Positions 1-64,000 of a stretch of DNA of 64,000 nt are shown here, in pieces. Source of the DNA: Extensimonas soli (GTDB taxonomy: Bacteria > Pseudomonadota > Gammaproteobacteria > Burkholderiales > Burkholderiaceae_C); the NCBI RefSeq assembly GCF_029211265.1, contig NZ_JARGEL010000026.1, positions 1 to 64,000 on the forward strand. Direction: 5' to 3'. Numbering within the stretch: the stretch's first letter is position 1; each line of letters opens with the position of its first letter. The translations under genes and the position numbers were made by a program. The notes under the pieces were generated by a model, which was given only the letters and a program-made list of their open reading frames with translations, was not told the origin of the DNA and did not search any database.

Positions 1-41
1 CCTCGCACTATCTCTTCGTCGCTGATCTCGTCTGGTTTCAT
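1..41 (-). CDS. 5' end of a divergent gene, product unknown
   Basis: A reverse-strand ATG at 41-39 is preceded, eight bases upstream, by a perfect AGGAGG (50-55 read on the reverse strand). The reading frame then runs off the left edge of the window after 13 codons, starting MKPDEISDEE. The strong ribosome binding site is the main support. Nothing can be said about function. It is divergent from sucA, so the roughly 215 bases between the two starts should hold the promoters of both. Confidence 0.4.
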   Translation of the reverse strand, partial: MKPDEISDEEIVR

Positions 42-225
42 CACGTTGCCCTCCTGGCGTTGCTGGCTTACCCTCTATTGGGACACATCAGTTTGAATCG
101 CACCCTGCGCACGCATTCTGTATGTTTCAGTGGCAGAATGCTGCCTTGCTTCCGGTCCTTCCCCAGCCCAGTCGCATCCGCCAACCGGTTCAGCCGTGCC
201 GCGGAAGGTTTTTCAACCAGCTCAT

Positions 226-242
226 GCCTCCTGCAGGGAGGC
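226..242 (+). promoter_or_regulatory. Inverted repeat next to the sucA ribosome binding site
   Basis: GCCTCC (226-231) and GGAGGC (237-242) flank a short loop and can pair. The right arm and the bases after it (GGAGGCGGAGG) include the likely Shine-Dalgarno sequence of sucA, whose ATG is at 258. A hairpin here could mask ribosome access. The pairing is seen directly; a regulatory role is inference. Confidence 0.35.
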
Positions 243-257
243 GGAGGTCAGCGCAAT

Positions 258-3134
258 ATGAGCGACACGCCAACTGTCTATCAAGCCTTTTTGGGCAATA
301 CCTATCTTTTCGGCGGCAACGCGCCCTACGTCGAAGAGCTCTACGAGAATTACCTCACCAACCCGGCCAGCGTGCCGGAAAACTGGCGCGATTACTTCGA
401 CGCGCTGCAGCACGTGCCCGCCGTAGATGGCACGAACGCCCGCGATATTCCGCACCTGCCGGTCATCAATGCGTTTGCCGAGCGCGCCAAGCAGGGCGGC
501 ACCCGGGTCGTGGTGGCCAGCGCCGACGCCGAAATGGGGCGCAAGCGCACGGCGGTGCAGCAACTCATCGCCGCGTACCGCAACGTGGGCCAGCGCTGGG
601 CCGATCTGGACCCGCTCAAGCGCGCCGAGCGCCCGCACATTCCTGAGCTCGAGCCGTCGTTTTACGGCTTTGCCGATGCCGACCTCGAAACGGTGTTCGA
701 CACCAGCAACACCTTCTTCGGCAAAGACAAAATGCCGCTGCGCGACTTGCTCAACGCGTTGCACGAAACCTATTGCGGCACGTTGGGGGCGGAGTTCATG
801 CACACCACCAACCAGGCGCAAAAGCGCTGGTGGCAGCAAAAGCTCGAGAGCATCCGCAGCAAGCCGCAGTTCGATGCGCAAAAGAAAAAGCACATCCTCG
901 ATCGCCTGACGGCCGCCGAAGGTCTGGAGCGCTACCTGCACACCAAATACGTGGGGCAGAAGCGCTTTTCGCTCGAAGGGGGCGAGAGCTTCATTCCGGC
1001 GATGGACGAACTGATCCAGCAGGCCGGCACCAAGGGCGTGCAGGAAATCGTGATCGGCATGGCGCACCGCGGCCGTTTGAACGTGCTCGTCAACGTGCTG
1101 GGCAAGATGCCTGCTGACCTGTTCGCCGAGTTCGAACACACCGCGCCGGAAGATTTGCCCGCAGGCGACGTGAAATACCACCAGGGCTTCAGTTCCGACG
1201 TGACGACGCCGGGCGGCCCCGTGCACCTGTCGCTGGCCTTCAATCCGTCCCACCTGGAAATCGTCAATCCCGTGGTCGAGGGTTCGTCGCGCGCGCGCAT
1301 GGACCGCCGCAGCGACCCCAAGGGCAGCCAGGTGCTGCCCGTGCTCGTGCATGGCGACGCGGCCTTCGGCGGGCAGGGCGTGAACCAGGAAACCCTGGCG
1401 CTCGCGCAGACCCGCGGCTACACCACGGGCGGCACGGTGCACATCATCATCAACAACCAGATCGGCTTTACGACGTCCGACCCGCGCGACATGCGCTCGA
1501 CCGTGTACTGCACGGACATCGTGAAAATGGTCGAGGCGCCGGTGCTGCACGTCAATGGCGACGACCCCGAGGCCGTGGTGCTGGCCACCCAGCTCGCGCT
1601 CGAGTTCCGCATGGAATTCCGCCAGGACGTGGTGATGGACATCACCTGCTTTCGCAAGCTGGGCCACAACGAGCAGGACACGCCCAGCCTGACGCAGCCC
1701 CTGATGTACAAAAAAATCGCCGCCCACCCGGGGACGCGCAAGCTGTACGCCGACAGGCTGGCGGCGCAGGGGCTTGGCGAATCGCTGGGCGACGAGCTCG
1801 CCCGTAGCTACCGCACTGCGCTCGAAGAGGGCAAGCGCCCGGTGGCGCCCGTGCTCACCAATGTGCAGCGCAAATTCGAGGTCGATTGGTCGCGCTACCT
1901 CGGCCAGAAATGGACCGATGCCTGCGACACGGCCATTCCCGTGTCCGAGTGGAAGCGTCTGGCCGAGCGCCTGACGACTTTGCCCGACAGCATCACGCCG
2001 CACCCCTTGGTCAAGAAGGTCTATGACGATCGCGCTGCGATGGGCCGCGGCGAAATTCCCGTCGATTGGGGCATGGGCGAGCACATGGCGCTTGCGTCCC
2101 TGATGGCGAGCGGCTACCCCGTGCGCCTTTCGGGGGAAGACAGCGGCCGCGGCACGTTCACGCACCGCCATGCCGTGATCCACGACCAGAACCGCGAACG
2201 CTGGGACGCTGGCAACTACGTGCCCCTGAACCATGTGGCCGACAACCAGGCGCCCTTCGTCGTGATCGACTCCATCCTGTCTGAAGAAGCTGTGCTGGCT
2301 TTCGAATACGGCTATGCGTCGAACGACCCGACTTCGCTCGTGATCTGGGAAGCCCAGTTCGGCGACTTCGCCAACGGCGCCCAGGTAGTCATCGACCAGT
2401 TCATCGCCTCGGGCGAGGTCAAGTGGGGGCGCATCAATGGCCTGACGCTGATGCTGCCGCACGGCTACGAAGGGCAGGGGCCCGAGCACAGCTCGGCGCG
2501 CGTCGAACGCTTCATGCAGCTCGCGGCCGACACCAACATGCAGCTCGTGCAGCCGACCACGGCGAGCCAGATTTTCCACGTGCTGCGCCGCCAGATGCTG
2601 CGCGACCTGCGCAAGCCGCTCGTGATCTTCACGCCCAAGTCGCTGCTGCGCAACAAGGAGGCGACCTCGTCTTTGTCCGAGTTCACCAAAGGCAGTTTCC
2701 AGCCGGTGATTGGCGAGCACAATGAAGAGGTGCTCGCCAAGGCCGCCAAGGTCAAGCGGGTGATCGTCTGCTCAGGCAAGGTCTATTACGACCTCGCGAA
2801 AAAGCGCGCCGAAAAAGGCGCGGACGATGTGGCAATCGTGCGCCTCGAACAGCTCTACCCGTTCCCGCACCGCGCCTTTGCCGCCGAACTCAAGAAGTAC
2901 CCTGCGGCCACGGACCTCGTCTGGTGCCAGGACGAGCCGCAGAACCAGGGTGCCTGGTTCTTCGTGCAGCACTACATCCACGAAAACATGCTCGACGGCC
3001 AGCGGCTTGGCTACGCGGGCCGCGCGGCTTCGGCATCGCCGGCCGTGGGCTACGCGCACCTGCACCAGGAGCAGCAAAAAGCCCTGGTCGAAGCCGCCTT
3101 CGCCAAGCTCAAGGGTTTTGTCCTGACCAAATGA
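258..3134 (+). CDS. sucA: 2-oxoglutarate dehydrogenase E1 component
   Basis: This is the thiamine-diphosphate-dependent E1 subunit of the 2-oxoglutarate dehydrogenase complex of the citric acid cycle. It decarboxylates 2-oxoglutarate and transfers the succinyl group to the lipoyl arm of SucB. The 958 residues match the family's usual length of about 940-960. Visible motifs are the N-terminal QAFLGNTYLFGGN-type segment that binds the E2 core, GMAHRGRLNVLVN at residues 267-279, and HNEQDTPSLTQP before the transketolase-like C-terminal half. The start at 258 fits the family N-terminus and has a GGAGG upstream; the frame is open to position 60 but the extra residues do not look like coding sequence. 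It is first in a three-gene operon with sucB and lpdA, 48 bases before sucB. Confidence 0.97.
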   Translation: MSDTPTVYQAFLGNTYLFGGNAPYVEELYENYLTNPASVPENWRDYFDALQHVPAVDGTNARDIPHLPVINAFAERAKQGGTRVVVASADAEMGRKRTAVQQLIAAYRNVGQRWADLDPLKRAERPHIPELEPSFYGFADADLETVFDTSNTFFGKDKMPLRDLLNALHETYCGTLGAEFMHTTNQAQKRWWQQKLESIRSKPQFDAQKKKHILDRLTAAEGLERYLHTKYVGQKRFSLEGGESFIPAMDELIQQAGTKGVQEIVIGMAHRGRLNVLVNVLGKMPADLFAEFEHTAPEDLPAGDVKYHQGFSSDVTTPGGPVHLSLAFNPSHLEIVNPVVEGSSRARMDRRSDPKGSQVLPVLVHGDAAFGGQGVNQETLALAQTRGYTTGGTVHIIINNQIGFTTSDPRDMRSTVYCTDIVKMVEAPVLHVNGDDPEAVVLATQLALEFRMEFRQDVVMDITCFRKLGHNEQDTPSLTQPLMYKKIAAHPGTRKLYADRLAAQGLGESLGDELARSYRTALEEGKRPVAPVLTNVQRKFEVDWSRYLGQKWTDACDTAIPVSEWKRLAERLTTLPDSITPHPLVKKVYDDRAAMGRGEIPVDWGMGEHMALASLMASGYPVRLSGEDSGRGTFTHRHAVIHDQNRERWDAGNYVPLNHVADNQAPFVVIDSILSEEAVLAFEYGYASNDPTSLVIWEAQFGDFANGAQVVIDQFIASGEVKWGRINGLTLMLPHGYEGQGPEHSSARVERFMQLAADTNMQLVQPTTASQIFHVLRRQMLRDLRKPLVIFTPKSLLRNKEATSSLSEFTKGSFQPVIGEHNEEVLAKAAKVKRVIVCSGKVYYDLAKKRAEKGADDVAIVRLEQLYPFPHRAFAAELKKYPAATDLVWCQDEPQNQGAWFFVQHYIHENMLDGQRLGYAGRAASASPAVGYAHLHQEQQKALVEAAFAKLKGFVLTK

Positions 3135-3182
3135 CAAGGCCATAAACCCCCTCAGAACAAAACCCTTTTCGAAAGAATTCTC

Positions 3183-4451
3183 ATGGCTATCGTAGAAGTC
3201 AAAGTCCCGCAACTGTCCGAATCCGTGGCCGAGGCCACGCTGCTGAACTGGAAGAAAAAGGCCGGCGAGGCCGTGGCCGAGGACGAAATCCTCATCGAGA
3301 TCGAAACTGACAAGGTGGTGCTCGAAGTGCCGGCCCCGGCCTCGGGCGTGCTTGCGGAAATCGTCGTCGAAGACGGTGGCACCGTGGTGTCGGAGCAGCT
3401 GATCGCGAAGATCGACACCGAAGCCGTCGCCGGTACCCAGGCCGCTGCTCCTGCGCCCGCGGCCAGTGCTGCTGCTGCACCCGCTGCGCCTGCCGCCGCT
3501 ACGGCAGCGTCCGCCGCCGGCGCCAAGGCGGGCGTGGCCATGCCCGCTGCGGCCAAGCTGATGGCAGACAAGCAGCTGTCCGCCGCAGCCGTCGCCGGAA
3601 CCGGCAAAGACGGGCGCATCACCAAGGGCGACGTGCTCGGCGCCCTCTCTGCGGGCGCTGCCAAGCCCGCAGCTGCGAGCATACCGACGGGCGTCACCCC
3701 GCCCACGCTGCCCGCCGTGGCCGCGCCTGTGCCGGCGCCGAACCTGGGCGACCGCCCCGAGCAGCGCGTACCCATGAGTCGGCTGCGCGCGCGCATCGCC
3801 GAGCGCCTGCTGCAATCGCAAGCGACCAACGCCATCCTCACCACCTTCAACGAGGTCAACATGGCGCCGGTGATGGAGATGCGCAAGAAGTTCCAGGAAA
3901 AGTTCGAGAAAGAGCATGGCGTCAAGCTCGGCTTCATGAGCTTTTTCGTCAAGGCGGCCGTGCACGCGCTCAAGAAATACCCGGTCCTGAACGCCTCGGT
4001 CGATGGCAACGACATCATCTACCACGGCTACTTCGACATCGGCATCGCCGTGGGCAGCCCGCGCGGCCTGGTGGTGCCCATCGTGCGCAACGCCGACCAG
4101 CTGAGCTTTGCCGAGATCGAAAAGAAAATCGCCGAATTCGGCCAGAAGGCCAAGGACGGCAAGCTGGGCATCGAGGACATGACGGGCGGCACCTTCTCGA
4201 TCTCCAACGGCGGCGTGTTCGGCTCCATGCTCTCCACGCCCATCATCAACCCGCCGCAATCGGCCATCCTGGGCGTGCACGCGACCAAGGAACGCGCCGT
4301 GGTCGAAAACGGCCAGATCGTGATCCGCCCGATCAACTTCCTGGCCATGTCCTACGACCACCGCATCATCGACGGCCGTGAGGCCGTGCTGGGCCTGGTC
4401 GCGATGAAAGAGGCGCTCGAAGACCCGGCGCGCCTGCTGTTCGACATCTGA
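3183..4451 (+). CDS. sucB: Dihydrolipoyllysine-residue succinyltransferase (2-oxoglutarate dehydrogenase E2)
   Basis: This is the E2 core of the 2-oxoglutarate dehydrogenase complex, which passes the succinyl group from E1 to coenzyme A. The 422 residues show an N-terminal lipoyl domain with the lipoylated lysine in EIETDKVVLEV (K44). A long Ala/Pro linker runs at about residues 80-120, followed by a peripheral subunit-binding domain with GKDGRITKGDV. The catalytic acyltransferase domain ends with the active-site motif DHRIIDG (H393, D397). The linker is rich in GC codons and is the most divergent part. It lies between sucA and lpdA on the same strand, so co-transcription is likely. Confidence 0.97.
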   Translation: MAIVEVKVPQLSESVAEATLLNWKKKAGEAVAEDEILIEIETDKVVLEVPAPASGVLAEIVVEDGGTVVSEQLIAKIDTEAVAGTQAAAPAPAASAAAAPAAPAAATAASAAGAKAGVAMPAAAKLMADKQLSAAAVAGTGKDGRITKGDVLGALSAGAAKPAAASIPTGVTPPTLPAVAAPVPAPNLGDRPEQRVPMSRLRARIAERLLQSQATNAILTTFNEVNMAPVMEMRKKFQEKFEKEHGVKLGFMSFFVKAAVHALKKYPVLNASVDGNDIIYHGYFDIGIAVGSPRGLVVPIVRNADQLSFAEIEKKIAEFGQKAKDGKLGIEDMTGGTFSISNGGVFGSMLSTPIINPPQSAILGVHATKERAVVENGQIVIRPINFLAMSYDHRIIDGREAVLGLVAMKEALEDPARLLFDI

Positions 4452-4546
4452 GCTGCGTATCCGTCTGTATCTGCCCACCGTGGTGCGGAGCCTTTGACGG
4501 CGCTGCGGCACGTGGGTTTTTCGTTCACCGAACCTGAGAAATCCCC

Positions 4547-5986
4547 ATGTCCAAACCATTCGACGTCGTCGTGATCGGCGCCGGCCCCGGCGGCTACATT
4601 GCAGCCATCCGTGCCGCGCAACTGGGCTTCAACGTGGCCTGCATAGACGCCTGGAAGAACGCCAGCGGCGGGCCGGCGCCGGGCGGCACCTGCACCAACA
4701 TTGGCTGCATCCCCTCGAAGGCACTGCTGCAGTCCTCGGAATATTTCGAGCACGCCAAGCTCCATTTTTCAGAGCACGGAATCACCGCCAGTGGCGTGAA
4801 GATCGACGCCGCACAGATGATCGCGCGCAAGGATGCAGTCGTGAAACAGAACAACGACGGCATCCTCTACCTGTTCAAGAAGAACAAGGTCAGCTTCTTC
4901 CACGGCCAGGGTTCGTTCGTCCAGGCCACCGAAGCCGGCTACGAAATCAAGGTGTCGGGCGGCAGCGAAGAAACCCTGCTCGGCAAGCAGGTCATCGTTG
5001 CCACGGGGTCCAGCCCGCGCGCGCTGCCCGGCCTGCCTTTCGACGAGGAGCTGGTGCTGTCCAACGACGGCGCGCTGCGCATGGGGGCGGTGCCCAAGCG
5101 GCTTGGGCTGATCGGCTCGGGCGTGATCGGCCTCGAGATGGGCTCGGTGTGGCGCCGGCTCGGCGCCGAGGTCACGATCCTCGAAGCGCTGCCGACCTTT
5201 CTGGGTGCGGCCGACGAGCAGATCGCCAAGGAGGCAAAAAAAGCCTTCGACAAGCAGGGCCTGAAAATCGCGCTGGGCGTCAAGGTCGATGAGGTGAAGA
5301 AGACCGGCAAGGGTGCAAAAGCCGCCCTTTCCATCGCCTACACCGACGCCCAGGGCGCGGCGCAGTCGCTGGAGGTGGACAAGCTCATCGTCTCGATCGG
5401 GCGAGTGCCACATACCGCGGGGCTCAACCCCGAGGCCGTGGGCCTGCAGCTCGACGAGCGCGGCGCCATCGTCGTCGATGCCGATTGCAAAACCAACCTG
5501 CCCGGCGTGTGGGCCGTGGGCGACGTGGTGCGCGGCCCCATGCTCGCGCACAAGGCCGAGGAAGAGGGCGTGGCCGTGGCTGAGCGCATCGCGGGCCAGC
5601 ATGGGCATGTCAACTTTGGCACCATTCCGTGGGTGATCTACACCAGCCCCGAAATCGCCTGGGTGGGGCGCACCGAGCAGCAGCTCAAGGCGGACGGCGT
5701 GCGCTACAAGGCGGGCACCTTCCCGTTCCTCGCGAATGGCCGCGCGCGCGCGCTCGGCGACACCACGGGTATGGTGAAGATGCTGGCCGACGCCGACACC
5801 GACGAAATCCTGGGCGTGCACATCATCGGCCCCATGGCGAGCGAGCTCATCGCCGAGGCTGTGGTGGCGATGGAGTTCAAGGCCAGCAGCGAAGACATCG
5901 CGCGCATCTGCCACGCGCACCCGAGCCTGAGCGAGGCCACCAAGGAAGCCGCGCTCGCGGTGGACAAGCGCACGCTGAACTTCTGA
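4547..5986 (+). CDS. lpdA: Dihydrolipoyl dehydrogenase (E3)
   Basis: This FAD flavoprotein re-oxidises the dihydrolipoyl arm of SucB and reduces NAD+. The 479 residues begin with the FAD-binding GAGPGGY, followed by the redox-active disulfide [13 protein letters not shown] (C49 and C54). A second Rossmann motif ([10 protein letters not shown]) binds NAD. The C-terminal dimer interface carries the active-site pair HPSLSE (H458, E463). The residues between the FAD motif and the cysteines include a short insertion ([14 protein letters not shown]) typical of betaproteobacterial E3. It is third in the sucA-sucB-lpdA operon, with a 95-base gap after sucB. Confidence 0.97.
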
Positions 5987-6001
5987 AACTTATAGAGAAA
6001 T

Positions 6002-6200
6002 TGGCTGCTAGTGTAGTGTTTGATACTTGATGCGACAAATAAAACCGATGGATTTTTGGTCTGGGCAAGGCGCAAACCGCAGCGATACCGGGTGGTATCG
6101 CGAGGATTTGCAACGCGGCCCGGGCCGAAAAGACGCGGTTTTATGTCGCAGATAGCGTCGAACACTACACTAGTGCTTGTGTATCAAGCACTGGCAGCTA
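6002..6200. repeat. Comamonadaceae-type palindromic intergenic repeat, split by a MITE
   Basis: Joining 6002-6011 to 6174-6200 rebuilds a palindrome of the form GGCTGCTAG/TGCTTG...CAAGCACTGGCAGCTAT. This matches the other intergenic repeats in the window at 14631, 19171, 22856 and 25111. The family core contains CTAG, and the element at 6012-6169 was inserted exactly there. The palindrome lies between lpdA and zapE. Confidence 0.7.
6012..6169. mobile_element. MITE-like element, 158 bp, CTAG target duplication
   Basis: The ends are TGTAGTGTT and AACACTACA. The similarity continues inward as an imperfect terminal inverted repeat of about 35 bases that includes GCGACA and AAAACCG on both sides. 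CTAG occurs immediately outside each end (6008-6011 and 6170-6173) and occurs once in the rebuilt target, so it is a four-base target duplication. A smaller palindrome (GCGATACC/GGTATCGC) lies in the centre. There is no open reading frame, so a transposase would act in trans. A CTAG duplication fits the YTAR target preference of IS5-family elements, but the family assignment is inference. Confidence 0.7.
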
Positions 6201-6222
6201 TTCTTTTCATAGAAACTCCAAC

Positions 6223-7323
6223 GTGAACGTCAAAGAGGCCTACCAGGCCGCACTCGCCGCCAAGGGCTTTCAGAGCGATCCGGCGCAGCTGCGTGCCGTG
6301 CAGGCATTGCAGCGCTGCGCCGACGAATGGGCTGCCTACAAGGTGCGGCGCTCGAATGCGCTCAAAAAGCTCATCAACCGCCCCGAGGTGCCGCGCGGGG
6401 TGTATATGTATGGCGGCGTGGGGCGCGGCAAGAGCTTTCTCATGGACTGCTTTTTCCAGGCCGTGCCGATCAAGCGCAAGGTGCGCCTGCACTTCCACGA
6501 ATTCATGCGCGAGGTGCACCGCGAGCTCGCTGCGCTGCAGGGCACGGTCGATCCGCTCGACGCGCTCGGGGCGCGCATTGCCAAGCGCTACAAGCTCATC
6601 TGCTTCGACGAGTTCCATGTGGCCGACATCACCGACGCGATGATCCTGCACCGCCTGCTCGTGGCCTTGTTCGACAACGGCGTGGGCTTCGTCACCACGT
6701 CCAACTTCGCGCCCGACGATCTGTACCCGAACGGTCTGCACCGCGACCGCATCCTGCCCGCGATCGCGCTGCTCAAGCAAAAGCTCGAAGTCGTGAACGT
6801 GGACAACGGCACCGACTACCGGCGGCGCACGCTCGAGCAGGTGCAGCTGTACCACATGCCGCTCGGTCCTGCGACCGACGCGGCCATGGCACATGCCTTT
6901 GCGCAGCTTGCCGAAGGCTCGGACGACGATGACCCGCTGCTGCACATCGAGGGGCGTGAACTGCGCGCGCGGCGTTGTTCGGGCGAGGTGGTGTGGTTCG
7001 ACTTTCGCACCCTGTGCGACGGGCCGCGCTCGCAAAACGACTACCTCGAAATCGCCACGCGCTTTCACACCGTGCTGCTGTCCGACGTTCCGGCGATGAC
7101 TGCGAGCATGGCCTCGGCGGCGCGGCGTTTCACTTTGCTCGTGGACGTGTTGTACGACCGGCGCGTCAAGCTGGTTCTTTCGGCCGCGGTGCCGCCCGAG
7201 CAGCTTTACACCGAGGGGCCGCTCGCGCACGAGTTTCCGCGCACGGTGTCGCGGTTGCACGAGATGCAGTCCAAGGAATACCTGGCGCTCGAGCGCCGCA
7301 GCGTCGATACGGGGTTGACATGA
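6223..7323 (+). CDS. zapE: Cell division protein ZapE (AFG1-like ATPase)
   Basis: ZapE is a cytoplasmic AFG1-type P-loop ATPase that affects Z-ring stability. The 366 residues begin with GTG (6223). They carry the Walker A motif GGVGRGKSF (G64-S71), the family segment LHFHEFM, and a Walker B FDEFHV followed by DITDAMILHRL. The sensor-like FVTTSNFAPDDLY comes next. Length fits the family at about 360-375. It ends in an ATGA overlap with the following gene, so the two are probably translated together. It follows the citric acid cycle operon but is separated from it by the MITE-disrupted repeat. Confidence 0.93.
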   Translation: MNVKEAYQAALAAKGFQSDPAQLRAVQALQRCADEWAAYKVRRSNALKKLINRPEVPRGVYMYGGVGRGKSFLMDCFFQAVPIKRKVRLHFHEFMREVHRELAALQGTVDPLDALGARIAKRYKLICFDEFHVADITDAMILHRLLVALFDNGVGFVTTSNFAPDDLYPNGLHRDRILPAIALLKQKLEVVNVDNGTDYRRRTLEQVQLYHMPLGPATDAAMAHAFAQLAEGSDDDDPLLHIEGRELRARRCSGEVVWFDFRTLCDGPRSQNDYLEIATRFHTVLLSDVPAMTASMASAARRFTLLVDVLYDRRVKLVLSAAVPPEQLYTEGPLAHEFPRTVSRLHEMQSKEYLALERRSVDTGLT

Positions 7324-7970
7324 GATTTGCACGTGGCATTGGTTTGGCGGGGCTTGCGGTGTTTACCGCCTGGAGCGCGGCGCAGGCCCAGCCGCCGGCA
7401 GCCGTTGCGCGGCCTGAGGACGCGGGCGTGCAGGCCGAGCGTGCGCACCTTCAGCAGCAGCGCGCCGCCATTGCGCAGCAGCGCGCGCGCGAAGAAAAGG
7501 CGTGCTACCAGCAGTTCGCTGTCGAAAACTGTCTGCGTGACGCGCGCCAGCGCGCGCGCCAGGCCGAAGCGCCTTTGCGCCAGCGTGAACTCGAACTCAA
7601 CGACCAGGAGCGCAAACGCAAGGCGGCCGAGCGGCTGCGCGAGATCGACAAAAAACAGAGCGAGGCGGCCAAGCCGCCGCCCGCGGGCCGCAGCACGCTG
7701 CGCCCCAAGCCCGACACGGCCGCGCAGCAGCAACAGCGTGAACGCGACGCCCAGCACCGCGCCCAGGAGTCGCGCGCGCACCAGCAAAGTCAGGCGGCAC
7801 AGCAGCAGCGGCGCATGCGCGACAGCGCCGAACAAGTCCCGCGCGAGCGCGCCCGCTACGAAGAAAAACAACGCCAGGCGCAGGAGCACCGCGCGCGTCT
7901 GGAAAAAAAGCGCGCCGAGGATGCGGCCGCGGGGCGCAAACCCGCCGCACCGCTGCCACCGCACCCATGA
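7320..7970 (+). CDS. Secreted Gln/Arg-rich coiled-coil protein, function unknown
   Basis: The ATG at 7320 overlaps the zapE stop (ATGA). The 216-residue product starts with a Sec-type signal peptide: a short positive start, a hydrophobic run (GLAGLAVFTAWSA) and an AQAQ cleavage region near residue 23. The rest is almost entirely charged and Gln-rich heptad sequence, interrupted by a small segment with two cysteines (KACYQQFAVENC). A proline-rich tail follows. It is therefore predicted to be a periplasmic coiled coil. No known family was recognised. Translational coupling to zapE suggests a cell-envelope or division context, which is inference. Confidence 0.75.
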   Translation: MRFARGIGLAGLAVFTAWSAAQAQPPAAVARPEDAGVQAERAHLQQQRAAIAQQRAREEKACYQQFAVENCLRDARQRARQAEAPLRQRELELNDQERKRKAAERLREIDKKQSEAAKPPPAGRSTLRPKPDTAAQQQQRERDAQHRAQESRAHQQSQAAQQQRRMRDSAEQVPRERARYEEKQRQAQEHRARLEKKRAEDAAAGRKPAAPLPPHP

Positions 7971-7983
7971 GCTGTGCCGGCGT

Positions 7984-8787
7984 TCAGGGTGCGGGCACGC
8001 CGTCCACCTTGACCACTGCCAGCGACAGGTTGTCGCCGGCGCCCCCGGCGCGGCTGCGGGCTTTGTCGATCAGGAATTCACTGGCTTCGCGCGGCGTCAA
8101 CGCCTCGAGCACCGAGGCGAGCTCTGTAGGGGTGAAGTAGTGCCAGACCCCGTCGCTGCAGGCGAGGAGTACGTCGCCCGGCTGCAGACGCTGGATGGTG
8201 TGCAAGGCGGCCGGAGGTTCGCTTTCCGTGCCCAGACAGCCCACGAGAATGTTGGAGCGCGGATGGTTTTGCGCTTCGGCTTCGGTCAGCTCGCCACGGT
8301 CCACCAATGCCTGCACGTAGGAATGGTCCTTGGTGCGAAATGCCAGTTGCCCAGCGCGGAAGTGGTAGATGCGCGAATCCCCCGAGTGCACCCAGTGGCA
8401 ATCACCACCGGGGTTGATGACGAAGGCCGCGAGCGTGCTGTGCGGCTCCTGCTCGGACGAAATGGCCGTGAGACGGATCACCAGGTGTGATTCCGCCACC
8501 AGATTCTTGAGCAGGATCTCCGCGTCGTCGGTGATCGGTGAGTAGCGCTCGAACAGCTGGCGCGCCGTGAGCATGACCTGGTCCGAGGCCTTGCGCCCGC
8601 CGCTGCGCCCGCCCATGCCATCTGCCACCACGGCGAGGACGCAACCCTTGTGCCGCGGGTGCACCAGCAGCGCCACCTGATCCTGCTGGTATTCGCGGTC
8701 GCCCTTGTGGATGCCGGTTGCGGCAAGCAGGCGGTAGGCGTCAGCTTTGGGTGCAGGGCGCGGCGGCGCGGCGCCGCGTGTCCTCAC
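7984..8787 (-). CDS. PP2C-family serine/threonine protein phosphatase
   Basis: This is a metal-dependent PP2C (PPM) phosphatase. The metal-binding aspartates are visible in QQDQ (D36) and VADGMGG (D56). HSGDSRIY, the LACSDGVW block and the terminal GDNLSLAVVKV complete the fold. The 267 residues fit a single catalytic domain with no regulatory domain. The GTG at 8787 overlaps the bamD stop as GTGA, so it is taken as the start; a further GTG at 8802 is possible. It is downstream of bamD on the same strand. No partner kinase is in the window. Confidence 0.88.
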   Translation of the reverse strand: MRTRGAAPPRPAPKADAYRLLAATGIHKGDREYQQDQVALLVHPRHKGCVLAVVADGMGGRSGGRKASDQVMLTARQLFERYSPITDDAEILLKNLVAESHLVIRLTAISSEQEPHSTLAAFVINPGGDCHWVHSGDSRIYHFRAGQLAFRTKDHSYVQALVDRGELTEAEAQNHPRSNILVGCLGTESEPPAALHTIQRLQPGDVLLACSDGVWHYFTPTELASVLEALTPREASEFLIDKARSRAGGAGDNLSLAVVKVDGVPAP

Positions 8788-9581
8788 CACAACTTCCACC
8801 ACGGGTTCGACCTGGGCTTGAAGCCCTGGGTCAGGTAGGTGCTTTGCGGGTAAGAGGCCTCGAGCACGCGGCGCGTGTCGTCGCGCAACTGGGTCATACC
8901 CAGTGCGTCGTAGGACTGCATCAGAATGTAGAGCGCCTCTTCGAGCGCAGGCACGTCCTTGTATTCGGCCAATGCGGCTTGCGCCCGGTTGATGGCTGCG
9001 ACGTAGGCGCCGCGTTGGTAGTAGTAGCGCGCAACGTGCACCTCGTAACGGGCCAGCGCATTGACGATGTAAATCATGCGCTGGCGCGCATCGGGGGCGT
9101 ATTTGGAGTCCGGAAATCGGGTTACCAATTCACGATAAGCCTCGAAGGAGTCTTTTGCCGCCTTCTGATCGCGCTCGGACAGGTCCTGGCGCGAAATCCA
9201 GGAGAACAGTCCCAGGTCGTCATTGAAGTTGATGATGCCTTTGAGGTAGAGCGCATAGTCGAACGCAGGGCTCGCCGGGTGCAGCTTCATGAAGCGGTCC
9301 AGAGTTGCGATCGCCTGGGCTTTCTCGCCGTTCTTGTATTGGGCATAGGCTTTCTCGAGCTGGGCCTGCTGCGCCAGCGGGGTGCCCGCGGCGCGGCCTT
9401 CGAGTTTTTCATAAAGGTCTATGGCCTTGTCGAACGCGCCGCCGTTCATCTCGTCCTTGGCCTCGGAATAGAGGCGATTCGGACTCCAGCCCGCGGTCGG
9501 GTCGGTAGGGGCGCTGGAGCAGGCTGCCAAAATGCCGGCGGCCAGCAGAACGGAGACGAGAGACGAGGAAGGGCGCAGCAT
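8784..9581 (-). CDS. bamD: Outer membrane protein assembly factor BamD
   Basis: BamD is the essential lipoprotein of the BAM complex that folds beta-barrel proteins into the outer membrane. The 265 residues start with a lipoprotein signal peptide ending in the lipobox LAAC (acylated Cys21). A set of tetratricopeptide-like helices follows, including YxxAxxxMNGGAFDKAIDLYEKLE and RFMKLHPASPAFDYALYLKG. FPDSKYAPDARQRM also matches the family. Length fits BamD/ComL at about 245-270. The stop overlaps the start of the PP2C gene. Confidence 0.95.
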   Translation of the reverse strand: MLRPSSSLVSVLLAAGILAACSSAPTDPTAGWSPNRLYSEAKDEMNGGAFDKAIDLYEKLEGRAAGTPLAQQAQLEKAYAQYKNGEKAQAIATLDRFMKLHPASPAFDYALYLKGIINFNDDLGLFSWISRQDLSERDQKAAKDSFEAYRELVTRFPDSKYAPDARQRMIYIVNALARYEVHVARYYYQRGAYVAAINRAQAALAEYKDVPALEEALYILMQSYDALGMTQLRDDTRRVLEASYPQSTYLTQGFKPRSNPWWKLW

Positions 9582-9609
9582 CGCAGGTAGCTTTCAGACA
9601 AATACGCAA

Positions 9610-9634
9610 GGGAGCCGAGGGCACGGCGGCTCCC
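9610..9634. terminator. GC-rich hairpin between crcB and bamD
   Basis: GGGAGCCG and CGGCTCCC form an eight-base stem around a nine-base loop. It lies downstream of crcB and just upstream of bamD on the reverse strand. No run of T follows on either strand, so it is at most a weak or attenuating terminator. Confidence 0.35.
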
Positions 9635-9702
9635 TGGTCGGCCGGGGCATTGTAGCGGGCGAGCCCAGCTTGCAAGAGCAGAGCAAAGGCCCTTCGCCGA
9701 AG

Positions 9703-10080
9703 TTACCCGTTCAAGCAAAAACGTGCCGTTTGCAGGCCCAGCACCGTCAAGAGCAGCGAGCCGCCCAGATGCAGCGTCGTCGTGCCCAGTGCCAGGGCGT
9801 AGCGCTGCTGCTGCAGCAGGGCCACGACTTCGGCGGAAAAGCTCGAGAAGGTCGTGAGCGCGCCCAGGAATCCCGTGATCAGCGCCAGGCGCCAGACCGG
9901 ATCAAGCTGCGGCAGCGCCTGGAACACACCCACGCACAGCCCGACGAGGTAGCCGCCGACGAGGTTTGCGGCGAGCGTACCCCAGGGGATCAAGCCGCCG
10001 GGGCTGAGCCACAGGCCCAGCTGCCAACGCAGCAGGGCACCGGCGCAGGCGCCGAGGCAGATCGCAAAAATGTGTAGCAT
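9703..10080 (-). CDS. crcB: Fluoride efflux channel CrcB (Fluc)
   Basis: CrcB/Fluc is a small dual-topology membrane channel that exports fluoride. The 125 residues contain four predicted membrane helices. The family motifs are [15 protein letters not shown] and [13 protein letters not shown], the last being the phenylalanine and polar track that lines the pore. Length matches the family at 120-130. No fluoride riboswitch was recognised in the bases upstream of its ATG. It is upstream of bamD on the same strand, 121 bases apart. Confidence 0.93.
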
Positions 10081-10145
10081 GGGGCGCAGTCAGTATGTGT
10101 CATTTTGGGCGCTGTGCAGGGCGTCTTGAGCCTGCGCCGCATTCA

Positions 10146-10171
10146 ACTATTGTGCTGCAGCATGCGCAATA
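10146..10171. promoter_or_regulatory. Inverted repeat upstream of the PagL-like gene
   Basis: CTATTGTG and CGCAATAG pair around CTGCAGCATG. It lies in the 139-base gap between the divergent crcB and PagL-like genes, about 50 bases before the latter's start. It could be an operator or a short hairpin; nothing in the sequence decides between them. Confidence 0.3.
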
Positions 10172-10219
10172 GGCCGTGGAAGTGCCAAAATTGTAGAAAT
10201 AACGTGGAGCACAAAACCA

Positions 10220-10816
10220 ATGTTTGTTACTGCTGTGGGATTCTGGCGCAAGGGTTCTTTTCGGGCCTTCCCGCGCATTGGGGCTTTGGCTGTGGCTCTT
10301 GGAGCGCTAGGCGTCAGCGCTTGGGCTCAGCAGTTCGAGGCGCGCCGATCCATCTATGTGGAAGCCGGTGGCAGCCTGGACAACAATGGGAGTGCCAGCA
10401 CGGCCGTGCTGGGCCTGAGCCTGCCCATGCAGCAAAAGCTCTGGGGCGGCCGCATCGGCATGGCCTGGAATTTTTACCTGGGAGGCTGGGACGGCGACGC
10501 GCGCGAAGGGCAGCGCAAATACTACGCACAGATAGGCGTGGTGCCCATGTTCCGCTATCATTTTAATGATGGATCGTCGCCCTGGTTCGTCGAAGGCGGC
10601 ATAGGCGCGTCCTACATGCACAAGACCTACCAAGTGGGCGACAAGCGGTTCGGCACGCGCTGGAATTTCAGCGATCATCTGGGTGTCGGTCGGGTTTTCG
10701 GTGATCAGCACGAGCAGGAACTTGGGCTTTATGTCAAGCATGTCTCGAATGCCGGATTCAAAAAGCCGAATCCTGGGGAGACCTTTTTGGAGCTGCGCTA
10801 CGCACACGCTTTTTGA
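10220..10816 (+). CDS. Lipid A 3-O-deacylase, PagL-like acyloxyacyl hydrolase
   Basis: This is a predicted outer-membrane beta-barrel enzyme that removes the 3-linked acyl chain of lipid A. The 198 residues start with a signal peptide (hydrophobic stretch around residues 18-35, ending near AWAQQ). An eight-strand barrel pattern follows. The catalytic region near the C-terminus is KHVSNAG...NPGE, in which H174, S176 and E187 match the His-Ser-Glu triad of PagL. The protein ends with an aromatic residue (RYAHAF), as outer-membrane barrels do. It stands alone between crcB and the usp gene. Confidence 0.88.
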   Translation: MFVTAVGFWRKGSFRAFPRIGALAVALGALGVSAWAQQFEARRSIYVEAGGSLDNNGSASTAVLGLSLPMQQKLWGGRIGMAWNFYLGGWDGDAREGQRKYYAQIGVVPMFRYHFNDGSSPWFVEGGIGASYMHKTYQVGDKRFGTRWNFSDHLGVGRVFGDQHEQELGLYVKHVSNAGFKKPNPGETFLELRYAHAF

Positions 10817-10939
10817 TGGCTTGGCGCAGGGGTGCCGGGGTCGGGCCTGAAACGCAGCCGGGTTGCTGGGCTTGGATGGCGTCAGATTGAGGCATGATCA
10901 CGTCTTCACGCTGCTTTCTCGCTTTCCCGGAGAAATACC

Positions 10940-11377
10940 ATGTTCAAGCACATTCTGGTTCCCATAGACGGCTCCAAAACCTCCATGCTCGCGGTGTCCA
11001 AGGCCGCAGGCTTGGCCAAAACTTTTGGCAGCAAGGTCACTTTGCTCTATGTGATCGATCCTTATCCGTTCACGGGCGTGGGGGCGGACTTCGGGTATGG
11101 CCAGGAGCAATACCTGACCGCCGCGACGGCAGAAGCCAACATTGCCATCGATGCGGCCAAAAAAGCCATGTCCGAGGCGGGGGTGCAGGCTGAAGGTGTC
11201 ATCGCCGAAGGGCATGTGGTGCACGATGCCATCGTCGAAGCGGTAAAAAATATCGGTGCCGACCTCATCGTGATGGGTTCGCACGGCCGCCGTGGCCTCG
11301 AAAAGCTCATGCTTGGCAGCGTGACGCAGCGCATTCTGAGCCTGGTGCATATTTCTGTGCTCGTGGTGCGCGATTGA
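10940..11377 (+). CDS. Universal stress protein, UspA family
   Basis: This is a single-domain Usp protein of 145 residues. It begins [12 protein letters not shown] and ends with the ATP-binding signature [18 protein letters not shown], that is G-x2-G-x9-G-S/T, followed by SVLVV. It is preceded by a good GGAGAA ribosome binding site. The stop overlaps the glgB ATG (TGATG), implying translational coupling to glycogen branching enzyme. The role is stress tolerance in the cytoplasm; the exact trigger cannot be read from sequence. Confidence 0.93.
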
Positions 11378-13308
11378 TGCCCATGGTGCCAGCGGGAACC
11401 GCGCAAGCGCCAAGCTTACTGACCGCGCACGACGTTTACCTGTTTCGCGAAGGTACGCACAGCCGCCTGTATGAAAAGCTCGGTGCGCATTTTTGTACGG
11501 TGGATGGCGCGGCGGGAGTGCAGTTCGCCGTGTGGGCGCCCAATGCGGCGCGTGTGAGTGTGATCGGCGACTTCAACGGCTGGGCCAAGGATGCGCATCC
11601 CTGTGCGCCGCGCGCCGATCACTCGGGCATTTGGGAGTGCTTCATCCCCGGCGTGCAGCAGGGTGATGTCTATAAGTTTCACATCCAGTCGCGCCACCAC
11701 GGCTACGCCGTGGACAAGGCCGATCCGTTCGCCGTCTATGCCGAGCTGGCGCCGCGCACCGGCTCGCGCGTCTGGCCGCTCGACTACGCCTGGGGCGACC
11801 AGGACTGGATGGCGCGCCGGCGCAGCACGAACGCGCTCGATGCGCCCATCAGCGTCTATGAGGTGCACCTGGGCTCGTGGCGGCGCGTACCCGAAGAGGG
11901 GCAGCGCTTTCTGAGCTACCGCGAAATCGCGCCGCTGCTGGCCGAGCACGTGCAGGCGCTGGGCTTCACGCACGTGGAACTGCTGCCCGTGATGGAGCAC
12001 CCGTTTTATGGTTCGTGGGGCTACCAGACCACGGGCTACTTCGCGCCCACGGCACGCTACGGCACGCCACAGGACTTCATGTACCTGATCGATTACCTGC
12101 ACCAGGCGGGCATAGGCGTGATCCTTGACTGGGTGCCCTCGCACTTCCCGACCGATGCGCACGGCCTGGCGTATTTCGACGGCACGCATTTGTTCGAGCA
12201 CGCCGACCCGCGCCAGGGTTTTCACCCTGAATGGAGCAGCGCGATCTTCAACTACGGCCGCAACGAGGTGCGCGCGTTCCTGCTGTCGAGCGCGCTGTTC
12301 TGGCTCGAGCACTACCACGTCGATGGCTTGCGCGTCGATGCCGTGGCTTCCATGCTCTACCTCGACTATGCCCGTACCGAAGGCGAATGGATTCCGAACC
12401 ACTACGGCGGGCGCGAAAACCTGCAGGCCATAGACTTTTTGCGCCAGCTCAACACGGCGGCCTACCGCGAGCACCCCGACATCCAGACCTACGCTGAAGA
12501 ATCGACGGCCTGGCCCATGGTGTCGCGCCCCGTGGCGGCAGGCGGGCTGGGCTTTGGCCTCAAGTGGAACATGGGCTGGATGCACGACACGCTGCGCTAT
12601 TTCCAGCGTGACCCGCTCTATAGGCGCCATCACCACGGGCAAATCTCTTTCAGCATCTGGTATGCCTTCAGCGAGAACTTCATCCTGCCGCTGTCGCACG
12701 ACGAAGTGGTGCATGGCAAGGGCGCGCTGATTGGCAAGATGCCCGGCGACGAGTGGCAGCAGTTTGCGAACCTGCGCCTGCTGTATGGCGCCATGTGGGC
12801 GCACCCGGGCAAAAAGCTGCTGTTCATGGGCGGTGAATTCGGCCAGCGGCGCGAATGGCAGCACGAGGAGAGCCTCGAGTGGCATGTGCTGCAATACCCG
12901 CTGCACGCGGGTGTGCAGCGCTGGGTCAGCGACCTGAACCGTTGCCAGCGCGCGCAGCCGGCCTTGCATGCGCAAGACTTTGTGCACGAGGGCTTCGCCT
13001 GGGTCGATTTTCACGACGCTGAGGCTTCGGTGCTGAGCTTTCTGCGCCGCGGCCGCGAGGCACAGGACCTGGTGCTGGTCGTGTGCAATTTCACGCCCGT
13101 GCCGCGCGCGCACTACCGCGTCGGCGTGCCATCTGCCGGGTACTGGCAGGAGCTGCTCAACAGCGACGCAGCGGAGTATGGTGGCAGTGGCATGGGTAAT
13201 GGCGGTGGCGCGCACACCCAGGACGTGGCTGCGCACGGCTATGCGCAATCGCTATCGCTGCTGTTGCCGCCGCTGAGCGCGCTGTATTTGAAACCTGTTT
13301 CGGGGTGA
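11377..13308 (+). CDS. glgB: 1,4-alpha-glucan branching enzyme
   Basis: GlgB introduces alpha-1,6 branches into glycogen. The 643 residues have an N-terminal CBM48 domain ([19 protein letters not shown]) and a GH13 catalytic barrel. Its conserved blocks are [25 protein letters not shown] with the nucleophile D321, the acid/base region AEEST (E374/E375), and [13 protein letters not shown]-terminal beta-domain follows. The short N-terminus indicates the form without the extra N1 domain. ATG at 11377 overlaps the usp stop; TTG at 11374 is possible but less likely. No other glycogen genes are nearby, so glgB is detached from glgA/glgC here. Confidence 0.95.
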
Positions 13309-13318
13309 CGCGGCAAAG

Positions 13319-13356
13319 CCAAAGGGCGCCGGCAGCTACCTGCCGGCGCCCTTTGG
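13319..13356. terminator. Bidirectional terminator between glgB and bktB
   Basis: A 16-base perfect stem (CCAAAGGGCGCCGGCA paired with its complement) surrounds the loop GCTACC. It sits between the convergent glgB and bktB genes, 10 bases after the glgB stop. The symmetry lets it serve both strands. There is no strong T run. Confidence 0.75.
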
Positions 13357-13386
13357 GGTGTGGCGTGTGCCAGCCGATGGCCTGCG

Positions 13387-14571
13387 TTACATGCGTTCAA
13401 AAATTGCCGCGATGCCCTGGCCGCCGCCGATGCACATGGTCACGAGCGCGTAGCGGCCCTGGATGCGCTGCAGCTCGTACAGCGCCTTCACGGTGATCAA
13501 GGCGCCCGTTGCGCCAATCGGGTGGCCCAGCGAAATGCCCGAGCCGTTGGGGTTGACCTTGGCGGGGTCGGCACCCAGGCCCTTGGTGACGGCGCAGGCC
13601 TGCGCGGCAAAGGCCTCGTTGGCTTCGATGACGTCGATCTGGTCGAGCTTGATGCCGGTCTTTTTCAGCAGCATCTGCGTGGCGGGCACCGGGCCTATGC
13701 CCATGAGTTTGGGCTCCACGCCGGCGTGCGCGTAGCCCACGAGGCGCGCGAGCGGCTTGGCGCCGCGCGCCTTCGCGGCGCTGGCTTCCATCAGCACTAC
13801 GGCGGAGGCGGCGTCATTGATACCGCTGGCATTGGCGGCGGTGACGGTGCCGTTTTCCTTCACGAACACGGGCTTCATCTTCTGGAAGTCCTCGAGCGTG
13901 GCGCCGGGGCGGAAGTGCTCGTCTTTCTCAAACGCGACTTCGCCTTTTTTGCTCTTCATCATCACGGGCACGATCTGGCCCGCGAAGCGGTTTTCGGCCC
14001 AGGCGCGCTCGGCGCGGTGGTGGCTCTCGAGCGCCAGCGCGTCCTGGTCTTCGCGCGTGATGCCGAACTCTTTGGCTACGTTTTCGGCCGTCACGCCCAT
14101 GTGGATGGTGTGGAAAGGGTCGTGCAGCGCGCCGACCATCATGTCCACCATTTTGGTGTCGCCCATGCGCGCGCCCCAGCGCGTGGCGAGCGAGACGTAG
14201 GGCGCGCGGCTCATGTTCTCGGCACCGCCGCCCACGGCCACGTCGTATTCGCCGAGCAAAATGCCCTGGCTCGCGCTCACGATGGCCTGCAGGCCCGAGC
14301 CGCACAGGCGGTTGACGTTCATCGCGGGTGTTTCTTTGGGGCAGCCGCCGTTGATCGCCGCCACGCGCGAGAGGTACATGTCGCGCGGCTCGGTGTTGAC
14401 CACGTGGCCGAACACCACGTGGCCCACGTCCTTGCCCTCGACCTGGGCGCGCGCGAGCGCCTCCTTGAGCGCGGTGGCGGCCAGATCGACGGTGGGGATG
14501 TCCTTCAGGCTACCGCCAAAGGTGCCAATGGCGGTGCGCACGGCGCTGACGACGACGACTTCACGGGTCAT
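13387..14571 (-). CDS. bktB: Beta-ketothiolase / acetyl-CoA acyltransferase, BktB-like
   Basis: This thiolase condenses or cleaves acyl-CoA units and is closest to BktB, which feeds C4 and C5 units into polyhydroxyalkanoate synthesis. The 394 residues match the expected length exactly. Visible are the nucleophilic cysteine in NRLCGSG (C90), the active-site histidine in GHPIGATGA (H350) and the second cysteine in CIGGGQG (C380). NEAFAAQ also matches the family. The ATG at 14571 gives the usual N-terminus MTREVVVVSAVRTAIGTFGG. It is a single gene, convergent with glgB. BktB versus a general acetyl-CoA acetyltransferase is decided on overall similarity only. Confidence 0.88.
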   Translation of the reverse strand: MTREVVVVSAVRTAIGTFGGSLKDIPTVDLAATALKEALARAQVEGKDVGHVVFGHVVNTEPRDMYLSRVAAINGGCPKETPAMNVNRLCGSGLQAIVSASQGILLGEYDVAVGGGAENMSRAPYVSLATRWGARMGDTKMVDMMVGALHDPFHTIHMGVTAENVAKEFGITREDQDALALESHHRAERAWAENRFAGQIVPVMMKSKKGEVAFEKDEHFRPGATLEDFQKMKPVFVKENGTVTAANASGINDAASAVVLMEASAAKARGAKPLARLVGYAHAGVEPKLMGIGPVPATQMLLKKTGIKLDQIDVIEANEAFAAQACAVTKGLGADPAKVNPNGSGISLGHPIGATGALITVKALYELQRIQGRYALVTMCIGGGQGIAAIFERM

Positions 14572-14630
14572 GTTCACTTCCTTCAATGATGAAAATATAG
14601 GCAAAAAAGGTGTTTTACGCAGTATCTACG

Positions 14631-14646
14631 GGCGCTAGCAGCTATC
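14631..14646. repeat. Half copy of the palindromic intergenic repeat
   Basis: GGCGCTAGCAGCTATC matches one arm of the intergenic repeat family seen elsewhere in this window, including the CTAG core, but the partner arm is missing. It lies in the 152-base gap between bktB and the phoH gene. Confidence 0.5.
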
Positions 14647-14723
14647 GAAAAAAGAATGGTGCAAGCTGCCGGCGCACCCTGCCTCTTTGCGCTGAGGGGC
14701 TCTGAGCATACTCCGCGCAGAAA

Positions 14724-16445
14724 TCACAGCACCTCGCTCGCGAAATCGGCCAGGCGCGAGCGTTCGCCGCGCGCGAGCGTGATGTGGCCGCTGTGCGGCC
14801 AGCCCTTGAAGCGATCCACGGCGTAAGTCAGGCCCGAAGAGCCTTCGGTGAGGTAGGGCGTGTCAATCTGCGCGAGGTTGCCCATGCAGATGATCTTGGT
14901 GCCGGGGCCGGCGCGCGTGACCAGCGTCTTCATCTGCTTGGGCGTGAGGTTCTGCGCTTCGTCGATGATCACGTATTTGTTCAAAAAGGTGCGCCCGCGC
15001 ATGAAGTTCATGCTCTTGATCTTGATGCGGCTGCGGATCAGCTCGTTGGTTGCGGCGCGGCCCCATTCGCCGGCGTTGCCGCCATCGCCCTTGGCGAGAA
15101 ATTCGAGGTTGTCGTCGAGCGCACCCATCCACGGCCCCATTTTTTCCTCTTCGGTGCCGGGCAGAAAGCCGATGTCCTCGCCCACGCTCACGGTGGCGCG
15201 GGTCATGATGATCTCGGTATAGCGGCGCTCGTCGAGCACCTGTGTGAGGCCCGCAGCCAGCGCCATGAGCGTCTTGCCCGTGCCCGCCGTGCCTGCGAGC
15301 GTCACGAAGTCGATGCTCTGGTCCATGAGCAGATTCATCGCGAAGTTCTGCTCGCGGTTGCGCGTGGTCACGCCCCAGACGGCGTTTTTGGCCGAGCCGT
15401 AGTCGGTGAGCGTTTGCAGCACGGCGCTTTTGTCGCGGATTTCGACCACGCGCGCGAACAGGCTGGGCTCACCCGGGGCCTCGAAGTGGACGAACTGGTT
15501 GATCAGCAGTTGCGCCACCAGCGGCCCGCCGATGCGGTAGTAGGTGTGCGCGCCGTTTTGCCAGCTCTCGATGTGCTTGCCCGCGCGGCTCCAGAAGTCG
15601 GGCGGCAGCGCGAGCACGCCGGCGTAGAGCAGGTCCCCGTCCTCGAGCACCTTGTCGTTCTGGTAGTCCTCGGCGGTCAGGCCCAGCGCACGTGCCTTGA
15701 CGCGCATGTTGATGTCTTTGGAAACCAGCACCACCTCGCGCGGCGCGTGCAGCTTGCGCAGCGCCTCGACCACGCCGAGGATCTGGTTGTCGGCCTTGCC
15801 CGGCGGCAGGCTGGTGGGCAGCGGGTAGTCGAGCGGCGCGGTCTGGAAGAACAGATGCCCCTTGGCCGTGCGCTGGCCCGTGGCGTCGAGGCGCAGGCCC
15901 AGCGCCATGTCGCCCGCGTGCAAGGCGGCCAGCGCGTCCAGCGTGCGGCTGGCCTGGCGGCCGTTGCGCGCAACCTCGGTCGTGCCCTTTTTGTGCGCGT
16001 CCAGCTCTTCGAGCACGATCATGGGCAGGAAGATGTCGTGTTCCTCGAAGCGGAACAGGCTGCTCGGGTCGTGCAGCAGCACGTTGGTATCGAGCACGAA
16101 GAGCTTGGCCGGGCCTGAGGCGCGGCGTTTTTTCGGTGCGGGTGCGCTGGCCGCGGCCGGCGCCCTGGTGGCAGCGGGGCCATGCGCCGACGGTTCCTTG
16201 CGGCTGCCCGGGCGCGCAGCGCGCGCGCGCGGGGCGGCGGGCGTTGGCGCCGTTTCGGGCGCGCGGGATGAAGTGGGTGCGACGGGCGCAGCGGGTTGCT
16301 CCGCGGGTGCGGTGCTTGGCACGAGCTGCAGGGCGGGGATTGTCTCGGCACGTGCGGCGGGGCGCACTGCCGCGGAGGCAGGGGCGGCCAGGGTTTCAGC
16401 GGTCAGACGGTCGGCGCGGCGGCGCGGGGCAGGGGGCAGGGGCAT
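14724..16445 (-). CDS. PhoH family ATPase with N-terminal PIN domain (YlaK/PhoH2 type)
   Basis: This protein fuses a PIN RNase domain to a PhoH P-loop ATPase. In this family the pair acts as a sequence-dependent RNA helicase and nuclease. The first 110 residues are a low-complexity Ala/Pro/Arg leader. The PIN domain starts at KLFVLDTNVLLHDP (D119) and continues with LPMIVLEELDAHKKG. PhoH follows, with Walker A TAGTGKT (K391), ATVSVGEDIGFLPGTEEEKM and IIDEAQNLTP as Walker B. The ATG at 16445 is chosen; an in-frame TTG at 16481 would add 12 residues. Neither start has a clear ribosome binding site. It follows the bcp terminator. Confidence 0.9.
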   Translation of the reverse strand: MPLPPAPRRRADRLTAETLAAPASAAVRPAARAETIPALQLVPSTAPAEQPAAPVAPTSSRAPETAPTPAAPRARAARPGSRKEPSAHGPAATRAPAAASAPAPKKRRASGPAKLFVLDTNVLLHDPSSLFRFEEHDIFLPMIVLEELDAHKKGTTEVARNGRQASRTLDALAALHAGDMALGLRLDATGQRTAKGHLFFQTAPLDYPLPTSLPPGKADNQILGVVEALRKLHAPREVVLVSKDINMRVKARALGLTAEDYQNDKVLEDGDLLYAGVLALPPDFWSRAGKHIESWQNGAHTYYRIGGPLVAQLLINQFVHFEAPGEPSLFARVVEIRDKSAVLQTLTDYGSAKNAVWGVTTRNREQNFAMNLLMDQSIDFVTLAGTAGTGKTLMALAAGLTQVLDERRYTEIIMTRATVSVGEDIGFLPGTEEEKMGPWMGALDDNLEFLAKGDGGNAGEWGRAATNELIRSRIKIKSMNFMRGRTFLNKYVIIDEAQNLTPKQMKTLVTRAGPGTKIICMGNLAQIDTPYLTEGSSGLTYAVDRFKGWPHSGHITLARGERSRLADFASEVL

Positions 16446-16479
16446 GGTGGGATGGGGGTGAGGAGGGGGAAAGTGGCTC

Positions 16480-16514
16480 AAAAAACAAAAAGCCGCCAGG
16501 AAACCCCGGCGGCT
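16480..16514 (-). terminator. Rho-independent terminator after bcp
   Basis: On the reverse strand, AGCCGCC and GGCGGCT (16491-16514) form a stem around GGGGTTTCCT. A run of T broken by a single G follows immediately (16490-16480). It lies 90 bases after the bcp stop and separates bcp from the phoH gene. Confidence 0.85.
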
Positions 16515-16605
16515 GGAAGGAGGAGAGGACGCAGAGCAGTGCTCAAGTGCATTGAACCATTATGCCTACGGTTCGTGAACAGGCTCGTAAACGACTCAGC
16601 AAGAC

Positions 16606-17094
16606 TCAGGCGGCTTTTTTGTTGAGCGCCTTGACGGCCTTGACGGCCTTGAGCACTTCATCGACATGGCCGGGCACCTTGATGCCGCGCCATTCTTGCA
16701 GCAGCACGCCGTCGGGGCCGACGAGGAAGGTGCTGCGCTCTATGCCTTTGACCTTTTTGCCGTACATGATCTTGTTCTTGACCACGCCGAACATGTGGCA
16801 CATTTTTTCTTCGGTGTCGGCGATGAGTTCGAACGGCAGTTCGAGCTTGGCCTTGAAGTCTTCGTGCGACTTCATGTTGTCGCGCGACACGCCGAACAGT
16901 GCCGCGCCGGCCTTGACGAAGTCTTTGTATTTGTCACGGAACTGCATGGCCTCGGTGGTGCAGCCCGGCGTGTTGTCCTTGGGGTAAAAATAAAGCACCA
17001 GGATTTGGCCCAGGTGCGAGGTGTTGGATACCTGGATGCCGCCCGTGGCGTTGGCTTCGAATTCAGGCAGGAGTTTGTTGACAACGATCGCCAT
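16606..17094 (-). CDS. bcp: Thioredoxin-dependent peroxiredoxin, Bcp/PrxQ family
   Basis: This is a thiol peroxidase that reduces hydroperoxides. The 162 residues carry the peroxidatic cysteine in DNTPGCTTEA (C45), then VLYFYPKD just before it and a conserved R in RSTFLVGPDG. The resolving cysteine found five residues later in Escherichia coli Bcp (C50) is replaced by methionine here. It should therefore behave as a one-cysteine type, or use a cysteine further on (the one in KMCHMF). The ATG at 17094 is chosen because upstream in-frame sequence does not resemble the family. It ends with a strong terminator. Confidence 0.9.
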   Translation of the reverse strand: MAIVVNKLLPEFEANATGGIQVSNTSHLGQILVLYFYPKDNTPGCTTEAMQFRDKYKDFVKAGAALFGVSRDNMKSHEDFKAKLELPFELIADTEEKMCHMFGVVKNKIMYGKKVKGIERSTFLVGPDGVLLQEWRGIKVPGHVDEVLKAVKAVKALNKKAA

Positions 17095-17293
17095 GGCTTT
17101 CAGTCTCTCTGGAGGTAGTCGTTGGAAAGCCGGGAGCACATAAGAAGGCTGGAATTCGAGGCAGGAACCCAAAGCACCATCCCCCGGCCGCAATCCGCAA
17201 TTTTACCGCGGAAAGCTTTACAAACAAAGCTTTACACCGAATGGCAGGCCCGTCGGCGCGCGCGGCATGGTGCATGGCGCCAGCGGGTTTTCG

Positions 17294-17734
17294 TCATGTC
17301 GCCGGCGCTTCGAGCACCAGCGCCGCAACCACTTTGCGCCCTTCGTGGGCGAGCACGTTGTAGGTGCGGCACGCGGCGGCCGTGTTCATGGTTTCCAGCG
17401 CCAGGCCCAGGGCCACGAGTGGCTGCAGCCAGGCTGCAGGGACGAAGCGGTGGCGGTTGCCGCTGCCCAGCAGCAGCACTTCGACGGGGCGCCCGGCGGC
17501 CTGCGCCGCAGGTGGTGCCGCAAGGTGCGCGGCAAGGTGCGCGGCAAGGTGCGCGGCAAGGGTGGCAAAGTGGGCCGGGCCGAGGTCTTCAAAGCGCGCG
17601 CAGTCCCAATCCAGGCGCAGACCGTCCGAGCCGAGGATGACGCTGTGGGTGATTTTTTCGCTCTCGACGGCGATCCAGCCGGGGCCGTAGCCGCGGATGG
17701 TCTGTGCTTCGGAGCGTTCGGGCGCGAATTTCAT
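17294..17734 (-). CDS. Mth938-like (NDUFAF3/DUF498 family) protein
   Basis: The 146-residue product matches the small alpha/beta Mth938-like family: residues around GYGPGWIAVESEKITHSVILG, then EVLLLGSGNRHRFVP and a terminal block TMNTAAACRTYNVLAHEGRKVVAALV. In mitochondria the homologous NDUFAF3 helps complex I assembly; the bacterial role is not established. The middle carries an Ala-His-Leu repeat (AAHL several times) encoded by a perfect 12-base tandem repeat at 17521-17556. Family members usually lack it, so this stretch is a recent expansion in a loop. It is divergent from alaA. Confidence 0.8.
   Translation of the reverse strand: MKFAPERSEAQTIRGYGPGWIAVESEKITHSVILGSDGLRLDWDCARFEDLGPAHFATLAAHLAAHLAAHLAAPPAAQAAGRPVEVLLLGSGNRHRFVPAAWLQPLVALGLALETMNTAAACRTYNVLAHEGRKVVAALVLEAPAT
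17521..17556. repeat. 12-bp tandem repeat, three perfect copies, inside the Mth938-like gene
   Basis: CAAGGTGCGCGG is repeated head to tail three times, with a degraded partial copy after it. It is in frame with the reverse-strand gene and encodes repeats of Ala-Ala-His-Leu. Copy number changes would add or remove four residues without a frameshift. Confidence 0.9.
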
Positions 17735-17922
17735 GGGCAGTTCGTGGGTGCGCGAGGGGGCGGCGCCAAAGGCGTGCGCTGCAGTGAAGCGCCGGGGGCG
17801 GATAGCGATCGTGCAGTAGCGGCAAAATCGACCGATCCGGCCGCCGATCTATGGTCAAATTATAGGTTTTCGGCGCTTTTGCCATCGTTTTGGGGCTGCC
17901 GCCCCTGGATTGCCGTCCGCTT

Positions 17923-19161
17923 ATGAAAATCATCCAGAAATCCGCCAAGCTTGCCAATGTGTGCTACGACATCCGCGGGCCCATCATGGACGCGGCGCGG
18001 CAGATGGAAGAAGAGGGGCACAAGATCATCAAGCTCAACATCGGCAACCTGGCGGTGTTCGGCTTCGATGCGCCCGAGGAAGTGCAGCAGGACATGATCC
18101 GCAACCTGCCGAACTCGGCCGGTTATTCGGACAGCAAAGGCATTTTCGCGGCGCGCAAGGCCGTGATGCACGAGACGCAAAAGCTTGGCATCGCGGGCGT
18201 CACGCTCGACGACATTTACCTCGGCAACGGCGCGAGCGAGCTCATCGTGATGGCGACCAACGCGCTGCTCGACAACGGCGACGAGCTGCTCGTGCCCTCG
18301 CCCGACTACCCGCTGTGGACGGCGGCCGTGAGCCTCTCGGGCGGCACGCCCGTGCACTACCTGTGCGACGAGGGCAACGGCTGGATGCCCGACCTCGACG
18401 ACATCCGCCGCAAGATCACGCCCGCCACGCGCGGCATCGTGGTCATCAACCCCAACAACCCCACGGGCGCGCTCTATGCGCCCGAATTGCTGCAGGGCAT
18501 CGTGGCGCTGGCGCGCCAGCACGGCCTCGTGATTTTTGCCGACGAGGTCTATGACAAGGTGCTCTACGACGGCGTGCAGCACACGCCGCTGGCCTCGCTG
18601 AGCCAGGACGTGCTCACGCTGACCTTCAATTCGCTCTCCAAAGCCTACCGCTCGTGCGGCTACCGCGCGGGCTGGCTCGTGGTGTCGGGCGACAAAAAGC
18701 CCGCGCGCGACTACATCGAGGGGCTCAACATGCTCTCGAACATGCGCCTGTGTTCGAACGTGCCGGGGCAGTGGGCGATCCAGACGGCGCTGGGCGGCTA
18801 CCAGAGCATCAACGACCTGGTCAAGGAAGGCGGGCGCCTGCGCAAGCAGCGCGATCTGGCCCACGAGCTCATCACCGCCATCCCCGGCGTGAGCTGCGTC
18901 AAGCCGCAGGCGGCGCTGTACATGTTTCCGCGCCTCGATCCGGCGGTCTATCCGATCGAGGACGACCAGCAGTTCTTCCTCGAGCTGCTACAGGAAACGC
19001 GCGTGATGCTGGTACAGGGCACGGGCTTCAACTGGCACGCGAGCGACCACTTCCGCATCGTGTTCCTGCCGCACGAGGACGACCTGCGCGAGGCCATAGG
19101 GCGCGTGGCGCGCTTTCTGGCGCAGTACCGCAAGCGCTGCGGTACCGACAAGATGCTCTGA
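17923..19161 (+). CDS. alaA: Alanine-synthesising aminotransferase, AlaA type
   Basis: This is a class I PLP aminotransferase that makes alanine from pyruvate and glutamate. The 412 residues closely follow Escherichia coli AlaA: KLANVCYDIRGPI near the start, then DAPEEVQQDMIRNLP, PSPDYPLWTAAVSLSGG, NPNNPTGALY, the PLP-binding lysine in NSLSKAYR (K240), and GGYQSINDLV. The ATG at 17923 fits the family N-terminus. It is followed by the intergenic palindrome and then hom, and probably shares a transcript with hom. Confidence 0.93.
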   Translation: MKIIQKSAKLANVCYDIRGPIMDAARQMEEEGHKIIKLNIGNLAVFGFDAPEEVQQDMIRNLPNSAGYSDSKGIFAARKAVMHETQKLGIAGVTLDDIYLGNGASELIVMATNALLDNGDELLVPSPDYPLWTAAVSLSGGTPVHYLCDEGNGWMPDLDDIRRKITPATRGIVVINPNNPTGALYAPELLQGIVALARQHGLVIFADEVYDKVLYDGVQHTPLASLSQDVLTLTFNSLSKAYRSCGYRAGWLVVSGDKKPARDYIEGLNMLSNMRLCSNVPGQWAIQTALGGYQSINDLVKEGGRLRKQRDLAHELITAIPGVSCVKPQAALYMFPRLDPAVYPIEDDQQFFLELLQETRVMLVQGTGFNWHASDHFRIVFLPHEDDLREAIGRVARFLAQYRKRCGTDKML

Positions 19162-19170
19162 TGCTTTTGT

Positions 19171-19217
19171 TTTGATAGCTGCTCGCGCTTGTCCATCAAG
19201 CGCTGGTGGCATTTTTT
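19171..19217. repeat. Intact palindromic intergenic repeat
   Basis: TTTGATAGCTGCTCGCGCTTG and CAAGCGCTGGTGGC face each other with a short loop and end in a T run. This is a full copy of the repeat family found at 6002, 14631, 22856 and 25111, but its core is CTCG rather than CTAG. It lies between alaA and hom and could form a stem-loop in the transcript. Confidence 0.7.
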
Positions 19218-19229
19218 AGGGATAAACCA

Positions 19230-20588
<1,359 letters not shown>

Positions 20589-20618
20589 TGCAGACTCCGC
20601 AGGTCTGGCACTGAGCGG

Positions 20619-20651
20619 TTCTGTCTATAATTCAGGTCATTCTGTCCATAA
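20619..20651 (+). promoter_or_regulatory. Likely promoter-operator of the toxin-antitoxin pair
   Basis: TTCTGTCTATAA (20619-20630) and TTCTGTCCATAA (20640-20651) are direct repeats spaced 21 bases apart, two helical turns. The first contains a perfect TATAAT -10 box (20626-20631). Phd-type antitoxins commonly bind repeats that overlap their own promoter, so this is a good candidate autoregulatory site. Confidence 0.55.
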
Positions 20652-20662
20652 AAGGTGCTGTC

Positions 20663-20935
20663 ATGACTACCGTCTGGCAAGTGCAAGAAGCCAAGAGCCG
20701 TTTCAGCGAGTTGGTCGAGTGCGCCCAGCGCGAGGGGCCGCAGCTCATCACGCGGCACGGCCGGCCGGTGGCGCGCGTCGTTGCGCTCGGCGATGACGAC
20801 ACCGCCGGCACCGAAGCCCAGAGCGACGACGGTTTCGTCGCGTTTCTGCTGAGCGCCCCCAAGCTCGAGGGCGGCTTGCCCGCCATGCCGCGCAGCGCAG
20901 AGGCCGGGCGGCCGCCGCTTTTTGGCGAGCAGTGA
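20663..20935 (+). CDS. Type II toxin-antitoxin antitoxin, Phd/YefM family
   Basis: The 90-residue product has the Phd/YefM fold signature at the start: VQEAKSRFSELVECA, then GPQLITRHGRPVARVVAL. Such proteins bind their own operator through the N-terminus and neutralise the toxin through a flexible C-terminal tail. It is 12 bases upstream of a PIN-domain toxin gene and has its own promoter-like site. Both genes interrupt the usual hom-thrC neighbourhood. Confidence 0.9.
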   Translation: MTTVWQVQEAKSRFSELVECAQREGPQLITRHGRPVARVVALGDDDTAGTEAQSDDGFVAFLLSAPKLEGGLPAMPRSAEAGRPPLFGEQ

Positions 20936-20947
20936 GCGCGGGTTCTG

Positions 20948-21379
20948 ATGCGCTACCGTTGGCTGCTCGACACCTGCGTGCTCAGCGAGGTCACGCGCCT
21001 GCGGCCCGATGAGGGTGTGGTGCGCTGGCTGCGCGCGCACGGGCAAGGGGCGGCGGTGGCGGCGGTTTCTTTTGGCGAAATCCACTATGGCCTGGCCTGT
21101 CTGCCCATGGGTGCCAAGCGCAACCAGTTGCAGGCCTGGGCGTTATCGCTGGCGCAGCAGTTTGCCGGGCGCGTGCTGGTGACGGATGAGGCCGTGTGGC
21201 GGCACTTTGGTGAACTCAAAGCCTCGCTGCGCGCGCTCGGGCGCATGCAGGACACGCTCGACATCCTGATCGCCGCAAGCGCCATGGCGCACGGCTTGAC
21301 TGTGGTGACGCGCAATACGCGCCATTTCGAAGACATGGGTGTGCCCTTGCTCGACCCGTGGACGGCGCCAGCACCTTGA
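20948..21379 (+). CDS. Type II toxin, PIN-domain ribonuclease (VapC-like)
   Basis: The 143-residue protein has the PIN-domain layout: an early aspartate in LLDTCVLSE, a glutamate in SFGEIHYGL, and late acidic residues in DTLDILIAASA. HGLTVVTRNTRHFEDMGV closes the domain, and VapC and FitB toxins cleave RNA with these residues. The length is typical at about 130-145. It is paired with the Phd/YefM antitoxin just upstream. Its stop is 24 bases before thrC, so read-through into thrC is likely. Confidence 0.92.
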   Translation: MRYRWLLDTCVLSEVTRLRPDEGVVRWLRAHGQGAAVAAVSFGEIHYGLACLPMGAKRNQLQAWALSLAQQFAGRVLVTDEAVWRHFGELKASLRALGRMQDTLDILIAASAMAHGLTVVTRNTRHFEDMGVPLLDPWTAPAP

Positions 21380-21403
21380 TTTTTGCTACTTGTTTTTCAC
21401 CCT

Positions 21404-22834
21404 ATGCACTACCTCTCCACCCGCGGTGACGACACACCGCGCAAGTTTTGCGACATCCTGCTCGAGGGGCTGGCACCCGACGGCGGGCTTTACATGCCTG
21501 CGCACTACCCGCAGATCGACGCCGCGCGGCTGCGGGCGTTGCGCGCGGTGTATCGCGAGCAGGGCTACGCGGCGCTCGCGTTCGAGCTGCTGTCGCTTTA
21601 TATAGACGACATTCCCGCGCCCGACCTGCGCCGCCTGTGCGAAAAAACCTACACGCCCGAGGTGTTCGGCACGCGCGCGATCACGCCTCTGAAAAAGCTA
21701 GAAGACGGCTTTTACCTCGAAGAACTTTCGAACGGCCCCACGCTCGCCTTCAAGGACATGGCCATGCAGCTGCTGGGCAACCTGTTCGAATACGAGCTCG
21801 CGCGCCGTGGCGAGGCGCTCAACATTCTGGGCGCGACCAGCGGCGACACCGGCAGCGCGGCCGAATACGCGATGCGCGGCAAGCGCGGCATCCGCGTGTT
21901 CATGCTCAGCCCGCATGGGCGCATGAGCCCGTTCCAGCAGGCGCAGATGTTCAGCCTGCAGGACGCCAACATCCACAACCTGGCGATCGAAGGCGTGTTC
22001 GACGACTGTCAGGACATCGTCAAGGCCGTGAGCAACGACCTGGACTTCAAGCGCCGCTACCGCATAGGCACCGTCAACTCGATCAACTGGGCGCGGCTGC
22101 TCGCGCAGGTGGTGTATTACTTTGCGGGCTACTTTCAGGCCACGGCATCGGAGAGCGAAAAAGTCAGCTTCAGCGTGCCCAGCGGCAACTTTGGCAACGT
22201 CTGCGCGGGCCACGTGGCGCGCATGATGGGCTTGCCCATAGACCGTCTGGTGGTGGCGACGAACGAGAACGACGTGCTCGACGAGTTCTTGCGCACCGGC
22301 GTGTACCGCGTGCGCGCGAGCCGCGACACGCACGAAACCAGCAGCCCCAGCATGGACATCAGCAAGGCGAGCAACTTCGAGCGCTTCATCTTCGACCTGC
22401 TGGGGCGTGACGGCGCGCGCGTCAAGGCACTGTTCCAGGACGCGCTCGCGCAGCACGGGCAGTTCGACCTGAGCGCCGATCCGGCCTTTGCCGAAGTGCG
22501 CGAGCGCTACGGTTTCGTGAGCGGCAAGAGCACGCACGCAGACCGCCTGGCGACGATCCGCGACGTGCATGCGCGCGGTGGCGTGACGATCGATCCGCAC
22601 ACCGCCGATGGCGTCAAGGTGGCGCGCGAATACGTGCAGCCGGGCGTGCCCATGATCGTGCTCGAAACCGCGCTGCCCATCAAATTCGCCGCCACCATCC
22701 GCGAAGCGCTGAGGCACGAACCTGACCGCCCTGCGCGCTTCGAAGGCATCGAAAACCTGCCACGCCGCGTGCAGGTGCTGCCGGCCGAGGTGCAGCGCGT
22801 CAAGGACTACATCGCGCAGCATTGCGATTCATGA
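21404..22834 (+). CDS. thrC: Threonine synthase
   Basis: This PLP enzyme converts phosphohomoserine to threonine. The 476 residues begin with the family motif MHYLSTRGD, and the PLP lysine is in GPTLAFKDMAMQ (K117). The phosphate-binding block GATSGDTGSAAEYA follows, with FSVPSGNFGNVCAGH further on. Length matches the proteobacterial long form. The ATG at 21404 is chosen on family fit; seven in-frame codons upstream are not conserved. No homoserine kinase is nearby. Confidence 0.95.
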   Translation: MHYLSTRGDDTPRKFCDILLEGLAPDGGLYMPAHYPQIDAARLRALRAVYREQGYAALAFELLSLYIDDIPAPDLRRLCEKTYTPEVFGTRAITPLKKLEDGFYLEELSNGPTLAFKDMAMQLLGNLFEYELARRGEALNILGATSGDTGSAAEYAMRGKRGIRVFMLSPHGRMSPFQQAQMFSLQDANIHNLAIEGVFDDCQDIVKAVSNDLDFKRRYRIGTVNSINWARLLAQVVYYFAGYFQATASESEKVSFSVPSGNFGNVCAGHVARMMGLPIDRLVVATNENDVLDEFLRTGVYRVRASRDTHETSSPSMDISKASNFERFIFDLLGRDGARVKALFQDALAQHGQFDLSADPAFAEVRERYGFVSGKSTHADRLATIRDVHARGGVTIDPHTADGVKVAREYVQPGVPMIVLETALPIKFAATIREALRHEPDRPARFEGIENLPRRVQVLPAEVQRVKDYIAQHCDS

Positions 22835-22855
22835 TGAAAAACGGCTTTTTTGCAG

Positions 22856-22889
22856 ATATATCAAGCGCAAGTAGCTATTAAAAATATAG
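22856..22889. repeat. Degraded palindromic intergenic repeat
   Basis: ATATATCAAGCGCAAGTAGCTATT matches one side of the family repeat, with GCTAGC altered to AAGTAGC. It lies between thrC and mobB, 22 bases after the thrC stop. Confidence 0.5.
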
Positions 22890-22908
22890 TTTCCAGAGGG
22901 CGCAAGGC

Positions 22909-23472
22909 ATGAAAGTCGTCGGCTTTGCCGGGTTTTCCGGCGCGGGCAAGACCACGCTGATCGAGCAGATCATTCCCGCGCTGCGCCAGCAGGGCCAGCG
23001 CGTGTCGGTGGTCAAGCACGCGCACCACAGGTTCGACATCGACCATCCGGGCAAGGACAGCTTCCGCCACCGCGCGGCGGGCGCCTTCGAGGTGCTGGTG
23101 GCGTCGGATCAGCGTTTGGCGCTGCTGCGCGAATTCGAGCAGCCCGTGCAGCTCAGCGTGCACCAGCTGCTCGCCGAGCTCTACGACGGTGTGGACTGGG
23201 TGTTCGTCGAAGGCTACAAGTGGAGCGATCTGCCGAAGATCGAGGTTTGGCGTCCTGCGCAGCTTGGCGAAGCCGAACGCGCCGTGCTCTACCCGCACGA
23301 CATGTTCGTCGTCGCGGTCGCAACCAACGCGCCCGAGCGCCTGCCCGAGCCCACGCAGCGGCCCGTGCTGCCGCTCGACGCGCCGCAACAAGTCGCGCAA
23401 TGGCTGCGCACGCAGGCCGAGCGTTTTGATTACGATCCAGCCCGTCACCTCGCTGGCAAGCTCCCCGCATGA
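22909..23472 (+). CDS. mobB: Molybdopterin-guanine dinucleotide biosynthesis adaptor MobB
   Basis: MobB is a P-loop GTPase-like protein that helps MobA attach GMP to the molybdenum cofactor. The 187 residues start MKVVGFAGFSGAGKTTLIEQ with Walker A at residues 9-16. KHAHHRFDIDHPGKDSFRHRAAGA follows and matches the family, and then VDWVFVEGYKWSDLPKIEV. It is four bases into an overlap with moeA, giving a mobB-moeA-moaD set. Confidence 0.93.
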   Translation: MKVVGFAGFSGAGKTTLIEQIIPALRQQGQRVSVVKHAHHRFDIDHPGKDSFRHRAAGAFEVLVASDQRLALLREFEQPVQLSVHQLLAELYDGVDWVFVEGYKWSDLPKIEVWRPAQLGEAERAVLYPHDMFVVAVATNAPERLPEPTQRPVLPLDAPQQVAQWLRTQAERFDYDPARHLAGKLPA

Positions 23473-24821
23473 CGATGAAACACCCGCCCTTGAAACCTTT
23501 CGACGAGGCTCTGGCCGAGTTGCTCGCGTGCGCCACGCACTTGCCGGGCCGCGACGCGGTCGCCACCTGGGACGCCGACGGCCGCGTGCTGGTGGCGGAC
23601 GCCGTTTCGCCGCTGCACGTGCCGCCGCAGGACAACAGCGCGATGGATGGCTACGCGCTGCGCTGTGCCGACGTGCCGGCTGCTGGCGCCGTGCTGCGCG
23701 TGGCCCAGCGCATTGCCGCGGGCAACAGCGGCCTGCCCCTGCAGCCGGGCACCGCGGCGCGCATCTTTACGGGCGCGCCCGTGCCGCCGGGCGCCGACGC
23801 CGTGGTGATGCAGGAAGATTGTGAGGCGCTGCCGGGCGCCGCTGAGGATGCAGGCGAGGGCGCCGGGCCGGCAAGCGCGGGCACATCCACCTCGGCGGAT
23901 GTGTCCACCTTGGGCCGCGTGCGCATCCACACCGTGCCCCAACCGGGTCAGGCCATACGCCGTGCGGGCGAGGACATCGCGCGCGGCGCCGTGGTACTGC
24001 GCGCGGGCACGCGCCTCACGCCCGCGGCTTTGGGCCTGGCGGCCAGCATAGGCATGGACAAGTTGCAGGTGGCGCAGCGCCCGCGCGTGGCTTTGTTTTC
24101 CACGGGCGACGAGCTCGTCATGCCGGGCGAGCTGCCCCCCGAGCGCATGCCACCCGGCGCGATCTACAACAGCAACCGCTTCTTTTTGCGCGCGCTGCTG
24201 CAGCGCCTGGGCTGCCACGTCACCGACCTGGGCATCGTCCCCGACCAGCGCGACGCCACCGTGGCGGCGCTGCGCACGGCGAGCGCGCAGCATGATTTGA
24301 TTTTGACCAGCGGCGGCGTCTCGGTGGGCGAGGAAGACCACGTCAAGCCCGCGGTGCAGGCGCTCGGGCGGCTCGATTTGTGGCAGATCGCGATCAAGCC
24401 GGGCAAGCCGTTCGCCTATGGGCACATCGACGCGGCCGCACAAGGCGGTGCTGCGAGCGGCGCTGCGGGCACAAGCGGCCCCACGCATTTCATCGGCCTG
24501 CCGGGCAACCCGGTGTCCAGCCTCATCACCTTCATGCTGCTCGTGCGGCCGTTTTTGCTGCGCCTGCAAGGCGTGGCCGACGTGCAGCCGCGCTTCATTG
24601 CCGCGACGGCGCACTTTGACTGGCCCAAGGCCGACCGGCGGCGCGAATTCGTGCGCGTGCGGCGCAACGACCAAGGCGGGCTGGACTTGTTTGCCCACCA
24701 GGGCGCAGGCGTGCTCACCTCGACCGTGTGGGGCGACGGCGTGGTCGATGTGCCGCCGGGCCAGACCATTGCGCGCGGCGACACGGTGCGCTACCTGCCG
24801 TTCGCGGAGCTGATGGCATGA
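23469..24821 (+). CDS. moeA: Molybdopterin molybdotransferase MoeA
   Basis: MoeA inserts molybdate into adenylated molybdopterin. The 450 residues have the family blocks DNSAMDGYA near residue 55 and RIFTGAPVPPGADAVVMQE. ALFSTGDELV comes later, then TSGGVSVGEEDHV and the FIGLPGNPVSS block near residue 342. An insertion rich in Gly and Ala around residues 118-142 is longer than in most homologues. It overlaps mobB upstream (ATGA) and moaD downstream (ATGA), so the three are translationally coupled. Confidence 0.95.
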   Translation: MTMKHPPLKPFDEALAELLACATHLPGRDAVATWDADGRVLVADAVSPLHVPPQDNSAMDGYALRCADVPAAGAVLRVAQRIAAGNSGLPLQPGTAARIFTGAPVPPGADAVVMQEDCEALPGAAEDAGEGAGPASAGTSTSADVSTLGRVRIHTVPQPGQAIRRAGEDIARGAVVLRAGTRLTPAALGLAASIGMDKLQVAQRPRVALFSTGDELVMPGELPPERMPPGAIYNSNRFFLRALLQRLGCHVTDLGIVPDQRDATVAALRTASAQHDLILTSGGVSVGEEDHVKPAVQALGRLDLWQIAIKPGKPFAYGHIDAAAQGGAASGAAGTSGPTHFIGLPGNPVSSLITFMLLVRPFLLRLQGVADVQPRFIAATAHFDWPKADRRREFVRVRRNDQGGLDLFAHQGAGVLTSTVWGDGVVDVPPGQTIARGDTVRYLPFAELMA

Positions 24822-25099
24822 GCGCGTCTGCACTGCAACCCGCGGCCAAGCGCGTCACCGTGCGCTACTTTGCCGCGATCCGCGAAGCGCTGGGGCAGGG
24901 CAGCGAAAGCCTGCAGACCGAGGCTGCCACGCTGGGCGCGCTGCGCGACGCACTGATCGCGCGTGGCGGCGCCTACGCCGAGAGCCTTGCGCGCAGCCGC
25001 GCCGTGCGCATGGCGCTCGACCAGACGCTCGCGAGCGAGGACGCTGCGCTGCACGATGGCGCCGAGGTGGCTTTCTTCCCGCCCGTCACGGGTGGCTGA
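24818..25099 (+). CDS. moaD: Molybdopterin synthase sulfur carrier subunit MoaD
   Basis: MoaD is the ubiquitin-like small subunit of molybdopterin synthase, which carries the thiocarboxylate sulfur on its C-terminal glycine. The 93-residue product has the beta-grasp pattern (VTVRYFAAIREALG ... DGAEVAFFPPVTGG) and ends in the required Gly-Gly. Start overlaps the moeA stop. The large subunit gene moaE, which often follows moaD, is not next; a MITE-split repeat and a reverse gene are. Confidence 0.93.
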   Translation: MSASALQPAAKRVTVRYFAAIREALGQGSESLQTEAATLGALRDALIARGGAYAESLARSRAVRMALDQTLASEDAALHDGAEVAFFPPVTGG

Positions 25100-25110
25100 T
25101 TGCATATAAA

Positions 25111-25325
25111 AATAGCCTCTAGGAGCCTGTCGGACTTTGGAATCGTCGGCTGCGAATGCGCCGCAGCGGCCCATTTTTTACCGTCTTCTTGCCCCATAGT
25201 CCCGCTATGGGGCTGCGAATCCGGCAAAAACTGGTCTCGCTGGGGCGCATTCTCGCTTTCGACGCCCAAAGTGCGGCAGGCTCCTAGCGCCCGTGTATCA
25301 AGCGCTGAAGCTATCAAAAGATTAG
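25111..25325. repeat. Palindromic intergenic repeat split by a second MITE
   Basis: Joining 25111-25122 to 25288-25325 rebuilds AATAGCCTCTAG followed by CGCCCGTGTATCAAGCGCTGAAGCTAT, a copy of the family repeat. The CTAG core is again the insertion point, here of the element at 25123-25283. Confidence 0.6.
25123..25283. mobile_element. MITE-like element, 161 bp, CTAG target duplication
   Basis: Ends are GAGCCTGTCGGACTTTGG and its near complement (CCAAAGTGCGGCAGGCTC), an 18-base terminal inverted repeat with two mismatches. CTAG lies directly outside both ends (25119-25122 and 25284-25287). The centre holds a perfect CCCCATAG/CTATGGGG hairpin. There is no coding sequence. It is unrelated in sequence to the element at 6012, but has the same size, same target and same host repeat. 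Confidence 0.75.
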
Positions 25326-25338
25326 CAATGCGGGATTT

Positions 25339-26100
25339 TCAGCGCGGTGCCATGCGGATCGCGCCGTCAATGCGGATCACTTCGCCGTTGAGCATGTCGT
25401 TTTCGAAGATGTGCTGCACGAGCTTGGCGTAATCGTCGGGGTGGCCCAAGCGGCTCGGGAAGGGCACGCTCGCAGCGAGCGAATCGCGCACGTTCTGCGG
25501 CAGGCTCATGAGCAGGGGCGTGCCGAAGATGCCGGGCGCGATGGTCATGTTGCGAATGCCGTCGCGCGCCAGGTCGCGGGCGATCGGCAAGGTCATGCCG
25601 ACCACGCCGCCCTTGGACGCCGAATACGCGGCCTGGCCGATCTGCCCTTCGAAAGCCGCCACGCTCGCGGTCGAGATCATCGCGCCGCGCTCGCCGGTAT
25701 CGGCGTCGGGTTCGTTCTTGCACATGGCCTCAGCCGCGAGACGGATCATGTTGAAGCTGCCGATCAGGTTCACCGTGATGGTCTTGGTGAACGCAGCCAG
25801 CGGGTGCGCGCCGTTCTTGCCCACGGTTTTTTCTGCAGGGCCAATGCCCGCGCAGTTCACCAGGCCCATGAGCTTGCCCATGGACACCGCCTTGGCGACC
25901 ACGGCCTGGCCGTCGGCCTCGCTGCTCACGTCGCATTTCACGAAAGCGCCGCCAATCTCCTTGGCCACGGCTTCGCCCTTTTCCACCTGCACATCGGCGA
26001 TGACCACCTTGCCTCCCTGCGCCGCAAGCCGCCGCGCCGTGCCTTCGCCGAGCCCCGATGCGCCGCCCGTGACGATGAATACCTTGCCTTTGATTTCCAT
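25339..26100 (-). CDS. Short-chain 3-hydroxyacyl-CoA dehydrogenase (HSD10-like SDR)
   Basis: This is a classical SDR oxidoreductase of 253 residues, closest to type II 3-hydroxyacyl-CoA dehydrogenases. The NAD-binding [10 protein letters not shown] lies at about residues 11-20. NCAG and the catalytic tyrosine-lysine pair in YSASKGG follow, then the PGIFGTPLL segment and the [16 protein letters not shown] tail. Such enzymes act in fatty-acid or branched-chain oxidation. The ATG at 26100 is chosen because the 31 in-frame codons upstream are not SDR-like. It is a single reverse gene, convergent with moaD. Confidence 0.9.
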
Positions 26101-26222
26101 GCTGAAAAGTCTCCGTCGAGTGAGTGAAAAAACGCCGCAGCGATGCGGGTGCGGCAGATTATCGGGCATGGCCGCAGGCCCAGCGCCGCGCATGAGGCCG
26201 CGGTGCGCATAGCGCGCATGCT

Positions 26223-26228
26223 TATAAT
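26223..26228 (+). promoter_or_regulatory. Candidate -10 box of the tRNA-Gly promoter
   Basis: A perfect TATAAT lies 70 bases before the tRNA. No convincing -35 box was found at the usual distance. It would leave a short 5' leader that contains a GCCCAG/CTGGGC hairpin. Confidence 0.35.
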
Positions 26229-26298
26229 CGGCACCCTCTCGGACAAGGGCGCCCAGGCAAGTTTTCTGCTGGGCTCTTCAATGTCTGACGTATCTCTC

Positions 26299-26372
26299 GC
26301 GGGCGTCGTTCAATGGCAGGACCTGAGCTTCCCAAGCTCAAGACGTGGGTTCGATTCCCATCGCCCGCTCCA
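26299..26372 (+). tRNA. tRNA-Gly (anticodon CCC), ICE integration site
   Basis: The 74 bases fold as a cloverleaf: acceptor stem GCGGGCG paired with CGCCCGC, anticodon stem TGAGC/GCTCA around the loop TTCCCAA (anticodon CCC), T-arm GTGGGTTCGATTCCCAT, and an encoded CCA. ICEs of the ICEclc family integrate at the 3' end of tRNA-Gly genes. The integrase gene starts 238 bases downstream in the same direction, so the 3' part of this gene is the presumed attL core. Confidence 0.97.
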
Positions 26373-26386
26373 CTGCATCAATCTGC

Positions 26387-26515
26387 GGACTTCCGCAGAA
26401 GTCCAAGAGAGCCTGCAAGTCGTTGCTACACAAGGACTTTTCCTCTCTTTGACGTTCTGCCGCGGTCCACTGCGATCCGCCTACAGCCGGGACTTTTAAG
26501 TCCACAAACAAGTCC
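26387..26515. repeat. Six AAGTCC/GGACTT motifs between attL and the integrase
   Basis: GGACTT occurs at 26387, 26434 and 26490, and AAGTCC at 26399, 26498 and 26510. The first pair forms part of a CTGCGGACTTCCGCAG hairpin. Such clusters next to att sites can be arm-type binding sites of integrase or excisionase. This role is inference from position and repetition. Confidence 0.45.
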
Positions 26516-26610
26516 ATTTTTGCGGGTGCGGCTGATTCCGGATTGTTGATGGAGGGGCGAGGTCGACGTGACCAGCATCTGGTTCCTGACTCATGTTCAG
26601 GAGCAAGAGC

Positions 26611-28464
26611 ATGGCACTCTCAGACCTGGCCGTTCGGCAGGCCAAGGCAACTGGCAAGGCATACACCCTCCCTGACTTGGATGGCCTCTCCCTGGCCGTC
26701 ACCGCTGCCGGGGGCAGGACTTGGCACTTCCGCTACTACTGGGCGGGCAAGCAGAAGCGGATGTCGCTCGGCACCTACCCGGAGGTGACGCTTCGCGAGG
26801 CCCGCAGCCTGCGCGACGAAGCGCGCGCCCTGCTGGCCAAAGGCACCAATCCTCGCGTTCACCGCAAACAGAAGCGCACCGCTGTCCGGCTCGCCGACGA
26901 AAACACCTTCGAGGCGGTGTATCGCAAGTGGCTCAAGCATCGCGGGCTCAGCCTCAAGGAAGGCCGGCAGACGACCCTTTCGATACTTCCGCGCATCTTC
27001 GACAAGGATGTGTTGCCCACCTTGGGCAAGCGGTCGATCTATGAGATCAAGCGTCCCGACCTCTTGGAGGTCATCGCCAAGATCGAGAAGCGCAGGGCGC
27101 TCTCCGTCGCCGAGAAAGTCAGGACGTGGTTCAACCAACTGTTCCGTTACGCGCTGGTGATCGTGCCGGGTCTGGAGCAGAACCCTGCCTCCGATCTCGA
27201 TGTGGTGGCGCTGCCACTGCCACCCGTCAACCACAACCCGTTCCTGCGTATGGCCGAGCTGCCGAAGCTGTTGCAGCGGCTGCGCAGCTATCGCGGCAGG
27301 CGGCAGACCCAGCTCGGGCTGCGGCTATTGCTGCTGACCGGCGTGCGAACCGGAGAGCTGCGACAGGCGACGCCGGATCAATTCGATCTGGACCGTGGGC
27401 TGTGGACCATCCCGCCCGACGTCGTGAAGCAACTCCAGTTGGATATGCGCAAGAAGCGGAAGCAGCCGAAGGACATCCCGCCCTACATCGTGCCGCTGTC
27501 GATTCAGGCCATGGAGATCGTCCGGCACCTGCTCGATGAGTTCAAGCCGGCCCAGCGCTACCTGTTTCGGCACGACAGCGACTTGAAGAAGCGCATCAGC
27601 GAGAACACGCTCAATGGTGCGCTCAAACGCATGGGCTACCAGGAACGCCTGACCGGACACGGTATCCGCGGCACGATGTCCACCGCGCTCAACGAGATCG
27701 GCTACCCGAAGGTCTGGGTGGATGCACAGCTCTCGCATGTCGATCCCAACAAGGTCAGCGCGACCTACAACCATGCCGAGTACGTGGAGCAGCGTCGCCG
27801 CATGATGCAGGACTGGGCCGATCGGCTCGACCTCTTCGAGCAGAACCAGGTCGAGGCGGCCAGCATGCCGCTCACCGTGCATCTGGAAGGCGTGCCCGCA
27901 TTCCCGAGTGAGCAAACCGCAAGCGCACCCTCTACGCCGGTTGCCGCTTCGCCAATCCTGCTCGTGACGAAGCCGGGTGACGCCATGCCGTTGGTTTCTG
28001 CCGCCGCACATCGGCTGCCGGCGGTTCCGCCCCCTCGATCGGCCGCGCCGCTGGTGCCTTCGGACATTCAGCGCGAGCGGATGGAGCTGTTTGATGTCTT
28101 CGAGGCGCCGCACAACCTCCCCGTCGCTGCGTTTGCCAAGATGGCGGGCAAATCCCGCAGGTGGATCAGCTACGAGATCAAGGCGGGCAACTTGCTGGCG
28201 TTGAACGTGGGCAACCGCGGCCAGCGCGTGCCGGATTGGCATCTCGACCCACTCAAGCACGAGCTGATCCAGTCCGTCCTGAAGCTGACCAGGGGTGCGG
28301 ACCCTTGGCAGATCTACCATGCACTGCTGCAACCGCGCTCGATGCTGAGGGGGCGTTCGGCACTGGAGGGCGTGACGGCCGGCAATCTCGACAAGCTCGT
28401 CATGGCAGTGAGCACAGCCGTGAAGGAAAGCGAATGGACCCCGCTGCGGGTCGGGGTTGCCTAG
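26611..28464 (+). CDS. ICE tyrosine integrase (IntB13/P4-like) with C-terminal HTH/MbcA-ParS-like extension
   Basis: This site-specific recombinase should integrate and excise the ICE at tRNA-Gly. The 617 residues start with a DUF4102 domain (MALSDLAVRQAKATGKAY...LPDLDGLSLAV), then a SAM-like core-binding domain. The catalytic domain shows R246 (GVRTGELR), H350 and R353 (HGIRG), H376 and the nucleophile Y386 (ATYNHAEY). After a Pro/Ala linker, residues from about 485 form an extra domain: a small HTH-like segment (AKMAGKSRRWISYEIKAG), then RVPDWHLDP and RGRSALEGVTAGN. This part resembles the Xre/MbcA/ParS antitoxin domain. The ATG at 26611 has AGGAG nearby; one at 26593 is possible. Confidence 0.93.
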   Translation: MALSDLAVRQAKATGKAYTLPDLDGLSLAVTAAGGRTWHFRYYWAGKQKRMSLGTYPEVTLREARSLRDEARALLAKGTNPRVHRKQKRTAVRLADENTFEAVYRKWLKHRGLSLKEGRQTTLSILPRIFDKDVLPTLGKRSIYEIKRPDLLEVIAKIEKRRALSVAEKVRTWFNQLFRYALVIVPGLEQNPASDLDVVALPLPPVNHNPFLRMAELPKLLQRLRSYRGRRQTQLGLRLLLLTGVRTGELRQATPDQFDLDRGLWTIPPDVVKQLQLDMRKKRKQPKDIPPYIVPLSIQAMEIVRHLLDEFKPAQRYLFRHDSDLKKRISENTLNGALKRMGYQERLTGHGIRGTMSTALNEIGYPKVWVDAQLSHVDPNKVSATYNHAEYVEQRRRMMQDWADRLDLFEQNQVEAASMPLTVHLEGVPAFPSEQTASAPSTPVAASPILLVTKPGDAMPLVSAAAHRLPAVPPPRSAAPLVPSDIQRERMELFDVFEAPHNLPVAAFAKMAGKSRRWISYEIKAGNLLALNVGNRGQRVPDWHLDPLKHELIQSVLKLTRGADPWQIYHALLQPRSMLRGRSALEGVTAGNLDKLVMAVSTAVKESEWTPLRVGVA

Positions 28465-28471
28465 CAGCAGG

Positions 28472-28502
28472 AATGCGGGATCGTGGCGAAACCGCGATTC
28501 CC
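28472..28502. terminator. Imperfect hairpin between the integrase and the LysR-like gene
   Basis: GCGGGATCGTGG and CCGCGATTCCCGC pair with one bulge. It lies 8 bases after the integrase stop and just past the end of the convergent LysR-like gene. No T run is present, so it is a weak candidate. Confidence 0.35.
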
Positions 28503-28511
28503 GCGCGTCTG

Positions 28512-29138
28512 TCAGGACACCAAGCGCGCGCGGCGGGCGAATCTTGCCTGGGTGTCCGACAAGGAAGCGTTGCGGCGCAGCAGGTAAGCCATCACGATCG
28601 TTGGTGCGCCGGCCAGCGGCCGCACGGCGATGCCTCGGCGTAGGTAGCTCGCCAGTCTCGCGGCAGGCGCAATGGCGATCCCGTACCCGGCGGCCACCAG
28701 CGTCATCGCCACATCGAATGTCTCCACCGTTCGCTCCCGCTCCTGCAGCGCGTTATCGAACACGCGCTGCACGGTCTTGCGCCATGGTTCATCGGCCGTG
28801 GACTGCGAGCAGATCAAGGGCTGCTTGAGCACTTCCTGGCACGGCACTTCACGGTAGGCCAGCAGGTGGGAGCGCTTGGCCACGGCGACCGCCAGCGTGT
28901 CATGCCACAGCGGCTCGCATACCCAGCCAGGCCACTGCCGGGCAACCGCAGACAAGGCGAAGTCGAAGCCGTCGCCCGGCAGCTCCGCGCCTCGACCGGG
29001 ATCTGTCCATCCGGCCAGGACGGCATGAGTCTCCGGCTCTTCGGCGCGCTGCAGGGCGAGCACGTCGGCGAGCTGGGGAGGCACCCATTCGCCGAGGACG
29101 GCCATGCGAATTTCGGCGGTGATGTCACTCGATTCCAC
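28512..29138 (-). CDS. LysR-type substrate-binding domain protein without DNA-binding domain
   Basis: The 208 residues correspond to the effector-binding half of LysR regulators: GDGFDFALSAVARQWPGWVCEPLWHDTLAVAVAKRSHLLA, later MTLVAAGYGIAIAPAARLAS. The winged-helix domain that LysR proteins carry in their first 90 residues is absent. A GTG at 29138 has GGGGAG six bases upstream and is chosen. The frame stays open to 29288, but the extra residues do not form an HTH and would overlap the divergent xre gene. It could act as a sensor or decoy, or be a decayed regulator. Confidence 0.65.
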   Translation of the reverse strand: MESSDITAEIRMAVLGEWVPPQLADVLALQRAEEPETHAVLAGWTDPGRGAELPGDGFDFALSAVARQWPGWVCEPLWHDTLAVAVAKRSHLLAYREVPCQEVLKQPLICSQSTADEPWRKTVQRVFDNALQERERTVETFDVAMTLVAAGYGIAIAPAARLASYLRRGIAVRPLAGAPTIVMAYLLRRNASLSDTQARFARRARLVS

Positions 29139-29244
29139 GTCCAGCTCCCCCCAGGCGGTGAACTCGTGGCAACTGATCTCGAAGCCGTTGAATGAGTTAA
29201 GTTTAACGTGGTTTAAATCGTGACCGTGTTCGACGCTCTTGGCA

Positions 29245-29544
29245 ATGCCAAAGCGTTCGATCCAAAGGGGCCGCCCCACCGGCACCACTACCTACGAAGC
29301 GGAACCAGCCATCGCGTTTGGGGCTGCCGTGCGGGAAGAAAGAACCAACCAGGGTATCGCTCAGGAAACGCTGGCCCACATGGCCGGCATCGAACGGTCG
29401 CACATGGGCAAGATCGAGCGCGGCGAGCATGTCCCCACGCTCCCTCTCATCCTCAAGATCGCCCGTGCGCTGAAATGCAGTTCCGCCCACTTGATGACTC
29501 TGACCGAAGCCAAGCTGGCGGAGTCGGCCCCATCCGCGGATTGA
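29245..29544 (+). CDS. Xre-family helix-turn-helix regulator
   Basis: This 99-residue protein has a Cro/C1-type HTH in its middle: FGAAVREERTNQGIAQETLAHMAGIERSHMGKIERGEHVP. It is probably a DNA-binding regulator of the ICE. An ATG at 29245 or TTG at 29239 may start it; neither has a clear ribosome binding site. It is divergent from the LysR-like gene. Its last 92 bases overlap, tail to tail, the end of the relaxase gene on the other strand. Confidence 0.85.
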   Translation: MPKRSIQRGRPTGTTTYEAEPAIAFGAAVREERTNQGIAQETLAHMAGIERSHMGKIERGEHVPTLPLILKIARALKCSSAHLMTLTEAKLAESAPSAD

Positions 29545-31405
29545 AGCCGGCCTGCACAGCGGTCGCATGCCTCACCTGATCGTCGTCCTTGCCCCCAAGG
29601 GCTGAATCTTCGCGCTTTGCGGCCTCGTTGAGGAGCCGCAGGTATGGGTTGTCTGGCGGCGTCTCCTGGAGCAGCGCATCCGGGCTGACGAGCAGGTAGC
29701 CGTGCAGCCGGCGCGACTTGCGCGGCCCCGTGACTTCGCAGGTCCAGATGTTCAGCCCGCTCGGCTGCTTGCGGTGCTGTCCCAGCTTCTCGAAGCGCTT
29801 CTGTACCCACTGCCACCCCTCCAGCTTCTCCTGCTTGGCCAGCGCGGCGACTTGAAGGTACTCCTGCGCGTAGCGCTGGAACACGCCGGGGCTGACGAGG
29901 TAGGTCGTACCGGCGACGGTATGCACCAGGGCCTTGGCGTCGTTGATGATGAGCTTGCGCGTCTGGATGCCCTGACGCAGCCAAGCCATGAAGTGCGCCC
30001 CGGAGGGCTCCGCGCGATCCTGGGAAGGCGCGAGGCTCATCTGCGGCGGGGGCACGGTCGAAGGGGCCGGCTCGGCCTCGGCGATCTCCGGCGCTGTGGG
30101 TGGAGCAGTGTCGCCCAGCAGGTCGAGCAGCGCGGCCACGCCGGTATCCGTGGCTGTGGATGCGATCGGCGCCGTGCTCGCGGGTGCAGCTTCGGTGCCT
30201 TCCACGCGCGGCCCATCGGCAACCGCCTGCGCCAGCGGCGGCGGCTCCGCTTGTTCCTCTTCGACCTGCACAAGGCCTGCGAACGGCGCCGGCCGGTCGG
30301 CGGCATCCCAGATCATCGCCGGCGAGAGTTTCAGGAAGGTGAAGGCGTGCGACCAGCCGGCGTCGCTGGTGACGGTAGCCTTCCAGATCGCCTTGCCATC
30401 CGGCGTCGGTTGCACGATGCCGTGATCCTGCAACACGTTGAACACCGCCGTATTGCTCGCCGGGATGCCGTCGAAGCCCTGCGACAGCAGATGTGCGCGC
30501 AGCTTGTCGGAGACGGTCTTGCTCACCAGCCACAAGGCGTCTTGTGTCAGCCAGCCGTCCGCCGGGCCGGCCTGGTTCAACTTGAACGCTTCCTTGAGCA
30601 GGTAGCGCAAGCCGTCGAGCAATTTGCGTTGCAGCGCATGCTTGGGCGCCGCCAGCGCCTTGCTGGGGTCGCCGCCGAGTTCCTGGGCGACCGATGCCTG
30701 GTCGGCCTGCACGACCAGTTCGCCGAGCGTGCCGGCGTGCTCGTACTGGCCGGCCAGCACGTACAGCAGCGCGGCCCAGAGGTCGGGATAGCCGCTGAGC
30801 CAGTCGAAGATGTCCCGATCGAGAAGGCGCGCGTAGAGCAGCCCGGTGGCGGCGCTGTGCAGGCGGTACTCGCGCTCCTTTCGGTAACGGAAGCGGTAGG
30901 GCTTTCGCAGCGGGCCGTGCCAGGGATGCCAGACGCTGCCATCGGCATGCTCGACGTGTAGATCGACCGCAATCTTGCCGATGTCGTGCAGCAGGGCCGC
31001 GTAGGCCGTGCCTGCGGTCCAGGCTTCGGCCTGGGCCGCCTGTGCCTCCGGCGTGACGCCCGCAGGCAGCAGGTATGACTGCCGCAGCTTCAGCGCATAG
31101 GCGACGATCTCCAGGCCGTGGTCCAGCATGCCGCCCGGATAGGCGTGGTGGTGGTTCTCGGAGGCCGGGAACTGCTGGACCAGCTCGGCGTAGCGCTCCA
31201 GTGGGGCGAGGTAGAGCGTGGCGAACTGCCGGCGCGAGAGCGATGTGCGCTGCCAGATGTGTTCCAGCAGTTTCTGCCGGCGCGGCGTGGCCAGCAGCGA
31301 TGCGGCCGACTCCGGCCGCATCGACCCTTTCGGAGTTTCGATGGCGGAGGTGGGCGGCGTGCCGGCGGTGGGTGGCACCCGTTTGCGCTGGAACAGCGAG
31401 AGCAT
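29453..31405 (-). CDS. traI: MobH-family relaxase (TraI_2 domain)
   Basis: This relaxase should nick the ICE at oriT and lead the strand into the recipient. The 650 residues show the MobH signature: a triple-histidine motif (NHHHAYPGGMLDHG) followed by an HD motif (LLHDIGK, H140-D141). A central Pro/Ala/Thr-rich linker joins this to a C-terminal domain (MAWLRQGIQTRKLIINDAKALVHTVAGTTYLVSPGVFQRY) typical of the ICE relaxases. The final 30 or so residues are encoded by bases that are also the end of the xre gene on the other strand. Confidence 0.92.
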   Translation of the reverse strand: MLSLFQRKRVPPTAGTPPTSAIETPKGSMRPESAASLLATPRRQKLLEHIWQRTSLSRRQFATLYLAPLERYAELVQQFPASENHHHAYPGGMLDHGLEIVAYALKLRQSYLLPAGVTPEAQAAQAEAWTAGTAYAALLHDIGKIAVDLHVEHADGSVWHPWHGPLRKPYRFRYRKEREYRLHSAATGLLYARLLDRDIFDWLSGYPDLWAALLYVLAGQYEHAGTLGELVVQADQASVAQELGGDPSKALAAPKHALQRKLLDGLRYLLKEAFKLNQAGPADGWLTQDALWLVSKTVSDKLRAHLLSQGFDGIPASNTAVFNVLQDHGIVQPTPDGKAIWKATVTSDAGWSHAFTFLKLSPAMIWDAADRPAPFAGLVQVEEEQAEPPPLAQAVADGPRVEGTEAAPASTAPIASTATDTGVAALLDLLGDTAPPTAPEIAEAEPAPSTVPPPQMSLAPSQDRAEPSGAHFMAWLRQGIQTRKLIINDAKALVHTVAGTTYLVSPGVFQRYAQEYLQVAALAKQEKLEGWQWVQKRFEKLGQHRKQPSGLNIWTCEVTGPRKSRRLHGYLLVSPDALLQETPPDNPYLRLLNEAAKREDSALGGKDDDQVRHATAVQAGFNPRMGPTPPAWLRSESSSGRNCISAHGRS

Positions 31406-31607
31406 GGCGAACCCCGGATGACGGGCTGCTCGGGGCGCCTTTTGGCCTTTTCAGGATAGGGCCTTTCCCCTTGGCACCCTTCCTTTGCCCCTTCCCAGCC
31501 CTTTGGCCTTTGTCGGAAGCCTTTGGGTATAGGGCCGCTGCTTCGCGGGTGCCACGATGAATGCGGCATGGGGCAATCCCGGCAAGTGGGGCGCTGCGGG
31601 ACGTTCG
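31406..31607. other. Intergenic region upstream of the relaxase, oriT candidate
   Basis: This gap between the relaxase start and the AbiEii gene has a strongly pyrimidine-biased stretch. It contains two exact copies of TTTGGCCTTT (31441-31450 and 31502-31511), each followed by a copy of ATAGGGCC (31456-31463 and 31529-31536). Origins of transfer are often next to relaxase genes and carry repeats. Nothing else here resembles a known nick site, so the assignment is only a suggestion. Confidence 0.3.
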
Positions 31608-32528
31608 TCAGCTCTGGCCCAAGCCGGTGTCGAGGGCGGCGGATTGCGCTGCGAAGTCGTCGGGACGGCGCTTGCGGAAGGTTTCGAGATTGCTCAGCTT
31701 CCAGCGCAGTGCCGGCAGTTGAGCGGCGTGTTGGCATTGCACCAGCGACCAGTCCGGTTCTGCGCGCACCAGCCCGCTCAGAAACTGCTTGTGCGCGGTG
31801 CTCAGTCGCTGTGGCAGTTCGCGCCGCAGCCTGGCGCGAGCATCGAGCAGCATCTCCAGGGAGCAGTCCACTTCCGTCATGCCGACAAAGGCCCGCTCGT
31901 ACTCGCCGGCGATGTCCTTGTCGTTGCCGAACAGCACTTCGTGGGGCGGCCGGTTGTGGCCCGCCAGATAGATCACGAAGCACTCGACCATGCCGTCGCT
32001 GATGTCGCCCGATTCGTAGAGCTGCCACACGTCGAACAGGTCGCGGGGGTGCTGTCGATCCAGCGCGGCCACCAGCTTGCTGGCGTACAGCTCGTCCGGT
32101 GCCAGAACCGGCAGCTCGAACTCGACGCCGAACAGATCGCTGGTCTTGGCGCTCAGCGGCCGCCGCTCGACGGGCAGCACGCTGCCGCGGAACACGACAT
32201 TGACCTCGATCTTCACCTGGCTGGCGTCGTTCTCGACGATCAGCTTGGTGTCTCCCAGGTCCTTGGCGCGAACCAGGCGTGTCTGCACGCCCAGTGGTGC
32301 AACGCGCGTGGCGATGGCGGCCAGCTCCTGGTTGATGGCTTGCAGCGCTTCGTCGCGCGGCGTCTGCCACGGGAGGTACACCACGTCGATGTCCACCGAC
32401 AGGCGCGGCATGTCCCGCACGAAGAGGTTGATGGCCGTGCCGCCCTTCATGGCGAAGATGTCGTTGGCGAACACGTCGGGCGCGACGGCCAGCAGCAGGC
32501 GAACGGTGTCCGCGTAGGTCTTATCCAT
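31608..32528 (-). CDS. abiEii: AbiEii-type nucleotidyltransferase toxin
   Basis: This is the toxin of a type IV toxin-antitoxin and abortive infection system. The 306 residues carry nucleotidyltransferase motif I (MKGGTAINLF, G29-G30) and motif II (LSVDIDVVY, D46 and D48). The C-terminal half includes the GDISDGMVECFVIYLAG segment. It overlaps its antitoxin gene by eight bases. It lies between the relaxase and DUF3742 genes, a common cargo position in these ICEs. Confidence 0.9.
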   Translation of the reverse strand: MDKTYADTVRLLLAVAPDVFANDIFAMKGGTAINLFVRDMPRLSVDIDVVYLPWQTPRDEALQAINQELAAIATRVAPLGVQTRLVRAKDLGDTKLIVENDASQVKIEVNVVFRGSVLPVERRPLSAKTSDLFGVEFELPVLAPDELYASKLVAALDRQHPRDLFDVWQLYESGDISDGMVECFVIYLAGHNRPPHEVLFGNDKDIAGEYERAFVGMTEVDCSLEMLLDARARLRRELPQRLSTAHKQFLSGLVRAEPDWSLVQCQHAAQLPALRWKLSNLETFRKRRPDDFAAQSAALDTGLGQS

Positions 32529-33279
32529 GAGGTCTCAGGCTCAGCAAGGTGCCGTCATCGAGCCGGCTCATCCAGCGCGTGTTGCTGCCGGTGCGAACCG
32601 GGTACTGCTCCAGCAGGGCATCGACATCCACGAGGCTGGTCTCGCGCGCCCAGGTCAGGAACAGGCGCACGGCCTTCACGCTGGCGCAGCAGGACAGCAG
32701 TTGCCCGAGCAAGTCCTTGCGGGGGGAACGCAGTCCATCAAAGACGTTGCGGGCCTCTTCGAGGCTCTGCTTGACGCCGGCTTCGTACAGCAGCTCCAGA
32801 ACGGCACGCTCGGAGGCAGCCACCCGCAGATCCTCGGGCAGGCCAGGCGGCGTGGTCAGGGTCTTGCTGGCCAGCGCCGTGTCCGGCCAGTCGAACAGGC
32901 GGGCGTGGACGTAGCGGGCCGGAAAGCGCGAGGTGAACCAGGCCGGCAACGCGAAACGACCGTCGCCCCACAGCACCAGCGCCTCCCGGCTGCCCAGGTT
33001 GTGCTGCACCCCCTGCAGGGCCAGGGCGCTCTTGCCGCCGACGTGCAGGCCGGGCACGCGCTGTTGCAGGAACTTCAGCGCACCGTAGACCCCGAACTCA
33101 TCGTTCGGGAAGGCATAGACGCCATGGGCCAGGCGCACGAGCCACCCGCCGTCGGCATAGTGGGCGGCGAGCTGGGGCGACACCCCGAACTGGCTCAGGG
33201 TGGCAAGGTCGAACGGCGCCCCACGGGAGAGTCCCGCCTGCAGTCGCTTGATTACCTGGTGCCGAGAATTTCCATCCAT
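32521..33279 (-). CDS. abiEi: AbiEi-type antitoxin and transcriptional regulator
   Basis: The 252-residue product has the N-terminal winged-helix of AbiEi (LATLSQFGVSPQLAAHYADGGWLVRLAHGVYAFP), which binds its own promoter, and a larger C-terminal antitoxin domain (LHVGGKSALALQGV). ATG at 33279 starts the family N-terminus; the frame is open upstream but not conserved. It is first in the abiEi-abiEii pair and the two overlap by eight bases. Confidence 0.87.
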   Translation of the reverse strand: MDGNSRHQVIKRLQAGLSRGAPFDLATLSQFGVSPQLAAHYADGGWLVRLAHGVYAFPNDEFGVYGALKFLQQRVPGLHVGGKSALALQGVQHNLGSREALVLWGDGRFALPAWFTSRFPARYVHARLFDWPDTALASKTLTTPPGLPEDLRVAASERAVLELLYEAGVKQSLEEARNVFDGLRSPRKDLLGQLLSCCASVKAVRLFLTWARETSLVDVDALLEQYPVRTGSNTRWMSRLDDGTLLSLRPHG

Positions 33280-33292
33280 GCTATAAAAATAA

Positions 33293-33386
33293 CACAGAAT
33301 CCAATCGACCCCTAGAGCCATTGCAAGAACGTGCATGGAAAGTAGCATAAGGTTTTATTTATCGCGCAGAATCTAATCGACCTACG
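33293..33386. promoter_or_regulatory. Imperfect direct repeat upstream of abiEi
   Basis: CACAGAATCCAATCGACC (33293-33310) and CGCAGAATCTAATCGACC (33365-33382) are direct repeats 72 bases apart. Both have an AT-rich stretch on the same side. The first is just upstream of the abiEi start. AbiEi proteins bind repeats at their own promoter, so this may be the operator. Confidence 0.4.
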
Positions 33387-33502
33387 ACCCGAGCCAACCC
33401 GGCTCTGCCGGCCGCAACCCGCCCTCCTGATCGCGGTCTATGCTGGAGGGCAGGCCACGACCGGCCGCTCCGCGAGGTGAGGCACCACTGAAGCCGAGGC
33501 AT

Positions 33503-33871
33503 ATGAGCATGACCACCAACACGCACAACGGGCGCTGGAGCCACCGGCTGGGCCGGGGGGCTGGCCGTGCCTGGCGTGGATACCTGCGCCGCGAGCAGCG
33601 TGTCGCCGGCTGGCTGGTGACGCGCGGGGTGCCTGCGGGCGCGACCACGGCGGTGCTCTGGATCGTCAAGCTGGCCGTACTTGGCGTGCTGCTCTGCACC
33701 GTATCCTGGCTCGTCCTGCTGCTTGCCTTTGCGGTGGTCGCCGCATGGCTCGCGCGGAACGCCGATGCGGATGATGAGAACCAGCCAGAGTGGCGTGAAG
33801 GACACTCCGGCCATGGTCTGTACGACAAGAACGAGTGGCGCCACGACATGGGCGACTCTGACGAGTCGTAG
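33503..33871 (+). CDS. DUF3742 family ICE protein
   Basis: The 122-residue protein has a positively charged N-terminal part (RWSHRLGRGAGRAWRGYLRREQRVAGW). One long hydrophobic segment or hairpin follows (VLWIVKLAVLGVLLCTVSWLVLLLAFAVVAAWLA), with an acidic tail containing EWREGHSGHGLYD. This is the DUF3742 pattern, found next to the TraG-N gene in ICEs of this family. Its role in transfer is not known. It is on the plus strand, convergent with the mating-pair cluster. Confidence 0.8.
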   Translation: MSMTTNTHNGRWSHRLGRGAGRAWRGYLRREQRVAGWLVTRGVPAGATTAVLWIVKLAVLGVLLCTVSWLVLLLAFAVVAAWLARNADADDENQPEWREGHSGHGLYDKNEWRHDMGDSDES

Positions 33872-33899
33872 CTGCCCCATCGGTGCGAAAGGATGCGCC

Positions 33900-35432
33900 T
33901 TACTTCGCGCCGCCTTTCGACGCAGCCGTCATCGCAAGGCGAGAGCCACTACCTCCAGCCGCCTTTGCGTCGCCGGTAGCGACGGTAAGCGCTCCAAGAA
34001 TATTGCCTGCCCGTACACCAGCCCAGGCCAGTGCCATCACCCAAAACGTCGGCAGCACGATGAACATCATCGCCATGACGAAGTTGAGCAGCATGTCGCC
34101 AAAGGCGTTGTTCAAGCCGATCAGCGGATCGAAGTTCGTGTGCGGCCTGTCCGCGCCAAACCCCCAGCCGTAGAGCGCATCCAGGATCGTGCTGTCTATC
34201 CAGCGCGCGAGCTGGAACCAGAAGTCCACGAAGAACAGCGCGAACTGGACGCAGCTCACCGTCACCACCGTCTTCAGGTCGTAGGTGCCGATCAGCAGCA
34301 CCAGCGGGATGCAGATGACGAGCGCCATCTTGAGCATGGTCAGCACCATCGGCAGCGCCTGGCGCACCACGTCCATCGCCGGAAAGAAGCCCAGCGAGCC
34401 GACGGTCAGCCCCAGGTCGCTCGCGCCGCGCGTGACGATGTTCGGCAGCGTCTTGTCGATCTGGCCGCCGTAGTCGGTGTAGACGGCGCCCTGGTTCATC
34501 TTCTGCTGCCTCGGCGAGACCACGGCGCGGATCACCGAGTCATTGACCTCGCTCTGCGACAGGAAGCCCACCCAGCGCCCGATGCGGGTCAGCAGGTCCG
34601 GGTCGACCTGTGCCAGCAGCCGGCTGCGCAGTCCCTGGCCGCCATCGGCCCACCACTGCCGGCAGGACGGATAGCCGCCGCCGCTGTCCACCTGTGCCAG
34701 CCCCGCATCGCGGGTCGCGTCGTAGGGCCAGGCCGTGCGTGGGGTCTTGGCGCGATAGGTGTCATAGAAGCCGGGCGTGTCGAGGAAGTAACTCGACCCG
34801 ATCCAGGTGACGTCGTTCATCTGCTCGTCGGAGAGCGTCGGCCGGTTCATGAACAGCTTCGCGCGCGACGGCCCGTAGCAGTCGTGCGTGAAGTCGGCGA
34901 CCTCCTGTGCCAGCACCGGATCATCGATGCGCGTGGCATCGACATCCATGCGAATCTGACGCAGGTCGGTGCCGCAGGGAATCGCCGCTACCGCGGCGCC
35001 CGTCACGGCTTTCGACAGCGCGTGCATGAAGAACCACCACACCGGCACCAGCGCGCTCTGGTCGTTGAGCGCCGTGTAGACGTTGGCCCAGCCCGTGTCG
35101 TTGGGTAGCGGGACGCTGACCTGGCATTGCGCGGAGCGCGTGGTGTCGAACCTGATCGTGGCGAGATCCACCGGGATGAACGGGATGCCGGCGAACATGA
35201 TGACCACGATCGCCACCCACACCCGGTTCTCGATGCGCATCGACGACAGCACGCCCTTGTTGCCCTCGTCCGCACCTTCGCTGCGGGCCTTGAGCCATTC
35301 CTGAATCACGATGGCCACGAACGGCAGCGCGAACACGCCGCTGGCCACGAGGATGCTCCAGATGCCGTTGTTGACCACCCAAGCCACCAGGGTCAGGTAA
35401 TACTCCAGGTAGTCCGTGGTGTAGAGCGTCAT
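33900..35432 (-). CDS. Conjugal transfer protein, TraG N-terminal domain
   Basis: This inner-membrane protein of 510 residues matches the TraG N-terminal domain involved in mating-pair stabilisation. Hydrophobic segments lie near residues 11-45 and 73-90, with a cluster between about 340 and 480. The periplasmic middle carries cysteines (CGTDLRQIRMDVDA, CYGPSRAKLFMNRP, PSCRQWWADGGQG). It is the last gene of the reverse mating-pair block, 16 bases after the small membrane protein gene. Confidence 0.9.
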   Translation of the reverse strand: MTLYTTDYLEYYLTLVAWVVNNGIWSILVASGVFALPFVAIVIQEWLKARSEGADEGNKGVLSSMRIENRVWVAIVVIMFAGIPFIPVDLATIRFDTTRSAQCQVSVPLPNDTGWANVYTALNDQSALVPVWWFFMHALSKAVTGAAVAAIPCGTDLRQIRMDVDATRIDDPVLAQEVADFTHDCYGPSRAKLFMNRPTLSDEQMNDVTWIGSSYFLDTPGFYDTYRAKTPRTAWPYDATRDAGLAQVDSGGGYPSCRQWWADGGQGLRSRLLAQVDPDLLTRIGRWVGFLSQSEVNDSVIRAVVSPRQQKMNQGAVYTDYGGQIDKTLPNIVTRGASDLGLTVGSLGFFPAMDVVRQALPMVLTMLKMALVICIPLVLLIGTYDLKTVVTVSCVQFALFFVDFWFQLARWIDSTILDALYGWGFGADRPHTNFDPLIGLNNAFGDMLLNFVMAMMFIVLPTFWVMALAWAGVRAGNILGALTVATGDAKAAGGSGSRLAMTAASKGGAK

Positions 35433-35447
35433 GCCTGCCTCCCGGTC

Positions 35448-35801
35448 TCAGCCGTGCCGCAACAGTTGGCTGGCTTCCAGCGCGACCACGGCGATCACGG
35501 CCGCGATCTCCGTGCGCAGCAGGCGCTGATGCGTCTCGCGGGACGGCTCCCGCCGCAACAGGCGCCGGCGCATCCACCACCAGCCGTAAGCCGTCGCCCC
35601 GTAGAGGCACAGCCGCCACGCGAAGAAGTGGCCGGCGTGCGCCTGCAGCCAGTGCTGCCAGCCCTCGACGCCGCCGACCACGTGGATGCCGGCGATGTTC
35701 ACCGCCACCGCCGCGGCCACCACCAGCAAGGTCCACAGCAGCGCCACGCCGACGCGGCGGTTGAACAGCCATGGCAGCCGCAGCCAGGCGAGCCGGCTCA
35801 T
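35448..35801 (-). CDS. Small membrane protein of the ICE transfer cluster
   Basis: The 117 residues have two or three hydrophobic segments (VALLWTLLVVAAAVAVNIAG and FFAWRLCLYGATAYGWWWM) and an Arg-rich linker. No named family was recognised. The start overlaps the stop of the TIGR03755 gene (ATGA), and it sits between that gene and TraG-N, so it belongs to the transfer operon. Confidence 0.75.
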   Translation of the reverse strand: MSRLAWLRLPWLFNRRVGVALLWTLLVVAAAVAVNIAGIHVVGGVEGWQHWLQAHAGHFFAWRLCLYGATAYGWWWMRRRLLRREPSRETHQRLLRTEIAAVIAVVALEASQLLRHG

Positions 35802-37204
35802 GGCGTACCGCTCCGCGGCTTCTGGACTTCCCGCAGACGGTCGCGCGTGGTGTCGCCCTCGAAGACGCCGCGCGAGCCGGCAGCGCGGGTGCTGTGGCGC
35901 TGGATGATCGCCATCGCCGAGTTGCCGGCCAGCGTGCGGCGCAGCTCCAGCTCAGTCTTGAGGTTGTTGATCTCCTGCTCCAGCGCGCTGTTCTCCTGGT
36001 CGACCGCCTGCACGGCCAGCTCGTTGGCGGCGACGTTCGGCTCCTTCTTGCCGGTCAGCAACGTGCGTTGCAGCAGCAGGGCCTTCTCCAGCACGCTGGA
36101 CAGCGCCGCCTCGGACGCGAGGCGCCGGCCCAGCACGTCCTGGTCGGGCTCGTCACGCAGGGCCTCGATCACGCCGCGAGTGATCGGCAGCGAGCTGCTG
36201 CCGGCTGCGTCGAGATTGGTCGGCGTCGTCGGCCGGGCGCCCGTCACCAGCTCCTGCAGCACCTGCAGCTTGGTCTCGTACTCTTCCTGGATCACTGGCG
36301 TGAGCCCGACGCCAGGCGTGGTCTGGGTCTTCGTGCAGTTTTCGCAGGTGCGTTGCTCGCGTTCGCCCAGCACGCGGTTCGCAAAGGCCGCGGCCGCGCC
36401 AGGCGACGACCATGTCTGGCAGGTCAGGCGGTTGCCGCAGGCGCTGCGCGCGATCGACGAGGTATCGGTGGCGCTGCGCCCGTTGAGCAGGTTGTAGCCC
36501 GCGCGCGTCACATCGCCGACCACCTTGATCGAACTCTGACCGGAGCCGCCCGCGTTGCCGCCGCCGACCCATGGCACGCCGTTGTTCCCTTTGTTGGACT
36601 CGGCCTGCTCGATGGCGGAGACAGCGTCGGTGCTGCTGACCGCATCCCGCAGCGCCATCCCCTCGGCGAGCTGGTCCCAGCCGGCTTGGCCGCCGGCCAT
36701 GTCCGCCATCCGATTGGCGATGGCCCGGCAGGTCATCTTCGAGCGGTCGAAATCCAGGCGCGCCTGCAGGATGCCGTTGGTGAGCAGGTTGTACAGGCCC
36801 GGGTCGGCGCGCTGGATGATCAGCGCCGGCAGCGAGGCCACGGCGCTGGTGGCGTTCTGGATCACGTTGCTCATGATCGTCTGGAAGCCGTTGGTGATGC
36901 CGTTGAGCTGGTTCTGCAGCGTCGTGGTGATGCTCATGTCGCCGCAGATCAGGTTGCTGTTCCAGCCGACGCCGACGCCGATGCTCTGCATGTTGCCGGC
37001 ACCACCCATCGACACGGCCCGGCCGCCGCCGATGCTGTAGAGCACGTCGTCGCCGATCACGCTGCCGCTGACGTTCACGCCATTGGGATCGATGCGGGTC
37101 TGCGCCCAGGCGACGCCGACGACCAGCGTGATGGCCGCCACGAGCAGCGTGGCCCGCAGGGGCGATTTCGCGCGGCGCAGGAAGTCAGGGAGGGAGGCGT
37201 TCAT
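35798..37204 (-). CDS. Integrating conjugative element protein, TIGR03755 (PFL_4711) family
   Basis: This is a secreted or periplasmic conjugation protein related to TraH. The 468 residues start with a signal peptide (LLVAAITLVVGVAWA, cleavage near AQT). GDDVLYSIGGG and MTCRAIANRMADMAGGQAGW follow, with a cysteine pair in CENCTKTQTTPGVG. A C-terminal coiled coil covers about residues 380-440. ATG at 37204 is chosen over an upstream frame extension because of the signal peptide. It is within an uninterrupted reverse block of ICE genes. Confidence 0.9.
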   Translation of the reverse strand: MNASLPDFLRRAKSPLRATLLVAAITLVVGVAWAQTRIDPNGVNVSGSVIGDDVLYSIGGGRAVSMGGAGNMQSIGVGVGWNSNLICGDMSITTTLQNQLNGITNGFQTIMSNVIQNATSAVASLPALIIQRADPGLYNLLTNGILQARLDFDRSKMTCRAIANRMADMAGGQAGWDQLAEGMALRDAVSSTDAVSAIEQAESNKGNNGVPWVGGGNAGGSGQSSIKVVGDVTRAGYNLLNGRSATDTSSIARSACGNRLTCQTWSSPGAAAAFANRVLGEREQRTCENCTKTQTTPGVGLTPVIQEEYETKLQVLQELVTGARPTTPTNLDAAGSSSLPITRGVIEALRDEPDQDVLGRRLASEAALSSVLEKALLLQRTLLTGKKEPNVAANELAVQAVDQENSALEQEINNLKTELELRRTLAGNSAMAIIQRHSTRAAGSRGVFEGDTTRDRLREVQKPRSGTP

Positions 37205-37214
37205 CGTGGGTTCC

Positions 37215-38159
37215 TCACATGAAATCGACGCTGCCGAGGAAGACCTGGCCACGGCGCCGGCAGCAGGAGTACGGCCGCCACAGGGCCCAGGCGTAGTCGC
37301 CTCGCTGGGCCTGCACGCGGGTGCGGCTGTGCGGGAAAACCACGCAACTGTTCGAGAGCGTGGGCGTCAGCTCCTGCCACTTGCCCGTCGAGGCGTCGGT
37401 CTCCATCAGCGCGCCGGCCGGCCAGTAGCCGTCGCGGGCGTTGGCCAGCAGAGGCTGGTACACGTGAATCTGGTTGCGGCGCGTCACAATGTCGCCCGCG
37501 CGCTGCGCGACCACGGCGCCACTCTTGTGGTCGTCGGTCTGGTGCAGGAAGCCACCGCGGGGATACACGTTGCCCCAGAGGTTCAGGCCGGTGCGCGTAC
37601 CGATTTCGCGCCGGCCGGGGATGAGCGCTTCGGGGTAGAACGCTTCCGGGATGTTGTAGCGCCAGGCGATCGTGTCGAGCGTGCTCAGCAGATACGGCAT
37701 GAAGGCCGTGCCAGCGCCTTCGCAGGTGTAGCCGGAGGCGCTGGCGAACTGGCTGAACACCATCCCGGCCGGATGGCCGATGACATCGGCGTTCTTGAAC
37801 TTGGCGAGGTTGTTCTCGTTGTCGTGATTGGTCGTGCCGTCACCGCCCGCCTTGGCGGTCGGGTTGGGCATGCTCATCGCCCTGACTTCCAGCCACGGGT
37901 TTTCGCCGGTGTTCGAGTAGCTCGAGACCACCGCATCGGGGACGTAGTGGCGCACCTTGACGGAAGTGCGAACCGAGCAGCCGAAGGGCGTGCAGTACAG
38001 CCAGTAGCAGATTCCGACCACGCGGTATTCGAGGCAGTCGGGGGACAGCGCCGACGAGACGATGGTGGCGGTGTCCAGGGCGAACGTCGATGTGGCCGCG
38101 CTCAGCAGCAGCGAGGCGGCGGTGGCGCGCAGGCGCCGGCGTGCCAGCAGGAGGCTCAT
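37215..38159 (-). CDS. Integrating conjugative element protein, TIGR03756 (PFL_4710, TraU-like) family
   Basis: This 314-residue protein has a signal peptide (LRATAASLLLSAATSTFA). It is rich in cysteines (CLEYRVVGICYWLYCTPFGCSVRT), as TraU proteins are, and should need periplasmic disulfide formation. SPDCLEYR and PAGMVFSQFASASGYTCEG also match the family. It overlaps the TIGR03757 gene by four bases upstream and is 10 bases before the TIGR03755 gene. Confidence 0.9.
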   Translation of the reverse strand: MSLLLARRRLRATAASLLLSAATSTFALDTATIVSSALSPDCLEYRVVGICYWLYCTPFGCSVRTSVKVRHYVPDAVVSSYSNTGENPWLEVRAMSMPNPTAKAGGDGTTNHDNENNLAKFKNADVIGHPAGMVFSQFASASGYTCEGAGTAFMPYLLSTLDTIAWRYNIPEAFYPEALIPGRREIGTRTGLNLWGNVYPRGGFLHQTDDHKSGAVVAQRAGDIVTRRNQIHVYQPLLANARDGYWPAGALMETDASTGKWQELTPTLSNSCVVFPHSRTRVQAQRGDYAWALWRPYSCCRRRGQVFLGSVDFM

Positions 38160-38605
38160 GGCTGCGTGCTCCGGTAGGCGTTGATGCGCGCGACGGCGCG
38201 GGCCACGTCGGGCTCGCCGTAGACCACGTAGCGTCGATCGACCACCACGGCGGGAATCTTGGCGATGCCCAGTCCCCAGGCATCCGCGACACCTTGATAG
38301 GCGTGGCCGATGCGGCGCTGCAGCGCCTCGCCGCCGTCATGCAACCGCTGCCGCACCAGGGCTGCGGCCTGTTGCGGGTCGGCCGGCAGGTGCGCGGCGA
38401 GTTCGGCCTCGATGCGCGTGGCCTGGTCCAGCTCGATGATCCGCACGCCGGCCGGGGCCTGCACCGGATGACGGCTGTCGGTGACGATGAGCACATCGGC
38501 GGCCGCCGCGATGGGAGCGAGCAGCGCGGCGCACAGTCCAGCGGCCAGCCTGGCGGCCAGGGAGCGCCGCGAGACGGCAGGAAGGTTGAGGAAATGAGCC
38601 GGCAT
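38156..38605 (-). CDS. Integrating conjugative element protein, TIGR03757 (PFL_4709) family
   Basis: The 149-residue protein has a signal peptide (LAAGLCAALLAPIAAAA) and a small thioredoxin-like pattern: DVLIVTDSRHPVQAPAGVRIIELDQA at the start and KIPAVVVDRRYVVYGEPDVARA at the end. The role is in the mating-pair apparatus in the periplasm. Its stop overlaps the TIGR03756 start by four bases. Confidence 0.88.
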   Translation of the reverse strand: MPAHFLNLPAVSRRSLAARLAAGLCAALLAPIAAAADVLIVTDSRHPVQAPAGVRIIELDQATRIEAELAAHLPADPQQAAALVRQRLHDGGEALQRRIGHAYQGVADAWGLGIAKIPAVVVDRRYVVYGEPDVARAVARINAYRSTQP

Positions 38606-38719
38606 GTCGCGTCTCCGAGGAGTCGATGCAGGCTCGTAGTCGAGCGCAAATGCAGATCAGGGAACGACAAAGAAACCGAAACCGGTCAGCCCCGATTCCC
38701 TGCGGACCGGCGAAAAGAA

Positions 38720-38740
38720 ACGGGAGCCAAGGGCTCCCGT
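38720..38740 (-). terminator. Rho-independent terminator after radC
   Basis: On the reverse strand ACGGGAGCC and GGCTCCCGT pair around a three-base loop, followed by TTCTTTTC. It lies 18 bases past the radC stop and separates it from the TIGR03757 gene. Confidence 0.75.
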
Positions 38741-38758
38741 GGTGATGAATTGAGTGCA

Positions 38759-39253
38759 CTACAACAAGCCGGCTTCTGCGAACGAGTACGGACTGCCCTT
38801 GCCGACGATGAAGTGGTCCAGCACCCGGACATCGACGGTGGCCAGGGCGCTCTTCAGCCGCTCGGTGATCGCACGATCGGCGGCCGATGGCTCGGTGGTC
38901 CCCGAGGGATGCTGATGCGCCAGGATCAGCGCCGAAGCGTTGAGCGCCAGCGCACGCTGGACCACCACCCTCGGATACACCGAAGTCTGGTCGACCGTGC
39001 CCTTGAACAGCGGTTCGAAGGCGAGCACCTGGTGCTGGTTGTCGAGAAACACGACGGCGAAGATTTCGTTCGGCTCCGCGACCAGTTTCAGGCGCAGGTA
39101 GTCGCGCACGGCGGCGGGACTGCCCAGCGCCGGACCGGCCTTGAACACGCGGTTCTCCAGCAGGGTGATGGCCTGCCGGATGATCCAGTCTTCGTGCTGG
39201 GCGGCGATCAGGGTGAGCGACTCCGGGCAGGAGTCGGCGATGACAAGAGACAT
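38759..39253 (-). CDS. radC: RadC family protein (JAB/MPN domain)
   Basis: RadC-type proteins on ICEs have a JAB metalloprotease-like fold. The 164 residues contain the metal-binding motif HQHPSG...D and an upstream glutamate in [11 protein letters not shown]. The ATG at 39253 has a GGAGG ribosome binding site. It is the short form without the HhH domain of chromosomal RadC. It sits between the DsbA-like and TIGR03757 genes and has its own terminator. The function in conjugation is not established. Confidence 0.88.
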
Positions 39254-39448
39254 GGCGAACCTCCAATGGATGAGATCGGAGGGCGCCTGCCCCAGGAGGG
39301 CAAACCCTCCGGGGGACGATGGGGATGGAACAGGTGACGAGCGGGCATCCACCACCGCGGATGCGGTGGCTGTTCGCGTCAAGGGATGCGATGCGAACGG
39401 GCTTCGATCAACGCGGACGAGCCGCGCCGCAGCCTTGAAGATCGATGG

Positions 39449-40192
39449 CTACCTGGGCATGTCACCGGCGACGCCGGCGGGCATGTCTGGGGAATGGGCG
39501 GGTTCGGCTGCGGTCGTGCTGCCGGCGGCAAGCAGGTCGATGGCCGACAGCAAGGCGTCGCCTTCGACGGGGCCGTGCAGCAGGAGGGTCTTGCCGGACT
39601 CGCGGTCGCGCAGTTGCAGGGCCGGCGTGGCCGCGATGCCCTGCTGTGCCGCTTCCGCCGCCTGGGCACGGATGACGGCATCGGGGCGCTCGCTGTCGAG
39701 ACAACCCTGCATGGCTGGTGTGAGGTCGGGATAGCGCAGGCCTTCCGGCAGGCCCTGGCCGTCGCCACGGGTGTTCGCGTAGAGCCAGGCCACGGCCTGC
39801 CAAAACGCGGCGTGTCCGCCCGTCTCGCCCGCGCACTCGGCCAAGCGCGCCCCGGCAGTCGCGGCCGGCTCGTGCATGGACAGCGGCAGGTGGTGCCACT
39901 GCCAGTTCACCTCGGGATGGGCGTCGATCCAGCGCTTGAGCGCGGGGAAGTAGGCCCGGCAGTACGGACACTCCAGGTCGGCGTACCCGACCACCGTGAA
40001 GCGCGCATCGGCACGGCCATACAGCCAGGGCGGGCCGGCCGGTTTCGGCGCTTCGGACCCGGCGGCGACCAGGGACATGGACTCGGTTGCCGGATGCGGC
40101 GCGCGCAGCAGCATCCACGAGGCCACCGCAATCGTTGCCACGATCAGCAGACCGATCCGGGGATGACGGCGGGCGAAGGAAGGCATGCGCAT
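39449..40192 (-). CDS. DsbA-like thioredoxin-fold protein of the ICE
   Basis: The 247 residues start with a single membrane anchor (IGLLIVATIAVASWMLL). A thioredoxin fold follows with the redox pair in LECPYCRAYF (C75 and C78) and a cis-proline region (GIAATPALQLRD). An oxidase or isomerase role is likely, matching the cysteine-rich TIGR03756 and TIGR03755 proteins encoded nearby. ATG at 40192 is chosen because of the anchor. It is 13 bases after the VirB4-like ATPase gene. Confidence 0.87.
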   Translation of the reverse strand: MRMPSFARRHPRIGLLIVATIAVASWMLLRAPHPATESMSLVAAGSEAPKPAGPPWLYGRADARFTVVGYADLECPYCRAYFPALKRWIDAHPEVNWQWHHLPLSMHEPAATAGARLAECAGETGGHAAFWQAVAWLYANTRGDGQGLPEGLRYPDLTPAMQGCLDSERPDAVIRAQAAEAAQQGIAATPALQLRDRESGKTLLLHGPVEGDALLSAIDLLAAGSTTAAEPAHSPDMPAGVAGDMPR

Positions 40193-40205
40193 CGTGTCGC
40201 TCCCG

Positions 40206-43094
40206 TCAGGCCAACGTATCCAGCGCCAGCGGTTCGATGCCCCGCGCACGGTCGATCTTCTCGGCCACGCGGAAGGCGGCATCCAGCTCGCTGATGCCGT
40301 GCTGCTGCATCAACTGGAAGCGTTCGGCCTTCTCCTCGGGCTCGGTCATCGCCATCGCCAGGTAGAGGCTGGGCGGCACGGCGCGGAACAGCACTTCCAT
40401 CGACTTGGACAGGATGACGCCCTCGCTGAACTTGCCGGCCTCCTTGCGGGCCGAGAGCATCAGCGCCTTCTGCGAAGCGTTGAGTTCGCGGAAGCGCGCG
40501 ATCTTTTCGACTTCATCGGGCGGCATCGACAGGCAGATCCACCACTCGATCATGTTGAGCATGGGCTCGGCCGCTTTCGGCAGGTCGTCCAGGTTCTGCG
40601 TGGCGAGCCAGAACCAGGCGCCGAGCTTGCGCCACATCTTGGTGATCTTGACCACGTAGGGCGCGAGCAGCGGGTTCTTCGTGATGATGTGGCCTTCGTC
40701 CGTCACGTTGATGATCGGGCGGCCCAGGAACTGGTCGCGCTCGGCGATGTTGTTGACCGTGTTGATGAGCGAGATATAGGCAATCGAGAGCTGGGCGTTG
40801 TAGCCCTCGCGCGCGAAGGTGGCCAGGTCCACGATGGTGATGTCCGCCTCGGGCCACGGCGTGCCGGACCGGTCGAACATCTCGCCGTCCACGCCCTGGC
40901 AGAACATATCCATGGCGTCGGCCATTTCCAGCAGCCGTGCGCGCCGCATCTCCGGCAGCGTGGCGTCGCGGGCGCGCTCGCGCAGCGCGTCGCGCACATC
41001 GCGCGTGAGCACCGTGCGCTTGTCCGCCACGCAATGCTGGGCCGCATCGAGAATGCACTGGCGGATCAAACTGCGGTCGGCGCGCGTCATGCGCGCTTCT
41101 TCCTTGTCCTCGCCGCCGGTGATCATCAGTCGTGCAGTGATCTCCAGCTCGCCGAGCACGTCGCGCTGCTCATCGCCTTCCACGGCCATGCCGGCATCGG
41201 TCTGGTCCTCGTCGAGCGCATCGGCGTCCAGCGTCTGTACCTGGCTCGGCGTATCGACCAGCCGCCAGGCGTCGGCGAACGGAGCCAGACTGACGCCCGC
41301 GCCGGGCGCGAGCTTCACGCGATGCACGGTGAGGCCCCGCCGTGCCGCGAAGTCGCCGAACAGGCCGAAGCTGTTGCCAGCCTCGACGATGAACAGGCGC
41401 GGCCGATAGATCGCCGTCACCTGGTTCAGGATGTTGTTGAGCGTCGCGCTCTTGCCCGAACCCGTGGGGCCGAACAGGAATAGATGCGCGTTCATCTGCC
41501 GGTCGAGGCGGTTCAACGGATCGAAGGTGATCGGGCCGCCGCCGCGGTTGAAGAACGTGATGCCCGGATGCCCCGTGCCCTGGCTGCGGCCCCAGACCGG
41601 CGCCAGGTTCGCCGCATGTTGCGCGAACATGAGCTGGGTGTACCACTGGCGCTTGTCGGCAGCCGGGTCGAACACGCACGGCAGCCAGCGCAGATAGCTG
41701 TTCAGCGGCGCTACCTCGTCCTCTTCGCGTACCGGTTGCAGGCCGGCGTTGAGCATCACGTTGACGAGCTGCAGGCCGCGCGCATCGAGCTGGGCAAGGT
41801 CGCGGCCGCGCAGGTAGAACGCCAGCGCGCCGCGGTAGAGCTTGTGCGCGCTGCCGATCAGGCCGCGCGCCTGCTGCACGTCCTGCCGGGTCTGCTCCGA
41901 GGCCAGGGTCTCGCCGACGGCCTTCCTGGCGAGGTGGTTGAGGTGCGCCTCCAGCACGTCCTGGGGCGTGGCGACCAGCGTCAGGCACATCACCGTGTCC
42001 TCGGGCATCTGGTCGAACAGCGCGTTCATGGCATCGCCGCCCTTGCGCGTCTCGCCCGTCAGATGGCCCGTCACGGGTGGCGTGCGCAGGCGATCCATCA
42101 CGATCACCCGATGCGGCATGCCGTCGAAGAACCACAGGCCGTTGGGCACGTCCGAGCGGGGCTGGCCGAAGAACAGGCGCTGTGCGAAGTCGGTGCCGCT
42201 GGCGAGTTCGATCTCGCCCTCCTCCCGCTCTTCCGGGTAGCGGGTCAGCGCGTAGAAGCGTTCGCGGTCTTCAGCAGTGGCGCCGAGCAAGGTCGGATTC
42301 GGGTTGAACCAGCGCAGCAGCCAGGCGTGGATGTCCGCTGCGCCGAGACGCCGAGCCTTCACGCCGGCATTCGCCAGCCCGCCGACGAGGCGGTCGCAGA
42401 TCGTGGTCAGCGCCTGCTCGGGCGACTGGCCGCGCCGCGGGGTCGGGGCCGCGGACGTGCGGCGGTAGACCACCATGCGCACGCGCCGGACCTGGCCGCG
42501 CCACGGCAGGCGCGTCACCGTGGTGTCCTCGAACAAGCCACCCGGCTTGGCGATGGCCCGCAGATGATGGGCGAAGAAGCGCAGGTAGAAGTCGCTGAAC
42601 GCACTGCCCTGCGCACGCGGCTGCAGATAGTTCGCCAGGGAGCGCAGATAGTTGTCCCAGTCGGCCTCGTCCTGGGCATAGAGCTGCACCACCCAGGGGT
42701 TGTCGTCCAACTCGTCGAAGGAGTCCTGCAGGGCGTTCTCCAGCGCATCGCGCGCCTGCCACAGCCAGGCCATCTCGCGGCCCTCGGTGCCGACCGGCGC
42801 CAGCTCGAAGAAGGCCGCCACCGACTGGCCATCTTCCAGCAACATGCACTTGCTGCCGGGCAGGTACTCGACCCAGGGCAGCAAGTCCGCGAACGACGGC
42901 GCGACGCCATAGAGCGCATCGTGGTCGGCCTGGGTGGCCGGCCTGCGCCGGCCCCGGCCGAGCGCGCTGCCCGGCTCGGCGACACCCTGTACCGCCAGCG
43001 CCGTTACGTGCCGTGCCCAGGCATCATCGGCCGCATCTACGGCGTCAGCAGGCGATGCGTCGGGCTTGCGTGACCACGGCAGCGACCAGGCCAT
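40206..43094 (-). CDS. Conjugative transfer ATPase, TIGR03744 (PFL_4706, TraC/VirB4-like)
   Basis: This is the cytoplasmic ATPase that energises the type IV secretion machine. The 962 residues include an N-terminal TraC domain, and Walker A is GPTGSGKSATLNN (K548). A Walker B-like IINVTDEGHII and RELNASQKALMLSARKEAG come near the C-terminus. Length is typical for this family. It overlaps the downstream DsbA-like gene region with a 13-base gap and the upstream lipoprotein gene by one base. Confidence 0.94.
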   Translation of the reverse strand: MAWSLPWSRKPDASPADAVDAADDAWARHVTALAVQGVAEPGSALGRGRRRPATQADHDALYGVAPSFADLLPWVEYLPGSKCMLLEDGQSVAAFFELAPVGTEGREMAWLWQARDALENALQDSFDELDDNPWVVQLYAQDEADWDNYLRSLANYLQPRAQGSAFSDFYLRFFAHHLRAIAKPGGLFEDTTVTRLPWRGQVRRVRMVVYRRTSAAPTPRRGQSPEQALTTICDRLVGGLANAGVKARRLGAADIHAWLLRWFNPNPTLLGATAEDRERFYALTRYPEEREEGEIELASGTDFAQRLFFGQPRSDVPNGLWFFDGMPHRVIVMDRLRTPPVTGHLTGETRKGGDAMNALFDQMPEDTVMCLTLVATPQDVLEAHLNHLARKAVGETLASEQTRQDVQQARGLIGSAHKLYRGALAFYLRGRDLAQLDARGLQLVNVMLNAGLQPVREEDEVAPLNSYLRWLPCVFDPAADKRQWYTQLMFAQHAANLAPVWGRSQGTGHPGITFFNRGGGPITFDPLNRLDRQMNAHLFLFGPTGSGKSATLNNILNQVTAIYRPRLFIVEAGNSFGLFGDFAARRGLTVHRVKLAPGAGVSLAPFADAWRLVDTPSQVQTLDADALDEDQTDAGMAVEGDEQRDVLGELEITARLMITGGEDKEEARMTRADRSLIRQCILDAAQHCVADKRTVLTRDVRDALRERARDATLPEMRRARLLEMADAMDMFCQGVDGEMFDRSGTPWPEADITIVDLATFAREGYNAQLSIAYISLINTVNNIAERDQFLGRPIINVTDEGHIITKNPLLAPYVVKITKMWRKLGAWFWLATQNLDDLPKAAEPMLNMIEWWICLSMPPDEVEKIARFRELNASQKALMLSARKEAGKFSEGVILSKSMEVLFRAVPPSLYLAMAMTEPEEKAERFQLMQQHGISELDAAFRVAEKIDRARGIEPLALDTLA

Positions 43095-43528
43095 CAGTAG
43101 TCCTCCACGCGCTCGCCCGGCATCGCGTACTGCACGCGCTGGTAGAGCGGGAACACCGTGCTGTAGCCGGGCACCGGCACCGGGTCGGTGCCCGCCAGGT
43201 GCGGGAACACGTACATCACCAGGTCGGGGTTCGGCAGGCGGTGGAACTGGCGGTAGATCTCGTTCTGCGCGGTACGGGTGTAGCGCGCCTGCACGCCGGG
43301 CGCCGCCTGCACATCGGCCTCGACCAGCGGCCGGCGCAGGCCCTGGCGCGCATCGAGCAGTTGCCGCGCGGCCTGGCCGCCGCCCGCGCTGCCGCCGGTC
43401 TCCCGATGCCAGATGTCGAGCATGGTGCTGTCGCCGTGCGGCAGCAGCTTCTCCTTGCTGGTGGCGCAGCCGCCGAGCAGGGTGGCCGCCAGCAGCACGG
43501 CGGCCGCGTCAATCCAGATCCGAGGCAT
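43094..43528 (-). CDS. Conjugal transfer lipoprotein, TIGR03751 family
   Basis: The 144 residues start with a lipoprotein signal ending in LLGGCATS (acylated Cys21), then SKEKLLPHGDSTMLDIWH. It probably anchors the apparatus to the outer membrane, like TraV. FPHLAGTDPVPVPGYSTVFPLYQRVQYA matches the family tail. It shares 20 bases with the end of the TIGR03752 gene and abuts the ATPase gene. Confidence 0.88.
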   Translation of the reverse strand: MPRIWIDAAAVLLAATLLGGCATSKEKLLPHGDSTMLDIWHRETGGSAGGGQAARQLLDARQGLRRPLVEADVQAAPGVQARYTRTAQNEIYRQFHRLPNPDLVMYVFPHLAGTDPVPVPGYSTVFPLYQRVQYAMPGERVEDY

Positions 43529-44942
43529 GGGCTTCTCCGGTGCGGTGGTGGACCCGACGCCCCTTGGCGTCGTAGTCGATGTCGAGCGGCTGCTCCAGGT
43601 GCACGGCCACTTTGGCGCCCGGCTGCACGTAGACCGCCGCGAAGGCCTGGCCGTAGAGCTTGTTGACCCAATCGGCCATGTCGCGCACGCCGCCCGCGAG
43701 GATGCGGCCCATCGCTTCGTTGCCGCTGATGCCGACGGTGCCCAGCGAGCCGTTGCTGTTGGCGACCACGGCCACGCTGCCGTTGTCGGACTTGATGAGC
43801 GAGGCCGCGCCGGCGCCGGCCGCGGTGATGAGCGCCTGGCTGCCCAGGTACTGCTGGGCGTTGCTGCGCCGCTCGCCGCTGACGCAGGGAATGCCGTAGG
43901 GGTCGCTGATCCAGCCCAGACCGCCTTGGATGCTGGCGCCGTTGTGCCCCGAGTTGCCGCCGCTGCTGCCGCCCTTGCTGCTGTCCTCCGGCACCGTGCG
44001 GATGGTGCCGTCCTGGAACACGAACGTGACCGAGCGGATTTGCCCGCGCACGCACGAGAGCGTCCAGTCGCCCGAGGCCGTGCCGCTGACCACGGCGCCG
44101 GCCACGTCGGGGATGTCGATGCCGTTGGCCGTGAGGTTGTCCGGGCCGATCAGCACCTTGAACGGATAGGGATCGTTGACGGTTCCATCGATCGGCACGC
44201 GCCCGATCAGCGCCGTCATGGCAATCGACCCCATGAGCGTCGAGTTCGACGGCACGGTGTAGACAGCCTTCGTGGATGCGCCCACCGCGCGGCTGCCGAC
44301 GTCGGCGACGGATTCCACTGCGGCCGACAGGCTTTTCTGGGCCGGCCCGAAGCTCAGGGGAAAGCCCGGCTCCTTGTTGCCGTTCTTGGCGTCGACCTTG
44401 GCGTCGTCGGGCTCGACCCACTGCGTGCCACCGGCGCCGCGGTTGAAGCGCTTGCCGTCACCCTCTTCCAGCCCCAGCCCGACGGGCAGGTCGGACGGGC
44501 CACCCTTGCCGGAAAGGCCGTCCAGTTGCCGCTGCAGATCCTGCAGCAGCCCCTGGGTCTGCTGCCTGTCGCTGGCCACCTGGGTGCGCTCCTGCTCCAG
44601 GCGGTTGCGTTCGCCTTCCAGCGCGCTCTGGATGCGTTGGTCGATCGCGCTTTCCCGCGCACGCAGGCGCTCGTTCTCGGCCTTGTGCTGCTTGTTGTCG
44701 CCGAGCGCGCTCTGCAGCTCGGTGCGCAACTGCTTCACCTGGGCCACCAGCGTGGCGACGGTATCGCGCGGCGTGTCGCCAGCGATGCCCAGGGCTTTCA
44801 TCTCCTCGGGCGTGAGCGTACTGGCCGCGCCCTTGGGTGCGGGCTGGCCGCCGGGCGTGCCGGAGAACAGTTTGATGCCGACGAACACCAGCAGCAGCGC
44901 CATCGGGATCAGCAGCCACTTGAGCAGCGGATTACTCTTCAT
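43509..44942 (-). CDS. Integrating conjugative element protein, TIGR03752 (TraB/VirB10-like) family
   Basis: This 477-residue protein is the VirB10/TraB-like scaffold spanning both membranes. It has an N-terminal membrane helix (LLKWLLIPMALLLVFVGIKLF), a coiled coil at about 70-150 and a C-terminal domain with IGRVPIDGTVNDPYPFKVLIG. GAKVAVHLEQPLDIDYDAKGR lies at the end. The overlap with the lipoprotein gene (20 bases) and with the TIGR03749 gene (11 bases) indicates tight coupling. Confidence 0.92.
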   Translation of the reverse strand: MKSNPLLKWLLIPMALLLVFVGIKLFSGTPGGQPAPKGAASTLTPEEMKALGIAGDTPRDTVATLVAQVKQLRTELQSALGDNKQHKAENERLRARESAIDQRIQSALEGERNRLEQERTQVASDRQQTQGLLQDLQRQLDGLSGKGGPSDLPVGLGLEEGDGKRFNRGAGGTQWVEPDDAKVDAKNGNKEPGFPLSFGPAQKSLSAAVESVADVGSRAVGASTKAVYTVPSNSTLMGSIAMTALIGRVPIDGTVNDPYPFKVLIGPDNLTANGIDIPDVAGAVVSGTASGDWTLSCVRGQIRSVTFVFQDGTIRTVPEDSSKGGSSGGNSGHNGASIQGGLGWISDPYGIPCVSGERRSNAQQYLGSQALITAAGAGAASLIKSDNGSVAVVANSNGSLGTVGISGNEAMGRILAGGVRDMADWVNKLYGQAFAAVYVQPGAKVAVHLEQPLDIDYDAKGRRVHHRTGEAHASDLD

Positions 44943-45846
44943 CGCGCGCTCCTCCGGTCGAGCCGGCCGCGGCGGCCGGCGGCAGGTTCACGGTGGCGTC
45001 GATCGGGCTCAGCGCCGGCAGCAGCGACTCGGCCAGGCCGTGGCCGCGCGTGACCAGGTAGAGCACCGTGGTGTCGGACGCGGTGCCGGCCGGCCCCAGG
45101 TTCGGATGCTGGAAGGTCGCCGCCACGAAGTTCCCCTGCAGGGCGCGCGGGTCGAGGTCGAGCCAGCGCGCCGAGGTATTGGTGAGTCGCACGGCCGTCA
45201 CCCACTGGTCTTCCAGGCGCCACGCGGCCAGTGCCCGCGCGTGCACCGGCAGCGTCGGCAGCAAGGTGTCCAGCGCGAGGTCGCGACGCAGGTTCACGCG
45301 CCCGATGCCGGCGACCGGCTCGACGGTGCGCAGCGGCGCGTACAGGTTCTGCGCGGCATGGCGCGTCAGCACGACCGATACCGGCGTTTCGCGCCGGGGA
45401 ACGGATTTGTCTGCGGGCGCATCGGCCTGCTCGTCCGCGCCACTTGCTGCACCGCCGCCGTAGCGCTTCGCGGGGGCCTCCGCTTCCACGATGCGCACCG
45501 GCTCCAGTGGCGCCTGGCCGTCCTTCGCCGGCTCGGCGGCGATGTCGAGCAGGATCAGCGCGCCGGATTCCACGTCCTGCAGTTGCAGCCGCGTGGGCGG
45601 AATCGGCTCGCTCGCCCGCAGGTAGATCGCGCCGCCCGCACTCTGCACGCGCAGATGGTCACCGACGCTGGCCGGCACGCCGACGCGCACATTGCGGTCG
45701 ATGAAGACCACGCGCTCCTGGCCGACCACCAGCGGCACCGGCAGGGGCAGCCGCTCCCAGCGCAGGATTTCCACGGCCTGGCTGGCCGGCACGAAACCGA
45801 GGATCAGCAGGACGCCGGCCAGGGCCGACAAGGCAATGGGCTTCAT
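44932..45846 (-). CDS. Integrating conjugative element protein, TIGR03749 (TraK-like) family
   Basis: The 304 residues start with a signal peptide (LSALAGVLLILGFVPASQA) and continue VEILRWERLPLPVPLVVGQERVVF, the TraK/VirB9-like pattern of an outer-membrane-ring component. It is in the middle of the reverse mating-pair block. The ATG at 45846 is chosen for the signal peptide; the frame is open further upstream inside the next gene. It overlaps that gene by four bases. Confidence 0.9.
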   Translation of the reverse strand: MKPIALSALAGVLLILGFVPASQAVEILRWERLPLPVPLVVGQERVVFIDRNVRVGVPASVGDHLRVQSAGGAIYLRASEPIPPTRLQLQDVESGALILLDIAAEPAKDGQAPLEPVRIVEAEAPAKRYGGGAASGADEQADAPADKSVPRRETPVSVVLTRHAAQNLYAPLRTVEPVAGIGRVNLRRDLALDTLLPTLPVHARALAAWRLEDQWVTAVRLTNTSARWLDLDPRALQGNFVAATFQHPNLGPAGTASDTTVLYLVTRGHGLAESLLPALSPIDATVNLPPAAAAGSTGGARDEE

Positions 45847-46535
45847 GGGGGGTCTCCCTGCAGGTGGCCGGAGGCGTTGGCGGGCGCGCCGGCCTGGGGT
45901 GGCGTCGGCGGCGTTTCGATGCGCTGGGGTGCGCTGGCGTAGCAGTCCAGCGCCAGGCCGAAGGGGTTCCGCTCGGGGTCGATGTCCAGCCGGACGACCT
46001 TGATGGGGTAGCGCACCAGGGCGCGCTTGACCTGCTCGGAGCCGTAGTATTCGTCCGCGCTCACGTCGAGCGTGACGATCCAATCGCGGTCGGAGACCAT
46101 CTTGACGCGCGAGGCCGGATCATCGCCGTAGCCGCGGCCGGGAATCTCGTAGATGCCGCGCACGCGCTGACGCAGCTCGCCACTGGCGCGCCGGTACTCG
46201 TAGTCCTGTTGCAGGAAGGCCCGGCAGCTCGGCGTCAGGTAGGCCGACAGCGCGCGCAAGTTGCGCGGATAGTCCTCTTCGCCGTTCGTGGGCCAGCGCT
46301 GTACCTGCTGCCAGATGTAGAACGAGAAGGCATACACGCTCTCGGGCGGCACGTCCCACCACTTGCGCGTGCTGCCCGAGCGCAGATCCGGCGGCACATG
46401 GATGGTGAGACTCTTCGGCGCACTCCACCAACCGAAGCCGAGCAGCAGCGCCACCACGAACAGCGCGCCGGCCCCCAGACGCAACGTCTTCACGTGCGCC
46501 TGCAGGTGCGCAACCTCGTTCCTGAAACGGCTCAT
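45843..46535 (-). CDS. Integrating conjugative element protein, TIGR03746 (PFL_4703, TraE-like) family
   Basis: This 230-residue protein has a single N-terminal membrane helix (LGAGALFVVALLLGFGWWSA), then the periplasmic TraE/VirB8-like domain: LTIHVPPDLRSG, YAFSFYIWQQVQRWP and YLTPSCRAFLQQDY. It overlaps its neighbours by four bases on each side. Confidence 0.92.
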   Translation of the reverse strand: MSRFRNEVAHLQAHVKTLRLGAGALFVVALLLGFGWWSAPKSLTIHVPPDLRSGSTRKWWDVPPESVYAFSFYIWQQVQRWPTNGEEDYPRNLRALSAYLTPSCRAFLQQDYEYRRASGELRQRVRGIYEIPGRGYGDDPASRVKMVSDRDWIVTLDVSADEYYGSEQVKRALVRYPIKVVRLDIDPERNPFGLALDCYASAPQRIETPPTPPQAGAPANASGHLQGDPP

Positions 46536-46942
46536 GGCGCACCTCGATCGGCGTTGCGCCGGTTAGTCCAGTAGCCCGAGCGGGTGATGAGGCGCTGCCC
46601 GCCCAGGAGCGCTGCCAGCGCCGGGTGCCGCAATGCCAGCCGCCACTGGAGCTGCCGGTACAGCCAGGTGTCGGGCCGGCCGCGCTTCTGCGCGCGCAGA
46701 AAACCACCGCCGACGAAGACGCCCAGCGCGATGCCGGCGACGATCAGCGTCGGCACCATGGCGATGCTGTGCGTGAGCCAGGCCAGCGGCAGGCCGAGCG
46801 CGAATCCGGCGGCGGCCGACAGGCCGGCGCAGATCCACAACTCGTCGGCGGTCAGCCCGCGCACGACCACCGGCTGGCGGTTCAGCCGGTGCGGCAGGAA
46901 GGTCACCAGCATGTCGCGCGGGGTCTCCGGAGGTACGGCCAT
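46532..46942 (-). CDS. Conjugal transfer protein, TIGR03750 (TraL-like) family
   Basis: The 136 residues show the pattern LPHRLNRQPVVVRGLTADELW followed by two membrane helices (AAAGFALGLPLAWL and TLIVAGIALGVFVGGGFL). This is the small inner-membrane subunit of the apparatus, like TraL/VirB3. It overlaps the TIGR03746 gene by four bases. Confidence 0.9.
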   Translation of the reverse strand: MAVPPETPRDMLVTFLPHRLNRQPVVVRGLTADELWICAGLSAAAGFALGLPLAWLTHSIAMVPTLIVAGIALGVFVGGGFLRAQKRGRPDTWLYRQLQWRLALRHPALAALLGGQRLITRSGYWTNRRNADRGAP

Positions 46943-46954
46943 CGCTTGCCGCCC

Positions 46955-47323
46955 TCACAGCACGCCGGTGGCCTTGGTGAGCAGCCAGATGCCGACCACC
47001 AGCAGGATCGCGCCCACGGCGACCGTCAGGCCGAACTGGCCCCAGGTGGCGCGGCCGGTGTGGATCTCCGAATAGCGCGTGTAGGCGTGATAGCAGACAC
47101 CGACGAACATCGAGGCGACCACGAGCAGCGCGATCAGCAGCACGATGTCGTAGCCGTAGTTCTGCAAGGTCTGCAGGATGCCGCTGCCCTGGCCGCGCGA
47201 TGGGTCTTCCATGGTCGGCAGGCCCTGCGCGAAGGCCGACAGCGGCAGGCCTGCGAGCGCCAGCGGCAGCAGCGGTGCGGCGATGCGGGACGGAATGCGA
47301 TGGGGTGTCGGTGGCATGTTCAT
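46955..47323 (-). CDS. Integrating conjugative element membrane protein, TIGR03745 family
   Basis: The 122-residue product has a signal peptide (ASRIA-type, ending GLPLSAFA near residue 32) and two hydrophobic helices (YDIVLLIALLVVASMFVGVCY and VGAILLVVGIWLLTKATGV). It resembles pilin-like VirB2 proteins. It lies 12 bases before the TIGR03750 gene. Confidence 0.88.
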   Translation of the reverse strand: MNMPPTPHRIPSRIAAPLLPLALAGLPLSAFAQGLPTMEDPSRGQGSGILQTLQNYGYDIVLLIALLVVASMFVGVCYHAYTRYSEIHTGRATWGQFGLTVAVGAILLVVGIWLLTKATGVL

Positions 47324-47345
47324 GGCGTATGGCCTTTCGTGACGG

Positions 47346-47585
47346 TCAGGAGAGGAGGAAGAAGGTCAGTACGAGGTACATCGCCACGAAGCGCACGACG
47401 ACGGCGAGGAACTGACGTTCAGTGATGCGGTGCTCGGCCCAGCCGACGTAGGCGGTGCGCATGGCCCACACGCCCCACAGCAGCAACACGGCGAACACGA
47501 AGCCCAGCACCACGGCAGCGACGGCCGAAGGCGCAAAGCCGCCGTTGGCCTGGAAGGCGGCGACCTGATCGGCAGAGGGCGTCAT
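47346..47585 (-). CDS. Integrating conjugative element protein, TIGR03758 family
   Basis: The 79-residue protein has two membrane helices (APSAVAAVVLGFVFAVLLLWGVW and VVRFVAMYLVLTFFLL) joined by RTAYVGWAEHRITERQ. It is a small membrane subunit of the mating-pair apparatus. It overlaps the RAQPRD gene by four bases. Confidence 0.88.
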   Translation of the reverse strand: MTPSADQVAAFQANGGFAPSAVAAVVLGFVFAVLLLWGVWAMRTAYVGWAEHRITERQFLAVVVRFVAMYLVLTFFLLS

Positions 47586-47947
47586 GGCGACGGCTCCTCG
47601 TCGTCGGCGCGGTCGCGGTGGACGTAATCGCCGGCCAGCGGGACGGGATCGCGCGGCTGGGCGCGCTGGGGCACGAGGTAGTCCTGCAAGCCGGCGCGAA
47701 CGCGCTTCAGGTCGGCGCGCAGTCGGGCGTAGTCGAAGTGGTAGCGGGCGCGTTCCTGCGGAGCGGTATGGGCGGCGTGCTCGGCGAGGCGGTCGATCAG
47801 GTCGAGTTGGCGGGCGAGCGCGGCGAGCTGCTCACGCTCCAAGGCGAGGCTGTCGGCGGCGACGGCAGGCTGCAGCGCCGAAAACGACACAGCCAACACC
47901 ATGGCAAGCGCAGGCCATGCGGATGTGCGGCGGTTGGTCTGTCCCAT
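47582..47947 (-). CDS. Integrative conjugative element protein, RAQPRD family (TIGR01690)
   Basis: The 121 residues start with a signal peptide (LAMVLAVSFSALQPAVA). The family is named for the motif RAQPRDPVPLAGDYV, which is present near the C-terminus. It is the first gene of the reverse mating-pair block, so its promoter should be in 47948-48170. In related ICEs more transfer genes lie upstream of this point; here the defence operon does. Confidence 0.92.
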   Translation of the reverse strand: MGQTNRRTSAWPALAMVLAVSFSALQPAVAADSLALEREQLAALARQLDLIDRLAEHAAHTAPQERARYHFDYARLRADLKRVRAGLQDYLVPQRAQPRDPVPLAGDYVHRDRADDEEPSP

Positions 47948-48086
47948 CGTGCCATTCCCCGTTGAAGCGGATGGCCAGATGCTGTGGCGCGCTCTCGCTT
48001 TGCGCCGCAGGGAATGGGAACTACGGCATGACCGGATTTGTTGGTCGCGTTGGCCGACATTCGCGCAATGCCTGGTGGATTTCTTG

Positions 48087-48117
48087 TTGGCTAGCGCCTA
48101 CCACCCTTTTGTAGAAT
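48087..48117 (+). promoter_or_regulatory. Candidate promoter of the defence operon
   Basis: TTGGCT (48087-48092) and TAGAAT (48112-48117) could be -35 and -10 boxes with a 19-base spacer, longer than ideal. It lies 54 bases before the HTH gene, in the 223-base gap between the divergent RAQPRD gene and the operon. Confidence 0.3.
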
Positions 48118-48170
48118 TGGGCAAACTTGGCAATCCAAAGTCACGAAAGACCAAACCAGATGGTTTTCAG

Positions 48171-48371
48171 ATGAGTGAAGTCGAAAGCGAGATCCTCACG
48201 CTGGAGGAAGTCGCGGCCTACCTCAAAGCCGGCAAACGGACGGTCTATCGCCTTGCCCAGAAAGGAGAGATTCCGGCGTTCAAGCTTGGGGGAACCTGGC
48301 GCTTTCGCCGCTCGGAGCTGGATCGGTGGATCGCCGAAAGCATCAACAAGAAGAAGCCGGAGGCCGAGTGA
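48171..48371 (+). CDS. Excisionase-like helix-turn-helix protein (HTH_17)
   Basis: The 66-residue product is a single MerR/excisionase-type HTH: ILTLEEVAAYLKAGKRTVYRLAQKGEIPAFKLGGTWRFRRSELDRWI. Proteins of this kind often head anti-phage operons, probably as regulators. The start at 48171 begins the conserved domain; the frame is open upstream without similarity. It ends in a GTGA overlap with the SNF2 gene, so it is co-translated. Confidence 0.88.
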   Translation: MSEVESEILTLEEVAAYLKAGKRTVYRLAQKGEIPAFKLGGTWRFRRSELDRWIAESINKKKPEAE

Positions 48372-51310
48372 GCGCGGACCATGCCAGCCGCCGAATCACG
48401 CTCGGGGAAGAACTAAGGGGAGGATCGCCGTTGACGACACAGCAGCTTCTGACGCCGCACCAGAGCCAGTACTTTGCTTGGCTGCTGACCAGGCGTGCAG
48501 CAGGCGACTCGGTGGAGTCGCTGGCTTCGACTTTGGTCGATTCGCAGGTCGATCTGAATCCCCATCAGGTCGAGGCCGCGCTCTTCGCTTGCCGCAACCC
48601 CCTCTCACGCGGCGTGATCCTCGCCGACGAGGTTGGTCTAGGCAAGACCATCGAAGCCGGCTTGGTCATCTCCCAACGCTGGGCGGAACGGCGGCGGAAG
48701 GTGCTCATCATCGTTCCAGCGAACCTGCGCAAGCAATGGCACCAAGAGCTGCAGGACAAGTTCGGCCTGCAAGGACTGATCCTCGAAGCCAAAAGCTACA
48801 ACGCGATCCGCAAACAGGAGCAGCGGAACCCGTTCCTGTTCGCCTCCGGTCCGATCATCTGTTCCTACCAGTTCGCGAAGGCCAAGGCTGACGATGTCAA
48901 GGGCATCGACTGGGACTTGGTCGTCCTCGACGAAGCGCATCGCCTGCGCAACGTCTACAAAACCAGCAACGTCATCGCCAAGACCCTCAAGGAGGCGCTG
49001 TCGCGCGTTCACTCCAAGGCGCTCCTGACCGCGACGCCGTTGCAGAACTCGCTGCTCGAACTCTATGGGCTGGTCAGCTTCATCGATGACCGCGTGTTCG
49101 GAGACCTTGATAGCTTCCGCTCGCAATTCACTGGCAGAGAGCAATCCTTCAGCAGCCTGCGTGACCGGCTGGCCCCCATCTGCAAGCGCACCCTGCGCAA
49201 ACAGGTTCAGCCCTACGTGTCGTACACAGCGCGCAAGGCCATCGTCGAGGAGTTCACGCCGTCGAGCGAAGAGCAGGAACTTTCCAGGCTCGTCGCCGAT
49301 TACCTGCGCCGCCCCAACCTCAAGGCCCTGCCCGAGGGGCAGCGCCAACTGATTTCGCTCGTACTATGGAAGCTGCTCGCCTCCAGCACGCACGCGATTG
49401 CGGGTGCGTTGGAGACGATGGCCAAGCGTCTCCAGGGTGTGCTCGACGAAGTCACCGAGGCTCCCGATCTGGTCGATGAACTCGACGAGGATTACGAGTC
49501 GCTCGACGAAACCGCCGATGAGTGGAGCGACCAAGACTCAGATGTCGAAGCATCGAGCCGAACGGAACGCGAGGCCATCGCGCAGGAGATCGACGAGCTG
49601 CGCCACTTCAAAGCGCTGGCAACCAACATCCGGGACAACGCCAAGGGCAAGGCGCTACTCACCGCGCTGGATCGCGCCTTCGCCGAACTGGATCGGTTGG
49701 GCGCGGCCCGGAAGGCCATCATCTTCACCGAGTCCAAGCGCACGCAGGAATACCTCCTCAACTTGCTGGCCGACACGCCATACGGCGACGGCATCGTGCT
49801 CTTCAACGGCACCAATAGCGACCAGCGTGCGCAGGCGATTTACAAGGACTGGCTGAAGCGCCACGAAGGCACCGACCGCATCACCGGCTCCAAGACTGCC
49901 GACACCCGTGCGGCACTGGTCGAGCACTTCAAGGAGCGTGGCAAGGTCATGATTGCCACCGAGGCCGGAGCCGAAGGCATCAACCTCCAGTTCTGCTCGC
50001 TCGTCATCAACTACGACCTGCCGTGGAACCCGCAGCGCATCGAGCAGCGCATCGGGCGCTGCCACCGCTACGGTCAGAAGCACGACGTGGTGGTGGTCAA
50101 CTTCGTCGACCGCAGCAATGAGGCCGATGCACGGGTGTACGAGCTGCTGTCGCAGAAGTTCCAGCTCTTCGAGGGCGTGTTTGGGGCTAGCGACGAAGTG
50201 CTGGGTGCCATCGGCTCCGGTGTCGATTTCGAGCGGCGTATCGCCGAGATCTACCAGAACTGCCGAGAGCCCGAGGAAATCAAGTCCAGCTTCGAGCAAC
50301 TCCAGCTCGACCTCTCCGGCGAAATCAACGAGGCGATGGTCAAGACGCGCCAGGTACTGCTTGAGAACTTCGATGAGGAGGTGCAGGAGAAGCTGCGCAT
50401 GCGGGCCGACGACAGCCGCAACGCGCGCAACCGCTTCGAGCGCATGCTGATGGACTTGACCCGCGCCGAACTGGTCCATTGCGCCGCGTTCGATGACGAC
50501 GGCTTCGATCTCCGCCACATACCGACTGGAGTCGAGCACGGCGGCCTCGCGGGCATCGAGCTGGGGCGCTACGAATTGCCCCGCCGCTCCGGCGACGCGC
50601 ATCTATACCGCATCAATCATCCGCTGGCGCGATGGGGCATCGAGCAGGCCAAGGCTCGCGCACTCAACGGGGCTCGTCTTGTGTTCGACTACAACGCCCA
50701 CGGTGCAAAGATCAGCACGCTTGAAGCCTGGCGCGGCAAGGCCGGATGGCTCACCGTGAAGCTAATCTCGGTCGAGACACTCGGCAACCAGGAGCAACAT
50801 CTGCTGGTTGCGGCGGGCACGACCGACGGCGTCGTGCTCGCGGAAGAAGACCCGGAAAAACTGCTGCGCCTGCCCGCGACCACGCAGGCGGCCAGTCTGT
50901 TCAACGCCCCTGATGCCACCCTGCTGGCCGACGTGGAAGCCCGCAAGACCGCACTCCTGCGCGACGTCAACGAGCGCAACCTCGGCTACTTCGAGCAGGA
51001 AGTCCAGAAGCTGGATGCCTGGGCGGACGACCTGAAGCTCGGTCTGGAGCAGGAGATCAAGGAGATCGACCGCGAGATCAAGGAGGTGCGCCGAACCGCC
51101 GCGGCCTCGCCGACGCTGGAAGAAAAGTTGTCATGGCAGAAGAAGCAGCGCGAACTGGAGAGTAAGCGCAGCAAGCTGCGCCGCGAGTTGTTTGCCCGGC
51201 AGGACGAAGTCGAAGCGCAGCGCAATGACTTGATCAGCCAGCTTGAAGTGCAACTCCAACAGCAGGTCGAGGAGCGCACGCTGTTCACTGTCGAGTGGGA
51301 GCTGGTGTAA
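48368..51310 (+). CDS. SNF2-family helicase
   Basis: This 980-residue SF2 helicase of the Swi2/Snf2 type has Walker A VGLGKTIEAG (G92-T94), VLIIVPANLRKQW (motif Ia), LDEAHRLRN (D188-H191), LTATPLQNS (motif III) and IEQRIGRCHRYGQ (motif VI, near residue 560). The C-terminus (from about 820) is a long charged coiled coil. The layout resembles RapA and DISARM DrmD helicases. A GTG start at 48368 overlaps the HTH stop. It leads the enzymatic part of the defence operon, 80 bases before the AAA+ gene. Its DNA target is unknown. Confidence 0.9.
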   Translation: MSADHASRRITLGEELRGGSPLTTQQLLTPHQSQYFAWLLTRRAAGDSVESLASTLVDSQVDLNPHQVEAALFACRNPLSRGVILADEVGLGKTIEAGLVISQRWAERRRKVLIIVPANLRKQWHQELQDKFGLQGLILEAKSYNAIRKQEQRNPFLFASGPIICSYQFAKAKADDVKGIDWDLVVLDEAHRLRNVYKTSNVIAKTLKEALSRVHSKALLTATPLQNSLLELYGLVSFIDDRVFGDLDSFRSQFTGREQSFSSLRDRLAPICKRTLRKQVQPYVSYTARKAIVEEFTPSSEEQELSRLVADYLRRPNLKALPEGQRQLISLVLWKLLASSTHAIAGALETMAKRLQGVLDEVTEAPDLVDELDEDYESLDETADEWSDQDSDVEASSRTEREAIAQEIDELRHFKALATNIRDNAKGKALLTALDRAFAELDRLGAARKAIIFTESKRTQEYLLNLLADTPYGDGIVLFNGTNSDQRAQAIYKDWLKRHEGTDRITGSKTADTRAALVEHFKERGKVMIATEAGAEGINLQFCSLVINYDLPWNPQRIEQRIGRCHRYGQKHDVVVVNFVDRSNEADARVYELLSQKFQLFEGVFGASDEVLGAIGSGVDFERRIAEIYQNCREPEEIKSSFEQLQLDLSGEINEAMVKTRQVLLENFDEEVQEKLRMRADDSRNARNRFERMLMDLTRAELVHCAAFDDDGFDLRHIPTGVEHGGLAGIELGRYELPRRSGDAHLYRINHPLARWGIEQAKARALNGARLVFDYNAHGAKISTLEAWRGKAGWLTVKLISVETLGNQEQHLLVAAGTTDGVVLAEEDPEKLLRLPATTQAASLFNAPDATLLADVEARKTALLRDVNERNLGYFEQEVQKLDAWADDLKLGLEQEIKEIDREIKEVRRTAAASPTLEEKLSWQKKQRELESKRSKLRRELFARQDEVEAQRNDLISQLEVQLQQQVEERTLFTVEWELV

Positions 51311-51390
51311 TGACTAATCAAGTAGCACCGTTAGACCTGCGCATGACCAGGCCGCGGTTGAAGCGTGCCAAGAATTGAGGAGAGCGAGAT

Positions 51391-52377
51391 ATGGCTAGCG
51401 GAAAATTACTGCGGCAACTCATCAAATCGGGAACGCAAGGCGATGCTTCGGGCTTTCGCGCGGCGTCCGAGGCAGTGATCAAAGAGGAGCGCGAGAAGAA
51501 CCATCATCTGCTCGCAAATGACCTTGAGCGTTTACTTTACGGCGATCAGGCAACGGTCGGGAAGAGTGCGCGGAAGCTGCAAAGTTTGCCCAGCGTGCCG
51601 ACAAATAAAGACAACGGCCTTGCGCTACTAGAAGAGCGTGCCGTGATTCGAGAGGAGAAAGACATCATTCTCTCGGATGCTTCGCAGTCGGCACTCGATG
51701 AAATCCTGATGGAGCACAACCGGACGGACGTGCTTCGATCCTATGGCCTGCAACCCGCGCAGAAGCTGTTGTTTTGCGGGCCTCCCGGCTGCGGCAAGAC
51801 GCTGGCCGCCGAAGTCATCGCGCATTCCCTGTCCATGCCGCTCATCCTCGTTCGGCTGGACTCGGTCATCTCGTCGTTTCTGGGAGAGACGGCCGCCAAT
51901 TTGCGCAAAGTGTTCGATTACGTCGCAACGCATCCCGTGGTCGCATTGTTCGATGAATTCGACGCCCTGACCAAGGATCGTGGCGACAGCGCCGATCATG
52001 GTGAGCTCAAACGCTCCGTAAATGCCGTCTTGCAGATGATGGACGGTTATCGAGGCGAGAGCATCCTGATCGCCACCACCAACTACGAAACCTTATTGGA
52101 CAAGGCGGTTTGGCGACGCTTCGATGAGGTTGTGCGCTTCGAGATGCCGAATCTGGAGCAGATCAAACGCTTGTTAGCTCTGAAACTCTCCGGTGTCCGC
52201 CGCAATTTCGAGCCCGACGATGGCCAGGTGGCATCCGTGTTCAAGGGCATGTCGCACGCCGACATCGAGCGGGTTCTTCGGCGCTCCGTCAAGGAAATGA
52301 TCCTGTCCGGCCGGGAGTTCCTGGAGAAAAGCCACCTCGATACCGCGCTTGCCCGTGAGTATCGTCATAAGAGTTAA
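51391..52377 (+). CDS. AAA+ ATPase, IetA-like
   Basis: This 328-residue AAA+ protein has Walker A GPPGCGKT (from G130), Walker B VALFDEFDA (D188-E189), an arginine-finger region after VWRRFDEVVRFEMP and sensor 2 in the C-terminal lid. The N-terminal 100 residues are helical and specific to the family. AAA+ genes directly followed by a subtilisin-like gene form the IetAS pair. That pair was described as a plasmid incompatibility/toxin-antitoxin locus and later as an anti-phage system. It is preceded by a good AGGAGAG ribosome binding site and is 17 bases before the protease gene. Confidence 0.9.
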   Translation: MASGKLLRQLIKSGTQGDASGFRAASEAVIKEEREKNHHLLANDLERLLYGDQATVGKSARKLQSLPSVPTNKDNGLALLEERAVIREEKDIILSDASQSALDEILMEHNRTDVLRSYGLQPAQKLLFCGPPGCGKTLAAEVIAHSLSMPLILVRLDSVISSFLGETAANLRKVFDYVATHPVVALFDEFDALTKDRGDSADHGELKRSVNAVLQMMDGYRGESILIATTNYETLLDKAVWRRFDEVVRFEMPNLEQIKRLLALKLSGVRRNFEPDDGQVASVFKGMSHADIERVLRRSVKEMILSGREFLEKSHLDTALAREYRHKS

Positions 52378-52394
52378 GGGATGGAGGGGGAGGC

Positions 52395-54740
52395 ATGGCC
52401 TATGAACACTTGCGCTTGGAGCGAGAAGCGCCCTCAACGGAGCGCCATCCGAGGCGTCATCCGGGAATTCGCCCTCCTGCCGATCCGAGAGCGCATGGTG
52501 CCGCGTTAGCCGGGCGGCTCGACCAAGCGCGGCAACGTGCGATGGCAGAGGACGTCGGCGGGTTCGACGACCGTAAGCTGCTCAAGATTCGGCTGCGCGC
52601 GGGCGACAAGAGCGTGCCCGCCTTCGATGCCATTCCTGGCGTGGAGATTGTCAGCCAGGAAGATGAATCCATCGTGCTGGCATTCGCCACTGATGACGGC
52701 TTGAGCGAGTTCGAGAGCCGCCTGGCCACCCTTGCACGTGATGGCGTTGTTACACGCAAGGAACTGTTCTACGTCATCGAAGACTTCGACCACTGGACAC
52801 CCCAGGACCGTACCGGCGCGGCCTTGCTTGAGCAAGGATTTCCAGCCGCGCCAACCTTCATGCTCGATGTCGAACTATGGCCCCAGGAGCGACAGGACAA
52901 GCGCCAGCAAATGGTGCGTGCCTTTCTCGACTGGTTGCATGCACAAGGCATTGAGCGGCTGGACGACATCCAGCAACCCTCGCTCGTCATGGTCCGTGTG
53001 CGCTGCAACGGTGCGCAGGCCGAGCAGATCTTGCACCATCGCGATGTGCGCACTGCCGACCTGCCGCCCCGCTTGGGTGTGGCCGTACAACTGCTTCATA
53101 CCGACATCAACCAATTTCCTCCGATCGATCCCCCTTCTGACGATGCTCCGTCCATTGCCGTGCTGGATTCAGGCTTGACGCGCGGACATTCGTTGCTCGG
53201 CGCAGCGGTCGGCGACGCGCAGGGCTACCTCGCACCGCATCGCAGTGCGGATGACACCGATCCCCACTGGCACGGCACCTTCGTCGGCGGGCTTGCGTTG
53301 TACGGCGATGTCCATAGCGCTATTCAGCAAGGGCAGTTCGTCCCGCAGCTTCGCCTGTTCTCCGGCAAAGTGTTCGAAGACGACGGACAAGACCAAACTG
53401 AGTTCGTCGAAAAGGCGGTCGAGGAAGCCGTGCGCGAACTGCATGCGCAATACGGCTGCCGGGTCTTCAACCTAAGCTATGGCGACCTGAACAAGGTCTA
53501 CGATGGCCGTCATGTGCGCGGGCTCGCCTACACGCTGGATCGGCTGACGCGTGAGCTGGGGGTCCTGTTCGTAGTACCAGCGGGCAATTTGTTGTCATCC
53601 CAGTTGCCAGCCGATACACGCGCGAGTTACCCGGACTACCTGTTCGAAGGCCACGCCCGCCTGCTGGACCCCGCCACATCGCTCAACGCGCTGACCGTTG
53701 GCGGCTTGAGCCTGAACGAGGCCACACGCAATGCACAGCGCCATCCCAACACGATTGAAGACCACGTGTTGGCACGGGCGGAGCAGCCGTTTCCATTGAC
53801 TCGCAGCGGCCCTTCTGCCAGCGGCGCCATCAAGCCCGACGTGGTCGCGCATGCCGGCAACATCGCCTTGCGGCGCACTGGAGGTGGCACAGACCATGCC
53901 GGTCTGGGAGTGGTGTCGCTCAACGGCGGCTTTGCCTTGGGGCCGGCGTTCAAGGAAGACATCGGCACTAGCTACGCCGCCCCCCAAGTCGCCCACCAAG
54001 CCGCGCGGCTACTGGCCGAAGTGCCCGACGCTTCGCCCAGCCTGCTGCGCGCACTGATCGGCGCCCATGCCCGCTGGCCGCAAGCCTGCGAAGCGCTGTT
54101 GAACCCCGGCAACAATGCTGAAGGCCGCGACAAACTCCTGCGCCTCGTCGGGTATGGGCGCGTGGACGATGCGGCGCTGTTCCGCTCGCTTGATCACACC
54201 GTCACCCTGCTGGCCGAAGAGCGCGTCGGAAACGACCAGCACCACTTCTTCGAATTACCTCTACCAGACAGCTTCTGGGACGGTGGCCGCCGCACGCGTG
54301 AGGTGACCGTCGCGCTCGCCTACAGCCCTGCCGTGCGCACCACGCGGCTGGACTACCGAAGAGCCAAACTGTGGTTCCACCTGGTGACGGCTGGCAGCCT
54401 GGATGAGGTCACCCAAGCCTACCGGCGCAATCGGGAAGAAGGCATGGGCGAACGCGCCAACGGCCGCTGGCTACCCAACGACACCCGCAAGAACGGCACG
54501 TTGCAGGTCTCTCGATGGCGCTTCAAACAGGCGCTGGCCAACGGTCACAAGGTGTTCGTCGTGGTGACCCGGCAAGACAGCCTTTGGTCCGATGGGCGCG
54601 ATGGGGACGAGCCCTATGCCGTCGCCGTGGTGCTGGCGGATCGGGAGCAGGCCAACGCTCAGCTCTACGCCCAGGTGCAAGCAGCGCTGCAAGCGCGTGC
54701 CCAGGCACGTGCGCGCGCTCGGATTGGCGGGAGGGCCTGA
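52395..54740 (+). CDS. S8 family serine peptidase (subtilisin-like), IetS-like
   Basis: The 781 residues contain the subtilisin triad D258 (AVLDSGLT), H293 (HGTFVGG) and S526 (GTSYAAPQ), in an N-terminal-extended form without a signal peptide. It therefore acts in the cytoplasm. The leader of about 250 residues may be a propeptide or a regulatory domain. The C-terminal 200 residues form a beta-rich domain (FFELPLPDSFWDGGRRTREVTVALAYSP). The AAA+ gene 17 bases upstream should be its partner. The stop overlaps the AIPR ATG (TGATG), so the three are coupled. Ribosome binding site GGGGGAGG supports the ATG at 52395. Confidence 0.9.
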   Translation: MAYEHLRLEREAPSTERHPRRHPGIRPPADPRAHGAALAGRLDQARQRAMAEDVGGFDDRKLLKIRLRAGDKSVPAFDAIPGVEIVSQEDESIVLAFATDDGLSEFESRLATLARDGVVTRKELFYVIEDFDHWTPQDRTGAALLEQGFPAAPTFMLDVELWPQERQDKRQQMVRAFLDWLHAQGIERLDDIQQPSLVMVRVRCNGAQAEQILHHRDVRTADLPPRLGVAVQLLHTDINQFPPIDPPSDDAPSIAVLDSGLTRGHSLLGAAVGDAQGYLAPHRSADDTDPHWHGTFVGGLALYGDVHSAIQQGQFVPQLRLFSGKVFEDDGQDQTEFVEKAVEEAVRELHAQYGCRVFNLSYGDLNKVYDGRHVRGLAYTLDRLTRELGVLFVVPAGNLLSSQLPADTRASYPDYLFEGHARLLDPATSLNALTVGGLSLNEATRNAQRHPNTIEDHVLARAEQPFPLTRSGPSASGAIKPDVVAHAGNIALRRTGGGTDHAGLGVVSLNGGFALGPAFKEDIGTSYAAPQVAHQAARLLAEVPDASPSLLRALIGAHARWPQACEALLNPGNNAEGRDKLLRLVGYGRVDDAALFRSLDHTVTLLAEERVGNDQHHFFELPLPDSFWDGGRRTREVTVALAYSPAVRTTRLDYRRAKLWFHLVTAGSLDEVTQAYRRNREEGMGERANGRWLPNDTRKNGTLQVSRWRFKQALANGHKVFVVVTRQDSLWSDGRDGDEPYAVAVVLADREQANAQLYAQVQAALQARAQARARARIGGRA

Positions 54741-56530
54741 TGCCGGCGCTCGAACCTCAGTACTTGGCCATCTTGAAGCAGGTGCTCGCCGCCCGCTTCG
54801 TGCCGTTCCTGCCGCCATTGCTCGGCAACGTCAATCCCGCCGATCACGCGGCGAAACAGCTTTCGCGGGCCTTCAGCGCCTTCGTCCTCCACAAACTGCT
54901 CGACATTACGCCGCAGGTGGCGGCCGCCTCGGTCGTGGATGATTTCAACGACAAGGGCATCGACGCGATCCACTACCACGCGCCGTCGGAGACTCTGTAC
55001 CTGCTGCAAACCAAGTTGAAGGAGTCCGAGCAGTTCAAGCAGGAGGATGCGCTGCCGTTCTGCGAGGGCATTCGCCTGTTGCTCAAACAGGACTTCACCG
55101 CGTTCAACGGGAACGTCCTAAATCGGAAGGCTGATATCGAGGGCGCACTCGATGCGTGCAGCCACATCAAGCTGGTCGTGCCCTGCACCGGCGATGGTGT
55201 ATCGCAAACGGCCCGCGACGCCTTGCAGGCGCTGCTCGACGACGAAGCCCTGGACGAAGAGCGGCTGGTCAAACAGGTGGAATACTACACGGCAACCGAG
55301 ATCGCCCGCGATCTGTTGGCGGAGCAGGCCTACCAACCCGTGCACACGGATATCGCGTTGCAGAAGCACGCGAAAGTCGAAAGCCCGCGAGCCACGTACT
55401 ACGGTGTCGCGCGGCTGGCGGACTTGGTGGCCCTGCATCAGACGCACGGCAAGGCCCTGTACGAACGCAACATCCGCTACTTCCTCGGCAGCAGCAAGTC
55501 TGATGTTAACAAGGCCATCAAGACGACCTTGCATGACGCCCCGGCGGACTTCTTCTACCTGAACAATGGCGTCACGGCCGTCTGCGACCTGATCGAGCCG
55601 AAGGCTAACAAGAATGGCGTCAAGAAGTTCAAGGTGCGCGGCTTGTCCATCATCAACGGCGCGCAGACGGTGGCGTCGGCTGCCGAGTTCGTGCGCCAGC
55701 ATCCGGGCAAGAGCATCGATGACGCCAAGGTGATGCTCACTTTGATTAAGGCATCGGCGGACGGCCAGTTTGGGAAGAGCGTGACCAAGGCTCGCAACCA
55801 CCAGAACCCGGTGCAGACCGCGAACTTCGCCTCGCTGGACGAGAACCAGGAGCGGCTACGGCAGGAGATCGCCCACCTCAGCTTCGATTACCACTATCGC
55901 CCCGAGGCCCTCGCGACCGGCCCCAAGGCCATCACGCTCGATGAGGCTCTGCGGGCAATGGCCTCGCAACAGAACGACCCACGCTACGCCGTATGGCTCA
56001 AGAGCGAACCGGTGCGGCTCGCCAACCCCGACTCCACCGAGTACCAGGCGCTGTTCACTGCCGCGCTACCGGGCGTGACGCTGATCAATGCGGTCCTGTG
56101 CCACCGCGCCATCCGCGCCCTGGTGGTGGATTACGAGCAGAAGGCTCCAGCGCGCAGCCAGGAACGTCTGATCTACCGTCACGGCGTACACGTCATCACA
56201 GCCGTCATGATGAAGCGCCTGCGCAGCCGCATTGGCACGGCGGCCGTCATCGACCCGGCAGCGATTCCCGCGCTGATCAGCCAGCCGCTCGATCAGCTCC
56301 GGCAGCAGGCTTTCGACCTCGGCCAGCAACGACTCGTTCTTGAGGGGCCGCTGGCTTACTTCCGCAACCAGGGCAACGTCGCCGCCTTCCTGGCCGACCT
56401 GATGGAAGCACATTTTGCGCTGGGTGCCGATCCGGCCATAGCGCCACTACGCAATATTCAGAATGCAGCGGACGCGTATCCGCGCAAGCGCCTGATCGCC
56501 TACTTGTCGAGCCGCGCGCCACAACTATGA
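54740..56530 (+). CDS. AIPR family (abortive phage infection) protein
   Basis: The 596-residue product matches the AIPR family: YLNNGVTAVCD, LSIINGAQTVASAAEF and KARNHQNPVQTANFASLDENQ. Its N-terminus has a restriction-endonuclease-like core, DDFNDKGIDAI...LYLLQTK, in which D75, Q90 and K92 would be the metal-binding and catalytic positions of a PD-(D/E)xK variant. AIPR proteins are linked to abortive infection. ATG at 54740 overlaps the protease stop by one base; the frame is open upstream into that gene. It is 10 bases before the methyltransferase gene. Confidence 0.88.
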   Translation: MPALEPQYLAILKQVLAARFVPFLPPLLGNVNPADHAAKQLSRAFSAFVLHKLLDITPQVAAASVVDDFNDKGIDAIHYHAPSETLYLLQTKLKESEQFKQEDALPFCEGIRLLLKQDFTAFNGNVLNRKADIEGALDACSHIKLVVPCTGDGVSQTARDALQALLDDEALDEERLVKQVEYYTATEIARDLLAEQAYQPVHTDIALQKHAKVESPRATYYGVARLADLVALHQTHGKALYERNIRYFLGSSKSDVNKAIKTTLHDAPADFFYLNNGVTAVCDLIEPKANKNGVKKFKVRGLSIINGAQTVASAAEFVRQHPGKSIDDAKVMLTLIKASADGQFGKSVTKARNHQNPVQTANFASLDENQERLRQEIAHLSFDYHYRPEALATGPKAITLDEALRAMASQQNDPRYAVWLKSEPVRLANPDSTEYQALFTAALPGVTLINAVLCHRAIRALVVDYEQKAPARSQERLIYRHGVHVITAVMMKRLRSRIGTAAVIDPAAIPALISQPLDQLRQQAFDLGQQRLVLEGPLAYFRNQGNVAAFLADLMEAHFALGADPAIAPLRNIQNAADAYPRKRLIAYLSSRAPQL

Positions 56531-56540
56531 GAGCAACGCC

Positions 56541-58274
56541 ATGAGCAAGCAAAAACTAGAACTCACCTGGATCGGCAAGGAGAAGCGTCCCAAGTTGGAG
56601 CCGCGCATCCTGCTGGAAGATCCGGAGAAGTCCTACCACGCTAAGCATCGCATCACGGACAACGACGTCTTCGATAACCGGCTGATCTTTGGCGATAACT
56701 TGCTGGCGCTAAAAGCACTGGAGCAGGAGTTCACTGGGAGGGTCAAGTGCGTCTACATCGATCCACCGTACAACACCGGATCAGCCTTTGCGCAATACGA
56801 AGATGGGTTGGAGCATTCGATATGGCTGGGTCTGATTCGTGAGCGTCTGATCCTTCTACGGAACTTACTGATAGACGAGGGAAGTTGCTGGATTCAGCTT
56901 GACGATAATGAAGCTCATTACTGCAAGGCGCTGGCAGATGAGATATTTGGCCGCGAGAACTTTATTGCCAACGTTATATGGAACAAGTCCTACGCGGTTC
57001 GCAGCAATGCTCAATTTTTTTCATCGGCCCATGAGCACATCTTGGTGTACGCAAAGGACAAGACGCGCCTGCGTTTGAATCAATTCGGACGCTCGGAGAA
57101 GCAGAACGAGCGGTATAGCAATCCTGACAACGATCCGAAAGGGCCGTGGCAATCCGTCACTATGACAATCAGCCTTGTTGGCGGAGCGCGTGGTAGGCAG
57201 TATGCGAAGACAGGCGTCTCCGAGAATATTTTTGAGGTTACGTCTCCAACCGGAAAGGTGTTCTTGCCACCACCGAATCGATGCTGGAGTCGCAACCCAA
57301 GCGGATTTAGGAAGCTAGATGCCGAAGGGCGAATCTACTGGGGTGCATCAGGGGAAAGCGCCCCTAGGCTGAAGATGTACCTGAGCGAAGCGGCGGAGGG
57401 AGTCATCCCAACGACGCTGTGGGCAGATGGAGCAGAGTTCGGGCACAACCAAGACGGCATTCGAGAGCTGAGAGCGTTAGGGATTGGGGACTTTCCTACC
57501 CCTAAGCCTGAGAAGTTGATTTCCAAGGTTATCTCTCTCGCTAGCGATCCTGGCGACCTCGTTCTGGATTCCTTCGCTGGTTCTGGCACCACCGGCGCGG
57601 TCGCGCACAAGATGGGCCGCCGCTGGATCATGGTCGAGTTGGGCGAGCACTGCCATACGCACGTCATTCCGCGCCTGAAGAAGGTGATTGACGGAGAAGA
57701 CGATGGCGGTATTTCCGAGAACGTCGGCTGGAAAGGTGGGGGCGGCTTTCGGTACTACAGCCTTGCCCCTAGCCTGATCGTCAACGACCGTTGGGGTAAC
57801 CCTGTCATCAACCCGGAGTTCAATGCCGCGATGTTGGCCGAGGCGCTGGCCAAGCTGGAAGGCTTCAACTACGCGCCGTCAGAAACGCACTGGTGGCAGC
57901 ACGGCCACTCCAGCGAGCGCGATTTCATCTATGTCACCACGCAGAACCTGTCCGCTGAGCAACTGCAAGCCCTGTCCGATGAAGTCGGCCCGGAGCGGAG
58001 CCTGCTGGTGTGCTGCGCAGCTTTCCACGGAGTCACGGCGGCCAAAGCGGCGGAGCGCTGGCCGAACCTGACGTTGAAGAAGATTCCGAAGATGGTGCTG
58101 GCCCGCTGCCATTGGGGCCGTGACGACTACAGCCTGAATGTGACCAACCTGCCGATGGCGGAGATTGAGAAGACCGAGCCTGCGGCCTCTGGCAATAGCG
58201 TCAAGAACACTAAGAGCAGAAAAGCGGCCCTCGCCAACGCGGGACAGGGCGGCCTGTTTGGGGAGAACGAATAA
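56541..58274 (+). CDS. mod: Type III restriction-modification methyltransferase (Mod), N6-adenine
   Basis: This 577-residue enzyme methylates adenine in the recognition site and gives specificity to the type III complex. The catalytic motif DPPYNTG (D74) precedes the SAM-binding FAGSGTTGA (F345), so it belongs to the beta class. The region between (residues 150-310) should be the target recognition domain and is lower in GC than the flanks, as variable domains often are. The stop overlaps the res start (TAATG). Confidence 0.93.
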   Translation: MSKQKLELTWIGKEKRPKLEPRILLEDPEKSYHAKHRITDNDVFDNRLIFGDNLLALKALEQEFTGRVKCVYIDPPYNTGSAFAQYEDGLEHSIWLGLIRERLILLRNLLIDEGSCWIQLDDNEAHYCKALADEIFGRENFIANVIWNKSYAVRSNAQFFSSAHEHILVYAKDKTRLRLNQFGRSEKQNERYSNPDNDPKGPWQSVTMTISLVGGARGRQYAKTGVSENIFEVTSPTGKVFLPPPNRCWSRNPSGFRKLDAEGRIYWGASGESAPRLKMYLSEAAEGVIPTTLWADGAEFGHNQDGIRELRALGIGDFPTPKPEKLISKVISLASDPGDLVLDSFAGSGTTGAVAHKMGRRWIMVELGEHCHTHVIPRLKKVIDGEDDGGISENVGWKGGGGFRYYSLAPSLIVNDRWGNPVINPEFNAAMLAEALAKLEGFNYAPSETHWWQHGHSSERDFIYVTTQNLSAEQLQALSDEVGPERSLLVCCAAFHGVTAAKAAERWPNLTLKKIPKMVLARCHWGRDDYSLNVTNLPMAEIEKTEPAASGNSVKNTKSRKAALANAGQGGLFGENE

Positions 58275-61009
58275 TGAGCACCCGCGTCCTGCACGCCGTT
58301 ACCGGCCGTCTGTCTCTCCGCCCGCCCCAGGCCGAGTCCCTCATCAAGCTCGCTCGCGCGCTCGATGCTGCGCCCGAGCTATTGGGTCACGAGCGTGATG
58401 TCTCGGCCATTCTGTCCACGTTGAAGGCCGAGTTCAGCACGCTGGAGGACTTCGAGCGCGAGTTCCCGTCGCTGTGCTTCGCGCTGGCCACGGGCGTGGG
58501 CAAGACCCGCCTGATGGGAGCCTTCATCGCCTACCTGCATCTGGCGCACGGCATCAAGAACTTCTTCGTGCTCGCTCCCAACCTGACGATCTACAACAAA
58601 CTCATCACGGACTTCACGCGCAACACGCCAAAGTACGTGTTCAAGGGGATCGCCGAATTCGCGCAGCAACCGCCGCTGATCATCACCGGCGACAACTACG
58701 ACCAGACCGGTGCGGCGGTAGACGAGCAGTCAATGGGCTTCGCTCACGACGTGCGTATCAACATCTTCAACATCTCCAAGATCAACTCCGAGGTGCGCGG
58801 CGGCAAGGAGCCGCGCATCAAGCGGATGAAGGAAGTGCTTGGCGACAGCTACTTCAACCACCTGGCTAGTCTTTCTGACCTGGTGCTGCTGATGGACGAG
58901 TCGCACCGCTACCGGGCCAGCGCCGGCGTGCGCGCCATCAACGAACTCAAGCCGCTATTCGGTCTGGAAGTGACGGCGACGCCGTTCGTCGAGTCCAGCC
59001 GTGGGCCAGTCCCGTTCAAGAACGTGGTGATGGACTACCCGCTGGCGCGCGCGATGGAGGATGGCTTCGTCAAGGAGCCTGCTGTGGTCACCCAGCGCAA
59101 CTTCGACGCCAAAGCGCACACGCCCGAGGAGATCGAGAAGACCAAGCTTGAAGACGGTGTGCGCCTGCACGAGACGACCAAGGTCGAGCTGCTCACCTAT
59201 GCCCGCGAGAACGGCGTCAAGCCGGTCAAGCCCTTCATGCTCGTCATCGCTCGCGATACCACGCACGCGGGGCAACTCTTGGCACTTCTGGAGTCGGAAG
59301 CCTTCTACGAGGGGCGTTACCAGGGCAAGGTGATCCAGGTCGATTCCAGCCGTACCGGCGCGGAGGAAGAAGAGATGATCACGCGCCTGCTAGCCGTGGA
59401 GAGCGTGGACGAGCCGACCGAGATCGTGATTCACGTCAACATGCTCAAGGAGGGCTGGGACGTAACCAACCTCTATACCATCGTGCCGCTGCGTGCGGCT
59501 AATGCCCGCACGCTGATCGAGCAGTCCATCGGGCGCGGCCTGCGCCTGCCTTACGGCAAGCGCACGGGCGTCGCGTCGGTGGATCGCTTGAACATCGTCG
59601 CGCACGACAAGTTCCAGGAGATCATCGACGAGGCCAACCGCGGCGACTCGCCGATTCGCCTGAAGCACGTCATCCTCGATGCGCCGAGCGCCGACGACAA
59701 GAAGGTCAGCGTGCAGGTCGAATCAGGTGCATCGGCGCGTCTCGGTTTGACGGAAGCACCGGTCGTGGTCACAGGGGCTTCAGCCACTGACAGTGGAGCG
59801 GAAGTCCCTGTGCCCAAACCGGTGTTCACCACGGAGGCGGAGAGGCAAGCCGCACGAATGGTTATGGAGGTTATCGGCAAGTACGAGGTCAAGCGCGATC
59901 TGGTGCCAACCAGCAGCGCGCTGCTGAAACCCGAAGTGCAGAAGGAAATCCTCGCGGAGGTGGCAGAGCGGTTGAAGCCGCTGCAAGGCGAATTGCTCGC
60001 GGGCGTGGATGAATCAGTCCCCGCACTTGACTTGTCCGCCGTGGTGGCGAAGACCACCGAGATCGTGGTGCAGCAGACCATCGACATCCCGCGCATCGCG
60101 GTGGTGCCGACCGGCGAGGTCACGACCGGCTTCCACGCCTTCAAGCTGGATGTGAGCCAGCTCCATCTCCAGCCGGGCCAGCGCGAGATCGTCGGGCAGA
60201 TGCTGCGGACCAACGAGCAGTTCACTCTGGCCGCCGAGGTCGGGCTCAAGGAGCAGCGCCCGGAGGACTACATCGTCCACGCCCTCGTGGACTTCGATGA
60301 CATCGACTACTTCACCCACGCCGATCTGCTCTACGACCTCGCGGGCCAGATGGTGCAACACCTGCGCGGCTACCTGTCCGAGGACGAAGCCATCAGCGTC
60401 CTCGATCGTGACCGCCGCCTGATCGCACGGGAAATCCACGCGCAGATGATGGCCCACTTCTGGGAAGAGGCGACCGACTACGAGGTGCAGGTCAGTCGCG
60501 GCTTCACCGAACTCAAGCCGTGCAACTACACCGCCACGGCAGGTCAGACGGCCCACCACTTCCGGGAGACCGTGACCGAGACCAGCCGCATCAAGCAGAT
60601 GCTGTTCGGCGGATTCGCGCGCTGCTTGTATCCGCTGCAGAAGTTCGATTCGGACACGGAGCGGCGCTTCGCCATCACCCTGGAGCGCGACGCCCTGAAG
60701 TGGTTCAAGCCCGCGAAGGGGCAGTTCCAGATCTATTACAAGCTCGGCACCGAGCAGCCGGAATACATCCCCGACTTCGTCGCCGAGACGGACGCGACCA
60801 TCTTCATGGTGGAGACCAAGGCACGCGCCGACATCAACACCCAGGAGGTTCAGGCCAAGGCCGCTGCCGCCATGCGCTGGTGCAAGCACGCTTCCGATCA
60901 CGCGGCGAACGTAGGCACCAAACCCTGGAAGTACCTGCTGGTGCCCCATGACGAAATCAACGAATCGAAACGGTTCACGGATTACCTGCGCTTTGAGGTC
61001 AAGGCGTAA
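58274..61009 (+). CDS. res: Type III restriction enzyme subunit (Res), DEAD-type helicase-nuclease
   Basis: This 911-residue enzyme needs the Mod subunit for site recognition. Walker A is ATGVGKTRLM (T73-T78), the DExH box LMDESHR (D208), and the C-terminal helicase motifs include QSIGRGLRLPYG. The C-terminal nuclease domain has a PD-(D/E)xK signature, PDFVAETDATIFMVETKA (D834, E847, K849). It is translationally coupled to mod. It ends the tight part of the operon; a 137-base gap separates it from the truncated OLD gene. Confidence 0.93.
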   Translation: MSTRVLHAVTGRLSLRPPQAESLIKLARALDAAPELLGHERDVSAILSTLKAEFSTLEDFEREFPSLCFALATGVGKTRLMGAFIAYLHLAHGIKNFFVLAPNLTIYNKLITDFTRNTPKYVFKGIAEFAQQPPLIITGDNYDQTGAAVDEQSMGFAHDVRINIFNISKINSEVRGGKEPRIKRMKEVLGDSYFNHLASLSDLVLLMDESHRYRASAGVRAINELKPLFGLEVTATPFVESSRGPVPFKNVVMDYPLARAMEDGFVKEPAVVTQRNFDAKAHTPEEIEKTKLEDGVRLHETTKVELLTYARENGVKPVKPFMLVIARDTTHAGQLLALLESEAFYEGRYQGKVIQVDSSRTGAEEEEMITRLLAVESVDEPTEIVIHVNMLKEGWDVTNLYTIVPLRAANARTLIEQSIGRGLRLPYGKRTGVASVDRLNIVAHDKFQEIIDEANRGDSPIRLKHVILDAPSADDKKVSVQVESGASARLGLTEAPVVVTGASATDSGAEVPVPKPVFTTEAERQAARMVMEVIGKYEVKRDLVPTSSALLKPEVQKEILAEVAERLKPLQGELLAGVDESVPALDLSAVVAKTTEIVVQQTIDIPRIAVVPTGEVTTGFHAFKLDVSQLHLQPGQREIVGQMLRTNEQFTLAAEVGLKEQRPEDYIVHALVDFDDIDYFTHADLLYDLAGQMVQHLRGYLSEDEAISVLDRDRRLIAREIHAQMMAHFWEEATDYEVQVSRGFTELKPCNYTATAGQTAHHFRETVTETSRIKQMLFGGFARCLYPLQKFDSDTERRFAITLERDALKWFKPAKGQFQIYYKLGTEQPEYIPDFVAETDATIFMVETKARADINTQEVQAKAAAAMRWCKHASDHAANVGTKPWKYLLVPHDEINESKRFTDYLRFEVKA

Positions 61010-61146
61010 TTGAGTCGCCCTCGATCGTTCGGTGAGCAGAAGCGATTCCGGCAAGACACCCATGCGGCGGGAATGATGGACTTCGCCGGGCTCTTCGGCG
61101 CGCAACCCTCGTGGCCACGGCCGTACGATCACCAGAGAGGCAGCCC

Positions 61147-62325
61147 ATGGCACGAATCAGAAAGATCGAGATCGCCAACTTCCGCGGCATCCAGTTGCTG
61201 GCCTGGTGCCCGACGCCTGGCATCAACTGCCTGATCGGCCCGGGCGACAGCGGCAAGTCCACGGTACTGGACGCGATCGATCTATGCCTGGGGGCCAGGC
61301 GTAATGTCCAGTTCTCGGATGCGGACTTCTTCGGCCTGGACATCACGACCCCAATCAGCATCACGCTGACGCTCGGCGACCTCGATGACAGCATGAGAAC
61401 GCTGGAGAGCTTCGGTGCGTTCCTGCGCGGATACCACGCCAACACTGGCGTCGTCGAAGACGAACCCTCTGCCGGCGCGGAGGTTGTGCTCTGCCTGAAC
61501 CTGACGGTCGCCAGTGACCTGGAGCCCTCGTGGACCCTTGTCTCCGACCGCGCCGCACAGCAAGGCATCGTCAAGACGCTCGCATGGAAGGATCGCGTCG
61601 CCCTGGCGCCCACTCGGATCGGTGCCCTGGCGGACTTCAACCTGGGATGGCAGCGCGGCTCCGTACTGAACCGCATCTCGGAGGAACGAGCCGACGCTTC
61701 AGCCGCTCTGGTCAAGGCCGCAAGGGATGCGCGCAGTGCCTTCGGAGACCAGGCCGAACAACAGTTGGGAGAAGCGCTGGGGATCGTCACCACCACTGCT
61801 CAGGAACTGGGCGTCAACATCGGCGCCAAAGCCAAGGCGCTGCTGGATTCGCATTCGGTGTCGTTCGGTGGCGGCACCATCTCCCTGCACAACGAAAGCG
61901 GCATCCCGCTTCGCAGTCTGGGCGTCGGGTCCACCCGTCTGCTTGTCGCTGGCCTCCAGCGCAAGGCGGCCGGTCAGGCGTCGATCGTGCTCTCGGATGA
62001 ACTGGAGTACGGGCTGGAGCCGCACCGCATCGCGCGGTTTCTGGGCTCCCTCGGTGCCAAGGAGGCCGCTGCCCCGCTGCAGGTGTTCCTCACCACCCAC
62101 TCACCCGTGGCACTGAGAGAACTGTCGGGCGGCCAGCTCTTCGTGTTGCGCCGTGGTCCCCAGGGCCACGAGGCTCGCCTGGTCGGCGCCGACAATGACA
62201 TCCAGAGCACGATCCGCCTCTACCCCGAGGCCTTCCTGGCTGGCTCCGTGGTCGTGTGGCTTCTACAAGGAACAGCGTTGTCATGGGGGCATCAGTCTTG
62301 GAGAAGAAGATGCATTACCCCGTGA
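61147..62325 (+). pseudogene. OLD-family ATP-dependent nuclease, truncated (Toprim domain lost)
   Basis: The ATPase half is intact: RKIEIANFRGIQ at the start, Walker A GPGDSGKST (G31-T39), then SDELEYGLEPHR as Walker B and FLTTHSPVALRELS. OLD nucleases continue with a Toprim domain, which should follow YPEAFLAGSVVV (about residue 369). Here the homology stops near 62252 and the frame ends 24 unrelated residues later at 62325. OLD proteins are ABC ATPase-nucleases in phage defence; the remaining fragment cannot cut DNA in the usual way. ATG at 61147 fits the family. Confidence 0.8.
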
Positions 62326-62873
62326 TGACCGAAAGGCAGCTTGCCGCCCGCTGGAAGATCAGCCTGAAAACCTTGCGACGCTGGCGTTCTGACAACGAAG
62401 GGCCCACCTGGCACAAATTGTTCCAGTATGTCCGTTACCACGAAGCCGACATCCTCGGCTTCGAGCGACAGAGCGCGCAGCACTGGTCAGCGATTCTTGG
62501 TGACGGTGAACGCGTGCCCAAAGTCGTGACTCGGCCGCAGGAACAGCCTGAAACGGAAGAAGATGCCGGGGCGTTCTACGTCACGGCCCAGGATGTGATT
62601 GAGGCGACCGGACTGCCCAAACACTGGTTCACAACCCCGGAATACCGTGCCAGGAAGCAGGTTCCACATCTGGCCTTGGTTGGCAGCGTCCGCTTCTCGC
62701 TGCAAGCCCTCTGGGAATGGGAGCAAAACCACAGCACTGTCGGTCGGCCGCCGGAGCCCAAAGCACCCCGACAACCAGATACGGAGCCAGAGCCTGCACC
62801 GCCATCGCGCGTGCCACTATGGCATGAACTCGCCCGGGAACTGGACAGAGAACAGTTCGATTCCACTTCGTAG
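62310..62873 (+). CDS. Two-domain HTH protein, function unknown
   Basis: The 187 residues contain two excisionase-like HTH segments: MTERQLAARWKISLKTLRRWRSDNEGPTWHKLF...VRYHEADILGFE and FYVTAQDVIEATGLPKHWF...LVGSVRFSLQALWEWE. The tail is rich in Pro and Glu. ATG at 62310 has GGAGAAGA in front. It starts inside the broken end of the OLD gene, and transposase-binding-like repeats follow its stop, so it may belong to a transposon. No named family was recognised. Confidence 0.65.
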   Translation: MHYPVMTERQLAARWKISLKTLRRWRSDNEGPTWHKLFQYVRYHEADILGFERQSAQHWSAILGDGERVPKVVTRPQEQPETEEDAGAFYVTAQDVIEATGLPKHWFTTPEYRARKQVPHLALVGSVRFSLQALWEWEQNHSTVGRPPEPKAPRQPDTEPEPAPPSRVPLWHELARELDREQFDSTS

Positions 62874-63020
62874 TCCGAACAAATGTCCCCGGTTTTGGCC
62901 CAAAGTCCACCGTTTCGGCCATTTGTCCCTTGAAGGCGGAACACGGAACCGAACCCGCGTCCAATTTCTGAACAAAAGTCCGTCCGTAAGAACACAGTCC
63001 TTGTTTTGAATCATTTGGCC
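62873..63020. repeat. Transposase-binding-like repeats with 20-bp spacing
   Basis: Five related units are seen: GTCCGAACAAATGTCC (62873-62888), TTTTGGCCCAAAGTCC (62893-62908), TTTCGGCCATTTGTCC (62913-62928), TTTCTGAACAAAAGTCC (62965-62981) and TTTTGAATCATTTGGCC (63004-63020). The first three end exactly 20 bases apart. Arrays like this mark transposon ends recognised by Mu/Tn7/IS21-type transposases. No matching left end was found in the window. Confidence 0.6.
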
Positions 63021-63088
63021 GTTTTGGCAGACATCGGCCGGAACAGATGGACAGGAAGGCTCGCGGAGTTCGATGTGGCCACTGGTAG

Positions 63089-63166
63089 CCAGCCCCCCTG
63101 GCCGACACGGCGCGCTACGACAGCCTGCGCACAGACATTGTCGTGCAGGAGGCCGATCATGCGTGA
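63089..63166 (+). pseudogene. C-terminal fragment of an IS21-type IstA transposase
   Basis: The last 25 residues (ending TARYDSLRTDIVVQEADHA) lie in frame before a TGA that overlaps the istB-like ATG by eight bases, as in IS21-family operons. An in-frame stop at 63086-63088 limits the fragment on the left. The assignment rests on gene order and the overlap. Confidence 0.5.
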
Positions 63167-63278
63167 GTTGGACAAAGAGCTCAAAGAGCTGCGCCTGTAT
63201 GGCATGGCGGGGGCCTGGGAGGATCTGGTCAAGCAAGGCGGTCATGCGACATTGGAGAGCTCGCGCTGGTTGCTGAGG
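63159..63278 (+). pseudogene. N-terminal fragment of an IS21-type IstB helper ATPase
   Basis: The 40 residues MRELDKELKELRLYGMAGAW...LESSRWLL match the N-terminus of IstB-like proteins. Normal IstB continues with a P-loop ATPase domain, which is absent. The sequence passes into the reverse-strand DUF3422 fragment at about 63270-63290. Confidence 0.7.
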
Positions 63279-63412
63279 GCGAATTGCAGTAGGCCGCGCG
63301 GGGGCTGGAGCAGCGGATGCGGGCGCGCATGCACTTCGTCCACGGCCGCGGCCCGGTCGGCCGGCATGCCGTAGACAGTGGCGGTCTCTGGCGTGCTTCC
63401 AATGGTGGTCAT
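63242..63412 (-). pseudogene. N-terminal fragment of a DUF3422 family gene
   Basis: The reverse-strand ATG at 63412 opens MTTIGSTPETATVYGMPADR and the DUF3422 hallmark DEVHARPHPLLQPPRGLLQFAL. The frame stops at 63242 after only 56 residues, whereas DUF3422 proteins have about 400. The cut coincides with the istB remnant. It was the second gene after the GlcG-like one on this strand. Confidence 0.65.
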
Positions 63413-63434
63413 GCGGCGGCTTCCCGGTCGTTGC

Positions 63435-63462
63435 ACAAGGGCGGGTTGTGCCCGCCCGTTGT
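63435..63462. terminator. GC-rich hairpin after the GlcG/HbpS-like gene
   Basis: GGGCGGG and CCCGCCC pair around TTGTG, extended by ACAA/TTGT outside. It lies 9 bases beyond the stop of the reverse gene at 63471 and just before the DUF3422 start. No T run follows. Confidence 0.5.
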
Positions 63463-63470
63463 GGCTCAAC

Positions 63471-64000
63471 TTACTGCTTTCGCACCGGGGGCAGGGTCAC
63501 CTTGTCCTCGGTTCCACCACAAAGCGGATGCTTGAAGCCATTGGCCTGCTCGGTCTTGTCGAGATAGACGATGTTGTCGTCCTTCGCGGGACTGACGCCG
63601 GCCGGCACGTAGTCCAGCGCGAGCGCGTGGCGGGCCTTCCACGCGATGTTGTGGTCGGCGCAAGAGGAATCGCCGCTGACGCCGAGCGCGCCCACCCGCG
63701 TTCCCTTCGCGTCGTACAGCGCAAGGCCGCCGCCGAACACGTTCACGCCGCCGATCCGCGCGCCCACCAGCGGATCCTTCGCCGTGCCGAAGTCCGCGGC
63801 ACTGCCGGCGTAGGCTACCTGCGTATCGACCGGGTTGGAAAACTGCAGGCCGAACAGGCTGCCGCCCGGCTGCGTGGGCGAATAGAGGTTGGCGGTGGAC
63901 AGGGCGAGGCCCGGCAGGCTGAAGGCGTTCGCGGTGTTCGCCTTCTGCGCGGAAATCACCCGGCTGCCGAGCCACTGGTCGCCGACCTTGGCGCCGGTAT
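63471..64000 (-). CDS. GlcG/HbpS-like heme-binding family protein (5' end outside window)
   Basis: The 176 visible residues include GSLFGLQFSNPVDTQVAYAG, then DPLVGARIGGVNVFGGGLALYDAKGTRVGALGVSGDSSCADHNIAW, which is the GlcG/HbpS fold pattern. The C-terminal tail is KHPLCGGTEDKVTLPP. Such proteins are often periplasmic or extracellular and bind heme or small ligands. The frame is open to the right edge, so the start is not in the window; a GTG at 63959 is internal. Confidence 0.8.
   Translation of the reverse strand, partial: TGAKVGDQWLGSRVISAQKANTANAFSLPGLALSTANLYSPTQPGGSLFGLQFSNPVDTQVAYAGSAADFGTAKDPLVGARIGGVNVFGGGLALYDAKGTRVGALGVSGDSSCADHNIAWKARHALALDYVPAGVSPAKDDNIVYLDKTEQANGFKHPLCGGTEDKVTLPPVRKQ

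Follow-up and report, generated by a model that had tools for sequence, protein, structure and literature searches.

The gap between lpdA and zapE in Extensimonas soli, which lies in the window analysed here (the whole stretch of 64,000 nucleotides), contains a short repeat inserted into a palindrome, an arrangement that raises the questions of what directs such an element to its target, which transposase is able to move it and what its middle part may do. A preliminary description of the locus had recognized a MITE set in the CTAG core of a palindrome of the family, and had regarded such palindromes as landing sites.

The element and the palindrome that it interrupts

The features of the locus are collected in Table 1. 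As described previously, a MITE inserted at CTAG occupies the gap between lpdA and zapE: it is 158 bp long, has terminal repeats and is bordered by CTAG on both sides. Without a transposase, shorter than 300 bp and present at 62 full-length sites in its genome, it has the properties of a non-autonomous MITE. Its exact end pattern is found far above chance, with 80 matches in its own genome and none for a reversed-pattern control, and the left-end motif occurs at 66 places in that genome (3.44 Mb in 50 contigs; control 0). The inverted ends, which had been called near-perfect, are complementary at 77% of 35 nt in an ungapped comparison, and in place of the separate central hairpin of the preliminary description the entire 158 nt makes one long fold-back hairpin. 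Folded as RNA, the hairpin reaches −89.8 kcal/mol (z = −12.1), a value equalled by none of 200 shuffles, and its fold is likewise strong as DNA (z = −7.1).

The CTAG duplication claimed earlier holds in so far as CTAG is found on both sides, while the duplicated unit may be either TA within CTAG or the entire CTAG, since the sites fit either. TA inside CTAG is the usual duplication for IS630. A REP/RAYT repeat, that is a palindrome of 20–40 bp with an unpaired GTAG or CGTC tag, was ruled out by the length of 158 bp, the terminal repeats and the target duplication, and Rfam covariance models gave no match up to E = 5 in positions 5900–6300 of the window.

Table 1. Features of the lpdA–zapE region, in window positions
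Feature	Positions	Strand	Remarks
lpdA, dihydrolipoyl dehydrogenase	4547–5986	+	TIGR01350, 527 bits
Palindrome left arm, outer part	6004–6011	+	GCTGCTAG; arm resumes at 6174–6179
CTAG target, left copy	6008–6011	.	Exact empty site known for another MITE copy
IS630-type MITE, 158 bp	6012–6169	+	Strand given is the one folding better as RNA
Left terminal inverted repeat	6012–6037	+	
Inner 108 bp	6038–6145	+	Common to 160/399 family genomes, where varying terminal repeats bound it
Conserved 48-nt centre	6067–6114	+	AAGGCGCAAACCRCAG ... GCGAGGATTTGCAAC; conserved internal loops; also seen between unrelated arms
Right terminal inverted repeat	6144–6169	−	Reads TGTAGTGTTCGACGCTATCTGCGACA on the minus strand
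CTAG target, right copy	6170–6173	.	
Palindrome remainder	6174–6198	+	TGCTTG, loop TGTAT, right arm CAAGCACTGGCAGC
zapE	6223–7323	+	NF040713, 453 bits

Removal of the element together with one CTAG does restore a palindrome between lpdA and zapE, GCTGCTAGTGCTTG-TGTAT-CAAGCACTGGCAGC, with 13 of 14 pairs. Its core, however, is the TGTAT loop and not CTAG as had been proposed, the latter forming bases 5–8 of the 14-nt left arm. That the MITE interrupts a palindrome of the family is confirmed by the orthologous gaps of other genera, five of which, in five genera, contain the palindrome free of the element (L217, L219, L223, L237 and L244, among 29 loci); no such palindrome was seen in the remaining 24, and the MITE occurs in none of the 29. 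One of the five element-free palindromes scores as a terminator, with 18 pairs and a T-rich tail; no such terminator was found in the gap of the window with the element present. Elsewhere in the window, positions 13319–13356 form a 17-pair palindrome, CCAAAGGGCGCCGGCAG-CTAC-CTGCCGGCGCCCTTTGG, perhaps a terminator.

Copies, empty sites and movement

The 62 full-length sites are distinct and were counted among fetched loci of the genome, where six further copies are cut short or lie at contig ends; those copies checked by BLAST are mostly 95–100% identical. The 4-bp flanks are identical at 47 of the 62 sites (CTAG/CTAG at 45) and unequal at 15. At one locus (L053, 477–796) two copies stand in direct tandem with one CTAG in common, one having been inserted into the CTAG beside the other.

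The MITE is present in all three genomes of the genus that were examined, with 40 scored copies in the congener G002. Its exact end pattern was matched in five of 399 family genomes, comprising three congeners and two others; the matches in these two, which are of another genus, were dismissed as chance occurrences within coding sequence. None of the G002 sites examined (23 of the 40 scored copies) coincides with a fetched site of the genome under study (G000), and two of the 23 have an empty counterpart there. One of these is exact, reading ...GACAGGCTGCTAGACATGG in G000 (L361) and ...GCTGCTAG[158]CTAGACATGG in the filled site of G002 (L376), and the other reads CCAG at the target. Empty sites, which the preliminary description had suggested searching for, are thus found, rather than 158 bases conserved as one unit with no empty site, the outcome that it had named as contrary to insertion. 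Comparison of the exact empty site with its filled counterpart indicates duplication of CTAG and, as judged from these genomes, the IS630-type MITE has evidently been active since the congeners parted.

Choice of target

If the palindromes themselves were preferred landing sites, with the transposase drawn to hairpins, nesting of one repeat in another would be the rule. The lpdA–zapE site itself speaks in favour of this, as do a few copies next to which, as judged by eye, there is a weak or broken palindrome (L003, L011, L021, L069, L071 and L072). Under a fixed test, however (arms of at least 9 bp with at most one mismatch, the same for both sets), a hairpin was recognized at one of 62 insertion sites, compared with none of 128 background CTAGs taken from a 400-kb genome sample and the window (Fisher p = 0.33), and sites in ordinary sequence have only CTAG or a one-base variant of it in common. 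Targeting of palindromes, as advanced in the preliminary description, is therefore highly improbable: the preference of the MITE is for CTAG, not for palindromes. At the present locus the element would have hit a CTAG in one arm of a terminator-like palindrome downstream of lpdA, because a free CTAG was available there and not because of the palindrome.

CTAG is scarce in this genome, being 3.6 times rarer than expected in the 400-kb sample (108 occurrences against 387 from trinucleotides) and occurring 22 times in the whole window against 86 expected by shuffles. The commonest counted neighbour of a MITE insertion is another mobile element. Indeed, the end of a second repeat (CTAG followed by SAGCCTGTCGGACTT) abuts 23 of the 62 insertions but only 22 of the 128 background CTAGs (p = 0.0035). 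The nesting of repeat in repeat is thus accounted for by the CTAG target together with neighbouring mobile DNA.

The parent of this second repeat is an IS1182-family element of ~1526 bp with the same ends and CTAG flanks (L113, L115 and L116). Repeat and parent adjoin in L115 (1205–2895) and L116 (610–2300), with one CTAG in common. The window itself contains a 161-bp copy of the second repeat at 25119–25287, with CTAG on both sides and the ends GAGCCTGTCGGACTT, the right end showing two mismatches.

A probable IS630-family parent

The preliminary description had also proposed searching for a full-length IS with the same ends, and this search led to elements of the IS630 family, whose ends are closely similar and whose flanks are CTAG. 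In the genome under study, a search with PF13358 (DDE_3) located the 3′ end of a transposase with which contig C7 begins; next come GAATGAAACACTACA and CTAG. The same 3′ end terminates C14, opens C43 and lies at an end of three contigs of G002 (C1, C5 and C9), while a left end, CTAG followed by TGAAGTGTTTTATTCTTAATG and a start codon, was found at the start of C48. Since its ends sit at several contig ends, the IS630 element is probably multi-copy and breaks the assembly. The ends of these own-genome fragments (C7, C14, C43 and C48) match the MITE at 15 of 19 positions only.

Named IS630 relatives have terminal repeats of the type CTAG followed by TGTAGTGTT, and measure ~1.15–1.18 kb where both ends were found; 80 loci of such relatives were collected, in part of which the pairs picked as ends were shifted or unrelated. 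The best match is L192 from Acidovorax delafieldii, in which 18 of the first 19 bases of the left end agree with the commonest left-end variant of the MITE and 13 of 19 agree at the right end, and whose protein is assigned to IS630 by NF033545 (269.9 bits; cut-off 100). No complete IS630 with the exact ends of the MITE was seen in its own genome, the best-matching full IS being that of another genus. Two other kinds of parent were rejected: transposases of the rve type (IS3/IS481), for which the PF00665 loci have no matching ends, and those of the DDE_Tnp_1 type, the loci of which yielded the IS1182 parent of the second repeat and an IS5 element with GGAAGG ends (L111). Many copies of close IS630 relatives (among L130–L193) are carried by plasmids of Cupriavidus necator UYPR2.512, from which the transposase might be obtained for laboratory work.

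The ends, the CTAG flanks, the copy number, the empty sites, the IS630 relatives with closely similar ends and the IS fragments in the same genome are all direct observations. As to movement, we infer that it occurs in trans, an IS630-family transposase binding the ~26-bp ends of the MITE, mobilizing it and inserting it at CTAG.

A common middle between differing ends

The inner 108 bp were matched in 160 of 399 family genomes and in 80 of 141 genera. In most of the elements fetched, the flanks are CTAG-like and terminal repeats are again present, although their kind varies (TGYRGTGTT..., TGTGCTGYCCCGC..., TACTCAGACACAGA... and others). Among 100 elements subjected to an end test, 46 passed, 48 failed and in six the core was not found again; those that passed fell into clusters of 30, 6, 5, 3, 1 and 1 members. 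Element lengths are 157–162 bp (157–159 bp in the 30-member TG cluster, 159–162 bp in the GGAACC cluster and 158–159 bp in the TAC cluster), except for the last cluster, which is a hairpin of 81 bp.

Elements that have only the 48-nt centre in common with the window include an end type, GGAACCTCTGAACAA (GGAACC), with CTAA flanks, which resembles that of the IS5-family element L111 of the congener G001 (ends GGAAGGTCTGATCAAAG and GGATGCTCTGAACAATTCC; protein NF033581, 353 bits). In L298 the centre is identical to that of the window at 46 of 48 positions, while the arms score no better than shuffles do (−13.5 versus −15.2, sd 5.0). Such elements were fetched for their non-matching arms, so that unlike arms are expected by selection, and the point of interest is the near-identical centre.

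The middle could in principle be leftover IS sequence without a role, the MITE being a plain internal-deletion derivative of IS630, which is the usual view of the origin of bacterial MITEs in passages of PMC3189936 and PMC10969869. Against this, the core model has no match in the 80 IS630-relative loci, in four IS1182 loci or in the IS5 locus L111, its one match among the 85 sources of the IS-locus set being the element of the window itself, and the same centre stands between IS5-like ends. An origin of this kind is accordingly judged very unlikely. Instead, from the comparison of these elements, the inner 108 bp, with the 48-nt centre inside, are seen to form a distinct structured module, which is met again in MITEs whose ends differ. 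Since related bacteria have the folded motif inside elements with quite different ends, the middle of the MITE appears to be portable and to serve a purpose of its own. On the core tree the end types are clustered, requiring seven changes (minimum possible 2; shuffles 15), and the well-supported branches force one end change only; repeated exchange of ends within the 108-bp lineage is likely, although not proven.

In a sample of the phylum, 61 of 398 genomes and 35 of 213 genera gave a match to model R1, figures that include weak matches and rest on rough E-values; the frame AAGGCG...CAACGC is visible in most of the 29 phylum loci inspected, in elements of MITE length or in stand-alone hairpins. 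The core was found in four of 72,556 plasmid records and in no phage, nor was it found in viral contigs when searched for as one exact pattern. In 12 other loci Rfam recognized only a tRNA gene and, in L300, one sub-threshold match outside the core. The search of plasmids for IS partners of the other end types returned only repeat copies in records where no gene was annotated at the matching place, a single unrelated gene, or no match at all. Neither the letters of the core nor MITEs with a common core and different ends were found in the literature covered, which mostly excluded subscription papers. Genome G027 (2.7 Mb) has the most first-look core candidates among the genomes listed (181), and its loci L305 and L306 are core hairpins without transposon-like ends.

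Compensatory change and strand preference

The fold of the middle was evaluated in two sets of homologues: A1, comprising 50 of 52 full-length core matches (a near-copy, L246, and L291, which is cut by a contig end, were left out), and A2, comprising 29 sequences with diverse arms, chosen for diversity from 74. In A1, 22 of 37 pairs have changed on both sides and 97.2% of cells are paired, against 34–46% when slid, with all five measures above those of all 500 shuffles (0/500). In A2, 21 of 30 pairs have changed on both sides and 93.6% are paired (0/500 shuffles). The internal loops AGGCG versus CAACG and RCA versus GA, as well as a bulged A, are unpaired and yet conserved throughout the family and, in part, outside it.

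As RNA, the plus strand folds more stably in 46 of 49 homologues of A1 (mean −10.3 kcal/mol), in 27 of 29 of A2, in 30 of 35 phylum-wide matches (A3) and in 15 of 17 elements whose arms are unlike. The sign test for the last group (p = 0.002) overstates the preference, because inspection by eye groups the 17 elements into about eight lineages, with the plus strand favoured in about six. For the MITE of the window the values are −89.8 (plus) and −66.2 (minus), whereas the 48-nt core of the same genome has no preference when taken alone (−22.1 versus −21.8); in the second repeat, used as a control MITE, the strands differ by only 3.5 kcal/mol. Part of the preference in A1 comes from ancestral G–U columns (12/98 and 23/87).

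Two explanations that dispense with a folded RNA were weighed against these results. In the first, covariation would be unselected and would arise from quasi-palindrome correction, in which DNA polymerase templates one arm of a hairpin on the other. Templated arm changes are known in long fold-back sequences, and the whole element is one such fold-back. Correction, however, should have erased the AGGCG/CAACG and RCA/GA loops and the bulged A, which stay unpaired and conserved, and it predicts no strand preference, whereas G–U cells outnumber A–C cells in A1 by 156 to 12 (the pairing having been predicted on the plus strand, which favours G–U). This mechanism is therefore unlikely to be the source of the covariation. 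In the second, it is the folded DNA that matters: extrusion as a cruciform or single strand would join the ends and aid transposition by any transposase, and hence explain both a common centre and a constant length. The strong DNA fold and the near-constant length within the end clusters, both given above, are in line with such a role, but a better RNA fold on one strand is not predicted by it, and on balance we find it rather doubtful.

Proposed role as RNA

A role at the RNA level is favoured because the stems change in a compensatory manner with G–U pairs on the plus strand, the internal loops are fixed and the strand preference recurs. Transcription running in from adjacent genes would yield the core as a folded plus-strand RNA, which would most likely act as a hairpin in processing or stability and so allow insertions to be tolerated. 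Taken as a whole, an IS630-mobilized MITE inserted at CTAG, with a separate structured middle that probably acts as RNA, is an explanation in which we have good confidence. More tentatively, the 48-nt centre might represent an undescribed class of portable structured RNAs of Pseudomonadota, riding MITEs, changing vehicles and acting as a one-strand RNA on host transcripts. Its possible carriers, proposed with the same reserve, would be elements whose terminal repeats are of IS630, IS5 or other type, along with stand-alone hairpins of ~80–106 nt.

Comparison with known systems

Among the described bacterial repeats, RUP of Streptococcus pneumoniae, a 107-bp MITE of IS630-Spn1 with more than 100 intergenic copies, resembles the element of the window by description in being short and non-coding, with IS630-like ends and TA in the target, and in lying in or beside other mobile elements (passages of PMC2229807). 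According to the same passages RUP is without other signatures of structure or function, in contrast to the conserved structured module with compensatory changes found here. MITEPsy1 of Pseudomonas syringae, a 100-nt element of IS5/ISPsy2 type whose target, duplicated on insertion, is CTAG or YTAA, has ends, GGAAGGTCTGAAAAAGCC, that resemble the GGAACC/GGACCC type around the same core and differ from those of the window element, as far as a comparison of ends with the sequence in passages of PMC3189936 goes.

The Correia/NEMIS elements of Neisseria are likewise described as MITEs with TA at the ends. A transcript hairpin is proposed to regulate the neighbouring mRNA through RNase III, which offers a precedent for a processing role of the core; the passages of PMC2229807 on which this likeness by description is based make no mention of an exchange of ends. 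The TIMEs, which are Tn3-derived miniature elements, are also non-autonomous and modular, with a replaceable core and transcripts predicted to fold, but in them, as presented in parts of PMC4133298, Tn3-type ends are fixed and cores are exchanged, whereas the present elements retain the core and vary in their ends. The GTAG/CGTC-tagged REPs, palindromic intergenic repeats of 20–40 bp found in many proteobacteria, have the palindromic structure, the intergenic location and the proteobacterial hosts in common with the MITE and, as characterized in passages of PMC3733652, differ from it in lacking terminal inverted repeats and target duplication.

Concluding remarks

The view that CTAG is scarce and often lies beside mobile DNA replaces that of palindromes as landing sites, and provides a simpler account of nested repeats. 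The feature that the preliminary description missed is the conserved structured core. Bacterial MITEs are usually seen as pairs of ends with a throw-away middle, whereas in the present case no part is better conserved than the middle, which keeps its fold by compensatory change and is found enclosed by ends belonging to two transposase families or more. An element matched so widely in one family could be given an Rfam-style annotation, and its properties raise the testable question of whether MITEs carry functional modules and, if so, what keeps them.

Follow-up and report, generated by a model that had tools for sequence, protein, structure and literature searches.

A CTAG-flanked 161-bp MITE of Extensimonas with a candidate IS1182-family partner, in-frame intragenic copies and a probable constraint on its RNA fold

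Two elements in the window (the whole 64,000-nt stretch of DNA analysed here) interrupt palindromes of the same kind, each at a CTAG, which raises the question of whether the palindrome itself attracts insertion. The first, M1, is a 158-bp MITE at 6012-6169 (plus strand) with ends TGTAGTGTT..., and the second, M2, is a 161-bp element at 25123-25283 with ends that differ from those of M1. This arrangement had been noticed in a preliminary description made from the window, and re-reading the ends, flanks and palindromes of both elements upholds it. M2 is placed on the minus strand, which is its conserved "sense" or RNA strand. Its 18-bp inverted ends, with two mismatches between them, read GAGCCTGTCGGACTTTGG from 25123 (25123-25140, plus strand) and GAGCCTGCCGCACTTTGG on the minus strand (25266-25283), the element closing with CCAAAGTGCGGCAGGCTC, last base 25283. 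CTAG borders it on both sides, at 25119-25122 and 25284-25287, and with these tetramers included the terminal arms are 22 nt long and 91% complementary. An inner hairpin stem at 25154-25252 (arms 25154-25168 and 25238-25252) encloses an apical stem, GCCCCATAG...CTATGGGGC, and the whole element folds as a single hairpin far outside chance (RNA -97 kcal/mol, z -10.8; DNA z -10.5). The host site is a degenerate copy of the palindrome AATAGC...CTAGCGC...AAGCGCTGAAGCTAT, its left and right parts lying at approximately 25106-25118 and 25288-25322, between a ThiS-family gene (PF02597; 24818-25099, plus strand) and a convergent short-chain dehydrogenase gene (PF00106; 25339-26193, minus strand). The AATAGC...AAGCGCT palindrome is a common intergenic repeat of the source genome.

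M2 is a MITE, as first described: it has no transposase gene, its ends are inverted, and a search with an asymmetric inner pattern found at least 87 dispersed copies in the 3.44-Mb source genome, at about 96% identity and ending in one of two variants, GAGCC and CAGCC. The host belongs to the Comamonadaceae and is Extensimonas-like; dozens of copies are also present in its two nearest sister genomes, Extensimonas vulgaris DSM 100911 and E. perlucida HX2-24. In a family-wide sample, recognisable relatives were found in 8 of 120 genomes, the source genome included. Shorter elements of 85-107 bp with ends alike in kind and CTAG-like flanks occur in related Comamonadaceae. The mobile family is unusual, but the copy in the window is an ordinary, intergenic one.

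To ask how often palindromic CTAGs are occupied relative to others, elements were excised in silico, palindromes were located by profile, and each CTAG was classed. The tetramer is rare, as had been suspected: in 850 kb of the source genome it is depleted approximately ten-fold, with 267 occurrences where base composition predicts 2,683. Within this sample the palindromic CTAGs are occupied in 9 of 36 cases and all others in 42 of 207 (p=0.51); the latter comprise other intergenic sites (27/99; p=1 against palindromic) and coding sites (15/108). About one fifth of the CTAG sites in this 850-kb sample hold M1 or M2. When the three Extensimonas genomes are taken together (2.03 Mb), 13 of 82 palindromic CTAGs are occupied compared with 104 of 493 non-palindromic ones (p=0.30), of which 31 of 261 coding sites and 73 of 232 other intergenic sites contain an element. 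The last of these comparisons is significant in the opposite direction (p=0.006): palindromes are used less than other intergenic CTAGs. The proposal that the palindrome is a preferred target is therefore not borne out, the insertion frequency there being no higher than at CTAGs elsewhere. That palindromes take insertions at all follows from their intergenic position and their richness in a tetramer that is scarce elsewhere. Edges of other MITEs form a further target class, with seven nested events in 850 kb in which the two elements have one CTAG in common. This is as target duplication predicts, and a CTAG lying within the inverted repeat without duplication is unlikely for the same reason. 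Given the rarity of CTAG, palindromes, MITE edges and scattered CTAGs would all take copies.

The two elements appear to depend on different enzymes. A candidate partner of M2 in the source genome is a 1,526-bp insertion sequence present in two copies with CTAG flanks and ends CAGCCTGTCGGACTT, whose product is a 452-residue IS1182-family transposase (NF033551, E=1e-114). M2 and this IS have 14 bp in common at each end, bases 2-15 of the M2 terminus being identical, and their interiors are unrelated; M2 as a simple internal deletion of the IS is ruled out by the restriction of the match to 14 bp per end. The genome that holds M2 thus itself contains an IS of this family that matches its termini and its flank repeat. 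Full-length IS1182 elements with identical or almost identical ends, likewise flanked by CTAG, were also found in E. vulgaris, E. perlucida, Pseudomonas, Endozoicomonas and Massilia glaciei, and a matching end was read at one end of an element in a sixth genome, a MAG. All of these genomes also hold the MITE. Conversely, the IS1182 match was absent from 4 of the 10 MITE-bearing genomes searched, and two more gave partial matches alone. The common ends and flanks in the full-length ISs examined suggest that an IS1182-family transposase moves M2 in trans, recognising ends of the form (G/C)AGCCTGTCGGACTT. Insertion would take place at CTAG or near-CTAG tetramers and would leave CTAG-like repeats on both sides. 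The link to IS5 drawn in the preliminary description is mistaken: the M2-like ends belong to an IS whose transposase is an IS1182 equivalog, below the cut-off for all IS5 models listed, and those of M1 are IS630-type, resembling sequence beside IS630-type fragments at two contig ends. M1 numbers about 25 copies in 850 kb and often abuts M2, with a single CTAG common to both. IS630 elements insert at TA, given as 5'-NTAN (PMC5678879), so CTAG as an M1 site is unsurprising.

Empty sites complicate this simple picture of the target. At the orthologous window site both sister genomes have the palindrome without M2, and the empty sites found lack exactly the element plus one tetramer. One correction applies to the CTAG duplication described for the window copy: the tetramer flanks M2 on both sides, but the unoccupied site in both sisters reads CCAG where the source genome has CTAG. 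Across 22 unoccupied M2 orthologues the tetramer is CTAG in four, and most of the others are one base off. Control CTAGs that hold no element kept the tetramer in 36 of 84 orthologues, and the contrast with the M2 sites (4/22) has p=0.047, a value uncorrected for divergence. More than half of the sister orthologues of unoccupied CTAG sites have a different tetramer, mostly CGAG, CCAG, CTGG or CTTG. These data fit either very fast CTAG turnover or an element that imposes CTAG on near-CTAG targets, and strict targeting of CTAG by M2 may be wrong. If M2 does impose CTAG, the occupancy comparison above reflects outcome, not target choice.

One form of the latter is that the element carries its CTAG with it, the 4-nt CTAG overhangs left by excision pairing with near-CTAG overhangs of the target, after which repair or replication leaves CTAG at one or both sides. 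The 18 of 22 empty orthologous sites without CTAG, mostly one base away from it, are consistent with this mechanism, as are the numerous asymmetric flank pairs and one site in E. vulgaris where the empty allele is CTAC and the occupied allele CTAG...CTAC. Set against them are the 48 of 84 unoccupied control sites that differ as well, which indicate fast turnover independent of the element, and the modest and divergence-uncorrected contrast between the two classes of site. We therefore regard a carried CTAG as rather unlikely, albeit the most probable of the rival readings considered here.

Beyond the Comamonadaceae, an exact search for the 15-bp ends spaced 148-176 bp apart recovered at least 113 stretches. 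Among the matches listed, 108 of 115 elements are 159-161 bp long and 71 of 115 have CTAG at both sides. The sources among these matches include Sulfuricella, Nitrosomonas, Thioalkalivibrio, Endozoicomonas, Pseudomonas, Pseudomaricurvus, Desulfobulbaceae, Geobacteraceae, Nitrospirota, Lentisphaeria and one MAG labelled Edaphobacter, many of them being MAGs in which single records may be mis-binned. A search of plasmids gave no match for two queries and one conjugative Pseudomonas plasmid for a third. This plasmid carries a relative (NZ_CP034782.1:140987-141145) that is 73% identical to a Pseudomonas copy, making it a possible vector for spread. A search of the literature for the M2 ends returned nothing relevant, the one full match inspected being a PCR primer.

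The interiors of the family can be aligned. In 48 representatives there are 59 consensus pairs, 42 of them with compensatory change. For the 47 pairs that folding of either strand supports, 103 G·U stand against 26 A·C; since the 48 sequences are related, these counts are not independent. By column, the ratio is 21 to 5 (p=0.0025). The sense strand gives the better fold in 46 of 48 representatives. A DNA cruciform alone would not produce an asymmetry between G·U and A·C, which points to a fold in RNA. Compensatory changes that appear to hold the sense-strand fold across phyla, with G·U favoured over A·C, suggest that the element is probably constrained as RNA, e.g. as a hairpin within transcripts. 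Neither the window copy nor any of eight relatives credibly matched a model of Rfam 15, and identity with a known structured RNA family was rejected on that basis. The conservation of length and RNA fold across phyla suggests a widespread mobile RNA family missing from Rfam 15.

Within Extensimonas, the element also enters genes. M2 plus one tetramer amounts to 161+4 = 165 bp, or 55 codons, and in Extensimonas copies stops are absent from the sense frame read CTA G.. and from one antisense frame. Using gene calls from a home-made codon model, 44 of 125 M2 copies in the three Extensimonas genomes lie in called genes, and 43 of these 44 occupy the two open frame and orientation classes, whereas the frames of unoccupied coding CTAGs combined with random orientation predict 50% (p=5e-12). 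Unbiased tiles gave a similar result (26/29, p=2e-5). Of the three exceptions, two sit at the very end of a gene or in a questionable 5' extension, and the remaining one likewise lacks stops. Moreover, M1, which has stops, is intragenic in 2 of 41 cases and M2 in 29 of 89 (p=3e-4). The open sense frame is restricted to 161-bp betaproteobacterial members, and in genera other than Extensimonas few copies lie in long ORFs. Host gene families comprise MurD, PdxA, PfkB, TsaD, TsaC, GloB, MetC, GlmS, Mpl, WaaA, HemD, DapF, MltB, a UvrA-type protein and others; some of these are normally essential, and inserts fall within the conserved domains of such enzymes, with that of TsaD lying ahead of the domain. 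In an alignment, MurD of E. perlucida contains one clean 55-residue block that is missing from four relatives. The TsaD insert occupies the identical place in the source genome and E. perlucida, and has thus probably been kept since those two species split. In pdxA of the source genome (C21:94200-97800) two M2 inserts lie approximately 465 bp apart, both in frame, and tsaC (C17, near 197.6 kb) contains a 182-bp variant of M2 that also preserves the frame (182+4 = 186 bp).

The frame and orientation statistics suggest that copies entering coding CTAGs in an open frame become 55-codon inserts that are translated and tolerated, the host protein retaining its function, and that copies in other frames or orientations would be purged. 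Amino-acid-level selection on the 55-residue peptide was not seen (pN/pS 0.89), private stop mutations in the insert are about as frequent as expected (3 vs 4.1), and the filter on inserts seems to be one of compatibility, not function. An AlphaFold2 model of MurD with its insert was poor throughout (mean pLDDT 56) and predicted no structure for the insert. Alternatively, inserts may be removed at the RNA level or bypassed by ribosomes so that normal proteins result, as might be imagined from the conserved, strand-specific RNA fold and from the position of inserts in conserved domains of normally essential enzymes. Removal would not need an open frame, yet every clear intragenic copy is stop-free, and we give this alternative a low probability.

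The very strong hairpin and the frequent proximity of gene ends might also suggest a repeat recruited by the host, e.g. as a processing or terminator hairpin with a regulatory role, instead of a selfish element. Its positions, however, vary between sister species, copies also lie within genes and private mutations appear neutral, so that we hold host recruitment to be of low probability. Least probable of all is that the palindrome itself, as a hairpin or cruciform, is the preferred target, as for the IS1182-family member IS1272, which targets and replaces inverted repeats (PMC5678879): both window elements do sit in palindromes, but palindromic CTAGs are the less occupied class (13/82 vs 73/232 for other intergenic sites) and the empty/occupied pair at the window site shows no inverted repeat lost.

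Overall, these data make it likely that M2 is a MITE that depends on an IS1182-family transposase acting in trans, that it supplies tolerated 55-codon inserts to genes and that its fold is constrained as RNA. More tentatively, and with somewhat less than even confidence, we propose a cross-phylum family of mobile, RNA-structured elements of approximately 160 nt, mobilised by IS1182-type enzymes through near-CTAG overhang pairing, of which one lineage, present in high copy number, can place translated modules of 55 residues in proteins that are normally essential. Extensimonas is a free-living, culturable host in which a candidate transposase and dozens of host proteins occur together with empty alleles that are closely related, such that both the mechanism of spread and its effect at the protein level are directly testable.

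In-frame palindromic protein inserts are best known from Rickettsia. The Rickettsia palindromic elements are described as repeats of approximately 150 bp that lie in frame in unrelated genes and add a short peptide (Ogata et al. 2000, via PMC10969869). They are the closest precedent for M2, likened here by description alone, as both are palindromic inserts in frame within unrelated genes; M2 differs in its free-living Comamonadaceae hosts, CTAG flank repeats, candidate IS1182-family transposase and cross-phylum relatives. ERIC and Correia-type MITEs are similarly high-copy, transposase-less elements of 100-200 bp that form one long hairpin, and ERIC copies that lie within genes and contain ORFs have been described (PMC10969869). 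However, these MITEs are reported from Enterobacteriaceae and Vibrionaceae or from Neisseria, whereas members of the M2 family share exact termini across several phyla and have an IS1182 element as candidate partner. M1 resembles IS630-type MITEs in its ends and in the TA inside its CTAG; M2 has other ends and a partner from another transposase family, and M1, by contrast, is rare in genes. The presumed M2 partner has a transposase of the IS1182 family, in which targeting of palindromes is reported for some members (PMC5678879). IS1272 replaces an inverted repeat without duplication (PMC5678879), unlike the partner IS and M2, which sit at CTAG with flank repeats.
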